Assembly: GCA_014380485.1 (NCBI GenBank)
Contig: JACMJU010000030.1
Span: forward strand, 1 to 48,488
DNA length: 48,488 nt
Source: Methyloceanibacter sp.
Lineage (GTDB): Bacteria > Pseudomonadota > Alphaproteobacteria > Rhizobiales > Methyloligellaceae
Direction: 5' to 3'
The translations under genes and the position numbers were made by a program. The notes beneath the pieces were generated by a model. It was not told the DNA's origin and searched no databases. It saw only the letters and a list, made by a program, of their open reading frames with translations. This document shows positions 1 through 48,488 of the stretch, piece by piece. How positions within the stretch are numbered: the stretch's first letter is position 1; each line of letters opens with the position of its first letter.

Positions 1-387
1 GGACTGCGGCGCGGCTTGCGTGCCAGTCGGAGCGGTTGCAGGGCTCGAAGGGGAAGCTGCCGGCGCCCCGTTGGGACTGCTCTCTGAAGTATCGGGATTC
101 GACGGAGAGGCTGCGGGCGCGCCATTCGGGCCGGTCTCAGGGGTCGCAGGACTCGATTGGGTCGCCGGCGGCGCCCCGTTGGGACTGGTCGCCGAGGTGT
201 CGGGATTCGACGGGGATGCTGCCGGCGCGCCATTCGGGCCGGTCTCAGGGCTCGCAGGCCCCGATTGGGTCGCCGCCGGCGGCCCGTTAGGGGTCGTTTC
301 GGCACTCGCGGGAAAAGCGAGCATCGCCGCTAAAAATGGAATCGCGAGCACAGTTCGGAACTGTGGAAAGGAATCAGAAAGCCGCAT
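1..387 (-). CDS. Exported Pro/Ala-rich repeat protein, N-terminal part (truncated by window edge)
   Basis: The minus-strand frame from the ATG at 387 stays open to base 1, giving 129 residues without a stop. Residues 1-29 look like a Sec signal peptide: Arg near the start, a hydrophobic core (VLAIPFLAAMLAF) and a PASA-type cleavage site before Glu30. The rest is almost only Pro, Ala, Ser, Thr, Asn and Gly, built from a 36-residue repeat (residues 33-68, 69-104 and a partial third copy), each made of two 18-residue half-units that start with PNG and contain PETG or PDTS. No catalytic domain is visible; a folded domain may lie beyond the edge. Such regions often act as flexible linkers or wall-spanning tails in exported proteins, which is inference. 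The opposite strand is also open here, but it lacks a signal peptide and is the likely shadow. Confidence 0.6.
   Translation of the reverse strand, partial: MRLSDSFPQFRTVLAIPFLAAMLAFPASAETTPNGPPAATQSGPASPETGPNGAPAASPSNPDTSATSPNGAPPATQSSPATPETGPNGAPAASPSNPDTSESSPNGAPAASPSSPATAPTGTQAAPQS
19..291 (-). repeat. 108-bp in-frame tandem repeat (about 2.5 copies)
   Basis: Near-identical stretches recur 108 bases apart (for example those at 63 and 171 on the plus strand). Each unit encodes 36 residues of the exported protein at the window start, and each has an internal half-repeat of 54 bases. Copy number is a multiple of three bases, so gain or loss of units would keep the frame. Confidence 0.85.
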
Positions 388-530
388 CTTCAAACCCTGA
401 TTGCGCAGAAACCCATCGCCCGGCAGCCCCATAGATATGACGTCTTAAAGGCCATACCAGGGCTGCCTCGCATATTTTGTACCGGCAAGGACCGAATAAG
501 AAGTTACGCTCCGATCATAACGCCCGTCTG

Positions 531-953
531 TCAGTTATGATCCTCAGGCAATACCGGAAGCGGCACGGCGGGGATGCCTTCCTCCTGCAGCGACCTCGCC
601 TCCTCGAGGCTCGCCTCGCCGTAGATGCTGCGGGTCTCGGCCTCCCCGTAATGCATCTTGCGGGCCTCCTCGGCGAAGGCGGGGCCGACATCCTCGGCAT
701 TGGCCTGAAGATGGGCGCGGAGGTCTTTGAGAAAAGCATAGGTCTTCTTGCGCTTGCTGACCTCCCGCTTCAGGGGCGCCTCGGCGCGCCGCCTCTTGAC
801 GGCGGGCGCCATCGGCGCCTTCCGCACCGCGGCACTGCCGCAACAGGGGCACACCACCGAGCGGGCCTGGGCCTGGTCCTCAAAGGCATCGCCCGAAGCG
901 AACCAGGCGTCAAAGTCATGACCCCGATCGCAAGTGAGCGCGAAGCGAATCAT
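531..953 (-). CDS. DUF1178 family protein
   Basis: The 140-residue product opens MIRFALTC and matches the DUF1178 family, which is widespread in Alpha- and Betaproteobacteria and has no established function. Cys8, His12, Cys35 and Cys38 (in CPCCG) are spaced like a small zinc-binding site; zinc binding is inferred. The middle is lysine- and arginine-rich (KRRR, KRKK) and the C-terminal half is acidic. The ATG overlaps the stop of the upstream hydrolase gene by four bases (ATGA at 950-953), so the two are very probably translationally coupled and co-transcribed with grxC. Length is typical of the family. Confidence 0.85.
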   Translation of the reverse strand: MIRFALTCDRGHDFDAWFASGDAFEDQAQARSVVCPCCGSAAVRKAPMAPAVKRRRAEAPLKREVSKRKKTYAFLKDLRAHLQANAEDVGPAFAEEARKMHYGEAETRSIYGEASLEEARSLQEEGIPAVPLPVLPEDHN

Positions 954-1828
954 GACCCCTCTCTCCTCGCCTCGCGCGGCGAGCGCCCGGCAATCGCGAT
1001 TTCGAAGTCGCGGCCGTGCTTGAGCGCAGGGATGCGGGCGCGGGCTTCGGCGGAAGCGGCAAGGTCGAGATCGGCAAAGATGACGCCCGGCGCCTCGCCG
1101 CCTTCCGCCAGGACCTCGCCCCAGGGCGAAACGATCAGGCTATGGCCGAAGGTAGCGCGGCCATTCTCATGCAGGCCTCCTTGGGTGGCGGCGAGGACGA
1201 AGGCGCCGGTCTCGATGGCACGGGCGCGGATCAGCACATGCCAATGGGCCTCGCCCGTTTGTCTGGTGAAGGCGGCGGGCACGGCGATGAACTCGGCGCC
1301 TGCCATGGCGAGCGCCCGGTAGAGCTGGGGAAAGCGGAGATCGTAGCAGATCGAAAGGCCGAGCCTGCCGAAGGGAAGGTCGGCGAGGATCGCGCTGGTG
1401 CCGGGTCTCGCGTTCTGAGATTCGCGATAGCTCTCCCCTCCGGCGAGGTCGACGTCGAACAGATGGAGCTTGTCGTAACGCGCGGTCACACCGCCGTCCG
1501 GCTCGATCAGATAGGAGCGGTTGGCGACGCGGGTCTGATCGAGCTTGATGGCGAGCGAGCCGATATGAAGAAAAATTCCGAGCTCCGCGGCAAGCGCGCG
1601 GAATCTCGCGAGCGGGACGCTGTTCTCCTCGGTCTGGGCCGCTTCGAGCACGCGTTCCGGTTTTAGCTCCATGATGGCGGTGTTTTCCGGCGTCTGCACG
1701 TAGACGGCGCCTGTTTGGGCGGCCCGCCTGATCAGCGCCTCGGCACTCTGCAAATTGGCATCAACGGCATGGCCCGAACGGAGCTGCACGAGCGCGGCGC
1801 GGAAGCGCTTATCCGGCGCGAGGCTCAT
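950..1828 (-). CDS. Carbon-nitrogen hydrolase (nitrilase superfamily, Nit1/omega-amidase-like)
   Basis: The 292-residue protein carries the nitrilase-superfamily triad in the right order: Glu48 (TPEN), Lys120 (YDKLHLFD) and Cys161 (SICYDLRFP). The YDKLHLFD and CYDLRFP motifs point to the Nit1/Nit2 branch, whose members are omega-amidases or repair enzymes that hydrolyse deaminated glutathione. The substrate cannot be fixed from sequence, but the adjacent glutaredoxin makes a link to glutathione metabolism reasonable (inference). It probably acts in the cytoplasm, with no signal peptide. It overlaps grxC by four bases upstream (1825-1828) and the DUF1178 gene by four bases downstream, forming a tight three-gene unit. 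Confidence 0.88.
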   Translation of the reverse strand: MSLAPDKRFRAALVQLRSGHAVDANLQSAEALIRRAAQTGAVYVQTPENTAIMELKPERVLEAAQTEENSVPLARFRALAAELGIFLHIGSLAIKLDQTRVANRSYLIEPDGGVTARYDKLHLFDVDLAGGESYRESQNARPGTSAILADLPFGRLGLSICYDLRFPQLYRALAMAGAEFIAVPAAFTRQTGEAHWHVLIRARAIETGAFVLAATQGGLHENGRATFGHSLIVSPWGEVLAEGGEAPGVIFADLDLAASAEARARIPALKHGRDFEIAIAGRSPREARREGS

Positions 1829-2115
1829 GTTTGTTCGGCGTCCGCAAGCGGGGCGGGTGCGTTGGCGATCATTGCATCGAGCTTGCCCTCGCGCTCGAGC
1901 GCGGCAAGCTCGTAATAGCCTCCCACATGATGCCCATGGATGAAGATTTGCGGCACGGTACGCCAGCCGCGGGCGCGGTCGATCATCTCGACGCGCTTCT
2001 CCGCATCGGAGGCGATGTCGATTTCCTCAAAGCCGAGCGCCTTCGCCTGAAGCAGCTGTTTCGCTGCGCGGCAATAGCCGCAGAAGGGCGTGGTATAAAG
2101 AACGATGCGCGTCAT
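1825..2115 (-). CDS. grxC: Glutaredoxin 3 (GrxC)
   Basis: The 96-residue protein is a class I glutaredoxin: active-site C12-G-Y-C15, the cis-proline in TVPQIFI (Pro55) and the glutathione-contacting GG at 65-66. It would reduce disulfides and glutathione mixed disulfides in the cytoplasm. The usual GrxC active site is CPYC; here Gly replaces Pro, a change known to alter redox potential in the thioredoxin fold and present in some natural glutaredoxins. The ATG at 2115 gives the family length; a longer open frame upstream runs into comF territory and was rejected. It lies first in the grxC-hydrolase-DUF1178 unit. Confidence 0.92.
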   Translation of the reverse strand: MTRIVLYTTPFCGYCRAAKQLLQAKALGFEEIDIASDAEKRVEMIDRARGWRTVPQIFIHGHHVGGYYELAALEREGKLDAMIANAPAPLADAEQT

Positions 2116-2174
2116 GGGATCGCCGATTCGAGCAACTCCCTGATAACTGGGCCGTAGGCGGGCCGGCTGCAAGA

Positions 2175-3011
2175 CTAGAGTACGAAGGCGGCGGGCTCGA
2201 CGGCGCGCGCCAGCGCCAGGATATCGACCCTTGCCGCTCCCGACCGCTTCAACACCCGGGCGCAAGCCTCGGCCGTCGCCCCCGTCGTGATCACATCGTC
2301 GACGACCACGAGCTTCTTGCCTTTGACCCGAACGGCCCGGGCGTGATCGACCTTGAAGGCCCCGGCGACATTGCGCCGCCGCTGGTCGGCAGTGAGGCCG
2401 ACCTGGCTCGCCGTGCGCCGTACCCTCTTCAGCACGAAGCAATCGACCGGAACGCCGCAGAGCCGCCCCACAGCCACGGCGAGCATGGCCGATTGGTTGA
2501 ACCGCCGCCACCACAGCCGCGAGGGGTAGAGCGGGACGGGAAGGATGAGATCGGCGTCGGCGAGCAGCTCGGCGCCCGCGTTCTTGAGCCAGCGCGCGAA
2601 CAAGGGCAGGCCCTCGTGCCGGTCACGATATTTGAAGCTCTGGATAAGCTCGCGCATGGTGTCCGAATAACGCGCCGCGGCCCGCGCGCGGTCGTAAACT
2701 GGAGGCAAGGCGATTGCCGCCGCCGAGAGAAGCGGCTCGCCTGCCTCGAAGGGCAGCGGAACCCCTAACCGGATACAGAGCGGAGGCGCGATGAAATCGA
2801 TCCGGGCGAAGCAAGCGCCGCACAAAAGCCCGTGGCTTCCGATGCGGGTGCGGCAAGAGATGCAGACCGGCGGCAGAAGAAAATCGGCGAGCCGCCCGAG
2901 CATCGACCGCACGGAACCGGAAGCTGCCCCCCTCACGCGCGCTTGCGTCGCGGAAGCGGCAGATTGCGGCTCCAGGCCAAGCTCTGCGTCGCCGATCGGC
3001 ATGGAGATCAT
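2175..3011 (-). CDS. comF: ComF family phosphoribosyltransferase-like protein
   Basis: The protein has the ComF layout: an N-terminal zinc-ribbon-like part with CISC and CGAC cysteine pairs after LADFLLPP, then a type I phosphoribosyltransferase fold ending in the PRPP-binding loop VVVDDVITTGAT. ComF proteins are tied to DNA uptake and processing of transforming DNA in competent bacteria; in alphaproteobacteria a role in competence is not established. The start is uncertain: ATG at 3011 (278 residues) fits the gap to the divergent methyltransferase gene, but ATG at 2903 (MLGRLADFLLPP, 242 residues) resembles the usual family start better. Neither has a strong ribosome-binding site. Confidence 0.87.
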   Translation of the reverse strand: MISMPIGDAELGLEPQSAASATQARVRGAASGSVRSMLGRLADFLLPPVCISCRTRIGSHGLLCGACFARIDFIAPPLCIRLGVPLPFEAGEPLLSAAAIALPPVYDRARAAARYSDTMRELIQSFKYRDRHEGLPLFARWLKNAGAELLADADLILPVPLYPSRLWWRRFNQSAMLAVAVGRLCGVPVDCFVLKRVRRTASQVGLTADQRRRNVAGAFKVDHARAVRVKGKKLVVVDDVITTGATAEACARVLKRSGAARVDILALARAVEPAAFVL

Positions 3012-3059
3012 GATAGGGCCAGAACGGCTCAAGTTCAAAGCCTGGGACGCACAGGGGCC

Positions 3060-3998
3060 ATGAGTGCCGAGCTCCGCCTGTTCGACCGCAAATTGTTGCG
3101 CGCGCGGCGCGCGCGCTTCGCGCATGAGATCGCGGCACGCGAGTTTATTCTTGCGCATGTGGCGGGCGAGATCGCCGAACGCGTCGCGCTCATGCTCAGG
3201 CCGTTTCCGCTTGCGCTCGACCTCGGCGCCTATCACGGATTGCTCGGGCGAAGCGTGTCGCGGCTTCCCTCGGTCGGCGCGATGGTTTACGCGGAGAGCG
3301 CGTTCGAATTCGCCGCGCTGTGTCCGCGTCCGTCGCTCGTCTGCGACGAGGATTTTTTGCCCTTCAAGGAGGCAAGCCTCAATCTCATCGTCTCGGGGCT
3401 GGCGTTGCATCGCGTCAACGATCTTCCCGGTGCACTCGTGCAGATCCGGCGCGCGCTCGTTCCCGACGGCCTGTTCATGGCGGCGTTGCTTGGCGCCGGC
3501 GCGCTCCTGGAGCTTCGTCGCGCCCTGCTCGAAGCCGAGGCTGAGACACAAGGTGGAGCAAGTCCGCGGATCGCCCCCTTCGGCGATGTGAGAGAGTATG
3601 GGGCGCTTCTCCAGCGCGCGGGCTTTGCCCTTCCGGTGGCCGATACCGAGACGCTCACAATCCTCTACGCGAACCCGCGCGAGTTGATGCGCGACGTTCG
3701 CGCACTCGGCGGCGGCAACGTGCTTCTGGCCCGGAGCAGAAGGCCGCTCTCGCGCAAGGTCTTACAGCGCGCTGAGAGCCTCTATCGCGAACGCCACAGC
3801 CTGCCCGACGGCCGCGTCGGTGCGACCTTCGAGATCGTCTATCTCAGTGGCTGGGGGCCCGATCAGAGTCAGCAAAAGCCGCTCAAACCGGGCAGCGCCG
3901 CGCGGCGTCTCGCCGATGCGCTCGGCACCAAAGAAGAGAAGGCCGGAGATAAGGCTTCCTATAAGCTGCGCCGGCGCGAAAGCCCGAAACAGCGCTAG
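3060..3998 (+). CDS. SAM-dependent methyltransferase-fold protein, NDUFAF5/BioC-like
   Basis: The 312-residue protein opens with the FDRKLLRARRAR segment typical of alphaproteobacterial homologues of the mitochondrial complex I assembly factor NDUFAF5. It continues with a Rossmann methyltransferase fold: motif I as LALDLGAYHGLLG, then an acidic strand and the SGLALHRVNDLPGAL stretch that follows motif III in this group. NDUFAF5 hydroxylates an arginine of NDUFS7; whether the bacterial protein does this or methylates a small molecule is unknown. ATG at 3060 is favoured because an upstream extension would be antisense to comF. The C-terminal tail is basic and probably disordered. It lies divergently from comF. 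Confidence 0.82.
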   Translation: MSAELRLFDRKLLRARRARFAHEIAAREFILAHVAGEIAERVALMLRPFPLALDLGAYHGLLGRSVSRLPSVGAMVYAESAFEFAALCPRPSLVCDEDFLPFKEASLNLIVSGLALHRVNDLPGALVQIRRALVPDGLFMAALLGAGALLELRRALLEAEAETQGGASPRIAPFGDVREYGALLQRAGFALPVADTETLTILYANPRELMRDVRALGGGNVLLARSRRPLSRKVLQRAESLYRERHSLPDGRVGATFEIVYLSGWGPDQSQQKPLKPGSAARRLADALGTKEEKAGDKASYKLRRRESPKQR

Positions 3999-4012
3999 CT
4001 TCCTTTCCCCAC

Positions 4013-4429
4013 TCAGCGAAGATCGCGCAACGCGATCTTGAGCGGCGCATCGGCCGGCGGCATGTCATAGAGGTGAAGCGTATCGGGCCTCACCCAAAGA
4101 AGCTCCTGGCCTTCATGAGCGGTAAGGTGCCCCTGCCAGCGCCGGCAGAGATAGACCGGCATGAGCAGGTGGAAGTCGGGGTAAGCGTGGCTCGCGAAAG
4201 TGAGCGGCGTCAGGTCTTCCTTGGCGATGTCAATGCCGAGCTCTTCGCGAAGCTCGCGGATCAGGGCCTCCTCAGGCTGTTCGCCCGCCTCGACTTTCCC
4301 GCCCGGGAACTCCCATAGGCCGGCGAGCGGGCGTCCCGCGGGGCGCTTTGCCAGCAGCACCGCACCTTCGCGATCGAGGAGCGCGCAGGCCGCGACGATG
4401 ACGATCGGGCGCTTGCGATCCGCGCTCAT
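4013..4429 (-). CDS. mutT: Nudix hydrolase, MutT-like 8-oxo-dGTP pyrophosphatase
   Basis: The 138-residue protein has a complete Nudix box, GX5EX7REUXEEXGU, beginning GGKVEAGE and ending REELGI, preceded by GLWEFPGG, which is characteristic of MutT-type enzymes. These hydrolyse 8-oxo-dGTP to the monophosphate and limit A:T to C:G transversions. ATG at 4429 gives the normal family length; a longer frame to 4561 would overlap argJ. It is last in the minus-strand cluster PPIase-argJ-mutT, an arrangement common in alphaproteobacteria. The substrate is inferred from the family. Confidence 0.9.
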   Translation of the reverse strand: MSADRKRPIVIVAACALLDREGAVLLAKRPAGRPLAGLWEFPGGKVEAGEQPEEALIRELREELGIDIAKEDLTPLTFASHAYPDFHLLMPVYLCRRWQGHLTAHEGQELLWVRPDTLHLYDMPPADAPLKIALRDLR

Positions 4430-4472
4430 CTTCCCACCCGGGGGTTGACGCTGTGCGGGCGCAGCACCCGGC

Positions 4473-5711
4473 TCACGACCGGTAATCGGCGTTGATGGCG
4501 ATATAGTCGTGGGTGAGGTCGCAGGTCCATATGGTTGCCGCCTCTTTGCCCACGCCCACATCCACGGTGATGGCGATTTCCGGCCGCTTCATATAGGCCA
4601 CGCCGTCCTTCTCGCGGTAGGCTTGTGCCACCTCGCCGTCCTTGGCGACGAGGAGGTCGCCCAACCAAATGGCGAGCCTGTCGCGGTCCGCCGCCTCCCC
4701 TGCCTTGCCCACGGCCGCAACGATCCGCCCCCAATTTGGATCCTCGCCGGCGATCGCCGTCTTCACCAGCGGCGAATTGGCGATCGATTTGGCGATGGCC
4801 CGCGCGGCCCTCCTGGTCTCGGCGCCGGTCACTTTCACCGTGACGAACTTGGTGAGGCCCTCGCCGTCCTTGACGATCTGCTGAGCGAGATCGTGCATCA
4901 CCTCGTGGAGTGCGAAGCGAAAGCTTGCCAGTCTCAGATCGTCGCCGTGAACGATCCGCGGAGCACCGCGCGTCGTGGACCTCCCGGTGGCGAAGATCAG
5001 AGCCGTGTCGCTGGTCGAGGTATCGCCGTCAATGGTGATGGCGTTGAAGGTCTCGTCGACGGCCGGGTCGAGCGAGGCGCGCAACGCCTGAGGTTCGATT
5101 GCCGCGTCGGTGAAGAGAAAGGCGAGCATGGTGGCCATGTCGGGTGCGATCATGCCGGCGCCTTTGGCGATGCCGTTGATGTTGATCGCAACCCCGTCGA
5201 TCTCCGCCTTGCGCGTGGCGAGCTTGGGGTAGGTGTCGGTGGTCATGATGGCGCGCGCCGCCTCGGCAAAGCCGTCGGGCTTGGCCTCGCGCGCAAGAGC
5301 GCCGAGGCGCGAGGCGATCTTACGCGCATCGAGCGGTTCGCCGATGACTCCGGTGGAGGCAATGTAGACATCGGCCTCGAGGCAATCGGCCGCTTCGGCG
5401 GCGGCTTCGGCAGTGCGCTTCACCACCTCCCGCCCCCGCCTGCCGGTGAAAGCATTGGCATTGCCGGAATTGACCACCAGCGCGCGGGCCATCCCGTGCG
5501 CCAGGTGCGAGCGGCACCAATCGACGGGCGCGGATGCGGTTTTCGACTGCGTCAGAACTCCGGCGACGGTGGTTCCCGGGTCGAACAAAGCAAGCAGCAG
5601 ATCGGTGCGGCCGGGATAGCGGATCCCGACCGAGGCAGACGCGAGGCGCACGCCGTCGATCGCCGGAAGATGCGGCAGGTGCTTCGGCGCAAACGGCGAG
5701 GTCTTGCCCAA
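4473..5711 (-). CDS. argJ: Bifunctional ornithine acetyltransferase / N-acetylglutamate synthase (ArgJ)
   Basis: The 412-residue protein is full-length ArgJ. It transfers acetyl from N-acetylornithine to glutamate and can also acetylate glutamate from acetyl-CoA, in the cyclic arginine pathway. The self-cleavage site is visible as Ala193-Thr194 in PDMATMLAF; Thr194 becomes the nucleophile at the N-terminus of the beta chain. The oxyanion-hole motif STGVIG is at 119-124. The start is a TTG at 5711 with a GAGG ribosome-binding site nine bases upstream; no ATG fits the family N-terminus (LAP/FAPK...IDGVRLA). It lies 19 bases after the PPIase gene and is probably co-transcribed with it and mutT. 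Confidence 0.95.
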
Positions 5712-5730
5712 GGGGATCTACCTCAAGCCG

Positions 5731-6618
5731 TCACGGATTGCCTTGAGCATCCCCTGAAGACTTGTCCTCGGGCAGAGGCGGTGCATCGCCCTTCGGCGCA
5801 ATCTCATCCACCGACTTCTTAAGCTCGGGATCGACCACCTCGATCTTGGCCGCGTTGCGCAGGCCGGTCACCACCTCTTGCGCCTTTTGCTGCACGAGCT
5901 GGGAAATGATCCCCTCCTTCACCTGCTCGAAGGTGGGCAGCGGCTGGTCGCGCTTCTCCTCGACCTTGATGACATGCCAGCCGAATTGGGTCTGGAGCGG
6001 TTCTGAAAGCTCGCCCACGTCGAGCGCGAAGGCGGCCTCCTCGAACGGCTTGAGCATCTGGCCGCGCGAAAAGAAGCCGAGGTCGCCACCCTCGGCGGCG
6101 GGGTCCTTCGACTTCTCCTTGGCCACCGTGGCGAAATCTTCGCCCTTCTTCAGCCGCTCGGCGACCTCCTTGGCCTCGGCCTCGGTCGCCACCAGGATGT
6201 GGCGGGCGTGCACCTCTTGCTCCGGCTTCATTTGGCCGATCTTCTCGTCATAAATCTTCTTGGCGTCGGCCTCGGTGACCGCGTCATGAATCTTGAGGTC
6301 GAAATAGGCATCGCGCAGCGCGCGGCGCCCGTGATACTTCACCCGGCCCGGGAAGCTGTCGGCCTTATCGAGATTGTCGGTCTGGCCCGCGCCTGCCATC
6401 AGCTCGCTCTCGATGACATATTGCAGAAGCACCTTCCGGCGATCTGCGGCCGAGAAATTGGCGAGTCGCGGCCCAACTTCGGAGGCGGCAAAATCGAGAT
6501 CGGATTGCTTGATATCGACCCCATTGACGCGGGCGATGACGGGATCGTCGGCGGCGGCAGCAGAGAAGGCAACGCCGATGAAGGCTGCCATGAGCAGCAA
6601 GGCTGACCGGGCTTTCAC
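5731..6618 (-). CDS. Periplasmic parvulin-type peptidyl-prolyl isomerase
   Basis: The 295-residue protein starts at a GTG (6618) with an AGAGGA ribosome-binding site eight bases away. It has a signal peptide (residues 1-23, ending SAAAA), a SurA-N-like helical part, and a parvulin rotamase domain at about residues 135-230 with VHARHILV, GGDLGFFSRGQM and FGWHVIKVEE motifs. The tail is acidic and proline-rich. By family it helps fold exported and outer-membrane proteins in the periplasm. Opposite it, across a short divergent region, lie an exported ClpP-fold gene and then arsC and secA, so this section is rich in export functions. Confidence 0.9.
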   Translation of the reverse strand: MKARSALLLMAAFIGVAFSAAAADDPVIARVNGVDIKQSDLDFAASEVGPRLANFSAADRRKVLLQYVIESELMAGAGQTDNLDKADSFPGRVKYHGRRALRDAYFDLKIHDAVTEADAKKIYDEKIGQMKPEQEVHARHILVATEAEAKEVAERLKKGEDFATVAKEKSKDPAAEGGDLGFFSRGQMLKPFEEAAFALDVGELSEPLQTQFGWHVIKVEEKRDQPLPTFEQVKEGIISQLVQQKAQEVVTGLRNAAKIEVVDPELKKSVDEIAPKGDAPPLPEDKSSGDAQGNP

Positions 6619-6704
6619 GAGAATGATCCTCTTCTTCGGCTCGCCCCAGGCCGCTTCGAATGTCGAGCAGGCGAGCGGGTTGGGTTGGTTCCCCGGGGCC
6701 GGGT

Positions 6705-6785
6705 TTTAGACCCGAGGCGGCGGGTTGCCAAGGGGGGCGATCTCCGCGGGGTCGCGGACGCGCCGAGAGCCGGCTCGGGTCTAAA
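6705..6785. repeat. Perfect 12-bp inverted repeat in the divergent region
   Basis: TTTAGACCCGAG at 6705-6716 is repeated as its exact reverse complement CTCGGGTCTAAA at 6774-6785, with 57 bases between. It sits between the GTG of the PPIase gene (minus) and the ATG at 6871 (plus). It could be a pair of operator half-sites or form a hairpin in transcripts; there is no T-run. Confidence 0.6.
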
Positions 6786-6870
6786 GAAGGCCATGAATTG
6801 GCCTATTGTGACAGTCTTAAGGATTGCTCAAAGGTGCCCGACGCACGCGAGCTGCGCCGGAGGTAAAGGA

Positions 6871-7350
6871 ATGAATGCCGCTCCTTTAGGTTGCTCGGCG
6901 TGGGCCGGTATTGCGCGATGGCCGGCGGCGCGGAGTCTTGCGATCGCTCTCGCTCTGTCCTTGAGCGCGACCGCGCCGGCGCTTGGCGACATCCGCATCC
7001 TGTCGAGCGGAGGCGGCTCGGTCGGCGAATACTTGAACTTCTTCGCCAAGGTCAGGCAATCCGGCGAGCGCGTTATCATCGATGGTCCTTGTCTCTCCGC
7101 CTGCACGCTCGTGCTGAGCAGCGTTCCGCGCAAGCGGATCTGCGTCACCTCGCGGGCCGTACTCGGCTTTCATGCCCCCTACTTGGTGGATAAGAGCGGG
7201 CGAAAATTCCGCACGCGCGAGGCGACCCGAGCCGTGAACGCCGCCTATCCCGCTTCCGTCAGGTCGTGGATAAAACGTAAGGGCGGGCTCAGTCAAAGAA
7301 CCCTCCTGCTGCGAGGCCGCGAACTTGCCGCCCTCTATCCGCGCTGCTAG
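6871..7350 (+). CDS. Exported ClpP/crotonase-fold protein (COG3904-like)
   Basis: The 159-residue protein has a signal peptide (about residues 1-39, ending APALG). Its mature part resembles the periplasmic ClpP-fold proteins grouped in COG3904: a glycine loop SSGGGSVGEY, Ser76 in PCLSACTLVL and His101 in GFHAPY, positioned like the nucleophile and histidine of ClpP-type serine proteases. Function is unknown for this group, and proteolysis is not demonstrated. The ATG at 6871 is preceded by a clear GGAGG at about 6859-6863, which decides the start over a longer open frame. It is short for the fold, so it may act as a multimer or be degenerate. Confidence 0.75.
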   Translation: MNAAPLGCSAWAGIARWPAARSLAIALALSLSATAPALGDIRILSSGGGSVGEYLNFFAKVRQSGERVIIDGPCLSACTLVLSSVPRKRICVTSRAVLGFHAPYLVDKSGRKFRTREATRAVNAAYPASVRSWIKRKGGLSQRTLLLRGRELAALYPRC

Positions 7351-7420
7351 CCGGCGGCGCTGGCGGGCCTCGATGCCACTCGTAATATAAGTGTCATCGA
7401 CCTCGCGCTAGTTTGGAGCC

Positions 7421-7948
7421 ATGAGCGAAAGGTCGCCCCTCAACGTGCTCTTCCTCTGCACCGGGAACTCGGCGCGCTCGATCCTGGCCGAGGCCATTCT
7501 GAACCGTCTGGGGGCGGGCAAGTTTCGCGGTTACAGCGCCGGAAGCCACCCCGCCGGCGAGGTCAATCCTCTGGCGCTGCATCTTCTGCGCAAGGCGAGT
7601 TACGAAGTCTCCAAGCTCCGCTCGAAATCCTGGGACGAGTTTGCCGCGCCCGGCGCGCCGAAGCTCGACTTCGTATTCACCGTGTGCGACGACGCCGCAA
7701 ACGAAATCTGCCCCATCTGGCCCGGCCAACCGATGTCCGCTCACTGGGGACTGCCCGATCCCGTCAACGCTCAAGGCACAGAGGCCGAGCGCAACCTCGC
7801 CTTTGCCGACACCATGCGCATGCTTACCCAGCGCATCGACATTTTTGTGAACCTGCCGTTCGACCGGCTGAGCAAGCTCTCGCTGCAAGAGCAACTCGAC
7901 GAGATCGGCCGCATGCGCCGAAAAGCTCCGTCGGAACAACCCGCTTAG
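7421..7948 (+). CDS. arsC: Low-molecular-weight phosphatase-fold arsenate reductase (ArsC)
   Basis: The 175-residue protein has the P-loop C13-TGNSA-R19-S of the LMW protein tyrosine phosphatase superfamily. Further cysteines at 89 and 97 (VCDDAANEIC) correspond to the redox relay of thioredoxin-linked ArsC. The ICPIWPGQP motif and the DPVNAQGTEAERNLAF acid region fit ArsC rather than a true tyrosine phosphatase. It would reduce arsenate to arsenite. No arsR, arsB or acr3 lies nearby, so it is a stand-alone copy beside secA, and a general phosphatase role cannot be excluded. Confidence 0.85.
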   Translation: MSERSPLNVLFLCTGNSARSILAEAILNRLGAGKFRGYSAGSHPAGEVNPLALHLLRKASYEVSKLRSKSWDEFAAPGAPKLDFVFTVCDDAANEICPIWPGQPMSAHWGLPDPVNAQGTEAERNLAFADTMRMLTQRIDIFVNLPFDRLSKLSLQEQLDEIGRMRRKAPSEQPA

Positions 7949-8044
7949 GTCGTAAGGCTCATCTCAAGCTCCGTGCCTCCCTTTGACGGGGAGGGATGGC
8001 AATTTGCGGCCGTCCGCTGACGACCGGCGTGTCCGCCGGTCGCG

Positions 8045-8073
8045 TTGACAAGGGTAGGCGGCCCACTTATGTC
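8045..8073 (+). promoter_or_regulatory. Putative secA promoter
   Basis: A consensus -35 hexamer TTGACA (8045-8050) is followed after 17 bases by TATGTC (8068-8073), a weak -10. It lies about 100 bases upstream of the secA ATG in the 221-base arsC-secA gap. The call rests on hexamer match and spacing only. Confidence 0.35.
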
Positions 8074-8169
8074 TCACCAGCATTTGCTCCCCGGTATTTT
8101 GCACGCTTCCGTAAGGCTTTGGTGGGGATCGGCCACGGAAATCGCCTGCGCTCAAGAGGCTTAACAACC

Positions 8170-10935
8170 ATGCTGTCCTTTGGCGCCATCGCCAGCAAAG
8201 TCTTCGGCTCCTCCAACGACCGGAAACTAAAGAAATACGGCCCGATCGTGGCCCAGATCAATGCGCTCGAGCCCGAGATTGCCGCGCTCTCCGACGAGGC
8301 CCTGCGCGCGCGCACCGACGATTTCCGTGCTCGCGTGCGCGCGGGCACAGCTCTCGATGATTTGATCCCCGAAACTTTCGCCACCGTCCGCGAGGCGGCC
8401 AAGCGCACCCTCGGCCAGCGTCATTTCGACGTGCAGCTCATGGGCGGCATGGTGCTCGACGAAGGCTCCATCGCCGAGATGAAGACCGGCGAGGGCAAGA
8501 CGCTCGTCGCCACGCTGCCGGTCTATCTGAACGCGCTCGCCGGCCGCGGCGTGCATGTCGTCACCGTCAACGACTATCTCGCCAAGCGCGACGCGGCGTG
8601 GATGGGCGCCATCTACAAGTTCCTGGGCTTGACCGTCGGCTGCATCGTGCACGACCTCGACGACCCGCAGCGGCGCGAGCAATATGCCTGCGACGTCACC
8701 TATGGCACCAACAACGAGTTCGGCTTCGACTATCTCCGCGACAATATGAAGTACGCCTCAACCGAGATGGTGCAGCGCGGCCATGTCTTCGCCATCGTCG
8801 ACGAGGTGGACTCGATTTTGATCGACGAGGCGCGGACCCCGCTCATTATCTCGGGCCCGCTCGACGACCGCTCGGAGCTCTACAATTCGATCGACACTTT
8901 CATTCCGAGGCTCGAGACCGGCGACTTCGAGCTCGACGAGAAGACCCGCGTCGTGACCTTGACCGAGGCCGGCAATGAGAAAGTCGAGCAACTGCTCGGC
9001 GAGGCGGGGCTGCTCAAGGGCGAGTCCCTCTACGACATCGAGAACGTCACCGTTGTCCATCATGTGCAGCAGGCGCTCCGCGCGCACAAATTGTTCCAAC
9101 GCGACCGCGACTACATCGTCAAGAACGACGAGGTCATGATCATCGACGAATTCACCGGGCGCATGATGCCGGGACGGCGTTACTCCGAAGGCATGCATCA
9201 GGCGCTCGAGGCCAAGGAACATGTGGCGATTCAGCCCGAGAACCAGACGTTCGCCACCATCACGTTCCAGAACTATTTCCGCCTCTATGAAAAGCTTGCC
9301 GGGATGACCGGCACCGCGGCGACCGAGGCCGACGAGTTCATCGAGACTTACGGAATCGACGTGGTCGAAGTGCCCACCAACGTGGACATGATCCGCGCCG
9401 ATGAGGACGACGAGGTCTACCGCACCGCGCAGGAGAAGTACCGGGCCATCATCGCGCTGATCAAAGAGGCGCAGAAGCGGGGCCAGCCCATGCTGGTCGG
9501 CACCGTCTCGATCGAGAAATCCGAGATCCTCGCCGGCATGCTCAAAAAGGAGAACGTCCCGCATCAGGTGCTGAATGCCCGCTATCACGAGCAGGAGGCG
9601 CATATCATCGCCCAGGCCGGGGTGCCCGGCGCGATCACCATCGCCACCAACATGGCGGGACGCGGCACGGACATTCAGCTCGGCGGCAACCCCGACATGC
9701 TGCTGGAGGATTGGCGTGCCGGCGAGAAGGAAAAGGGCCCAGAGCCGGCGCCGGAGACGATCGCCAAGAAGCGCGCCGAGATCGCCGCCGAAGTGGCCAA
9801 GAAGAAGCAGACGGCGCTCGAGGCCGGCGGCCTTTATGTGGTCGGCACCGAGCGCCACGAGAGCCGCCGCATCGACAACCAGCTGCGGGGCCGCTCGGGC
9901 CGCCAAGGCGATCCCGGCCGCTCGCGCTTCTTCCTCTCGCTCGAAGACGATTTGATGCGCATCTTCGGCTCGCAGCGCATGGACGGCATGCTCCAGACGC
10001 TTGGGCTGAAGGAGGACGAGGCCATCGTCCATCCCTGGATCAACAAGGCGCTGGAGAAGGCGCAAGCCAAAGTCGAAGCGCGCAACTTCGACATCCGCAA
10101 GAACCTGCTCAAATACGACAACGTGATGAACGATCAGCGCAAGGCGATCTTCGAGCAGCGGCTCGAGCTGTTAAGCGACGCCGATTTGAGCGAAACCGTC
10201 GCCGACATGCGCCATCAGGTTATCGACGACATGGTCGGCACGCATATCCCGGAGAAGTCTTATCCCGAGCAATGGGACATCGCCGGCTTGACCGAGGCGA
10301 TGAAGGGCATTTTCGACGTCGACCTTCCCCTTGCCGACTGGGCGGCGGAAGAGGGTATCGGCGATGCCGAACTGCACGAGCGGCTGATCAAGGCCGCGGA
10401 CGAGAGGACCGCCAAGAAGGCGGCCGATATCGGGCCTCAAATCTTGCGCCAGATCGAACGGGCGGTGCTGCTTCAGACGCTCGACAATCTGTGGCGCGAG
10501 CATCTCGTCACGCTCGATCATCTGCGTCAGGTCGTGGGCCTTCGCGGGTATGGCCAGCGCGATCCCTTGAACGAGTATAAGAGTGAGAGCTTCACCTTGT
10601 TCGAGCACATGCTCGCGCGTTTGCGCGAGGCGGTGACCGGACAGCTCGCCCATGTCGAGCTTGCCCGGCAGGACGAGGTGCCGCCGCTCGAGGGCGCCGA
10701 GTTGCCGCCGATGGAGGCGCACCACACCAATCCGATCACCGGGGAAGATGAGTTTGCGCTCGAGACCGCCAATGCCGGCGGCAATGGACGAGGGGCGGCG
10801 AAGCCGGCGCGCGCACGCAAGGCGACCGGCGCCAATCCGGCCGATCCTTCGACCTGGGGTAAGGTGCAGCGGAATGCGCTCTGCCCGTGCGGCTCGGGCA
10901 AGAAATACAAGCACTGCCACGGCACCTTTACTTAG
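8170..10935 (+). CDS. secA: Preprotein translocase ATPase SecA
   Basis: The 921-residue protein is full-length SecA, the cytoplasmic motor that drives preproteins through SecYEG. Visible are Walker A in MKTGEGKT (104-111), the Walker B/DEAD-like [14 protein letters not shown] (from 209), the MAGRGTDI motif of nucleotide-binding domain 2, the [18 protein letters not shown] arginine-finger region, and a C-terminal SEC-C zinc motif [14 protein letters not shown] that binds SecB and phospholipid. ATG at 8170 gives the conserved [18 protein letters not shown] start; the longer open frame to 7996 was rejected. It lies divergent, with two small genes between, from the periplasmic PPIase gene, as often seen in alphaproteobacteria. 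Confidence 0.98.
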
Positions 10936-11070
10936 CCCTTATCGCCAGTTGATACGGCCCGGGCGGGAACTCGGCACGCCCTCTGTCGATTTCTTTGCAG
11001 GGCCCAATCCAACCGAGAGCCGCGCATCTATGCCCACGACTCACTCCTCACGCCTCGACGAGGGGCGCCC

Positions 11071-12843
11071 GTGACGCTCGCGCAGGGACTCGCCTTTGCC
11101 ATCGTCATCGTGATGATGGCGCTGTTTGCGTGGGGGAGATTCCGCTACGACTTGGTGGCGGTCCTTGCACTTCTCGCTGCGGTCGGGACGGGGATCGTGC
11201 CACCCGACAAAGCCTTCAAGGGTTTCAGCGACGATGTCGTCATCATCGTGGCAAGCGCGCTTGTGGTCAGCGCGGCGGTCGCGCGTTCGGGCGTCATCGA
11301 ACGCCTGGCGCGCATGCTCGGCCCCTACCTCGCGACCACCACCCAACAAGTCGTCGCGCTCGTCGGCTCGGTGACCGCGCTCTCGGCCTTCGTCAAGAAT
11401 GTCGGGGCGCTGGCCATGCTGATGCCGATCGCCCTCCAACTCGCGCGCCGCACCAACACCTCGCCTTCCTCGCTCTTGATGCCGATGTCGTTCGGGGCGC
11501 TGCTGGGCGGCATTGTGACGCTCGTCGGCACCTCGCCTAACATCATCGTGTCGCGGGTGCGCGAGCAGATTCTCGGCCAGCCGTTCGGCATGTTCGATTT
11601 CACCCCCGTCGGCGCCGGTGTTGCAATCGCGGGCTTCATCTTCCTCGTTTTTGGCTGGCGGCTCCTCCCCCGTGACCGCAAGGGCGCGGTCTCCATGGAT
11701 GCCGCCTTCAAGCTCGAAGGTTACACCACCGAGGTGAAGGTCCCCGAGGATTCCCCTGCCGCAGGCGTAACCGTGAAAGCGCTCGAGGAGCTTGGCGAGA
11801 ACGAGATCGATGTGATCACCTTGATCAGGGGTGTTACCCGCCGCTACGAACCGGCGGGTAACACGGTCATCAAGCCCGGCGACATTCTCATCTTGCAGGG
11901 GGAGCCGGCCGCGCTCGAACGCATCGTCGCCTTGGAAAAGCTGAAGCTCACCCGCGAGGGCAAAAGCCACGAGATCGACACACCGACCGACGAGATCGGC
12001 GTCACGGAGGCGGTGATTACGCCGGACTCCCAGCTGGTCGGCAGCTCAGTGGGTCAGCTCAAATTGTTCGACCGCTACGCGGTCAATCTTCTCGCGGTGA
12101 GCCGTAGAGGCCGGCGCATTGCGCATCGCTTGCGGGGGGTGAAGCTCAGAGCCGGCGACGTTGTCGTGCTCAGGGGTAACCTTGCGGCCATGCCCGAGAC
12201 GCTTGGCGATCTGCATTGCCTGCCGTTGGCTGAGCGCGATCTTCGCATCGGCCGGAAGGCAAGCCTCTTCCCCATCGTCGTTCTTGCCGCAGCCATTGCG
12301 TTGGTGGCGATCAACATCGTCCCCGTCGCCATCGCCTTTTTCGGCGCCGCGGTGATCCTTGTCCTGGCGCGCTCGCTCTCCTTGCGGGAGGCCTATGACG
12401 CGATCGAATGGCCGATCCTCATCATGCTCGGCGCACTGATCCCGGTAAGCGATGCCTTGCGCACGACCGGCGGTACCGATTTGATCGCTGCCGGATTGTC
12501 GCAGGCGGCGGTGTGGCTGCCCGCGACCGGCGCGCTCGCTCTTATGCTTGCCGCAGCAATGGCGGTAACGCCATTCCTCAACAATGCCGCCACGGTTCTC
12601 GTGATGGCGCCTATTGCCGCCAGCTTCGCGGAGAGGCTCGGCTACAACGCCGATCCCTTCCTCATGGCGGTGGCGATCGGGGCCGCTTGCGACTTCCTCA
12701 CGCCGATTGGGCATCAGTGCAATACGCTGGTGATGGGTCCGGGCGGTTACCGCTTCGGCGATTATTGGCGGCTCGGGCTGCCTTTATCGCTTATCGTGCT
12801 TGCCACGGGCGTGCCGCTCATTGCCTTCTTCTGGCCGGTCTGA
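11071..12843 (+). CDS. SLC13/DASS-type anion permease with two TrkA-C (RCK_C) domains
   Basis: The 590-residue integral membrane protein has two blocks of membrane helices, at about residues 1-205 and 405-590, around two TrkA-C domains (about 215-305 and 310-400; VTVKALEELGENEIDVITLIRG, then QLVGSSVGQLKLF). This layout is typical of the bacterial SLC13 group of sulfate, dicarboxylate or other anion symporters. Hairpin motifs that coordinate sodium and substrate in the family are recognisable (LSAFVKNVGA; PFLNNAATV; TPIGHQCNTLVMGPGGY). The transported ion cannot be told. Translation starts at a GTG. It ends three bases from the convergent L,D-transpeptidase gene. Confidence 0.88.
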   Translation: MTLAQGLAFAIVIVMMALFAWGRFRYDLVAVLALLAAVGTGIVPPDKAFKGFSDDVVIIVASALVVSAAVARSGVIERLARMLGPYLATTTQQVVALVGSVTALSAFVKNVGALAMLMPIALQLARRTNTSPSSLLMPMSFGALLGGIVTLVGTSPNIIVSRVREQILGQPFGMFDFTPVGAGVAIAGFIFLVFGWRLLPRDRKGAVSMDAAFKLEGYTTEVKVPEDSPAAGVTVKALEELGENEIDVITLIRGVTRRYEPAGNTVIKPGDILILQGEPAALERIVALEKLKLTREGKSHEIDTPTDEIGVTEAVITPDSQLVGSSVGQLKLFDRYAVNLLAVSRRGRRIAHRLRGVKLRAGDVVVLRGNLAAMPETLGDLHCLPLAERDLRIGRKASLFPIVVLAAAIALVAINIVPVAIAFFGAAVILVLARSLSLREAYDAIEWPILIMLGALIPVSDALRTTGGTDLIAAGLSQAAVWLPATGALALMLAAAMAVTPFLNNAATVLVMAPIAASFAERLGYNADPFLMAVAIGAACDFLTPIGHQCNTLVMGPGGYRFGDYWRLGLPLSLIVLATGVPLIAFFWPV

Positions 12844-12846
12844 ACC

Positions 12847-13683
12847 TCACGAATTGCCGGCGATTTCGGGCGGGCAGCGCTCCTCGACGGTGTTTGCGAC
12901 GGTTGCAGTGCTGCCGGCCGCGAACACGTAACGGCCCCCGCAAACGCTGACGGCGGGCGGAATGCGGCTCGGCTCGAACAAATCGTAACCCTTCTTGAGG
13001 TCGGCCCAGAACCTCTCCCACCTGCTGCCCTGCCGCGCCTTCACGGCGCTGTCCGTCATGCGGAAGGGGAAGACATGGACGGGAAAGCGCGCCTGACCCT
13101 GATCGAGCGCCGCGGTCACGAGGCGCCAAATCTCATCGACCGCGGGATCGGTTACGGCAAAGCAGCCGATCGAGGCGCAGCCCCCATGCACCATGAGAAA
13201 GGAACCGGTGCGCCCATGCGCCTGGTCGAATGCGTTGGGAAAGCCGAGATTGAAGGAGCGGTGCATGACGCTGTTTGGATTGAGCTGCTCGGAGGCGACC
13301 GTGTAAAAGCCCTCGGGCGCCTGGCGGTCGCCCTCCCGGAGCTTCGGCCCGAGCCGGCCCGACCACAGGCAGATGGGATAGGTGGCGAAGCGCTCGAAGC
13401 GGCCCCCCTTCTCGACCCACAGCTCGAGCTCGGATTCAAGCTTGAAGATGCGAATGTAGACGGGGACGCCGAGTTTGACCTGATGGGCGGCAAGCCGCTC
13501 GTCGAAGCGGGCAAGGTCGGGAGTGTGCGGCAATGTCTCGCCCGCCCGGAAGCGAGCCTGGTAGTCGGCCCGTGTCAGATTGATGCGCACGCGGTCGATA
13601 AGCTCACGCCCCTCGGGCGTCAGCAGGTAGTAGCCCGCGCCCGCGATGGCGATGAGGAAAATGATGGAGAGGGCGCGCCGCAT
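12847..13683 (-). CDS. Membrane-anchored L,D-transpeptidase (YafK type)
   Basis: The 278-residue protein has an N-terminal signal anchor (IIFLIAIAGAGYYLL) and a YkuD/YafK-type catalytic domain with IRIFKLESELELWV, YPICLWSGRLGPKLREGDRQAPEG and the catalytic HGGCASIGCFAVTD, giving His166, Ser171 and nucleophile Cys174. By family it would act on peptidoglycan peptides in the periplasm, either cross-linking stems, attaching a protein, or cleaving such links. A GTG at 13692 would add three residues; ATG at 13683 is preferred. A close paralogue lies 105 bases upstream on the same strand (about 30-35% identical by eye across the core), so the two probably arose by tandem duplication. Confidence 0.88.
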   Translation of the reverse strand: MRRALSIIFLIAIAGAGYYLLTPEGRELIDRVRINLTRADYQARFRAGETLPHTPDLARFDERLAAHQVKLGVPVYIRIFKLESELELWVEKGGRFERFATYPICLWSGRLGPKLREGDRQAPEGFYTVASEQLNPNSVMHRSFNLGFPNAFDQAHGRTGSFLMVHGGCASIGCFAVTDPAVDEIWRLVTAALDQGQARFPVHVFPFRMTDSAVKARQGSRWERFWADLKKGYDLFEPSRIPPAVSVCGGRYVFAAGSTATVANTVEERCPPEIAGNS

Positions 13684-13788
13684 CTCAGTCACCGGCGATC
13701 AGAATAAAGAGTTCAGCCGGACCCAGTATAGGTTCTCTTTCGACGGAATTCTGACGGCCCGACGCCGGCTTGTGAATTCCGATCTCCG

Positions 13789-14718
13789 CTAACGCCCAGG
13801 CGTTGCGGGGCCGAGCGTGAAGGCGCTGTAGCCCGGTTTCGACGGCCCAAAGCTCAGGCCGAGCACGCTGCCGAGCGGCTTCGCCAGAGAGGCGGACTGG
13901 CGCTTGCTCGCGGGCTTGCCCGAGGCTTCCTGAGTGGCGGGCGCCCGTGGGATCGGCAGCTTCTTATAGGCCGGACAGGCGCCGGTGGGATTGAGACTGG
14001 CGTTAGCGGCGAAGGATGCGTTGATCAAATAGCGCTTGTTGCACACGGCGACATTGGGCGGCAGACGGCTGATCTCGAAATAGTCGTAGCCTTCCTTCAA
14101 GTTCTTCCAGAAGTCGTGCCACTTGTCGTCCTTGTGGGCCGCCAGGTTGGCCGCGGTCATGCGAAACGGATAGGCTTGAACTTGGATCTCCTCCTGTCCG
14201 TTTTGCAGCGCCTCGCGCGCGAGCGTGAAAATCTCCTCGACCACCGCATCGGTCATGGCGTAGCAGCCGGACGAGGTGCAATCGCCATGCACCATGATGT
14301 TCTTTCCAGTGCGGCCATAGGCGCGATCATAGGTGTTGGGGAAGCCGACATCGAAGGAGAGGTAGTATTTGCTTCGCGGGTTCATCTGGTCGAGCGAGAC
14401 GGAATAGAAACCTTCGGGCGCTTGCCGGTCGCCCTGCTCGACCTTCGGACCGAGCCCGCCGGAATAGCTGCAGATCGGATAGGTCTTGAAGTGATAGAAG
14501 CGCCCGTTGTCCTTGGCCTTCCACACTTCGAGTTCGGATTCGGCCTTGAATATGCGGATGAGGACGGGCGACTGTTCGGTCATGCCCTTCTCGGCAAGCA
14601 GCGTCCTTGTCTGCGTCGAAAGCGGCTTCAGATAGGGCGGCGAGAACTGACCGCAGCCCGACAGCGCGGCAGCCACGGTCGCCATGGTCATGGCCGTGAC
14701 AAAGCTTGAACGAAACAT
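13789..14718 (-). CDS. L,D-transpeptidase lipoprotein (YafK type)
   Basis: The 309-residue product carries a lipoprotein signal with lipobox ALSGC (Cys22), so it is probably anchored to a membrane in the periplasm. The catalytic domain (about 52-250) shares the motifs of its neighbour: IRIFKAESELEVW, YPICSYSGGLGPKVEQGDRQAPEG and HGDCTSSGCYAMTD, giving His144 and Cys152. A Pro/Ser/Lys-rich tail of about 70 residues has no counterpart in the neighbour. ATG at 14718 is preceded by AAGGGG; the longer open frame to 14826 would remove the lipobox from the N-terminus. Family role: peptidoglycan L,D-transpeptidation or linking or cleaving of wall-bound proteins. Confidence 0.88.
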   Translation of the reverse strand: MFRSSFVTAMTMATVAAALSGCGQFSPPYLKPLSTQTRTLLAEKGMTEQSPVLIRIFKAESELEVWKAKDNGRFYHFKTYPICSYSGGLGPKVEQGDRQAPEGFYSVSLDQMNPRSKYYLSFDVGFPNTYDRAYGRTGKNIMVHGDCTSSGCYAMTDAVVEEIFTLAREALQNGQEEIQVQAYPFRMTAANLAAHKDDKWHDFWKNLKEGYDYFEISRLPPNVAVCNKRYLINASFAANASLNPTGACPAYKKLPIPRAPATQEASGKPASKRQSASLAKPLGSVLGLSFGPSKPGYSAFTLGPATPGR

Positions 14719-14825
14719 ACGCGAGTGCCCCTTAGCGCAACTCGGCCAAGATCGACGGTGAGAGGTTAAATCGAAGTTAGCGCTTCCGGCGGCGCTGGCC
14801 CCTCGGCTCCCCCGATTTGGCGGCA

Positions 14826-14831
14826 ATTATA
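14826..14831 (-). promoter_or_regulatory. Perfect TATAAT -10 element upstream of the lipoprotein transpeptidase
   Basis: On the minus strand this hexamer reads TATAAT, about 107 bases before the ATG at 14718, in the 171-base gap behind accA. No good -35 lies at 16-18 bases, so it may need an activator or be chance in an AT-richer patch. Confidence 0.35.
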
Positions 14832-14889
14832 AGCGTGCTCAGGCTTGAGGTGGACTCAAAAGATGGCGCTTTTTTGGGTTGTCCCAGCC

Positions 14890-15843
14890 TCAGCTCGCCC
14901 GCCCCATGGATAAGAATTTGTCCCGTCTTTGCTTGCGAATCTCCGCCGGGGTGAGGCCCTCATAGGTGGCAAGCGCCTGGATGATGGTCTCGCCCGCGAC
15001 GCGCACCACCTCGATCCCGTCCCGATGCGCCCCGCCGATCGGCTCGGCAATGATTCCATCGATGATGCCGAGCCTCAGCAAATCCTGGGCGGTAATCTTC
15101 ATATTGGTCGCGGCGTCCACCGCCCGCGCCGAATCCCGCCACAAAATCGAGGCCGCGGCCTCCGGCGAGGCGACCGTGTAGATCGCATGTTCGAGCATGT
15201 AGACCCGGTTGGCGGTGGCGATGGCGACCGCCCCGCCGGAGCCGCCCTCGCCGATAATGACCGCGACGATCGGCACGCCGAGGCTCAAGCAGCGATCGGT
15301 GGAGCGGGCGATGGCCTCGGCCTGGCCGCGCTCCTCGGCCCCGATACCGGGATAGGCTCCGGCGGTATCGACGAGGCTCACCACCGGAAGCTGGAAGCGA
15401 TCGGCCATGTCCATCAGCCGCACCGCCTTGCGGTAGCCTTCGGGGCGCGCCATGCCGAAATTGTGCTTGATGCGGCCCTCGGTGTCGGAACCCTTCTCGT
15501 GACCCAGCACCATCACCGAGCGTCCGGCAAGGCGGCCGATGCCGCCGACAATGGCCTGATCCTCGGCAAAAAAACGATCGCCGGCGAGCGGGGTGAAATC
15601 CTGAACGAGCGCATCGACGTAATGGCGGAAATGCGGACGCTCGGGATGACGGGCGACCTGCGTTTTTTGCCAAGGGGTCAGGCCTGAATAGGTCTCCTCC
15701 AGGGCCTCCCGCGCCTTCCTCTCGAGCTTGGCAAGCTCCTCCTCGATGGAGACAGAGTGCTGCTTGGAGGCGAGCGCTTTCAGCTCGGCGACCCTGCTTT
15801 CCAGTTCGGCAATCGGTTTTTCGAAATCGAGATAAGTGCGCAT
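14890..15843 (-). CDS. accA: Acetyl-CoA carboxylase carboxyltransferase subunit alpha
   Basis: The 317-residue protein matches AccA in length and motifs: an N-terminal coiled region (FEKPIAELESRVAEL), the WQKTQVARHPERPHFRHYVD segment, the crotonase-fold core GRSVMVLGHEKGSDTEGRI, the oxyanion-hole stretch IGEGGSGGA and PEAAASILWRD. With AccD it transfers carboxyl from carboxybiotin to acetyl-CoA, forming malonyl-CoA, the first step of fatty-acid synthesis, in the cytoplasm. The gene follows xerD on the same strand after a 121-base gap, a neighbourhood common in Rhizobiales. Confidence 0.97.
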   Translation of the reverse strand: MRTYLDFEKPIAELESRVAELKALASKQHSVSIEEELAKLERKAREALEETYSGLTPWQKTQVARHPERPHFRHYVDALVQDFTPLAGDRFFAEDQAIVGGIGRLAGRSVMVLGHEKGSDTEGRIKHNFGMARPEGYRKAVRLMDMADRFQLPVVSLVDTAGAYPGIGAEERGQAEAIARSTDRCLSLGVPIVAVIIGEGGSGGAVAIATANRVYMLEHAIYTVASPEAAASILWRDSARAVDAATNMKITAQDLLRLGIIDGIIAEPIGGAHRDGIEVVRVAGETIIQALATYEGLTPAEIRKQRRDKFLSMGRAS

Positions 15844-15964
15844 TCGGCCCGTTTATGCCCTTGGAACCCTTGTCCCGGAGTCTTAAGGCGACAGTTGAGG
15901 CAATGGAATGGCGTTGTAAGTGGCCTTGGGGCGGGGTGCTGTCAACTTGCCACCCGCCGCAAGC

Positions 15965-16936
15965 CTAGCTCCGCTTGGTTAAGCAAGCCTGTGCCAACGG
16001 GTGATGCTGCTCGACCAGGCGGCGCAGCCGCTCCTCGATGACATGGGTATAGATCTGCGTCGTGGAGATATCGGCATGCCCGAGCAGCTGCTGCACCGTG
16101 CGTAGATCGGCGCCGCGTTCCAGGAGATGGCTGGCGAAAGCGTGGCGAAGGACGTGCGGCGAGACGCGAGCCGGCTCGAGCCCGGCGGCGAGGGCGAGCG
16201 ACTTAAGCTCCTGCCCGAAACGCTGGCGGGTGAGGTGCCGGCCGCCGCTTGAGGGGAAGAGCCAAGGCGAGACCGCCCTCCCCTCGGCTTCGTCGGCGCG
16301 GACCGCGGCAAGGTGGGCGCTCAGCGCCGCCCGAGCCGTCTCGTTCAATGGCACGAGCCGCTCACGCCCGCCTTTGCCCTTGATGGTGAGCACCCTGTCG
16401 TCGGCCATGAGCACGTTGCGCGGCAGCGAGATCAGCTCGGACACGCGCAAGCCGGTGGCATAGAGCGTCTCGAGAGCGGCATAGAGCCTCAGCGCACGCC
16501 GCTGGCCTGTCCCTTCGGCCGCCGTCGCGCCGGCATCCTTCGCGGTATCGAGAAGCGTCTCCACCTCGGCGAGCGAGAGAATTTTCGGAAGGGGACGCCC
16601 GAGCTTCGGGCTATCGATGGCGGAGCAAGGATCGTCGGCGCGCAGCCCCTCGCCCAAAAGGAAGCGGAAGAATTGGCGCATGGCCGAGAGCTTCCGCGCG
16701 CGCGAGGTCGGCGCCAACCCTCGGCGGGCGAGACCGGCGAGATAGGCGCGGAGATGATCGGGCGCTGCGGTCCTTGCGTTCTTACCCTTGGCGGCGAGGA
16801 ACGCGAGAAAGTCGGCGAGGTCGCGCGTATAGGCTTCGACGGTATGGGCAGCCGCCCCGCGCTCGGCGGCGAGCATGTCGAGGAAGAGCGCAAGCTCGGA
16901 AGAGCCTTTTCCGCGCGGCGATCGGTGTGCGCCCAA
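15965..16936 (-). CDS. xerD: Tyrosine recombinase XerD
   Basis: The 323-residue protein has a SAM-like core-binding domain (about 13-100) and a tyrosine recombinase catalytic domain with all six active-site residues: Arg164, Lys188 (GKGG), His261 and Arg264 (SPHVLRHAFASHLL), His287 (LLGHADIS) and Tyr296 (TTQIYTHV). This is the pattern of XerD, which with XerC resolves chromosome dimers at dif. Its core-gene context (aroKB, accA) argues against a phage integrase. The start is a TTG at 16936: an in-frame TGA lies just upstream and the next ATG would cut into the DNA-binding domain. Confidence 0.93.
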   Translation of the reverse strand: MGAHRSPRGKGSSELALFLDMLAAERGAAAHTVEAYTRDLADFLAFLAAKGKNARTAAPDHLRAYLAGLARRGLAPTSRARKLSAMRQFFRFLLGEGLRADDPCSAIDSPKLGRPLPKILSLAEVETLLDTAKDAGATAAEGTGQRRALRLYAALETLYATGLRVSELISLPRNVLMADDRVLTIKGKGGRERLVPLNETARAALSAHLAAVRADEAEGRAVSPWLFPSSGGRHLTRQRFGQELKSLALAAGLEPARVSPHVLRHAFASHLLERGADLRTVQQLLGHADISTTQIYTHVIEERLRRLVEQHHPLAQACLTKRS

Positions 16937-17084
16937 GGTTCAAGCCTTTCCGTGCGAGGGCATGCGCGCGTAGAGCGCCTCGAAGCCGAGACGCCGCGCC
17001 TCGGCACCGAGAAAGTCGAGAGCGGGCAGACGCGGACCGTCCCCGCTCAGGTCGGCAGGAGCGGCGCCCGGGAGCGGAGGAAGC

Positions 17085-17315
17085 TCACTGCGCTCGACGC
17101 CCGGTACCATCGGCGCTGTCGGCAGGAACAGCGGCGTCAGCATCAGGGCTGGGCGTAGAAGCCGTCGTATCGTCGAGCCGGCCTTTGACGTTGCGCAGCG
17201 CCTTTGAGATTTCTTTAGGCTCCGGCTGGAAGTATTCAGCGAGCACATAGAGGCTTCCAGCGATGACACCGGCGATCACCCCCAAAATCATCAGGAAACG
17301 GAACAGTGTCGGCAT
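17085..17315 (-). CDS. Small single-pass membrane protein
   Basis: The 76-residue protein has one N-terminal membrane segment (about residues 5-27, FRFLMILGVIAGVIAGSLYVLA), then EYFQPEPKEISKAL, then an acidic Ala/Ser/Asp-rich tail. The membrane helix followed by F-x-P-x-P-K/R-E-I resembles a small protein I know to lie between aroK and xerD in many Rhizobiales; no function is known. It lies divergently from aroK. Confidence 0.7.
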   Translation of the reverse strand: MPTLFRFLMILGVIAGVIAGSLYVLAEYFQPEPKEISKALRNVKGRLDDTTASTPSPDADAAVPADSADGTGRRAQ

Positions 17316-17511
17316 CGAGGCGCTCGTGCTCCCAAAACTCTATTCGTCGCGAACGGGGCCTCATTATGACCCAAAAAACGCCCAGCGCCTTATCCTCAAC
17401 GGTATCATGGACGATTCGACATGGCGCTGTCAGCATGGGAAATTCCCGGATTTCGCGAGTCGTTCGCGAGGCGCCGCGGCGCCCGGCGATCTCCTCACCT
17501 TAGACAACCGG

Positions 17512-18138
17512 ATGAACCTGGAACTGACCGAGAACAAGAAGGACGACCGGCAGGAGCGCGTGACGTTGATTCGCGAGGCGCTCGGGCCGCGCAGCATCGT
17601 GCTGATCGGGCTCATGGGCGCCGGCAAGACCGCCGTGGGCAGGCGGCTCGCGGCCCGGGTTGAACTGCCTTTCATTGATGCCGACACCGAAATCGAGGCG
17701 GCCGCGGGCGCCAGTATCAGCGAAATCTTCGCCGAGCACGGCGAAGGCTATTTCCGCCAGGGCGAGCGCAAGGTGATCGCGCGGCTGCTCGAGAGCGGAC
17801 CGCAGGTTCTCGCTACCGGCGGTGGCGCCTATATGGATGCCGAGACGCGGGCCAATATCAAGGCGCGCGGACTTTCGGTTTGGCTCAAGGCCGACCTCAA
17901 GGTGCTGCTCAAGCGCGTCGGACGACGCGATAACCGGCCTCTGCTTGCCGCCGGCGACCCAGGAAAAGTGATGAGCCGGCTCATGGAAGAGCGCTATCCC
18001 GTCTATGCCGAGGCCGATGTGACGGTTGAGAGCCGCGACGTGCCCCACGACGCGATGGTGGGGATCGTGATTGACGCGCTCGCTGCCAAGTTGGGCTACA
18101 CCGCCAAGCCGGTCAAACGCCGCAAGAAGGCACAATGA
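17512..18138 (+). CDS. aroK: Shikimate kinase
   Basis: The 208-residue protein phosphorylates shikimate at the 3-hydroxyl in the pathway to aromatic amino acids. Visible are Walker A GLMGAGKT, the shikimate-binding Asp in DADTEIE, FRQGER with its substrate-contacting Arg, the glycine loop ATGGGAY and the lid RRDNRPLL. An in-frame ATG at 17407 would add 35 residues without family resemblance; 17512 is chosen although no clear ribosome-binding site precedes it. The stop overlaps the aroB start by four bases (ATGA), so the two are translationally coupled. Confidence 0.93.
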   Translation: MNLELTENKKDDRQERVTLIREALGPRSIVLIGLMGAGKTAVGRRLAARVELPFIDADTEIEAAAGASISEIFAEHGEGYFRQGERKVIARLLESGPQVLATGGGAYMDAETRANIKARGLSVWLKADLKVLLKRVGRRDNRPLLAAGDPGKVMSRLMEERYPVYAEADVTVESRDVPHDAMVGIVIDALAAKLGYTAKPVKRRKKAQ

Positions 18139-19277
18139 TGGAAAGCGGCACGGCGATATTGGCGCGGGCCGAAACGGCGGTCGAGGTGTCACTCGGGGCG
18201 CGCAGCTACCCCGTGATTATCGGCGAGCGCCTGCTTGCTGCGGCCGGGCAATGGGTCGCCGCCACTTTGCCAGGGGCGCGCTGCGCCGTCGTCAGCGATG
18301 CGAATGTCGCAGCGCTTCATCTTGCTCCCCTCAAGGCGAGCCTGGTCGAGCACGGCCTGTTTCTCGGCGAGGCGCTGGTCGCGCCGGGCGAAGCGAGCAA
18401 GAGCTTTCCCGTTCTCGCCACTCTGTGCGAGAGACTGCTCGAGCTCGGCGTTGAGCGCGGCGACTGCGTTATCGCTTTCGGCGGCGGCGTGGTGGGCGAC
18501 CTCGCCGGCTTCGCCGCCAGCATCCTGAGGCGCGGGGTGCGGGTGGTGCAGATCCCGACCACCCTGCTGGCCCAGGTCGATTCCGCCATCGGCGGCAAGA
18601 CCGGCATCGACACCAAGCAAGGCAAGAACCTGATCGGCACGTTCCATCAGCCGAGCCTGGTGTTGGCCGACGTCTCCGTGCTTGCCACTTTGAGCCCAAG
18701 AGAGTTCCGGGCCGGTTATGCCGAGGTGGTGAAGTACGGGCTGATCGGCGATGCGCCGTTCTTCGCCTGGCTCGAGGAGAACTTCGAGGAGATCTTTTCA
18801 GCCCCTGGGGGCGCGCGCCGGCGGGCGGTGGAAACGAGCGTCCGCGCCAAGGCCGCGATCGTGGCGGAGGACGAGCGCGAGGAGAGCGGAAAACGCGCAA
18901 CTCTCAATCTCGGCCATAGCTTTGGCCATGCGCTTGAGACTTATGCCGGCTACTCCGAGCGGCTGCTGCACGGGGAGGCTATCGCCATCGGCATGCGTCT
19001 CGCCTTCACCTATTCGGTCGAGCGGGGGCTCTGCCCTCCAGGCGACGCCGCCCGCGTCGCGCGGCATCTCGACGCCGTCGGGCTTCCGATAAAAATTGCC
19101 TCCATTCCCGGACCTCCACCGGCGCCGGAGGCGCTGTTGCGGCTGATGGGTCAGGACAAAAAGGTCAAAGACGGGAAGCTCGCTTTGGTGCTTGTGCGCG
19201 GCATCGGCCAGGCCTTCGTCGAGCGGGATGTCGACATGCCGCTCCTGACCGACTTTCTCATCCGCGAGTGCGGGTGA
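18135..19277 (+). CDS. aroB: 3-dehydroquinate synthase
   Basis: The 380-residue protein converts DAHP to 3-dehydroquinate, the second step of the shikimate pathway, using NAD and a divalent metal. Family motifs are present: FGGGVVGDLAGFAAS (NAD site), IPTTLLAQVDSAIGGKTGID, the metal ligand Glu in YAEVVKYG, and metal-binding histidines in NLGHSFGHALE and LLHGEAIAIG. Start and length are typical. It forms an operon with aroK. A small hairpin (GCGGGT-GAA-ACCCGC, 19270-19284) spans the stop codon. Confidence 0.97.
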   Translation: MMESGTAILARAETAVEVSLGARSYPVIIGERLLAAAGQWVAATLPGARCAVVSDANVAALHLAPLKASLVEHGLFLGEALVAPGEASKSFPVLATLCERLLELGVERGDCVIAFGGGVVGDLAGFAASILRRGVRVVQIPTTLLAQVDSAIGGKTGIDTKQGKNLIGTFHQPSLVLADVSVLATLSPREFRAGYAEVVKYGLIGDAPFFAWLEENFEEIFSAPGGARRRAVETSVRAKAAIVAEDEREESGKRATLNLGHSFGHALETYAGYSERLLHGEAIAIGMRLAFTYSVERGLCPPGDAARVARHLDAVGLPIKIASIPGPPPAPEALLRLMGQDKKVKDGKLALVLVRGIGQAFVERDVDMPLLTDFLIRECG

Positions 19278-19288
19278 AACCCGCGGGC

Positions 19289-19570
19289 TCATAGCGGCCG
19301 CGAGAGCTCCTCGGGCGCCAGCGCCTTGATGGCAAGCGCGTGCACCGGGCCCTTCAGAGCCTCGGCCAAGACTTCGTTGACCATGCGGTGGCGCTCGAGC
19401 CGTGACTTGCCGGCAAAGGCCGCCGACACCACCTTGATGGTGAAATGGCTCTCGCCGGTTCCGGGCGCGCCGGCATGTCCCCTATGGCGATGGGAATCGT
19501 TGACGATTTCAAGCGCCTCCGGCGCGAAAGCCGCCGTCAATCTATCCCTGATTTCTCGTTCGACCGACAT
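19289..19570 (-). CDS. bolA: BolA family protein
   Basis: The 93-residue protein has the BolA fold signature: an N-terminal helix with REIRDRLTAAF, the central NDSHRHRGH region with its conserved histidine, and VSAAFAGKSRLERHRMVNEVL. BolA proteins pair with monothiol glutaredoxins in iron-sulfur cluster handling, and some act as transcription regulators. It converges on aroB (11 bases between stops) and diverges from the J-domain gene, a pairing frequent in Rhizobiales. Confidence 0.92.
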   Translation of the reverse strand: MSVEREIRDRLTAAFAPEALEIVNDSHRHRGHAGAPGTGESHFTIKVVSAAFAGKSRLERHRMVNEVLAEALKGPVHALAIKALAPEELSRPL

Positions 19571-19668
19571 GGTGGCACCGCCAACGCGATAACCTTTCAG
19601 ATTAGCCTCTTTGCCCGAGCGGAGCCATGCTTGTTGTGCCCGAAACAGCTTCCCATAATGCCGATTCC

Positions 19669-20292
19669 ATGAAGCTCGACTCGAAATTCTTCGACCGTTT
19701 GCGGGTCAAGCCCGACGCCAATCGCCTCTTGCGCGACTCTCTTCCCGCTTGCGAGTGGCCCGGCTGCAGGGAGCCCGGCCTCTACCCCGCGCCCAAGGGG
19801 CGGGGGCAAGAAGGGCAATATCACCGTTTCTGTCTCGACCATGTGCGGGAATACAACAAGTCCTATAACTACTTTGCCGGCCTCCCCGACGAGGCGGTGG
19901 TCAAGCACCAGAAGGACGACGTGATCGGTCACCGTCCGACCTGGTCGCTCGGCGTCAACTCCTGGGCGCGCAACCGAAAGGCCCACAGGGGAGACCCCCC
20001 GGGTGGCTTCGCCCATCGTTTTACCGCCTACGATCCGTTCGGACTGTTCCCCGAGCGCGCCGCCAAGACCGATGAATGGACGCCGGAGCGGCCGCTCAAG
20101 CGCGCCGAGCGGAAGTGCCTGCGCCAGCTCAATCTCGAGGACGGCGCCACCAAGGCCGACATCAAGGCGCGCTTCAAGGAACTGGTTAAGCGGCTCCATC
20201 CCGACCACAATAAGGGCGACCGGACCTCGGAGGACAAGTTGCGCGAAGTGATTCAAGCCTATAACTATCTGAGACAGGCAGGGCTGGCGTAA
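19669..20292 (+). CDS. J-domain (DnaJ-like) protein
   Basis: The 207-residue protein ends in a J domain (about residues 142-205) with the HPD tripeptide in KRLHPDHNKGDR and the helix EVIQAYNYL, so it should stimulate an Hsp70 ATPase. The N-terminal half (MKLDSKFFDRLRV, CEWPGC, YHRFCLDHVREYNKSYNYF) is conserved in the alphaproteobacterial group. Its Cys and His residues might bind zinc (inference). An ATG at 19627 is also in frame, but MKLDSKFFD at 19669 is the familiar start. It lies between bolA and cobS. Confidence 0.88.
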   Translation: MKLDSKFFDRLRVKPDANRLLRDSLPACEWPGCREPGLYPAPKGRGQEGQYHRFCLDHVREYNKSYNYFAGLPDEAVVKHQKDDVIGHRPTWSLGVNSWARNRKAHRGDPPGGFAHRFTAYDPFGLFPERAAKTDEWTPERPLKRAERKCLRQLNLEDGATKADIKARFKELVKRLHPDHNKGDRTSEDKLREVIQAYNYLRQAGLA

Positions 20293-20376
20293 TGTCGCTG
20301 GACGGCCCTCTTCCCCCCATCGAGGCTTCGCTCCGGCAAGCCCCTAGGACACGCGACCCATAGGCTTTCACCAATC

Positions 20377-21366
20377 ATGACCCTCGAAACTGCCCGCAGC
20401 GGCCCCGGCTTGCCGGATATGTCGGTTTCCGTGCGCCAGGTCTTCGGTCTCGACACCGATCTCGAAGTCCCCGCCTATTCCCGCCCCGACGAGCATGTGC
20501 CCGATATCGATTCCGATTATCAGTTCAATCGGGAGGTGACGCTCGCCATCCTCGCCGGCTTCAAGCACAACCGAAGGGTGATGATCCAGGGCTATCACGG
20601 CACCGGCAAATCCACTCATATCGAGCAGGTGGCGGCGCGGCTGAACTGGCCCTGCATGCGCATCAATCTCGACAGCCATGTCAGTCGTATCGACCTCGTC
20701 GGCAAGGACGCCATCGTCATCAAGGACGGCATGCAGGTCACCGAGTTCCGCGAGGGCATCCTGCCTTACGCGCTCCAGACCAACACGGCGCTGTGCTTCG
20801 ACGAGTATGACGCCGGCCGCCCCGACGTGATGTTCGTGATCCAGCGGGTGCTCGAAGTCTCGGGCAAGCTCACTTTGCTCGACCAGTCCAAGGTGATCCG
20901 GCCTCACCCCGCCTTTCGCCTGTTCTCGACCACCAATACGATCGGGCTCGGCGATACGAGCGGCCTCTATCACGGCACCCAGCAGATCAACCAGGGCCAG
21001 ATGGATCGCTGGTCGATCGTGGTCACGCTTAACTATCTGCCGCATGAGGACGAGGTGAACATCGTGCTTGCCAAGGCCAAGAGCTGGAACACCGAGGCCG
21101 GACGCAAGACGATCGGCAACATGGTCCGGGTGGCGGAACTCACCCGCAACGCTTTCATGAACGGCGACCTGTCTACCGTGATGAGCCCGCGCACGGTCAT
21201 CACCTGGGCCGAGAACGCCGAGATTTTCGGCGATATCGGCACCGCCTTCGCGCTCTCCTTCCTCAATAAATGCGACGAGCTGGAGCGCGGGTTGATCGCC
21301 GAGTTCTATCAGCGCTGCTTCGGCGAGGATCTGCCGCAATCGACCGCCAACGTGGCCTTGAGTTAG
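20377..21366 (+). CDS. cobS: Cobaltochelatase subunit CobS (AAA+ ATPase)
   Basis: The 329-residue protein is the MoxR-like AAA+ subunit of the aerobic cobalt chelatase. With CobT it forms the ATP-driven ring that helps CobN insert cobalt into hydrogenobyrinic acid a,c-diamide during B12 synthesis. Walker A is GYHGTGKST (72-80) and Walker B FDEYD (141-145); sensor and arginine-finger stretches ([16 protein letters not shown]) follow. cobT begins three bases after its stop. cobN is not in the window. Confidence 0.96.
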
Positions 21367-21368
21367 TC

Positions 21369-23255
21369 ATGACACGGCGTAAGGAAGCGCCGCTCGATCC
21401 CTTCAAGCGCGCCGTCACGCTGACCACCCGCTCGATCGCCGCCGATAGCGGGATGGAGGTCATCTTCACCAGCGAGCCCCCGGGGCTCACCGGCAAGATT
21501 GCCCGGCTGCCCGAGCCGTCACGGGTTCCGACCAAGTCGGAAATCGCGGTGATCCGAGGCCATGCCGACGCCGCCGCGCTTGCGGTCGCCTGCCACGATC
21601 CCGCCCTACACCAGTCGTTGGCGCCACCGGGCGGGGAGGCGCGCGAGGTGTTCGAGGCAATCGAGCAGGCGCGCGTCGAGGCAATCGGCGCCAAGTGCAT
21701 GCAAGGCGTGGCCGCCAATCTCGCCGCGCGCATGGAGCAGCGCTATGAGCGGAGCCGTTTCACCGAGGCGACCGAGCGCTCCGAAGCGCCGCTGCCCGAT
21801 GCGCTTTCTCTTCTGGTGCGCGAAAAGCTCACCGGCCAGACGCCGCCGGTCAAAGCCCGCGCTGTGGTCAATCTCTGGCGGCAGTGGATCGAGGGAAGGG
21901 CGCGGACCGTGCTCGACCGCATGCCGGACATGCTGTTCGACCAGGACGCGTTCGGCAGGCTCGCCCGGGAATTGCTTGCCGCCCTCAATCTTGCCGATCA
22001 ACTCGACCAGGGGGCCGACGAAAAATCCGACGATGAGACCGAGGCCGAGGCCGACGCCGCGGATGCGGAGGACGACGATTCCGAGGGCGAACGGCGCGCC
22101 GAACTTTCCGCCGAAAGCCGCGAAGAATCGGTGTCAAGCGAACAGTCGCGCGACGACAGCGATGACGGCTTGGCCGACGTGCTCGACCGGGCCGACGCTT
22201 CCCAGCTGCCGCGCCGCTCGGAGCCATCGCGCCCCAATCTTTCGGTGCTCGATAACCCCGAGGCCTTCGGCTACAAGGTGTTCACCCGCGCCTATGACGA
22301 GACCGTCAACGCCGAGGAGTTGTGCGACACGGACGAGCTCGAGCGCTTGCGCGCCTTTCTCGACAAGCAGCTTCACGCCTTGCATGGCGCGGTGGCGCGG
22401 CTCGCAAATCGCCTTCAGCGCAAGCTGCTGGCTCAGCAGAACCGCGGTTGGGACTTCGATCTGGAAGAGGGCATGATCGATGCGGCGCGGCTTGCCCGCG
22501 TCATCGTCGATCCAATGCATCCTCTGACGTTCAAGCAGGAACGCGACACGCAGTTCCGCGACACCGTGGTCACGCTTCTGCTCGACAATTCCGGCTCGAT
22601 GCGCGGGCGTCCGATCATGGTGGCGGCCTGCTGCGCCGATATTCTTGCGCGCACGCTCGAGCGATGCGGCGTCAAGGTCGAGATTCTCGGCTTTACCACG
22701 CGGGCGTGGAAGGGCGGGCATGCGCGCGAGGCCTGGCTGAACGCGCTCAAGCCGCCGCTTCCCGGACGGCTCAACGACCTCCGCCATATCGTCTACAAAT
22801 CCGCCGACGCGCCGTGGCGCAGGTCGCGCCGCAATCTCGGGCTGATGATGCGCGAGGGCCTGTTGAAGGAGAATATCGACGGCGAGGCGCTGGCCTGGGC
22901 GCATAGCCGTTTGCTGGCGCGGCCCGAGCAGAGGCGCATTCTGATGATGATCTCGGATGGCGCCCCGGTCGACGATTCCACGCTTTCGGTCAACTCAGGG
23001 TCATATTTGGAGCGTCATCTCCGCCAAGTGATCGAAGAGATCGAGACGCGCTCCGCGGTGGAGCTGCTCGCCATCGGCATTGGCCATGACGTCACCCGCT
23101 ACTATCGCCGGGCCGTCACCGTGACCGACGCCGAGGAACTTGCCGGGGTCATGACCGAGAAGCTTGCCGAGCTGTTCGACGAGGATCTGGCGTGGCGGCA
23201 ACTGCATCGCACGGTGCCGGCCGCGGCGCGCGCTATGCGCCGGAAACTTCATTGA
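21369..23255 (+). CDS. cobT: Cobaltochelatase subunit CobT
   Basis: The 628-residue protein has the CobT layout: an N-terminal alpha-helical domain, an acidic low-complexity linker (about residues 216-275, Asp/Glu/Ser-rich) and a C-terminal von Willebrand A domain with the MIDAS motif D406-x-S408-x-S410 in [10 protein letters not shown]. It pairs with CobS to power cobalt insertion by CobN. ATG at 21369 follows the cobS stop directly; the longer frame overlapping cobS is not used. The end of the gene touches the next start (TGA 23255, GTG 23257). Confidence 0.96.
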
Positions 23256-23256
23256 C

Positions 23257-24336
23257 GTGAAGGGTCACGGTCGAAGATGGTGGCATAACCTGACCGCCGT
23301 TGCCGTCGCGGCAGCGGCGAGTTTGGCCGTTGCGCCGGCTTTGGCCGAGAAGCCACTGAACCCGCTCGAGCGCCCGACCCCCACCACCATCACCGCCGTC
23401 CCCATCGATTTCGACCGCGACAATCCTGGCCGCAAGGAGTTCGGCAAGCTCGTCTTCCGGGCCGGGCTCAACCTCTACGCCAAATCCGGTCATTTCGGCG
23501 GTTTCTCGGCGCTCGCTATCGATGAATCGGGACGGTCGCTGCTTGCCATCTCCGATGCCGGCAGCTGGCTCAGGGCGACGCTCGACTATGACGGCCGGAA
23601 GCTGAAAGGCTTGGACGATGCCGTGCTTGGCCCGATCCTGGGCGCGGACGGAAAACCGCTAAGCGACGACCGTCAACGCGACTCGGAAGGCATGACGCTG
23701 GCCGACGGCGACACGCAAAAGGGTACGGCTTACCTGTCCTTCGAGCGAAGGCACCGGATTGCCCGCTATCCCTTCAACACGCAGCGGTTCGGACCGCCGG
23801 CGGATCCTATCCCGTTGCCGGCCGGAACGAAGGGGCTGAGCGCCAATCGCGGCATCGAGGCGATGACGGTCATCAGGGCGGGAAGGCTGAAAGGCACGCT
23901 CGTCGCCTTCGCCGAGGGGCTCGCCAGCGGCGCCGGAAATCTCCAAGGCTGGCTTATCGGCGGTCCCTCGCCGGGACGCATCACGCTGAAACGCCCCGGC
24001 GGCTTCGATGTGACCGATGCCGCTTCGTTGCCCGACGGGAGCATCGTCGTGCTGGAGCGGCGGTTTCGCTTCAGCGAAGGCGTCAAGATGCGGATCCGCC
24101 GCATCGGGGCCGGTGAGCTCAAGCCGGGGGCGTTGATCGCGGGCGAGATGCTGCTCGAGGCCGATGACAGCTTGAATATCGACAATATGGAGGCGATCGC
24201 CGTTCACCGCGCGGCATCGGGGGAGACCGTCCTCACCCTCATGTCGGATGACAATTTCAGCGCGCTACAGCGGACGCTGATCATGCAGTTCACGCTGCCG
24301 GAAATAAAGCCGGTGGTCGCCGGCCCGCGCGGCTAG
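23257..24336 (+). CDS. Exported esterase-like phytase-fold protein (PF13449 type)
   Basis: The 359-residue protein starts at a GTG one base after the cobT stop, implying translational coupling. Residues 1-31 form a signal peptide ([19 protein letters not shown]). The mature part resembles the esterase-like activity of phytase family, a beta-propeller fold: [37 protein letters not shown], and [14 protein letters not shown]. Members have unclear substrates; a phosphoesterase or lactonase-like role is only suggested. Why it is attached to a B12 chelatase operon is unknown. Its stop overlaps the convergent rpmB stop. Confidence 0.85.
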
Positions 24337-24650
24337 GTGGTGGCTTGGGTCTCAGTGGCTTGGGCCTCAGTGCTTTGCGCCTTGACAATGTCGCGCTTGA
24401 GCCGCCGCGCCTTCAACGACAGCTCCTCATCGCCCGCCTTTAAAAGATAGGCGTCGAGGCCGCCGCGATGCTCGACGGAACGCAAGGCATGGGCGCTGAT
24501 GGTCAGCCGCACGCGCTTCTTCAACACCTCGCTGTCAAGCGTCACATTGCAAAGATTGGGAAGGAAACGGCGCTTGGTTCGGCGCTTGGCATGGCTCACA
24601 TTGTTGCCGGTGAGCACGGCTTTGCCGGTGAGCTCGCAACGACGGGCCAT
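24333..24650 (-). CDS. rpmB: 50S ribosomal protein L28
   Basis: The 105-residue protein opens [33 protein letters not shown] in the L28 pattern and continues with [21 protein letters not shown]. It binds 23S rRNA in the large subunit. ATG at 24650 is the family start; a longer open frame to 24776 was rejected. A tail of Thr/Ala/Glu repeats ([13 protein letters not shown]) extends the usual alphaproteobacterial length slightly. Its stop (CTA on the plus strand, 24333-24335) shares the palindrome CTAG with the stop of the opposite gene. Confidence 0.95.
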
Positions 24651-24871
24651 GTCCTTGATCCTTCTCTCCAATTGCACGGAACCCGGCTTGGCTCTCAGCG
24701 GTTGCCTTGAGAGGCATTGCCACCGGCGGCGGGAGATATACGGGTACGCCAGTTTGGGGTCAAGGCGCCGCCACAAACATGCGCCAAGCTCGCAATTGAC
24801 GAATCCCGTAAATAGCCCGACATTCGCCGGCGGGGTTCTCGCAGGCGACCCGCTTTGCTAGGGGTGGAGCG

Positions 24872-25744
24872 ATGCAGGCAGCGCGCCATTGCTTGAGCCT
24901 TTTTGCCGTCGCCGCGCTCACTTGTGGGCTCGGCGGCAATCTGCCTGTGGCCCCTGCCAATGCCGAGAACAGTCTCGCCTCGGCGAGCAGGATCACGGCC
25001 GTCTACCGGGTCGATCTCGCCGGCTTCAATCTCGGCAACTTCCGCCTGACGACGACCTTCCGCGGCGACGATTACGAGATGCGCGGCGAAGGCCGTTTTA
25101 CCGTCCTCCAAGGCCTCATCTATGAATGGCGCGGGGTCACGGCGAGTACGGGACGCGTGACGAGCACGGGGCCGGAGCCTGCGATGTACGCGCTGAGCTA
25201 TTCCGATAGCGCCAAGATGGCCGAGCGGCTTCGCATGACATTCGAGGGAAGGGCCGTTACCGGCGTCTCGATCGTGCCCAACAAGCGGCCAAGTCCACGC
25301 ACCATTCCGGTGACTAAGGAACAGCTCGAAGGCGTGCTCGACCCCATGAGCGGAGCGTTCCTGAGCGCCCATTCCGAGAACCCCAACGGCGATCTGAATG
25401 TCTGCAACCACACCCTGCCCGTGTTCGACGGCAAGCAGCGCTTCGACCTCGTGATCACGCCCAAGCGTTCGGTCACGGTCAAGCGGACAACGCCTACGGG
25501 ATATGGCGGGCCGGCGGTGATCTGCCGCGTGAAGTTCATCCCCATCGCCGGATATCATCCTGACAATCCGGGAATCCGGTTGATGTCCCAGTCGAACGAG
25601 ATCGAAGTCTGGCTCATCCCCGTGAAGAGCACTAATATGTATGTGCCCTACCGGATCCTGTTGCCGACGCCGGTGGGCGTTGGTTCGGCGCTGGTGACTT
25701 CGATCCAAGTCGCCGGCCCGCGCCGCGCAAGCGCCGCGCCGTGA
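24872..25744 (+). CDS. Exported DUF3108 protein
   Basis: The 290-residue protein has a signal peptide (to about residue 31, VAPANA) and a beta-rich body matching DUF3108: YRVDLAGFNLGNFRLTTTF, then DPMSGAFL and a C-terminal IEVWLIP...YVPYRILLPTPVG. The family is periplasmic or outer-membrane associated and of unknown function. It lies divergent from rpmB, a pairing conserved in Rhizobiales. Two Cys residues (NVCNHTL; AVICRV) could form a disulfide. Confidence 0.85.
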   Translation: MQAARHCLSLFAVAALTCGLGGNLPVAPANAENSLASASRITAVYRVDLAGFNLGNFRLTTTFRGDDYEMRGEGRFTVLQGLIYEWRGVTASTGRVTSTGPEPAMYALSYSDSAKMAERLRMTFEGRAVTGVSIVPNKRPSPRTIPVTKEQLEGVLDPMSGAFLSAHSENPNGDLNVCNHTLPVFDGKQRFDLVITPKRSVTVKRTTPTGYGGPAVICRVKFIPIAGYHPDNPGIRLMSQSNEIEVWLIPVKSTNMYVPYRILLPTPVGVGSALVTSIQVAGPRRASAAP

Positions 25745-26060
25745 CCGCCCGAGGTTAACGGACAAGCCCCGAATCCCAAGATGTTGTAGGGAACAGATGT
25801 CGAAGATTAACCTTCCCCTGATTCGTGCGTGCTCTGTTCCCGTTGCCTTCCTCTGGACTTAAGGGAGCGGAAAGCGATCCTGCGATGTGGTGATCGGGAC
25901 CAAGGGAGCCCCGATATCGCCCCGAGACGATCAGCAAGCCACGTTTGGGCCAGATTCCGCTCGGAACGAAATCCGAATGTGCAGAGTCAGCGATTCGGAC
26001 GACATTCGTTCCCTGCCCGTTCCGTTTTCACAGCCGATCGGAGGCTGACGAAGTCAAGAG
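25745..26060. promoter_or_regulatory. Non-coding leader region with nested inverted repeats before the helicase gene
   Basis: No gene is visible in these 316 bases. Two structured parts stand out. GGGAACAGA (25789-25797) pairs with TCTGTTCCC (25833-25841). Further on, GGAACGAA (25963-25970) pairs with TTCGTTCC (26005-26012), and inside it TCCGAAT (25972-25978) pairs with ATTCGGA (25993-25999), which makes a two-tier hairpin ending 48 bases before the helicase ATG. It could be a leader-RNA structure, a regulator site or a small RNA; nothing here decides which. Confidence 0.5.
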
Positions 26061-28817
26061 ATGAGCCGGCCGTTCTCCACTAATTCCACAGGGCTCCAGC
26101 GCGGACGCGGCGTCACCGCCGTGCTCGGCCCGACCAATACCGGCAAGACCCATCTCGCCATCGAGCGCATGCTTGCCCACGAGATCGGGATCATCGGGCT
26201 CCCGTTAAGACTCCTGGCGCGCGAAGTCTACGACAAGGTCGCCCTGCGCGCCGGCGCGGGCCAGGTCGCGCTCATCACCGGTGAGGAGAAGATCAAGCCT
26301 CCCTCCCCGCGCTTCTATGTCTGCACCGTCGAGGCCATGCCGCTCGAACTCGAGGCCGACTTCGTGGCCGTCGACGAGATTCAGCTCGCGGCCGACGGCG
26401 AGCGCGGCCATGTCTTCACCGATCGCTTGTTTCACGCCCGGGGCTTGAGCGAGACGCTTCTGCTCGGGGCCGCCACCATGCGCGACGCGATCCGCGAGGT
26501 CCTGCCCGGCGCCAATCTGGTGTCGCGCCCGCGCCTGTCGCAGCTGACCTATGCCGGCGATAAGAAGATCACGCGGCTGCCCCGCCGTTCGGCCATCGTC
26601 GGCTTCTCGGCCAGCGACGTCTATGCCATCGCCGAGCTGGTGAGACGCCAGCGCGGCGGCGCGGCGGTGGTGCTCGGCGCGCTTAGCCCGCGCACGCGCA
26701 ATGCGCAAGTTTCCCTCTATCAGAATGGCGATGTCGATTTCCTGGTGGCGACCGACGCCATCGGCATGGGACTCAATCTCGAGCTCGACCATGTGGCCTT
26801 CGCCGGTATTCGCAAGTTCGACGGGCAAAGCCATCGCAGTCTCACACCGGCAGAGCTTGGCCAGATCGCCGGCCGTGCCGGGCGCCACATGAATGACGGC
26901 ACGTTCGGCGTAACCGGCCAGGTCGCGCCCTTAGAGGCCGAACTCGTCGACCGGCTGGAGAACCATTCCTTCGACCAGGTGGGCGTGCTGCAATGGCGCA
27001 ATCGCAAGCTCGATTTCAGCTCGATCGAGCGGCTGAAGAACAGCTTGCGCGAGAGCCCGGACCATCGGCGGCTCAGCCGCGCCCGCATGGTCGACGACGT
27101 GATTGCGCTGGAAAATGTGAGCAACGACCCGGAGGTGCGCGACCGGGCGCAGGGACCGGCCGCGGTCGCGCTTCTGTGGGAGATGTGCCAGATCCCCGAC
27201 TATAGGAAGATCTCCGCGGCGAGCCATGCCGAGCTGGTCGCCACCCTCTACCGGTTTGTCATGAGCGACGAGGGCAAGATCCCGGCCGAATGGTTCGCCA
27301 ACCAAGTGGCGCTCACCGATCGCAGCGACGGTGACCTCGACACCCTCTCCAACCGGCTCGCCCAGATTCGTACCTGGACCTTCGTGTCGCATCATGCAGA
27401 ATGGCTTGACGATCCCGAGCATTGGCAGGGCCGCACCAGGGCCATCGAGGACACGCTGTCCGATGCGTTGCACGAGCGGTTGACGCAGCGCTTCGTCGAC
27501 CGGCGGACGAGCGTGTTGATGCGCCGCTTGCGCGACAAGGAGGAGATCGCGGCCGAGATCGCGCCTGACGGAAACATCCTGGTCGAGAACCATTTCGTCG
27601 GGCGGCTCGAAGGATTCCGCTTCACGCCTGACAGCTCGGGCGAGGGCATTCATGGCCGGGCCGCTCGACACGCGGCGGCCAAGGTGCTGGCGAGCGAACT
27701 CTTCAACCGCGCCGAGGCGCTTCACGGGGCGCCTGATGAGGCGATCGCGCTCACACCCAATGGCCGGATCGTATGGCAAGGCGCGGAGGTCGGCCGGCTC
27801 GAGCGCGGCGAAACAGCGCTGAAGCCCCGCATCCAGCTTCTGGCCGACGAGCGTCTTCCCGCCGCCGACCGCGACCGCCTCATGCAGCGCCTCGAAGCCT
27901 GGCTCGAGGCCGAGCTCGGGAACAAGCTCAAGCCGCTCGTGCTGCTCAGCGAGGCCACCGACTTGTCGGGGCTGGCCCGCGGTCTCGCTTATCAATTGAC
28001 CGAAGTTGTCGGGGTGCTTCGCCGCGAGGAGGCAGCGGCGGAGATCAAGGCGCTCGACCAGGACGCCCGCGCCCAGCTTCGCAAATACGGCGTCCGTTTC
28101 GGCGCCTTCAATGTCTACATTCCCGCCCTGCTCAAGCCGGCGGCGGCCGATTTGCTGTTGATCCTGTGGGCGCTCCACGCGGGCCGCGATCACGGGATCG
28201 ACCTCGAGGCGCTCCCGATGCGCCCGCAGCAAGGCCTGACCTCGGTTGAGGCGGGAAAGCTGATCCCGGAGCCTTATTGGCGTGCCGCGGGCTTCCATGT
28301 CGCCGGCGGGCGCGCGGTCCGCATCGACATGCTGGAACGGCTCTCCGACCTTATCCGCACGCGCATCGCGTTCCGCACCGCCGCGAGCGTCGACGCCGGC
28401 CCGGCGGGGGCGACCGGGGATGGCGGCTTTCGGGTGGTGCCTGAGCTGATGTCGGTGGTCGGTTGCTCGGGCGAAGAGTTCGCCTCGATCTTGAAGGCGC
28501 TCGGATTCAGGCGCGAGAGGAGGCCGCTTGCAGGAGCACAAGCGGCAGATCCGGAAGCGCCGGACGCCGCCTGCGCAGCCGAGGCGGTCGCCCTCGACGA
28601 GATCTGGCGTCCAGGCAAGCGCAGAGGAACACGTCACGACAAGGACGCGAGCCACAAGCCTCGGCGCGAACCGCGCGCCAAGACGCAAAAACCCGAGCGG
28701 CGACAGCCTCCGCCCCATCGCACGGAGGCAGAACGGAAGAGGGTCGAGCATTCGCCCTTCGCCGCCCTCGCCGCGCTCAAGGGGCGCCTTGCCGCGCGCC
28801 AACCGGGAGGAAGCTAG
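26061..28817 (+). CDS. Suv3-like DExH RNA helicase
   Basis: The 918-residue protein belongs to the Suv3 group of superfamily 2 helicases: Walker A GPTNTGKT (23-30), DEIQ as motif II (105-108), LGALSPRTRN, ATDAIGMGLNL, and motif VI QIAGRAGRH (from 268). Eukaryotic Suv3 unwinds RNA for the mitochondrial degradosome; the alphaproteobacterial protein probably works in RNA turnover, but this is inferred. The C-terminal 130 residues (after about 785) are charged and lysine/arginine-rich and probably disordered. It leads a helicase-S4-fdxA-carD order typical of alphaproteobacteria; the S4 gene begins eight bases after its stop. Confidence 0.92.
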   Translation: MSRPFSTNSTGLQRGRGVTAVLGPTNTGKTHLAIERMLAHEIGIIGLPLRLLAREVYDKVALRAGAGQVALITGEEKIKPPSPRFYVCTVEAMPLELEADFVAVDEIQLAADGERGHVFTDRLFHARGLSETLLLGAATMRDAIREVLPGANLVSRPRLSQLTYAGDKKITRLPRRSAIVGFSASDVYAIAELVRRQRGGAAVVLGALSPRTRNAQVSLYQNGDVDFLVATDAIGMGLNLELDHVAFAGIRKFDGQSHRSLTPAELGQIAGRAGRHMNDGTFGVTGQVAPLEAELVDRLENHSFDQVGVLQWRNRKLDFSSIERLKNSLRESPDHRRLSRARMVDDVIALENVSNDPEVRDRAQGPAAVALLWEMCQIPDYRKISAASHAELVATLYRFVMSDEGKIPAEWFANQVALTDRSDGDLDTLSNRLAQIRTWTFVSHHAEWLDDPEHWQGRTRAIEDTLSDALHERLTQRFVDRRTSVLMRRLRDKEEIAAEIAPDGNILVENHFVGRLEGFRFTPDSSGEGIHGRAARHAAAKVLASELFNRAEALHGAPDEAIALTPNGRIVWQGAEVGRLERGETALKPRIQLLADERLPAADRDRLMQRLEAWLEAELGNKLKPLVLLSEATDLSGLARGLAYQLTEVVGVLRREEAAAEIKALDQDARAQLRKYGVRFGAFNVYIPALLKPAAADLLLILWALHAGRDHGIDLEALPMRPQQGLTSVEAGKLIPEPYWRAAGFHVAGGRAVRIDMLERLSDLIRTRIAFRTAASVDAGPAGATGDGGFRVVPELMSVVGCSGEEFASILKALGFRRERRPLAGAQAADPEAPDAACAAEAVALDEIWRPGKRRGTRHDKDASHKPRREPRAKTQKPERRQPPPHRTEAERKRVEHSPFAALAALKGRLAARQPGGS

Positions 28818-28825
28818 CCTCGACG

Positions 28826-29191
28826 ATGCAGGCTCAACGCCTCGACAAGTGGCTGTGGTGTGCAAGGCTCGTGAAGACGCGGACGGGTGCTGCGCGGCTG
28901 GTCGAGGCCGGCAAGATCCGCGTTAATGGCGCCCGCGCGCTGAAACCGAGCCGCCTCGTTCAGGCTGGCGATGTCGTTACCGCAACGCCGCCGGGAAAGC
29001 TCGTGGTCGTGCGGGTGCTGGGAGCGGCAGAGCGCCGCGGCGCGGCGTGCCTGGCGCGGACCCTCTACGAGGATTTGACCCCGAAAGAACCCCTTGCACC
29101 CAATCGCGGGCTCGACGAAGGGCGTGGGAAGGGTCCCCGTCCAACCAAGCGAGATCGCCGGCGCATCGACGCATTGCGTGGCAGCACCTGA
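28826..29191 (+). CDS. S4-domain RNA-binding protein (HslR-like)
   Basis: The 121-residue protein has an S4 RNA-binding domain at residues 4-60 (RLDKWLWCARLVKTRTGAARLVEAGKIRVNG) like HslR/Hsp15, which binds 50S subunits carrying a stalled nascent chain. The tail is basic (KGPRPTKRDRRR). ATG at 28826 follows GGGAGGAAG (28805-28813), which supports this start over a longer frame inside the helicase gene. Proximity suggests co-transcription with the helicase. Confidence 0.9.
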   Translation: MQAQRLDKWLWCARLVKTRTGAARLVEAGKIRVNGARALKPSRLVQAGDVVTATPPGKLVVVRVLGAAERRGAACLARTLYEDLTPKEPLAPNRGLDEGRGKGPRPTKRDRRRIDALRGST

Positions 29192-29336
29192 ACGCCGATA
29201 TGCCACGAATGCCTTGCCGTCCGTCGCCTTGTGCTCGTGGCCCGATTGTTATAGGCAAGCGTTTCCGCGGGCGACTTTGGCGGCCCCAAGGGGCTAGAAT
29301 GCGGGCCGGTACAGGCCCCGAGAACGTGTGGAAGCG

Positions 29337-29675
29337 ATGACGTACATCGTCAACGAGTTTTGCATCAAGTGCAAGTACACCGATTGCGTCGAGGTCTGCC
29401 CCGTAGATTGTTTCTACGAGGGCGCCAATATGCTGGTGATTCACCCCGACGAGTGCATCGATTGCGGCGTGTGCGAGCCGGAATGCCCGGTTGACGCGAT
29501 TAAACCCGACACCGAACCCGGGCTCGATCGCTGGCTCGAAATCAACCGGAAATACGCGGAAACTTGGCCCAATATCACGACCAAGAAGCCGGCGCCCCCC
29601 GATGCCGACGCCTTTGTGTCCGAGCCCGACAAATTCGCGAAATACTTCTCGACCGAGCCAGGCGACGGAGACTAA
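29337..29675 (+). CDS. fdxA: 7Fe-8S ferredoxin FdxA
   Basis: The 112-residue ferredoxin opens [22 protein letters not shown], followed by [18 protein letters not shown]. The cysteine spacing fits one [3Fe-4S] and one [4Fe-4S] cluster as in Azotobacter FdI-type ferredoxins. The C-terminal extension after residue 60 ([15 protein letters not shown]) is typical. It transfers electrons in the cytoplasm; the partner is unknown. ATG at 29337 is chosen over an in-frame codon three residues upstream. Confidence 0.95.
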
Positions 29676-30031
29676 GTCCTTCAGGGAGTTAAGTGTTAAC
29701 CCTAGGGTCAAAATGTCGCATGTTGCGGTGCAAAAACGGCCCTGCTGCGGCGCGGGATGGCTTCCGGATTCACTAAGATTGTGTTATTGTCATGTCGAAA
29801 TGGCGCGGATTGTCGGCGCACTCGGCACCCGGAGAGGCGTCCCTATTTGGGCGCACTTTTTTTTCTGACTTGGGGAGGTGGCGCGATCAGGCTTCTGATC
29901 GGCGGCTCGCCTTGTCTACTGCCCCCGTCGTGGCGACGGACGCCAGGAACCCCTTCTGGCAAGGCACGGGCAAGCTCAGGTCATCCGGCAGAGGCGCCGC
30001 GCAAAACACATTTAGAGAGTGAGACGAGAGT
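29676..30031. other. Non-coding gap between fdxA and carD
   Basis: No gene is credible here; open frames lack family resemblance. The stretch holds AT-richer sequence after fdxA, the hairpin plus T-run annotated at 29837-29864, and then about 165 bases leading to carD that must include its promoter or leader. No clean -35/-10 pair was found. Confidence 0.6.
29837..29864 (+). terminator. Rho-independent terminator or carD attenuator
   Basis: GCG-T-CCC, loop TATTT, then GGGCGC form a six-pair stem with one bulged base, followed by AC and eight T residues (29857-29864). It lies 162 bases after the fdxA stop and 168 bases before carD, so it may end fdxA transcripts or act as a leader attenuator for carD. 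Confidence 0.5.
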
Positions 30032-30598
30032 ATGGCTGAAAAAAAGAAACCACAGCAAAGACACGGCTTTCGTACCAACGAGTATATCGTCTACCCGGCC
30101 CACGGCGTCGGCCGGATCGTCAGTATCGAAGAGCAAGAGATTGCCGGTGCCAAGCTCGAGTTGTTCGTCATCAACTTCGAGAAGGATAAGATGACGCTCA
30201 GAGTGCCGACTGCAAAGCTCGCGAGTGTCGGCATGCGCAAGCTGGCGGAAGAGAAGATCGTGAAGAAGGCGCTCGGCACGCTCAAGGGCAAGGCGCGCGT
30301 CAAGCGCACCATGTGGTCCCGGCGCGCGCAGGAATACGAAGCCAAGATCAATTCCGGCGATCTCGTCTCCATTGCCGAGGTCGTGCGCGATCTCTACCGT
30401 TCGGAGGCGCAGCCCGAGCAATCCTATTCCGAACGCCAACTTTACGAGGCCGCGCTCGACCGCATGGCCCGGGAGATCGCGGCGGTCGAGAAGTTGGACG
30501 AGGCCAGCGCCGTCGCCAAGATCGACGACGTGCTCGCCAAGACCGCGCGGCACGCCAAGATCGCGGCCGAGGCCGAGGCACGCATCCGCGCGGCCTAA
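30032..30598 (+). CDS. carD: CarD/CdnL family RNA polymerase-binding regulator
   Basis: The 188-residue protein begins with a polar, basic lead and then the CarD RNA-polymerase-interaction domain (EYIVYPAHGVGRIVSIEEQEIAG...LELFVINFEKDKMTLRVP) and continues into the helical DNA-binding part (WSRRAQEYEAKINSGD, YSERQLYEAALDRMAREIA). CdnL proteins stabilise open promoter complexes, notably at rRNA promoters, and are needed for normal growth in Caulobacter. It sits after fdxA as in other alphaproteobacteria. The ATG follows a GAGAC-GAGAG purine stretch. Confidence 0.94.
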   Translation: MAEKKKPQQRHGFRTNEYIVYPAHGVGRIVSIEEQEIAGAKLELFVINFEKDKMTLRVPTAKLASVGMRKLAEEKIVKKALGTLKGKARVKRTMWSRRAQEYEAKINSGDLVSIAEVVRDLYRSEAQPEQSYSERQLYEAALDRMAREIAAVEKLDEASAVAKIDDVLAKTARHAKIAAEAEARIRAA

Positions 30599-30652
30599 GG
30601 CCGAATTGCACCCGGCGTGATCCGTCCGGGCAGCCATCACGCTGCTCGGCTT

Positions 30653-30681
30653 AGCCCCCGCCAAGTTCGTCCCCGGGGGCT
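30653..30681. terminator. GC-rich hairpin between convergent carD and TPR genes
   Basis: AGCCCCCG (30653-30660) pairs with CGGGGGCT (30674-30681) around a 13-base loop, ending exactly at the stop of the TPR gene. It has no T-run on either strand. Its position suggests a shared, possibly bidirectional, end for the two transcripts. Confidence 0.45.
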
Positions 30682-32346
30682 CTATCCGCATCCGATCTGA
30701 CCCATCAGCACCTTCAGCTCGACCGCTTCGGTGTGGGCGTCTATCTCGACGCAGAGCGCGAGCGACTTGCGCAGCCCCTCGCAGGCCACCCCGGTCTCCC
30801 CGCGCGCATGCGCGAGCACGGCAAGATTCCGCATCTGCATGGCGATGGAACGCTTGTCGGCCGCGTCGCGCGCAGCGTCGAGGGCAACGTTAAATTCTTC
30901 CTCGGCGTCGGCCAGGCGTCCGTTGTCGAGATAGAGGGCACCGAGATTGCCGGCAGCCCTGGCCACGCCGGCTGCATCGTTCACCCCCATGAAGAGTTCG
31001 ATGGCCTTGCGGTAGCTGGCCTCGGCTTGTTCGACCCGCTTCAAGGCGCGGTGAACGTTGGCGAGATTGAACATCGCCTGGGCCGCGAGCTCGGGAAGAT
31101 CGAGTTCCTGATATAGGCGAAGGCTCTCTTCGAAGCGGGAGGCGGCCTCATCGAAGCGGGCTTTCTCGAACAGGACCGTGCCGAGATTGAGATTGGCCCG
31201 GGCAACCCCGTCCTTGTGCTCCAGACGTCGCTCCAGTTGCAGCGCCTGGCGGACCATCTCCTCGGCGCGGTCGAGATCGTGCGTCTCACGATAAAGCAGA
31301 GCGAGATTGCCGGCGGCGACGGAGGCGATCGCCATTTCGCCCAGCCGGTCGGCGATGGTGAAGCTCTTGAGCAGCATCTGCTCGGCTTCGGCAGACTTGC
31401 CGAGGCTTTGCAGCAACAGGCCAAGATCGGCGTAGAGCTGGGCGAGGCCGAGCTCATATTTGTTTTCGGTGCACAGCGCCGCGGCCTGATTGTAATTGGC
31501 GAGGGCGCCCTCGAGATCGCCCGCCTTCATCTGCGCGCTCGCGAGCGCCATGAGCGCATCGACCAGCGCCTTTGGGTCGCCATGCGCCTCGAAGCTGCGC
31601 TTGGCGGCGGTGAACTTCTCGATTGCCTCGGGAAGACGTTTGCGCCTGAAATGGATCACGCCGGCAAACATGTCGATCAGGCCGGCAATGTCCTGGCGCG
31701 CCCCCTGCCCGGCGCCGGCCTGCGCCGTCGCCATCAAGGCCTCGACGCTCGGAAGGTCGCCCAACCTGAACTGAACGAGGGCGAGCGCCAGGAGATTTTC
31801 GGCACCGGCCGGATCGAGCTCGAAAGCCTGGCGAAAAAGGTCGAGCGCCGCTTGCGTGTCTTCCGGCAGGGTCAAAGCCCCTTGATGGCGGAGCGCGGAA
31901 GCGGCTTGGCGTGAGGCTTGTTCTGCCTCGGCGCGCTTGGCCCGCGCTAATCCGGCTAAGATCTCGGTTCCGGGCGCGCTGTGGGCCGATGTGAGCCGCT
32001 CGATGGCACGCCTGGAAATCCGCGGGTCTTGCGCCGACAGGGCGAGAACCGCTTCGGCGACCAATGTCTTGATGCTGTTGCTCTCCTTGAGCGAGAAGCG
32101 ATCCCCCTCCTCCTGTGAGCGGGTCATCATCTTGCCCGCGAGCAGGACTGCAATCTTCTCGGCGACGATCCTCCTTTGCTCTTCCCGGCGGGTCCGCGCC
32201 TGCCACAAGATGACGGCAAGCGAAATGAGCAAAACAGCCAGAACGCCCACGACGAGCAAGACGTTCAGGACTGTCGCCCCGTCGAGCGGAAAGACGCGGG
32301 TAAAGGACTCCATGGCGCTGGTTGCACGCTCCCCCTTGGTCTGCAT
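30682..32346 (-). CDS. Membrane-anchored tetratricopeptide-repeat protein
   Basis: The 554-residue protein has one N-terminal membrane segment (about residues 28-48, VLNVLLVVGVLAVLLISLAVILW), a charged linker (ARTRREEQRR), and then a long helical array of TPR units. The later ones have a 40-residue period (AGNLALLYRETHDLDRAEEM, NLGTVLFEKARFDEAASRFE, NLANVHRALKRVEQAEASYR, NLGALYLDNGRLADAEEEFN). TPRs mediate protein contacts; no enzymatic domain is visible. An ATG at 32313 (MESFTRVF) is an alternative start 11 codons in; neither has a convincing ribosome-binding site. It follows the thermonuclease-fold gene by 31 bases. Confidence 0.85.
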   Translation of the reverse strand: MQTKGERATSAMESFTRVFPLDGATVLNVLLVVGVLAVLLISLAVILWQARTRREEQRRIVAEKIAVLLAGKMMTRSQEEGDRFSLKESNSIKTLVAEAVLALSAQDPRISRRAIERLTSAHSAPGTEILAGLARAKRAEAEQASRQAASALRHQGALTLPEDTQAALDLFRQAFELDPAGAENLLALALVQFRLGDLPSVEALMATAQAGAGQGARQDIAGLIDMFAGVIHFRRKRLPEAIEKFTAAKRSFEAHGDPKALVDALMALASAQMKAGDLEGALANYNQAAALCTENKYELGLAQLYADLGLLLQSLGKSAEAEQMLLKSFTIADRLGEMAIASVAAGNLALLYRETHDLDRAEEMVRQALQLERRLEHKDGVARANLNLGTVLFEKARFDEAASRFEESLRLYQELDLPELAAQAMFNLANVHRALKRVEQAEASYRKAIELFMGVNDAAGVARAAGNLGALYLDNGRLADAEEEFNVALDAARDAADKRSIAMQMRNLAVLAHARGETGVACEGLRKSLALCVEIDAHTEAVELKVLMGQIGCG

Positions 32347-32377
32347 CGGCAGTTACGAGAACTATGCCACCGTCCGG

Positions 32378-33250
32378 CTATAACGCGATAGCAGGTCCGT
32401 TTCGGCGTGACGGGGGTGTCGCGTTCTCCGCGCCGCCGCCCTCCGGCAAAAGCTCGATCTGATCGGGATGGCTCGCCTCGATCATGGGACCGTTTCGCCA
32501 GGCGAGCCAACCCCGCACGCGCAGGCGCTTGCCGGAAAGGGCGTTCAGATCGAGCCCGGCGCGGGCAAAGGCGGCGGCGTCTCTGCGCGCGATGCTGATG
32601 GTGAAGTCGCTCCGCCAGTCCGGGGCGAAATTCAGATAGAGGCGGCCGCTCCCCTGTCCGACCGCCGCGACCGTGCCCTCGACGAGCTGATAGGAATGAA
32701 TGAGGCCACCTAGGCGTTTTACGTCGAGCGCATTTTCGATGCGATAGGCCGAGGAAGCCCACAGGCCGAGCCGCTTGGCCCGGGCCTCACGCTCGCGGAC
32801 GAGAAGCTCTGCCACGCAGGCGCGATTATCGGGGAGAGAATAGACGCGGGCCAAACCCCTGCCGATAAGCTCGTCCTGGAGCCATAGTTGGCTGCCGTCC
32901 GTGACGACGAAGACCTGGGCGAGAAGGTGGCCGTGCCGGTCGGTGCGTTGTCCGCCGAACCTCAATTCGATTGCTTTCCCGGAAGCAAGGCTCTCGAGAG
33001 CCTCCTTGGCCTCGTTCACCAGGGGCCAGGGGTCATCGCCGCGCCAACCGAGCGGCGGCATCGGCGCCTTGGCCCCAATCAGCTTCACGGTCCTGCCGTC
33101 AGCGAGTTTGAGCGTCTCGCCGTCGAGCACCGAAGCGAGCGCGGCAGGCTCGGACGGCGGTAAGTCGCAAGCCTGCGCCAGGGGCGAGAAGGCGGTGGCA
33201 AGCCAAGCCACCCCGGCCCAGGCAATGCTTCTGGCCGCCCTCATGATCAT
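32378..33250 (-). CDS. Exported thermonuclease (SNase)-fold protein with a degenerate active site
   Basis: The roughly 290-residue protein has a signal peptide (SIAWAGVAWLATAFSPLAQA, then Cys) and a staphylococcal-nuclease-like domain (LDGETLKLADGRTVKLIGAKAP; TDRHGHLLAQVFV; ELIGRGLARVYSLPDNRACVAELL). Residues needed for nuclease action look replaced: Lys in the usual VRL arginine position, Ala-Lys-Ala-Pro where GIDAPE is expected, and His where the second arginine (DRYGR) stands. A C-terminal domain (about 175-270) is OB-like and unassigned. Catalysis is doubtful; a binding role is possible. In-frame ATGs at 33283, 33250 and 33244 compete; 33250 or 33244 put the signal peptide at the start. 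Confidence 0.8.
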   Translation of the reverse strand: MIMRAARSIAWAGVAWLATAFSPLAQACDLPPSEPAALASVLDGETLKLADGRTVKLIGAKAPMPPLGWRGDDPWPLVNEAKEALESLASGKAIELRFGGQRTDRHGHLLAQVFVVTDGSQLWLQDELIGRGLARVYSLPDNRACVAELLVREREARAKRLGLWASSAYRIENALDVKRLGGLIHSYQLVEGTVAAVGQGSGRLYLNFAPDWRSDFTISIARRDAAAFARAGLDLNALSGKRLRVRGWLAWRNGPMIEASHPDQIELLPEGGGAENATPPSRRNGPAIAL

Positions 33251-33339
33251 GACGCATCTTAGGGATGAGGGCTCAAGATGCACAAGCGGGCGGGGCGAGA
33301 AGCCAATACGGGAAATAGCGGCGCTTACATCAAAGAGCC

Positions 33340-33347
33340 TATATAAA
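33340..33347 (+). promoter_or_regulatory. Putative -10 element of the tRNA-Arg gene
   Basis: TATATAAA lies 23 bases upstream of the mature tRNA start in an otherwise GC-rich setting. A matching -35 at 16-18 bases is not evident (TTACAT at 33325 is too close). Confidence 0.35.
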
Positions 33348-33370
33348 GAGCCGGAAACGCTTCAGGCTTC

Positions 33371-33447
33371 GACCCCGTAGCTCAGTCGGATAGAGCATCA
33401 GATTCCTAATCTGAGGGTCGCGTGTTCGAATCACGCCGGGGTCACCA
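33371..33447 (+). tRNA. tRNA-Arg (anticodon CCT), CCA encoded
   Basis: A full cloverleaf can be drawn: acceptor GACCCCG/CGGGGTC, D arm GCTC-AGTCGGATA-GAGC, anticodon arm TCAGA-TTCCTAA-TCTGA with anticodon CCT, variable loop GGGTC, T arm GCGTG-TTCGAAT-CACGC, discriminator A and encoded CCA. It reads AGG codons. It lies exactly where core gene content ends and accessory content begins; tRNA-Arg(CCU) genes are known integration sites. Confidence 0.97.
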
Positions 33448-33456
33448 CCGCTCATT

Positions 33457-33504
33457 CCCCAATTCGGTTCGCCAAACTTCACCGGTGAACTCTCGAGATT
33501 GGGG
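33457..33504. repeat. Nested palindrome directly behind tRNA-Arg
   Basis: CCCCAAT (33457-33463) pairs with ATTGGGG (33498-33504), enclosing a perfect 12-base palindrome TTCACCGGTGAA (33478-33489). It starts ten bases after the tRNA CCA. It could end the tRNA transcript (no T-run) or be a remnant of an integration junction. The remaining 200 bases to the next gene show nothing else. Confidence 0.5.
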
Positions 33505-33699
33505 TGGCGCGGGGCGCTTCCTCCCGGGCCACCGGGCGGATTGATTTGATCGCATCGGCGGTGTATGGCGCAGGTCAGGGCCGCGGGGCAATAGGCAGTT
33601 TGCCGATGTACGGCTCATGACGAGGATCGCGTTTGGTCCCGTCGCGGTGCTGATTTGGGGACGTTCCTACTTTACGATAAGCATCGGGGCCGGCCATCC

Positions 33700-34626
33700 A
33701 TGCGGATCGCGTACCTGATCCTCGCCCACCATCAACCCCGACATCTCGGCGCCCTGATCGAGCGGCTCGACGATGGCAACGCCCGCTTCTTTGTACATCT
33801 CGACCAGAAGAGCGACATCGTGCCCTTTCGCAACGCCATTAGGTCGGCAAGGGCGATGCTTTTGGACGAACGTCTGCCGATCGCGTGGGGCGAGTGGAAC
33901 ATGGTTCAGGCGACGCTTGACCTGCTGCGCCGCGCCCATCAGCAGAGTCCGAGCACCCACTATCAACTTCTATCGGGCGACTGTTATCCGATCAAATCCA
34001 ATCAGGAAATCGCAGCCAAGCTTAGCAGCGGTAATTTCAACTACATCACCATCAACGAGCAAATGAAACCCGGGTCGCGCTTTTATGATCGGCTGCTTTA
34101 TCGCCGGTCCGACAGGCACCTAATCAACTTTCTAAAGCGACGACGTAGCCTCGCAAGGCTAAACATCCCGACCTATGTCGGCCGGCTCATCAAGAGAGTA
34201 CGTGGCAAACAGGACCGCTTCACGGGACGAACGCTGCCGGCGGGCATAAAGCCGTACAAGGGCGGGCAATGGTGGTGCCTTACCCATGACTGTGCACGAT
34301 ATGTGCTGGACTATGCCGAGGCCAATCCCCGTTTCGTGCAGTTCTTTCGCTCGACCCGTATCCCGGACGAGTCGTTTTTTCATACCATCATCGCCAACTC
34401 GGAATTCGTGCACACGCTCTCACCCGGCCGTCCGCGAGGGGTGATATCCGGTAACCATTATGTTCGGTGGCGAAAGGTCAATGACTACTTCAAATCCCGA
34501 GTGCTGAAGGAAGGTGATTTCGATGAGGTCGTGGCAAGCCAGGCCTGTTTTGCGCGCAAGTTCAGCGAAACACAGTCCGGCGAGCTGATCAGACTCCTCC
34601 ACGAGAGGATCAGCGATCGCGGGTGA
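33700..34626 (+). CDS. Core-2/I-branching-type glycosyltransferase (GT14-like)
   Basis: The 308-residue protein matches the Branch family (PF02485): MRIAYLILAHHQP at the start, FFVHLDQKSD, AWGEWNMVQATLDLLR, YQLLSGDCYPIKS, KGGQWWCLTHDCARYVL and IPDESFFHTIIANS. Relatives transfer GlcNAc or xylose; in bacteria they appear in exopolysaccharide and surface-glycan clusters. No signal peptide or membrane segment is seen, so it is cytoplasmic or peripheral. ATG at 33700 is the family-like start; an upstream TTG adds 15 unrelated residues. It is the first gene after tRNA-Arg, paired with a second glycosyltransferase. No polymerase or flippase lies nearby. Confidence 0.87.
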   Translation: MRIAYLILAHHQPRHLGALIERLDDGNARFFVHLDQKSDIVPFRNAIRSARAMLLDERLPIAWGEWNMVQATLDLLRRAHQQSPSTHYQLLSGDCYPIKSNQEIAAKLSSGNFNYITINEQMKPGSRFYDRLLYRRSDRHLINFLKRRRSLARLNIPTYVGRLIKRVRGKQDRFTGRTLPAGIKPYKGGQWWCLTHDCARYVLDYAEANPRFVQFFRSTRIPDESFFHTIIANSEFVHTLSPGRPRGVISGNHYVRWRKVNDYFKSRVLKEGDFDEVVASQACFARKFSETQSGELIRLLHERISDRG

Positions 34627-34635
34627 GCCTGAAAC

Positions 34636-34658
34636 CGGAGCCCTCTCTCCCGGCTCCG
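34636..34658 (+). terminator. Hairpin after the GT14-like gene
   Basis: CGGAGCC (34636-34642) and GGCTCCG (34652-34658) form a seven-pair stem with a nine-base loop, nine bases after the stop. There is no T-run, so termination is only suggested by position. Confidence 0.4.
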
Positions 34659-34824
34659 ACCTGAGCCGAGAGCGTGATGCCATGACCACAGTTGTGTTGC
34701 CGCCCTCTGCCCTCGACAAGGTCGAGGCAAAAATATCGTAGGATAGGAATGTAACCGTCATATTATAGGCGGCGGTGAACGGCGACGCATCGCCCCTCTG
34801 GGGAATGTCTGTAGCGTTTCCTGC

Positions 34825-35937
34825 ATGGACCAGAAACTGAACCACGAAGAGATCGGCTTGGAAATCTCGCAGCTCGATCGTTCGAGATGGCACTATCCCG
34901 CGTGCGCGATCATTCTCACACATCACAATTATTCTGAGCTCGTCGGGGATTGTCTTCTGTCGCTCGTGGACCAGACCTATCCTAATTGGGAATGCGTGGT
35001 CGTCGACGACAATTCCACGGAAGACGAGCGAAACCGTCTGCAGGGCGTTATTGAGCAGTTTTCGAACCCTCGAATTCGTTTAATTCAGAATGCCCAGCAA
35101 CTGGGACAGGTTGGAGCTTTTTTCGCCGGGCTGGCTGCAAGTCATGGAGAATTCGTTTCGCCCCTGGACCCGGACGATCGCCTTGACCCCATCTATCTCG
35201 AGGAGATGGTCAGAGCCCATTTGAACGACACGGTGTTCTGTCCCATTGTCAGCTGTGAGCAAAGGCTTTTGCGCCTAGGAAGCGGTCTCATCACAGGCAC
35301 CTACAAGGGCAGGCTGCGCTGGAGGGCACATGAACTGGAGCATCCGGTTCGAATAGATATCAGCACCCCTGATGATCCCCTGTTGTACTTTTCGGGAACC
35401 AAGCGTGGTTGGGTATGGACCTCAACTTCGTCACTGATGGTCAGACGTTTGGCAACCAAGTTTTTGGTTCCTAACAAGCCTCTTGGCTACAATTGCCTCG
35501 ATTCCTATTTGGCGTTTGGCGCGCACTTCCTGGGCGGTACGTTGATTGTCCAGAAGCCCCTCGTCTATCGGGGCATTCATACGGACAATGACTACCTGGA
35601 GGACGATCTGTTTTCGATGACACACCAGCGCCAGGCGAGGGAAGACGCGCCCCATATGACACCCCAGTGCAGGCGCGATGTTGTCGAGGCACTGTTCCAC
35701 AATGGCGTGACAAGCGTTGTCGGTCCGGGGCGTCTCGCCAAGCTCCTTCAAGCGCATTTCGACGAGAAGGAAATAACTCTGCTGGGCGCGGTGTGTCCGG
35801 AAGCGTACGAGATTTGGCAGCGTCACAAAGACCGAAAACCCGCCAAGCCAATCTTCATGCGTCGGCTATTGAGTCGACGACGTAAGCCCGCCAAAGAGGA
35901 TGATGACATCCCCCCGCACGGTCACGAGCTGAAGTAG
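34825..35937 (+). CDS. Family 2 glycosyltransferase
   Basis: The 370-residue protein has a GT-A fold of family 2: CAIILTHHNYSELVGDCLLSL, the nucleotide-sugar-binding VVVDDNS (58-64), LIQNAQQLGQVGAFFAGL, and the metal-binding DxD-like SPLDPDD (112-118). The acceptor is unknown. The C-terminal part (after about 290) is basic and ends in a charged tail, with no membrane helix. It follows the GT14-like gene by about 200 bases on the same strand; together they suggest decoration of a surface glycan. Codon use looks less GC-biased than in the core genes upstream, consistent with transfer. Confidence 0.85.
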   Translation: MDQKLNHEEIGLEISQLDRSRWHYPACAIILTHHNYSELVGDCLLSLVDQTYPNWECVVVDDNSTEDERNRLQGVIEQFSNPRIRLIQNAQQLGQVGAFFAGLAASHGEFVSPLDPDDRLDPIYLEEMVRAHLNDTVFCPIVSCEQRLLRLGSGLITGTYKGRLRWRAHELEHPVRIDISTPDDPLLYFSGTKRGWVWTSTSSLMVRRLATKFLVPNKPLGYNCLDSYLAFGAHFLGGTLIVQKPLVYRGIHTDNDYLEDDLFSMTHQRQAREDAPHMTPQCRRDVVEALFHNGVTSVVGPGRLAKLLQAHFDEKEITLLGAVCPEAYEIWQRHKDRKPAKPIFMRRLLSRRRKPAKEDDDIPPHGHELK

Positions 35938-35960
35938 CAGGCGCACCTGCTCGAAGGACC

Positions 35961-36029
35961 ATGTCCGCTCATGGCACAAAGCGGACGTGCCACTCGTGCT
36001 GACGAATGTCTGCTTTGAGGAAAGCATTG
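35961..36029 (+). repeat. Dispersed palindromic repeat, copy A
   Basis: Two imperfect palindromes in tandem. The first is ATGTCCGCT, loop with GGCAC, AAAGCGGAC (35961-35986). The second is AATGTCTGCTTT-GAGG-AAAGCATT (36005-36028). It lies 24 bases after the GT2 gene. Copy B shares the loop word GGCACAAAGC and the link CTGACGAATGTC with this copy. Confidence 0.75.
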
Positions 36030-36398
36030 TGAGATGGCGACCGATCGGTAGGGAGGAGTCCGTGAGCGATCTTTGCGTCATCCCCCGTCATCGCGGCGCC
36101 TCCCGTGTTCAAAGCGTCCCCGTATGGCCGCAACAAATATCAAAAGGGCGCCCAGGATTTTGAGGCGCTGCGCGGATTGAAACCAGCTGTCCGCTCCCTA
36201 CATAAGCCACATGAGCGGCCTCCGGGCGCTAGTATTTCGTAACGGGTACCTGAGTTGTCGCCAGGTCGCGATTAAGGTTGCGAATGCAACGGGCGCCATT
36301 GGAAGGGGCCCTTTTGATCCAGGTGAGATTAGGCGGCTTCCCTTATGCGCCCCTTTTTCTCTCCGCGATAAAAGGCAAAACCCCCAAGGACGTGGAGA
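36030..36398. other. Gap without a credible gene
   Basis: Short open frames occur (for example 36211-36414 plus) but lack a ribosome-binding site, family resemblance or a coherent hydrophobic pattern. Base composition is more AT-rich than in the core region. Confidence 0.5.
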
Positions 36399-36512
36399 AT
36401 GGGTGAGTTTCTGATTGCCGCTTTTGTCCTCAGTACGCTCGTTGGTGTATTGATCTACCTGTTGCTTGGAACAGTCCGCACTGCCCTCGCCTCTCACGAG
36501 AGGGAGGAATGA
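36399..36512 (+). CDS. Very small single-pass membrane protein (37 residues)
   Basis: An ATG at 36399, preceded by AAGGA (36386-36390) eight bases upstream, opens a 37-codon frame: MGEFLIAAFVLSTLVGVLIY, then a short hydrophobic stretch and a polar tail ending HEREE. Residues 4-25 would form one membrane helix. The ribosome-binding site and the clean helix-plus-charged-tail design support a real small protein; there is no homology I recognise. It is followed by two more small genes on the same strand. Confidence 0.45.
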   Translation: MGEFLIAAFVLSTLVGVLIYLLLGTVRTALASHEREE

Positions 36513-36589
36513 TTTACGGAACCCTCTAACCGTTGCGTGGCGTAGACTCTTCGCGCCAGCGAGATGGCGCGAGCGCGGTAGAGTGGCTT

Positions 36590-36856
36590 ATGTGTAGACT
36601 CCTCAAGTGGGTGTTCGCGGCGGCCTACGTGGTCGCCCTTTTCCTGTTCGCCCTGGGCACCTGGGGATGGTTTGGTGCTGACCGAGATCCCCTAGCTGGC
36701 GTGTTTGTCATTCTGCTCGGGCTGCCATGGAATCTTTTTATCGACTCTTTTCCCGATGGCTCTCCGGCAGTCTTGGCTGCGTTGGCCCCAGCGCTTAACC
36801 TGGCCATTCTCTTTTCAATCTGCTCCGCCATGCGCAGGAGACGACTCCATCCATAA
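36590..36856 (+). CDS. Small multi-pass membrane protein
   Basis: From ATG 36590 the frame gives 88 residues with three hydrophobic segments: about 5-27 (KWVFAAAYVVALFLFALGTW), 36-50 (GVFVILLGLPWNLF) and 57-78 (PAVLAALAPALNLAILFSIC), then a basic end RRRRLHP. No family recognised. The frame extends upstream to 36533 without an ATG, so the start is uncertain. The next gene overlaps its 3' part in another frame. Confidence 0.5.
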   Translation: MCRLLKWVFAAAYVVALFLFALGTWGWFGADRDPLAGVFVILLGLPWNLFIDSFPDGSPAVLAALAPALNLAILFSICSAMRRRRLHP

Positions 36857-37169
36857 GATCATCATCATCTTTGCTCTTCCTATCGCCTTCATCTCACCCG
36901 CCTTGGCGACATCAGGGCCGGGCTGTTTGGTGGTCGTGGACGTGGCCGCCGACGACGCTCTATATCTTCGCGCATCGCCATCGCTATCCGCGCGAACCGT
37001 CGATGCGCTGGTGCCCGAACAGCATGGGATTATTCATCTCGATGGAGTTTGCCGACCGACGACTACCCGCTGGGCCAGTCGGTGGTGCCCGGTCACGCAT
37101 TACTACGGTGACAAGGTCATGCGAGGTTGGGTGAAGGCTCGTTTCGTGAGAGACAGCGATTGCCCTTGA
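36756..37169 (+). CDS. Exported bacterial SH3-domain-like protein
   Basis: The reading frame encodes a hydrophobic signal (IIIIFALPIAFISPALA) followed by a compact domain with LYLRASPSLSARTVDALVP and a terminal RGWVKARFV, the pattern of bacterial SH3 (SH3b) domains (LxLRxxPs...GWVxxxYl), with four cysteines in the mature part. SH3b domains often bind peptidoglycan or other ligands in exported proteins. The start is the problem: no ATG, GTG or TTG lies just before the signal peptide. The nearest in-frame ATG (36756) is inside the upstream membrane-protein gene and adds about 50 residues of unlikely sequence. A rare start codon (ATC near 36851) or a lost start is possible. Confidence 0.55.
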   Translation: MALRQSWLRWPQRLTWPFSFQSAPPCAGDDSIHKIIIIFALPIAFISPALATSGPGCLVVVDVAADDALYLRASPSLSARTVDALVPEQHGIIHLDGVCRPTTTRWASRWCPVTHYYGDKVMRGWVKARFVRDSDCP

Positions 37170-37180
37170 TGTGTGTGTGT

Positions 37181-37247
37181 TACTGGCACAAAGCAGACAT
37201 GCTCAATGCGCTGACGAATGTCGGCTTTTGGGGCAAAGCGGACATGG
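37181..37247 (+). repeat. Dispersed palindromic repeat, copy B
   Basis: It contains TGGCACAAAGCAGACATG (37184-37201), the link CTGACGAATGTC (37211-37222) and the palindrome GTCGGCTTT...AAAGCGGAC. Order and orientation are those of copy A. It starts 12 bases after the SH3-like gene. Confidence 0.75.
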
Positions 37248-37534
37248 ACCAACCGCTGCTTACCAAAATCGATTTATGAGTACACGGCCTGGGTAGGTGT
37301 CATCGGTATCTATTGATACCCCATTGCTATCAATGGCTGGGCAGCATCTTTTGTGTACCTCAATATCCTGACTCTCCTGGAGCCAGTTGTGCAACCGGAG
37401 TACCACGGGCTAATCTGATGGATTAGCTCAAGGCGAGCGGGCTTCCCACTTCCAACAGCGCAGCCTTCGATGACGCTTATCCATCCGCCGCTGATCGAGT
37501 TCGACAAGTCGATCATCAAGTACCCCAACATTAG
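37248..37534. other. Gap without a credible gene
   Basis: A minus-strand open frame (37310-37606) begins inside repeat copy C and has no recognisable family. The stretch also holds a perfect small hairpin GGTATC-TATT-GATACC (37305-37320). It may be a remnant of a decayed gene. Confidence 0.45.
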
Positions 37535-37652
37535 GTCGGTATTGGCACGAAGCAGACATTGATGTCCGCTCTGAGGATTGTCCGCTCTTGAGGCTGAAGC
37601 GGACATGCCTAATCCACGCTCTGACCGTCCGCTAATGACCCCTAGCGGACAG
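37535..37652 (+). repeat. Dispersed palindromic repeat, copy C (longest)
   Basis: It has three palindromic parts: GTCGG...GGCACGAAGCAGAC (37535-37557); a compound part with GTCCGCTCTTGAGG...AAGCGGACATG (ending about 37606); and GTCCGCTAATGACCCCTAGC (37627-37646) followed by GGAC. The last two parts align with copy D over about 100 bases. It precedes the YkuD_2-type gene. Confidence 0.75.
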
Positions 37653-37717
37653 GACTGAAGAGCGGAAGTCCCGGGGCCGGACTCTCAACAGTCTGCTAAG
37701 ATCTTCTGCTGATCTGA

Positions 37718-38782
37718 ATGGAGACGGGGCCGTTGCCTGAGTTGGGCCGTAACGACATCGGGCCAATTACAAAGCGGTTCGACAGGAGAATTGATCCGTT
37801 GCCGTCAAGATTGCTCCTTCTAACAAATATTGTCAGCCTCAATGTCATCGTCGCCTTGTCGGGTTCGCCCCGATCCTTTGCCGTGGAGCAACCGCCGGAC
37901 GTTCCGGCTTGGCTGCGGACCCATATTGGCGAAGCTGAAGGCCAAATTGCACACGTGGTTTTAGAGAGGGCGCGCGCGCTTTACTCGCAAAAAGTGAGCG
38001 AAGGCGCGGTGAAAAATCCCTGCTACTTCGCCATGGACGCTACGCGCCCGGGTGTGTTTGGGCGACGGTTTTACGTCATCTGCGAAGCCGACCGATCGTT
38101 TCGCGCGATTTCAGCGGGTCATGGCAACGGCCGCAATTTGAAAGGCATCGCGAATTTCGCAAACGGAATACGGTGTGCGAAGAACTTCAGCAATGCGATG
38201 GATTCTAAGCTGACGGCTGGCGGCGCCTATGTGACGGAGGAGACGAGAACGTCTTTTAAAGGCTATTATCGCGACTCCGCAGGAAAATACGTGGCTTTCA
38301 GCCGCTCGTTCGTGCAGTTTGACGGCAAAGGAGATACCGCAAACGCCAGACCCCGCGCCATCGGCGGGCATCCTGCCGTGTCGTTGCGGGGAGTATGCCT
38401 TCGCAAAGATCCGGACAGCCCTTACGCAAACCAAGACGGTTACGTTCCGTTTGGACAGCTGGTGAATTACACCGGCGGCCGCAGCAACGGCTGCACGACT
38501 TGGTCGCCGTCGGACGCCGAGCAAATTATCTCGATGCTGAAGGACAAGCCGACGACGCTTTACATCTATCCTGAATCAACCGACATCGACGCCGTCGCGC
38601 AAGCGGTGAGGGTCCGCCGGTCGCCGTCGCGCGCAGCACTATATTGGAACGCCTCCTGCTTGAAAGAAATCCGCTCTCCGAAATTTTGGCCAAAAGAAAC
38701 TCTCGAGCCGATCCTCGCGCAATACAAGAAGGATCATCCGACACCGCCGCCGCGGCCGGCGCCGATTTGCAAACGGCCGTGA
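37718..38782 (+). CDS. Exported murein L,D-transpeptidase-like protein (YkuD_2 type)
   Basis: The 354-residue frame has a hydrophobic stretch at about 31-52 (LLLLTNIVSLNVIVALSG), a likely signal peptide or anchor behind an unusually long N-terminus. The body matches the YkuD_2 family: AISAGHGNGRN, ANFANGIRCAKNFSNAMDSKLTAGGAY, an Arg-Ala-Ile segment with His218, and the catalytic GGRSNGCTTWSPSDAEQI with Cys259. Family members are predicted to act on peptidoglycan peptides. The tail is proline-rich (PTPPPRPAP). It is flanked by repeat copies C and D. The gene is more AT-rich than the core paralogues, and it belongs to a different subfamily from the two YafK-type genes at 12.8-14.7 kb. Confidence 0.75.
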   Translation: METGPLPELGRNDIGPITKRFDRRIDPLPSRLLLLTNIVSLNVIVALSGSPRSFAVEQPPDVPAWLRTHIGEAEGQIAHVVLERARALYSQKVSEGAVKNPCYFAMDATRPGVFGRRFYVICEADRSFRAISAGHGNGRNLKGIANFANGIRCAKNFSNAMDSKLTAGGAYVTEETRTSFKGYYRDSAGKYVAFSRSFVQFDGKGDTANARPRAIGGHPAVSLRGVCLRKDPDSPYANQDGYVPFGQLVNYTGGRSNGCTTWSPSDAEQIISMLKDKPTTLYIYPESTDIDAVAQAVRVRRSPSRAALYWNASCLKEIRSPKFWPKETLEPILAQYKKDHPTPPPRPAPICKRP

Positions 38783-38846
38783 AATTTTCCTCTGGTCCTT
38801 GTCTCCTATACGCTGGGTTGATCAAGTGAACCCCTACCTCCGGTAA

Positions 38847-38953
38847 TCGCTCAAGGCAGACATCGATTCCGCCGGTGAACAGGTCCGCTTAGTGGGGTGA
38901 AGCGGACATCCCGGATCCGCGCTTTAGCGTCCGCTAATGACCCGAAGCGGAAG
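38847..38953 (+). repeat. Dispersed palindromic repeat, copy D
   Basis: It aligns with copy C: GGCAGACATCGAT, then GTCCGCTTAGTGGGGTGAAG with CGGACATC, then GTCCGCTAATGACCCGAAGC with GGAAG. It lies 64 bases after the YkuD_2-type gene and 85 before the amidohydrolase gene. Confidence 0.75.
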
Positions 38954-39038
38954 TTTCAACCGCGAGAAAATGCCCTGACTCTCGGGCGGTTGCGCTATCC
39001 TCAAACCTCGATCGAGGTGAAGTCTTAGAGAGGGTATC

Positions 39039-40403
39039 ATGTGGTCTCGCGTACAGATCGCGGCGCTCACGGGGCTGCTGGCGGCATCTTACTTCCCCGA
39101 CAGAATTGAGGCCGAACCCAGTCGGCCAACATCGCAATCCACGGTTCTGTTCCAGGGTGTGCGCATATTTGACGGCAAGAGCGACTCGCTTTCGGCATCT
39201 TCCAATGTGCTCGTGCGCGGCAACAAGATCGACAAAATCTCAACTGGTCCGATCTCGATCGACAACATCGCTAACGCCATCACTATCGATGGCAGCGGCC
39301 GTACACTAATGCCTGGCTTAATCGACGTGCACTGGCACGCCATGCTGGTGCGCCCAAATCCCGTCGAGGCCTTGGCCAGCGACATCGGTTATCTCAATCT
39401 ACTAGCGGGGGCCGAGGCTACTGCCACGCTGATGCGCGGCTTTACCACTATCCGCGATATGGGAGGGCCTGTTTTCGGTTTGAAACGGGCGATCTACGAA
39501 GGTCTCCTGCCGGGACCGCGCATCTACCCTTCCGGCACCGTGATCACGATTACCAGCGGTCATGGAGATTTCCGTTCGCTTTCAGAGCTACCAAGGAGAG
39601 CCGGAAAGCTATCCCGCGTTGAGGAGATGGGCGCTGCCATCATTGCTGATAGCCCGGATGAGGTCCGCCTACGTGCCCGTGAGCAACTCATGCAAGGCGC
39701 ATCACAGATCAAACTCACTGCTGGCGGTGGTGTTGCATCGCCGTTCAGTCCTCTCGATGTCGTGACCTTTACGGATCCCGAGCTTCGTGCAGCCGTCGAA
39801 GCGGCTGAGAATTGGGGCACCTATGTCTGCACCCACGCTTACACCCCGGTTTCCATTCAGCGTTCGATTGCCGCTGGAGTGAAATGCATCGAGCACGGAC
39901 ACCTGATGGAGGACGACACGGCAAGGCTGATGGCAGAGAAGGGAATATGGCTAAGCACGCAGCCGTTCCTCGAGGAAGGGGAAGGTGGCGCTCAACAACT
40001 CGGTCCTGCGGAACAGGCGAAAATGGAGCAAGTAATCGAAGGAACCGACAACGTCTACCGACTTGCGAAGAAGTACCATCTCAAGACCGCGTTCGGCACC
40101 GACATCCTGTTTTCCGCCCGCGAAGCGGAGCAGCAGGGTAACCGCTTGGCTGCGCTCATTCGCTGGTATACGCCCGCCGAAGCGCTGATCATGGCGACAT
40201 CAACGAACGCCGAATTGCTTTCTCTATCCGGTCTTCGCAACCCATACCCAGGCAAGCTCGGCGTGGTTGAGGAGGGCGCGTTGGCCGATCTTCTTGTGGT
40301 GGATGGCAATCCACTTGAGAACCTCGATCTCGTTGGAGACCCCGGCAAGAGTTTCAAACTGATCATGAAAGACGGGAAGATCTACAAGAACACCCTGCAC
40401 TGA
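39039..40403 (+). CDS. Exported metal-dependent amidohydrolase
   Basis: The 454-residue protein has a probable signal peptide (to about residue 25) and an amidohydrolase-superfamily barrel. Metal ligands are recognisable: His98 and His100 (DVHWH), Lys225 (QIKLTAGGG, a likely carboxylated bridging lysine), His266 (CTHAYTP), His286 (IEHGHLM) and Asp355 (FGTDILF). The composite C-terminal strand GALADLLVVDGNPLENL is typical. The arrangement is that of the imidazolonepropionase/prolidase-like group that includes secreted Xaa-Pro dipeptidases and some hydrolases of N-acyl or carbamate compounds; the substrate is open. The ATG follows AGAGAGGG. It is flanked by repeat copies D and E. Confidence 0.87.
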   Translation: MWSRVQIAALTGLLAASYFPDRIEAEPSRPTSQSTVLFQGVRIFDGKSDSLSASSNVLVRGNKIDKISTGPISIDNIANAITIDGSGRTLMPGLIDVHWHAMLVRPNPVEALASDIGYLNLLAGAEATATLMRGFTTIRDMGGPVFGLKRAIYEGLLPGPRIYPSGTVITITSGHGDFRSLSELPRRAGKLSRVEEMGAAIIADSPDEVRLRAREQLMQGASQIKLTAGGGVASPFSPLDVVTFTDPELRAAVEAAENWGTYVCTHAYTPVSIQRSIAAGVKCIEHGHLMEDDTARLMAEKGIWLSTQPFLEEGEGGAQQLGPAEQAKMEQVIEGTDNVYRLAKKYHLKTAFGTDILFSAREAEQQGNRLAALIRWYTPAEALIMATSTNAELLSLSGLRNPYPGKLGVVEEGALADLLVVDGNPLENLDLVGDPGKSFKLIMKDGKIYKNTLH

Positions 40404-40417
40404 CTTCGACATTCTGG

Positions 40418-40489
40418 ATGTCGGCTATTGGCACAAAGCGGACGAAGGCGCTCGGCCGCCCTGATGTCCGCAAATGACCCAAAGCGGAC
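40418..40489 (+). repeat. Dispersed palindromic repeat, copy E
   Basis: Two clean units: ATGTCGGCTATTGGCACAAA ending GCGGAC (40418-40443), and ATGTCCGCAAATGACCCAAA ending GCGGAC (40463-40488). It lies 14 bases after the amidohydrolase stop and is the simplest example of the family. Confidence 0.8.
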
Positions 40490-40523
40490 CTTCTCAATTG
40501 AAGGACTCGCCATTCTGCGCGTG

Positions 40524-41354
40524 CTAGGAATTGCGAGTCCAAGCGCCGAATTGTGCAGGCGCTAGAAGCTGACTGCCGAGGCTAACTGCCTCTTCCTCCA
40601 TTCGACTTGCCAACGTATGATCCGCGGCGACACCAGGCGGCAGAGACAATCTCAACTGCGCAAGTCGCGGAACGACGCTGATCAGCGTATTGGCAAGCCA
40701 GGCGTACACGTAGGAGCCGTGTCCTCCACCGATGATGATTTCTGCCGCAATAGTTGGGAATGGGAGGCCGGCGTCGAGTAACGTCTTGCCGAGCTGTCGC
40801 CCGACGGGAGGCGCGCCGCCACGGCGGAAGACCTCGCCCAACAGCATGCCGACCTGATCGTAGAGGGGACATGGAGGGTAGCTGGCGTCCGGGCCGGGTA
40901 AGTCAAATTCATGGAAGACGACAATGCCACCCGGTTTCACGGAACGCAGCAGCGAGCGGATGGTGGAGGACGGGTCGGGTTGGTAGAGCAGAACGTACCG
41001 GCCTACTAAGGCGTCGAATTGGTCCGTGGTCGTAAATTCATCAAGGTTGCTCGTTTCGAACTCGACCCAGGAGGAGCAGCCCTGCTCGTCTGTGCGGCGG
41101 CGGGCGTTGTCGAGAGCGTCAGCGTCGCGGTCAATACCGAGGACGCGCCCGCTGGGGCCTACGATGTCGGCGGACAGAATTGCCACGTCTCCCATGCCGG
41201 AGCCTACGTCCAATACGCGCATTCCAGGGGCGAGTCCGGCGGCACGGAAGAATTTTTCGGTGTAAGGGCGCAGCATTCGGGCCTGCAACATCAAGCGCTC
41301 ATACTCATGAATGGATTGTCCGAGGACGTAGTTGGAGGCGGTTGGGCTGCCCAT
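40524..41354 (-). CDS. SAM-dependent methyltransferase
   Basis: The 276-residue protein is a class I methyltransferase: motif I VLDVGSGMGDVAIL (47-60), the acidic ribose-binding residue in GIDRDADAL, and post-motif sequences LLRSVKPGGIVVFHEFD. It resembles UbiE/CoQ5-like and small-molecule C- or O-methyltransferases; the substrate cannot be named. It is alone on the minus strand between accessory genes and lacks a pathway context. Confidence 0.87.
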   Translation of the reverse strand: MGSPTASNYVLGQSIHEYERLMLQARMLRPYTEKFFRAAGLAPGMRVLDVGSGMGDVAILSADIVGPSGRVLGIDRDADALDNARRRTDEQGCSSWVEFETSNLDEFTTTDQFDALVGRYVLLYQPDPSSTIRSLLRSVKPGGIVVFHEFDLPGPDASYPPCPLYDQVGMLLGEVFRRGGAPPVGRQLGKTLLDAGLPFPTIAAEIIIGGGHGSYVYAWLANTLISVVPRLAQLRLSLPPGVAADHTLASRMEEEAVSLGSQLLAPAQFGAWTRNS

Positions 41355-41434
41355 TAATGCGCACCATCGAGGGGCGAGGCGTGACCGTTACTCGCGGCCC
41401 CCCCAGGCGAGGTCAATGGCGTCGAGAGCGACCT

Positions 41435-41509
41435 GATGTCAACTTGTTGCACTTAGTCGACATCGATGCCAGCGCCAATCATGTCCGCTAAGGCTCGATT
41501 TGAAGCAGG
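41435..41509 (+). repeat. Dispersed palindromic repeat, degenerate copy F
   Basis: GATGTCAACTTGTTGCACTT with CGACATC (41435-41466) and ATGTCCGCTAAGGCTCGATT with GAAGC (41481-41506) keep the order and spacing of the two units in copy E but with many mismatches. It lies behind the start of the methyltransferase gene. Confidence 0.35.
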
Positions 41510-41652
41510 CCAGAACATTGCTCGAGGACTTGGCCTAATTCTATTTGCGACACCATCCGTAATCCGTGGCTTCTCGAGATGGCGAGGCTTTTTCGCATGG
41601 CCCCACGCTCCTCGATCTACACAATCGATAGCGCGTGATTCCGAGTTAGCAC

Positions 41653-41979
41653 TTAGCGCGGCGGCGCGTCAGGAGCTCCCGGCGTACCGGGTGGGGGAAT
41701 CACTTCCTCCTCATGTCCGGCGTCAGGGTTCGGGGCTTGGGTGTGAATGTCTTCATCCCCGATCGGAGGCGGTTTGATCACCCCGTTTTGCTCGACCAGC
41801 GGCGGGGTAAGTGCCTCCCCATTGTCAGCCCCGGGCGGGTCGTTACCTTGGGGGACGGCCTTTTCGGGTGCCTCGGTCTCATCAGTTGATGAGGCCGCAA
41901 AGACAAGGTCAGCATCGAAGCAGGGTGCGACGAGTGCGAGTGCGAGCCAAACTGCTGTGCTGGCGCAAAACTTTGGCAT
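41653..41979 (-). CDS. Small exported proline-rich protein
   Basis: The 108-residue protein has a signal peptide (to about residue 29, DLVFAAS) and a mature part rich in Pro, Glu, Asp and Gly (ENGEALTPPLVEQNGVIKPPP, then IGDEDIHTQAPNPDAG, then VIPPPGTPG). GVIKPPPxGD...VIPPPGxPG is a pattern I associate with a short Rhizobiales hypothetical family of unknown role. No domain is present; it is probably disordered in the periplasm. It lies next to the exporter genes but has its own Sec signal and no double-glycine leader, so it is an unlikely cargo. Confidence 0.65.
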   Translation of the reverse strand: MPKFCASTAVWLALALVAPCFDADLVFAASSTDETEAPEKAVPQGNDPPGADNGEALTPPLVEQNGVIKPPPIGDEDIHTQAPNPDAGHEEEVIPPPGTPGAPDAPPR

Positions 41980-42201
41980 TAGCGGTTCTCTCCGGACTCT
42001 TATCTCTGATGGAGAAACCCCGTTTCACGCCGTATCGTTCCCGCGGTCCGTCGCCTTGCGTGGAACTGGCCTCCGCTTCTGACCGAATGTTATGCCCAAG
42101 GATCGATGCCAGATCTTCGAGGGACCTACGAAGAGCCCAATCTCTGGGTGTCCTAGGGGGTCTAATCGAGGCGGTAAGTTCGCCTCAATACTGCCGGACG
42201 C

Positions 42202-44312
42202 TTAGGCGATCGCCCGGCTCCGTTCGGGCAGGGAGGTAGCCCAGTCAGGCCCCTCGAAGCGCAGCATCACATCCGCCGCTGCCGCCAGCTCCGAGCGGTG
42301 GGCGATGCTGATGCGCGTTATCCTCAGATCCTGCAAGACCTGACTGATCTGGCGCTCTTTTTCGGAATCGAGATGCGCCGTCGCTTCGTCGAGGAACAAA
42401 ATTTTTGGCCTTCGATAGAGCGCTCGCGCCAGGATGACGCGCTGCTTCTGGCCGCCCGACAGGGAATTGCCCATGTCCCCGATCAGGCTGCTATAGGCCA
42501 TTGGCATTCTCATGATATCTTCGTGGATGCCCGCCATCTCCGCGCATTCCCTCATCCACTCGTCGTCAGGCGCATTGGCAAAGAAGCAGATATTGTCGGC
42601 GATCGTTCCCGACAAAAGCTGATCGTCCTGCATGACCGCGGCAATCTGCTCGCGATAGGGTCTCGCCCCGAGAGTTTTCAGGGGGATCCCGTCAATAAAC
42701 ACTTCACCGCTGGTCGGATGCAACAATCCGAGCATGACCTTCATCAGAGTGGTCTTGCCGCATCCGGACGGTCCCATGATGGTGGCGGACTCCCCTGCCC
42801 CGAGGGCAAAGTTGACTTTTTCGAGTACGAAGTCCTCGATCTCGGAATAGCGGAACGAAACGTCGCGGACCTCGATGCTGCCACGGATCGGGCGTCTCAG
42901 TAGCGGCGTGTCGTGGCCCGGCTCCAGCGGGGTGAGCGCGATATCCGAGAGGCGCTCCAGGTGCAGTCCGACAATGCCGAAGTCGAGGGCCTTTTCGATG
43001 AGCAGGTTGGCCTTGCCGATGAATTGCTGCTTGTAGGCAATGAACGCGAACACCATCCCGACCGTGAAAACGTTGTCGAGCGCGAGCTGGGCGGCCAGAA
43101 AGATGATGAGGATGTTCTCGGCGCCAAAGAGAAGATGATTGACGGCGCCGAAACCGATATTGGCCCGCTCTAGCCGGACATCGGCGTTCACGGTCTCGGC
43201 AAAGCGGTTGAGCCACTGGCCTTCCCGTTCGGTCTCGTGATTGAAGAGCTTTACGCTCTGCATCGCGCGCAAGCTCTCGACGAAGTTCGACGTCTCGTTG
43301 GCCTTGGTCTGAATCACTCTCTCGCTCAGATCGCGAAGGTATCGGAACAGCGCGACGCGGATCACGGAGTAGCAGAGGAACGCGGCCAGAACGACCAGCG
43401 TCAGCTTGGTGCTGTACGCAAACATCACAGCCAGCGTGACGATCGCCATCGTCCCATCGATGATCGCCAGGATCAGGCTCTCGCTGATGAGGTCGCGAAC
43501 CGGTTCGATCGAGGTGAAGCGCGAGAGGACGTCGCCAATATGCCGCTTCTCGAAGAACGACAGCGGGAGCCGGATGAGATGGCGGAACAGTCTTGCGCCA
43601 AAGGCGAAGTGGAGCGTGTTCTGAAGGATCACGACAATCAGCGACCTCAGCCAGGTTACGGCGATCGTGAGCGCCGCAACCAATCCGAAGCCAAGCGCCA
43701 GCACCAGCAGCAGGTCGACATCGCCCCTGGCGATGACTTCGTCCACGGTGAGCTGCAAATAGAAGGGTCCGGCGATCACCAGAATTTCGAGCACCAGAGA
43801 CAGGGCCAGGATCTGTAGCAGCGCGTGCTTGGCGCCGCTCGCCTGCCGCAGGAAGTCCACAGGCGCAGGCGCGCCCGCTCGTCCTTGCGTTCGAAATTGG
43901 GGGTCGGCGTCAGCTCGAGGGCGACGCCCGTGAGGTGCTTTGAGGCCTCGTTCCAAGATACCCGCTTCTCGCCGATGGCGGGGTCGTGCAGGATGAGACC
44001 GCGCCTGCCTACGGACTTCAGCACGACGAAATGATTCATGTCCCAGTGAAGGATGGCAGGCAGCTTCAGCTGTCGCAGATGCTCGGGCTCGAGACGAACC
44101 GCCCGCGACGTTAAATTCAAGTGCCTGGCGATCTCGATCACGGATCCCAGCGTGACACCGTTCAACGAGACCAGATGCTGGCGCCGGAGCGCGTTCAGGT
44201 CGATGCGATGCCCGTAATAGCTCGCCACCATGGCGAGGCACGCCAGGCCGCATTCGGCCGCTTCCGATTGGACGATGACGGGCAGCGTGCGTCTGCCGCT
44301 GAAATTCAACAT
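42202..44312 (-). pseudogene. Peptidase C39-ABC exporter (CvaB/RaxB-like), frameshifted
   Basis: Two overlapping frames together encode one bacteriocin-type exporter. Frame one (from ATG 44312) holds the C39 peptidase with Gln15, Cys21 (ECGLACLAMV), a His in HWDMNHFVVL and an Asp in ILHDPAIG. Frame two holds six membrane helices and the ATPase: Walker A GPSGCGKTT, Q-loop MQDDQ, signature LSGGQKQR, Walker B ILFLDEATAHLD, switch SIAHR. The break is at 43857-43858: restoring one base (CC to CCC on the plus strand) gives continuous LRLWDFLRQASG and about 703 residues, the family length. It is a real mutation, a sequencing error, or slippage. In the family, the peptidase removes a double-glycine leader while the ABC part exports the peptide. 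It follows the adaptor gene by 19 bases. Confidence 0.82.
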
Positions 44313-44331
44313 GAGCCCCTGCTCCGCTTAG

Positions 44332-45576
44332 CTACATCCTGACGTTTAGAATGGGATCCAAGAGCCAGCGAACGAGCTCGCGCCGCTCCAGAAGAATGTC
44401 GGCGCGCAGCAGCATGCCGGCCTGAAGCGGGATCTTCTGGCCGTTGGCATCGACATCGGGCCGATCGAGGGCGGCTATGACCTTGTAAGCCGCCTCGCGC
44501 AGCTGGACGGGAGCCGCGACTTCGGTTTCCGACAGGATCGTCTTCGACACGCTCACGACGTGTCCGGAATACGTTCCGAAGCGCTGGAATGGAAACGCCT
44601 CATACAGCAGCCGCACCTTCTGGCCGGGGCGAACGAATCCGATGGCGCGCGTCGGGACGAACAGCACCGCCTGAAGCGGGCTTTCGAGGGGGAGAATGTC
44701 GAGTTGCGGCTTTTTAGGATCGGCAATTTGCCCGACCTTGGCCTGGACATTGGCGACGCGGCCATCGATCGGCGCACGAATGGAAAAGGACTGACGCCCG
44801 CCGATCTCTGCGCTGCGCTGGTCGATCTGGGCCAACTCGCTTTGCAGCGGTTGAAGCCTGCGGGCCGATTGGGTGGGCATTTGCTCGAGCGCTGAGCGGG
44901 TCTCGGCGAGTTCGGTTTCGCGCGCGACGTGGCGTTGTTTCAGCGCGCTCAGCCCTTGTCTCGCCTGGAGCAAGCCTTCTCTCCGGCTGAAGAGCTCGGG
45001 GGCGGCCATGTAGCCCGCGGCGTGCATCTTCTCTGCGGTATTGACCAGCTTCTGGGCCAGGTCGATTTGCTCTTGTTGAATTTGCATCTGCGCGGAGAGT
45101 TGCGCCAATTCGGCCTGCCCGCTGGTTATGGCGGCGGTGAGCCGGGCGTGCTCGGCCCGCGTGGTTCTCTCTTCCTCGTTGACCTGATTGGTCAGAAGCG
45201 TCTTCTGCAAGGACAGACTTTTCAGGATCGTCGCGTTCACATCGACCCCGTCGGCGGTAATCTGAGACGTGTCGATGGTGAGGAGGATGTCGCCTTTGGC
45301 CACCCGTTGTTCCTGCGCAACATGGACCGCCGTGATGGTCCCCTGCTCGGGTACGAAAATGTTCGAGGTTCCGAGCGCGGGAGCGAGATAACCCCCGACG
45401 GTCTCCTTTCGCGTGTAGCCGGCAATACAGACAAAGACGATCAGAGAGCCGACGGCGATGGTCAGCAGCCACGCGAGCGCCTTCGCCGACGACGACTGAA
45501 GCCGGCCCACTTGGCCGAACTCACGATATTGCTTTTGAAATTCGAGAGCCTCGGGACGGAACAGGGAACGTGTCAT
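44332..45576 (-). CDS. HlyD-family periplasmic adaptor (CvaA/RaxA-like)
   Basis: The 414-residue protein is a membrane fusion protein of type I secretion: a short cytoplasmic N-terminus (MTRSLFRPEALEF), one membrane helix (about 34-55, ALAWLLTIAVGSLIVFVCIAG), the lipoyl halves (GYLAPALGTSNIFVPEQGTI; FSIRAPIDGRVANVQAKVGQ) around a long coiled coil (about 110-250), and a beta-barrel end. LFRPEAL at the start and the YTRKETVGGYL segment are typical of adaptors paired with C39-ABC exporters. A TTG at 45594 is an alternative start. An outer-membrane TolC-like partner is not in the window. Confidence 0.9.
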   Translation of the reverse strand: MTRSLFRPEALEFQKQYREFGQVGRLQSSSAKALAWLLTIAVGSLIVFVCIAGYTRKETVGGYLAPALGTSNIFVPEQGTITAVHVAQEQRVAKGDILLTIDTSQITADGVDVNATILKSLSLQKTLLTNQVNEEERTTRAEHARLTAAITSGQAELAQLSAQMQIQQEQIDLAQKLVNTAEKMHAAGYMAAPELFSRREGLLQARQGLSALKQRHVARETELAETRSALEQMPTQSARRLQPLQSELAQIDQRSAEIGGRQSFSIRAPIDGRVANVQAKVGQIADPKKPQLDILPLESPLQAVLFVPTRAIGFVRPGQKVRLLYEAFPFQRFGTYSGHVVSVSKTILSETEVAAPVQLREAAYKVIAALDRPDVDANGQKIPLQAGMLLRADILLERRELVRWLLDPILNVRM

Positions 45577-46048
45577 GGCCGTACGTGGTCGCAACCCATC
45601 TCCAGAAGTGGCAACTCCCCCCGCCCGCGCGGGACGGAGGGAGTTGGTTCATAGTCCACAAGCCATTACCGCATTCCTAAGTCGCGGTGCACGCCCTAGG
45701 TCTTGACCTCTACTCTATTCCTAGCTCTCGTGATGGAGGACGAGGTAGAACTCGCTTAATCCATGGCTACCGTATGGATGACGCAATGGTTGCGGAAAGA
45801 GTCACATTCGTCTCAGTTTTTAGTTTTGTTATGGATTCAATCGTCGCGCGCAAAGTTTCGACACGCCAAGCGGCTTGCTTTGAATAATGAGGCGTGGGGT
45901 CTCGGCGGGACGAGGAACGGACGGGAGCGAAACTGCCGCGCATGCGAGGGCAACGCCGCTCGACCCTTTTTACGATCTTGGCAAATGGTTCGGGCGATGC
46001 GAGAGGCGCATCCCCGCAACGCGACCCAAATTTGCGCCGGGTCGGTCC
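45577..46048. other. Gap without a credible gene
   Basis: This 472-base stretch precedes the exporter operon (minus) and follows hbd (minus). Open frames on both strands overlap neighbours or lack a ribosome-binding site. I looked for a peptide with a double-glycine leader as exporter cargo and found none here, nor at 41355-41652 or 41980-42201. The promoter for the adaptor-exporter pair must lie here, but no clear hexamers stand out. Confidence 0.5.
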
Positions 46049-46990
46049 TTAGCGGGTCGGCATCGGCTTTTCGCCGCGATAATCGTAGAAGCCGCGATTG
46101 GCCTTCTGTCCGAGCCAGCCGGCTTCGACATATTTCACCAGCAGCGGACAGGGGCGGTATTTGGAATCGGCGAGCCCCTCATAAAGCACCTGCATGATCG
46201 AGAGACAGGTGTCGAGCCCGATGAAGTCGGCAAGCTGGAGCGGTCCCATCGGATGGTGAGCGCCGAGCCGCATGGCGGTATCGATGGCGTCGACCGAACC
46301 CACGCCCTCATAGAGCGTGTAGACCGCCTCGTTGATCATCGGCAGAAGAATGCGGTTCACCATGAAGCCCGGGAAGTCTTCCGATACGGCGACGGTCTTG
46401 CCAAGGTTCTCGACGAACTCGCGGGTGCGGCCGAAGGTGGCATCCTCGGTGGCAATGCCGCGGATCATCTCGACCAGTTCCATGACCGGCGCCGGGTTCA
46501 TGAAATGCAGTCCGATGAAGCGCTCGGGACGGTCGGTGGCGGCTGCAAGCCGCGTGATCGAGATCGACGAGGTATTGGTGGAGACGATGGTATTCGGCTT
46601 GAGGAAAGGACAGAGCGCCACGAAAATCTTGCGCTTCACCGTCTCGTCCTCGGTAGCGGCCTCGATTACGAGGTCGGCGTCGCCGAAGCCGGCCATGGTC
46701 TCGGCATAGGTGATGCGCGCGAGCGCGTTGCGCCTGTCGTCCTCGCTGATCTTGCCGGAGGCCACTTGGCGGGTCAGGTTCTTGTCGATCATACCGAGCG
46801 CTACATCGACCTTGTCCTTGGCAATGTCATGCAGCGCCACCTCATAACCGGACAGCGCGATGACATGGGCGATGCCGCTGCCCATTTGTCCGGCCCCGAC
46901 GATGCCGATCTTGTGGATGGGGTCTCCGTCAGAATCGCCTTGCGATGCTGGGTCGGCGCGGAGTGCAGCGCCTCGAACTATGTCGTCCAT
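46049..46990 (-). CDS. hbd: 3-hydroxybutyryl-CoA dehydrogenase
   Basis: The 313-residue protein has an NAD-binding Rossmann N-terminus (KIGIVGAGQMGSGIAHV), and the catalytic Ser, His and Asn in NTSSISITRLA, GLHFMNPAPVMELVE and FVMVNRILLP-like GFMVNRILLPMINEA. It interconverts acetoacetyl-CoA and 3-hydroxybutyryl-CoA. The N-terminus is about 20 residues longer than the family norm. ATG at 46990 is favoured over that at 46996 because AGAGGA lies six bases upstream of it. It follows etfA by 24 bases; the etfB-etfA-hbd order suggests a shared role in acyl-CoA oxidation or PHB-related metabolism. Confidence 0.94.
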   Translation of the reverse strand: MDDIVRGAALRADPASQGDSDGDPIHKIGIVGAGQMGSGIAHVIALSGYEVALHDIAKDKVDVALGMIDKNLTRQVASGKISEDDRRNALARITYAETMAGFGDADLVIEAATEDETVKRKIFVALCPFLKPNTIVSTNTSSISITRLAAATDRPERFIGLHFMNPAPVMELVEMIRGIATEDATFGRTREFVENLGKTVAVSEDFPGFMVNRILLPMINEAVYTLYEGVGSVDAIDTAMRLGAHHPMGPLQLADFIGLDTCLSIMQVLYEGLADSKYRPCPLLVKYVEAGWLGQKANRGFYDYRGEKPMPTR

Positions 46991-47014
46991 GGTCATTCCT
47001 CTTGAACCCGCTGA

Positions 47015-47959
47015 CTAATAGCCCGCCTTCTTGAGCTCGGCGTCGAGCTCGGGCAGAACCGTGAAGAGGTCGCCGACGAGGCCGTAGTCGGCGACCTGGA
47101 AGATGGGAGCGTCGGCGTCCTTGTTGATGGCAACGATCACTTTGGAATCTTTCATGCCGGCAAGATGCTGGATGGCGCCCGAAATGCCGACGGCGATATA
47201 GAGCTCGGGCGCCACCACTTTTCCAGTCTGGCCAACCTGGTGGTCGTTCGGCATGTAGCCGGCATCGACGGCGGCACGGCTCGCGCCGACCGCGGCGCCC
47301 AAACGGTCGGCCAACGGCTCGATCAGGGTCTTGAAATTCTCGCCCGACTGCATGCCGCGCCCGCCCGAGATAACGATGCGGGCGGCGGTCAGTTCGGGCC
47401 GCTCACTCACGCTGATCTCGGAACCTTCAAAGCTCGAAAGCGAGACGGCGGGCGCCGCCGAAATCGTCTCGATCGGGGCCGAGCCGCCCTCTCCGGCACT
47501 GGCGAAGGCGGTGGTGCGCACGGTGGCGACGACGATCTTGTCGAGGGTCTCGACCGTCTCCAGCGCGTTGCCGGCATAGATCGGACGCACGAAGGTGTTC
47601 GGCGACTTGACCTCGATAATGTCGGAGATCTGCGCGACGTCGAGCATCGCGGCGACCCGCGGCAGAACGTTCTTGCCCGTGGTCGTCGACGGCGCGAGCA
47701 GGGCGGCGTAGCTTTTCATCATCGGCAGGATCGCGGCGGCCGTTTCTTCCGCCAGCCGCTGCGCCAGGTGCGGAGCCTCGGCGAGCAAGACCTTGTGCAC
47801 ACCGTCGAGCTTGGCGGCGGCTTCGGCGACGCCCCGGCAATTCTCTCCGATGACGAGAATGTCGACATCGCCGCCGAATTGCTTCGCGGCGGTCAGCGCC
47901 TTGGCTGTGGCCGGCGCGAGGCTGTTATTGTCGTGCTCGCCCAGCAGGAGGACCGCCAT
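47015..47959 (-). CDS. etfA: Electron transfer flavoprotein subunit alpha
   Basis: The 314-residue protein has the EtfA N-terminal domain ([25 protein letters not shown]) and the C-terminal FAD-binding domain with the signature IVISGGRGM, then [23 protein letters not shown] and [12 protein letters not shown]. It carries FAD and passes electrons from acyl-CoA dehydrogenases to ETF-ubiquinone oxidoreductase. It starts directly after the etfB stop (no gap), so the two are coupled. Confidence 0.96.
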
Positions 47960-48488
47960 CTACAGAACTCCCGCCTCGTTCTTGAGCCTGTCGACGAGCG
48001 CGGCAGCGCTATCGACCTTGACACCGGCCTCACGGCCCTTGGGCTCGGCGACCGACAGCACTTTGAGCCGCGGGGCGATATCGACCCCAAGCGCCTCCGG
48101 CGTGGTTTCGTCGATCGGCTTCTTCTTCGCCTTCATGATATTGGGGAGCGAGGCATAGCGCGGCTCGTTGAGCCTGAGATCAGTGGTAACGACGGCGGGC
48201 TTGGCCAGGACGATCGTCTCCAGTCCGCCGTCGATCTCGCGAACCACTCTGACCTTGGCGCCGTTGAGCTCGATCTTGGAGGCAAACGTGCCTTGTGGCC
48301 AGCCGAGCAGCCCGGCGAGCATTTGCCCCGCCTGGTTGCAGTCGTCGTCGATCGCCTGCTTGCCGAGGATGATGAGATCGGGTTTCTCGTTCTCGACCAC
48401 GCGCCGCAACAGCTTGGCCACCGCAAGCGGCTCGACGCTCTGGTCGGTCTTGACCAGGATCGCGCGGTCGGCGCCCATGGCCAGCGCC
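47960..48488 (-). CDS. etfB: Electron transfer flavoprotein subunit beta, C-terminal part (cut by window edge)
   Basis: The frame is open to the window end. About 176 of roughly 249 residues are present: [41 protein letters not shown] (AMP/FAD-contact region) and the C-terminal recognition segment [23 protein letters not shown]. An internal ATG at 48478 is not the start, because conserved residues (ALA) precede it. EtfB pairs with EtfA. Confidence 0.95.

What the first reader, a model, noticed from the sequence alone, without database searches (positions are those of the whole stretch)
35961..41509. Dispersed family of oriented palindromic repeats confined to the accessory region
Five clear copies (35961, 37181, 37535, 38847, 40418) and one weak copy (41435) share units of the type GTCCGCT-loop-AGCGGAC, with loop words GGCAC, TGAGG or ATGACCC in fixed order. 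All read the same way and lie between genes; I saw none in 1-33 kb. Each copy strings two or three palindromes together. They may be mobile miniature elements, RNA-processing or termination units, or marks of past insertions.
Basis: seen in the sequence. Interest (0 to 1): 0.62.

Follow-up and report, generated by a model that had tools for sequence, protein, structure and literature searches.

The report
Integron-like gene-cassette recombination sites
The repeated palindromes look like cut-and-join sites that bracket single accessory genes, part of a little-noticed gene-cassette exchange system shared by soil bacteria, gut bacteria, their plasmids and their phages.

Summary
In detail: six oriented multi-palindrome copies lie at 35.96-41.5 kb and not elsewhere in the window. 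As far as tested they are not terminators, REPs or miniature transposons. Each palindrome is a 28-bp unit, 11-6-11: arms GTCCGCT/AGCGGAC around an asymmetric hexamer, TGGCAC first and TGACCC last (GAGCGA in Enterobacterales). Composite sites bracket single genes and face one way (44 of 46 alpha, 26 of 27 gamma neighbour pairs). The TGGCAC unit also occurs in Enterobacterales, plasmids and phages. Where one flank is kept and the other exchanged, the switch falls at the hexamer. Pantoea cassettes end at units (23 of 24 alignment ends). A ~200-aa tyrosine recombinase family lies between half-sites; in 11 of 11 enterobacterial loci examined a fixed half-site follows its stop codon, joined to varying cassettes. 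I conclude: an integron-like cassette system, not a classical integron; the window is an array without a recombinase gene. P2-phage copies were already read as recombination sites (Nilsson 2004, not read). No recombination was shown experimentally; several site-rich genomes lack the recombinase.

The parts
35961..35988 (+). Copy A, first unit (28 bp, centre TGGCAC, both 7-bp arms perfect)
36006..36030 (+). Copy A, second unit, degraded (GTCTGCT..TTGAGG..AAGC)
36533..37169 (+). Segment between A and B: two overlapping small ORFs (107 and 154 aa); the 154-aa ORF has no Pfam match
37173..37200 (+). Copy B, first unit: centre TGGCAC and right arm kept, left arm not of the family; local alignment to G000:C139:10547 starts at the hexamer
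37218..37245 (+). Copy B, second unit (TGGGGC type)
37273..37286 (+). Tail TTTATGAGTACACG after copy B, also after composite sites on C139 and C102 and (without its last two bases) in L118
37532..37559 (+). Copy C, first unit (TGGCAC, degraded left arm)
37580..37604 (+). Copy C, middle unit (TGAGGC type)
37625..37652 (+). Copy C, last unit (TGACCC)
37718..38782 (+). Cassette gene C-D: YkuD_2 L,D-transpeptidase-like; five relatives carry similar genes without units in the stretches fetched
38836..38863 (+). Copy D, first unit, degraded (centre TCGCTC)
38883..38907 (+). Copy D, middle unit (TGGGGTG type)
38927..38954 (+). Copy D, last unit (TGACCC)
39039..40403 (+). Cassette gene D-E: amidohydrolase (PF01979)
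40418..40445 (+). Copy E, first unit (TGGCAC)
40464..40491 (+). Copy E, last unit (TGACCC), 46 bp after the first
40524..41354 (-). Cassette gene E-F: methyltransferase (PF13847), opposite to the other genes
41438..41461 (+). Copy F, decayed first unit (centre TTGCAC); a second arm GTCCGCT follows at 41483

Best explanation
The palindromes are core sites of site-specific recombination that delimit gene cassettes. Each 28-bp unit has two inverted 11-bp recombinase arms and an asymmetric 6-bp centre where strands are exchanged. Two centres that should not cross-react (TGGCAC, and TGACCC or GAGCGA) stand 38-46 bp apart in a composite site (92-93 bp where a third, G-rich unit lies between). A gene is therefore flanked by one kind on each side and can be swapped or added in a set orientation (integron-like; formally like recombinase-mediated cassette exchange). 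A ~200-aa tyrosine recombinase that itself lies between such half-sites is the likely enzyme, and the half-site after its stop codon acts like an attI acceptor. The window is an array of four to five cassettes without a recombinase gene, comparable to an integrase-less integron array. Shown by comparison: cassette boundaries, breakpoints at the hexamers (gamma), common orientation, linkage of the recombinase to half-sites. Inferred: that this recombinase does the exchange, that the two centres do not cross-react, and that alpha sites work as gamma ones do.
For: (1) Flank-switch test on 246 exact TGGCAC units: pairs sharing the right flank with different left flanks agree in the 2 nt right of the hexamer in 155 of 195 and left of it in 26 of 195; pairs sharing the left flank agree left in 16 of 24, right in 10 of 24; unrelated pairs 18% (left) and 22% (right); 0 of 5000 permutations reach either. 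GAGCGA units: left-shared pairs agree left 49 of 58, right 12 of 58. (2) 23 of 24 distinct interior megablast ends in a Pantoea array, at 7 joints, lie within 10 bp of a unit, where 6.9% of positions do. (3) Neighbouring sites 0.2-3 kb apart: same strand 44, opposite 2 (41 alpha loci); 26 and 1 (5 gamma loci); in 42 of 44 composites TGGCAC or TGGCTA precedes TGACCC or GAGCGA, the other 2 pair like units. (4) Recombinase family, 14 aligned: R59, K87, H156, R159, H182, Y191 invariant. In 11 of 11 enterobacterial loci examined a hairpin and GTGCCA-NN-half-arm follow the stop at +26/27; the 26 bp before the hexamer are 93% identical on average, the 50 bp after the site 28%. Upstream, 9 of 11 show TCGCTC with the recombinase-side half kept and the outer half variable. 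(5) The cassette next to the recombinase in an E. coli plasmid recurs as the left flank of prophage junctions.
Against: The window's genome (86% complete) has only two weak recombinase hits, both in ~320-aa frames of XerC/XerD size. G019 (97% complete, 40 strand matches of the unit) has only two PF00589 genes, and G011, G021, G025 and G028, all with many units, have no member of the family. Of 16 recombinase-positive alpha genomes only 5 have any unit with these arms, while 2 of 16 recombinase-negative ones have 110 and 54 strand matches (reversed control: one hit in each of 3 genomes). So recombinase and sites do not go together by genome in that sample. More distant recombinases lack these half-sites. 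In alpha sites the dinucleotide test is weak (right-shared pairs: 39 of 127 agree right, 29 of 127 left). The GAGCGA right-shared test is thin (13 of 22 against 8 of 22). Gene orientation to the sites is only 23 of 36 one way. The recombinase-to-site link among 60 PF00589 loci (2 of 2 against 3 of 58, Fisher 0.006) was partly seen before it was counted. Enterobacterial recombinases are close relatives, so 11 of 11 is not 11 independent cases.
Confidence: 0.75

Rival explanations
1. The units are real recombination sites, but the host XerC/XerD pair (or a recombinase not seen here) works them, as with pdif modules; the compact recombinase is just another cassette passenger.
For: The 11-6-11 layout equals dif/pdif (PMC6449649 passages); site-rich genomes such as G019 hold only two PF00589 genes; no genome-level link between recombinase and sites.
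Against: Both arms are copies of one sequence, GTCCGCT/AGCGGAC, unlike the different XerC and XerD arms; the compact recombinase carries fixed half-sites of both kinds, one on each side, unlike an ordinary passenger.
Confidence: 0.15
2. REP/BIME-type dispersed palindromes, selfish or structural, spread by a RAYT transposase.
For: Intergenic, palindromic, tens of copies, mosaic arrangement; 287 of 413 distinct exact units begin TGTC or CGTC, a tag form named for CGTC repeats of Alphaproteobacteria (PMC3733652 section 6); Br-REPs are described in B. japonicum (PMC5082802 passages).
Against: PF01797 in 0 of 8 genomes including the own one; CGTC repeats have 8-9 bp stems, 4-5 nt loops and CCA tails, these units 7-bp arms and 10-11 nt centres; the Br-REP consensus sequences quoted do not match by eye; breakpoints fall at the hexamers and single genes lie between co-oriented sites.
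Confidence: 0.03
3. Transcription terminators or RNA-processing hairpins at gene ends.
For: The first units of A, B, D and E start 4-54 bp after stop codons; single units fold as hairpins.
Against: No terminator-like hit at a unit; genes in both orientations; flank switching at the hexamer.
Confidence: 0.03
4. Operators of one widespread regulator.
For: Inverted 7-bp arms at fixed spacing.
Against: The asymmetric centre is highly constant, units bracket unrelated single genes, composites keep a fixed order, and homology switches at the hexamer.
Confidence: 0.02

Closest known systems
Integrons (attC/attI cassettes, IntI) and integrase-less CALIN arrays
   Same: Arrays of mostly single-gene cassettes with co-oriented composite palindromic sites; tyrosine recombinase with an acceptor half-site next to it; arrays without the enzyme.
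   Different: Recombinase is ~200 aa with almost no N-terminal domain and not IntI (TIGR02249 20 bits against cut-off 265); arms GTCCGCT/AGCGGAC, not RYYYAAC/GTTRRRY (recalled consensus); two separately exchanging hexamers; acceptor at the 3' end of the enzyme gene; the enzyme can lie inside the array (L385, L386).
pdif (dif) modules of Acinetobacter plasmids
   Same: 28-bp sites of 11-6-11 with a central hexamer, flanking adaptive genes (PMC6449649 passages).
   Different: Arms are not dif-like (dif recalled) and are copies of each other; sites in composite pairs; sites co-oriented; a dedicated recombinase is linked to half-sites.
Inverted repeats of the Z/fun region of P2-like phages (Nilsson, Karlsson, Haggard-Ljungquist 2004)
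   Same: The annotated left repeat of phage P2-EC67 (AJ512685) contains the TGGCAC unit and, by eye, the right repeat the TCGCTC (=GAGCGA) centre; a review states such repeats enable exchange of fun (PMC8987985 passage).
   Different: The 2004 paper is not held and was not read, so what it says of mechanism or spread is unknown to me; arrays, alphaproteobacterial sites and a candidate recombinase were found here.
REP/RAYT, CGTC repeats and RIME-type mosaic palindromes
   Same: Intergenic mosaics of palindromic units (RIME recalled); many units begin TGTC or CGTC.
   Different: No RAYT, other stem and loop sizes, and a role as boundaries of exchanged genes.

Membership tests
Integron | IntI integrase family | tested here: not met
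   NCBIfam TIGR02249: 20.3 bits against cut-off 265 for P0001, not listed for the other 4 proteins scanned
Integron | attC core sites RYYYAAC / GTTRRRY | tested here: not met
   Arms are GTCCGCT / AGCGGAC; compared with the recalled consensus by eye; IntegronFinder was not run
Integron | Array of single-gene cassettes with co-oriented sites | tested here: met
Integron | Acceptor site next to the recombinase gene with varying first cassette | tested here: met
   11 of 11 enterobacterial loci examined
pdif module | 28-bp site, 11-6-11 | tested here: met
   layout from PMC6449649
pdif module | Arms bound by XerC and XerD, dif-like | tested here: inconclusive
   Arms do not resemble dif (recalled) and are copies of each other; binding not tested
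REP/RAYT | RAYT (Y1) transposase in the genome | tested here: not met
   PF01797 in 0 of 8 genomes
CGTC repeats | Terminal CGTC (or TGTC, CCTC) tag | tested here: inconclusive
   TGTC 181, CGTC 106, GGTC 66, AGTC 60 of 413 distinct exact units
CGTC repeats | 8-9 bp stem starting AT, loop of 4-5, CCA tail | tested here: not met
   Units have 7-bp arms GTCCGCT/AGCGGAC and centres of 10-11 nt; definition from PMC3733652 section 6; its figure with consensus sequences was not seen
Tyrosine recombinase (candidate enzyme) | Catalytic R-K-H-R-H-Y | tested here: met
   Invariant in 14 of 14; PF00589; PDB matches XerD/XerA/XerH
P2 Z-region recombination repeats | Same unit sequences flanking the exchanged gene | tested here: met
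   AJ512685: left repeat by search, right repeat by eye
Recombination system | Recombination observed experimentally | not testable with these tools
   comparative sequence evidence only

The most novel reading that the evidence does not exclude
A third bacterial gene-cassette system beside integrons and Xer/pdif modules: a ~200-aa tyrosine recombinase and two heterospecific 28-bp sites that carry out directional cassette exchange, moving single genes among chromosomes, plasmids and prophages of Alpha- and Gammaproteobacteria. Composite sites may in part work as folded single strands, as attC does: copy E folds into one long hairpin (z -2.07, 7 of 200 shuffles fold as well).
Probability: 0.6. 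Interest if true: 0.88.

Novelty: new variant of a known kind. Interest (0 to 1): 0.8.

Why it matters
If right, a cassette-exchange system with its own sites and a candidate enzyme has been sitting in well-studied genomes: a 30-nt unit query has a match in 3617 of 5426 complete E. coli genomes at E up to 10, 3373 of them over at least 80% of the query, and in 2895 of 72,556 plasmid records, 2303 over at least 80%. Because its sites do not resemble attC or dif, tools built for those should not report it (inference; none was run). It would explain how single accessory genes (acetyltransferases, phage-resistance genes, metabolic enzymes) move between plasmids, prophages and chromosomes, and it makes the old question of how P2-like phages swap their fun-type genes directly testable.

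Tried and rejected
Rfam gathering scan: no RNA family at the units (one tRNA only). Terminator, operator, REP/RAYT readings: rejected as above. A first alignment of copies as one gapped element was messy because the copies differ in which units they hold; treating units separately resolved it. Blast of a 200-bp copy against plasmids found only weak partial matches. Small recombinases elsewhere in site-rich genomes (G025:C66, G011:C381, G003:C7) have no units in the stretches fetched and were dropped. A link between recombinase and site number by genome was sought and not found. The alpha dinucleotide test was not decisive. For the alignment-end test, ends at or within about 10 bases of the query ends were dropped, only the 40 listed of 1639 records were used, and inner ends of two-piece rows were not seen. 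The 11 enterobacterial recombinase loci are 4 plasmid hits that I fetched and 7 of the 8 loci; the eighth is Idiomarina (3 mismatches at +30), and the listed hits H191 (Moellerella, two pieces), H193 (E. coli) and H198 (Pantoea, two pieces) were not fetched. In one search at most 8 candidate frames per genome were scored. A few odd hosts (an Anaerolineales MAG) may be contamination.

Literature seen: passages of PMC5082802, PMC3733652 (and its section 6 whole), PMC6379469, PMC9122126, PMC8987985, PMC9892861, PMC6449649; all others as search listings only. Six 14-nt strings of the units occur in 0 papers of the library. I found no description of arrays or of a recombinase for these sites; most subscription papers and figures are not held.
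Full report
What is there. Six composite copies lie at 35.96-41.5 kb. The basic unit, GTCCGCTNNTGRCNCNAAGCGGAC, matches six times at <=3 mismatches, all on the + strand in this stretch, with 0.02 expected. With the AT/AT ends each unit is 28 bp: 11-bp inverted arms around an asymmetric 6-bp centre. The order within a copy is fixed: TGGCAC, then a G-rich unit (in A-D), then TGACCC (in C, D, E). The copies bracket a pair of overlapping small ORFs, a YkuD-type L,D-transpeptidase, an amidohydrolase and a methyltransferase.

Spread. The own genome has 13 such places on five contigs. Of 61 genomes searched (own included), 36 match at <=2 mismatches, up to 73 strand matches in one. By my own arithmetic (uniform bases) fewer than one chance match would be expected in a collection of that size. 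It is also in prophage contigs (cut). With a 30-nt query and E up to 10 it matches in 3617 of 5426 E. coli genomes (3373 over at least 80% of the query), in 2895 of 72,556 plasmid records (2303 over at least 80%) with up to 21 places in one Pantoea plasmid, and in 45 of 50,697 phage records (34 over at least 80%; some of the weakest look like chance), among them 12 Peduovirus (P2-like) records. In the phage P2-EC67 record the unit lies in the annotated left inverted repeat of an exchanged gene.

Units are joints. Among prophage contigs the same right flank is joined to many left flanks and vice versa. Over 246 exact sites (those with 40 bp on both sides; 216 distinct combinations), pairs that share the right flank but not the left agree in the two bases right of TGGCAC in 155 of 195 and in the two bases left of it in 26 of 195. 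Pairs that share the left flank agree left in 16 of 24 and right in 10 of 24. Unrelated pairs agree in 18% (left) and 22% (right); no permutation of 5000 reaches either value. So the partner switch lies between these two pairs of bases, at the hexamer. The second enterobacterial unit (centre GAGCGA, 121 sites, 95 combinations) behaves likewise: left-shared pairs agree left in 49 of 58 and right in 12 of 58; right-shared pairs, fewer, agree right in 13 of 22 and left in 8 of 22; unrelated pairs 25% and 21%. In prophages one often sees a constant flank joined at a GAGCGA unit to variable DNA, or variable DNA joined at a TGGCAC unit to a constant flank.

Cassettes. In a Pantoea megaplasmid seven sites within 6 kb all face one way with single genes between them (GNAT, DUF2268 protease, LysE, SDR, GNAT, DUF6886). 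Of 24 distinct interior alignment ends read from the 40 listed rows of a megablast with this stretch, at 7 joints, 23 lie within 10 bp of a unit; 6.9% of positions do. Over 41 alpha loci 44 of 46 neighbouring site pairs share orientation, over 5 gamma loci 26 of 27; median spacing is 1136 and 880 bp. The composite order is TGGCAC or TGGCTA then TGACCC (45-46 or 92-93 bp), or TGGCAC then GAGCGA (38-42 bp), in 42 of 44 composites; the other 2 pair like units. Gene orientation relative to sites is mixed (23 of 36).

A linked recombinase. Among tyrosine recombinases of site-bearing genomes, one family of ~200-210 aa lies between sites: G003 and G026. The count over the 60 PF00589 loci held from 12 genomes is 2 of 2 for this family and 3 of 58 for the rest (partly post hoc). 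It occurs in 16 of 385 alphaproteobacterial genomes, in 8 of 40 named genomes, mostly Enterobacterales, that hold exact units, and on Pantoea, Erwinia, E. coli, Roseomonas, Agrobacterium and Paracoccus plasmids. The catalytic residues are invariant in 14 aligned members. NCBIfam gives only sub-threshold Xer-like scores; the integron integrase model is listed for one of five proteins, 20 bits against 265. Of 38 intact gene ends, 15 have GTGCCA-NN-AGCGGAC at <=2 mismatches within 150 bp, against 31 of 1880 random windows from the same loci. In all 11 enterobacterial loci examined the order is stop codon, hairpin, GTGCCA, half-arm at +26/27. The recombinase side is constant (26 bp, mean identity 93%), the outer side unrelated (mean identity 28%; 1 of 55 pairs alike). 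Upstream, in 9 of 11, a TCGCTC centre shows the mirror picture. In some alpha relatives a half-site lies at +49/50 with centre GTGCCA (L359, L360, L394) or, by eye, TAGCCA (L392, and L395 and L408 of one genome), the reverse complement of the TGGCTA units found in G019's arrays. The first cassette beside the recombinase in an E. coli plasmid (L387) is the same sequence that forms the left flank of several prophage junctions.

The window in this light. The interval between tRNA-Arg (33371) and the 3-hydroxyacyl-CoA dehydrogenase-like gene (46049 on) could be compared in 6 relatives on one contig each. None has a unit in it, and blastn finds nothing else in it that resembles the window. The YkuD gene has an 86% copy in G015 and 72-76% copies in four other genomes, with no units in the stretches fetched. 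Copy B and the copy on contig C139 are 91% alike over 107 bp, starting at the hexamer itself. I read the window as an array of captured genes in a variable chromosomal spot, without its own recombinase gene in the 86% of the genome that is held.

Against this. Site number and recombinase presence do not go together in the class-wide sample. G019, with 40 strand matches, has only two PF00589 genes, and G011, G021, G025 and G028 have no member of the family. The alpha dinucleotide test is not decisive (39 of 127 against 29 of 127); there the boundary of shared sequence falls at the outer units, but finer mapping fails. Distant members of the recombinase family lack these half-sites. All evidence is comparative. 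Host Xer recombinases acting on the sites remain possible.

Known and new. P2-phage copies were already called site-specific recombination sites in 2004 (title from reference lists; statement in PMC8987985). I found no report of the arrays, of alphaproteobacterial sites, or of the enzyme in the searches listed. Alphaproteobacterial CGTC repeats share a frequent TGTC/CGTC start with these units but differ in stem, loop and tail. By architecture the thing works like an integron with pdif-sized sites, but two defining integron features were tested and not met. The mended figures changed none of my odds.

Noticed in passing
window:37273-37286; L007/L008 (G000:C139), L013 (G000:C102), L118: A conserved tail, ..CGATTTATGAGTACA.. 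(B, C139 and L118; C102 differs at its start), follows composite sites made of the TGGCAC and G-rich units; it could mark one end of an array.
   Followed up: partly
window:38847-38852: The degraded first unit of copy D has centre TCGCTC, the reverse complement of the enterobacterial GAGCGA centre; probably chance.
   Followed up: no
L390 (Roseomonas plasmid NZ_CP015585.1 245752-254339): Two recombinase genes of the family stand among single genes (RelE/ParE, VOC, NUDIX, GST, catB), with a different hairpin (GCGGCGGC..) after the stop: possibly a sister cassette array with other site sequences.
   Followed up: partly
L163, L166, L173 and other IMG/VR prophages; E. coli DUF977 and ydfV loci: In lambdoid-type prophages the constant side of the TGGCAC junction lies at a DUF977 gene, and other unit matches fall in ydfV, so these loci may be cassette-exchange spots in E. 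coli prophages.
   Followed up: partly
G067 and G076: Two other alphaproteobacterial genomes carry some 26-55 units, many with centre TGGCTA, without the recombinase family; G067 also has 26 PF00589 matches.
   Followed up: partly
window:42202-45594: Next to the array lie a peptidase-containing ABC exporter and an HlyD-like protein, of the kind that exports bacteriocins (by sequence reading; no family search made).
   Followed up: no
window:15965-16936: The ORF hit weakly by the recombinase query looks like the host XerC or XerD gene.
   Followed up: no
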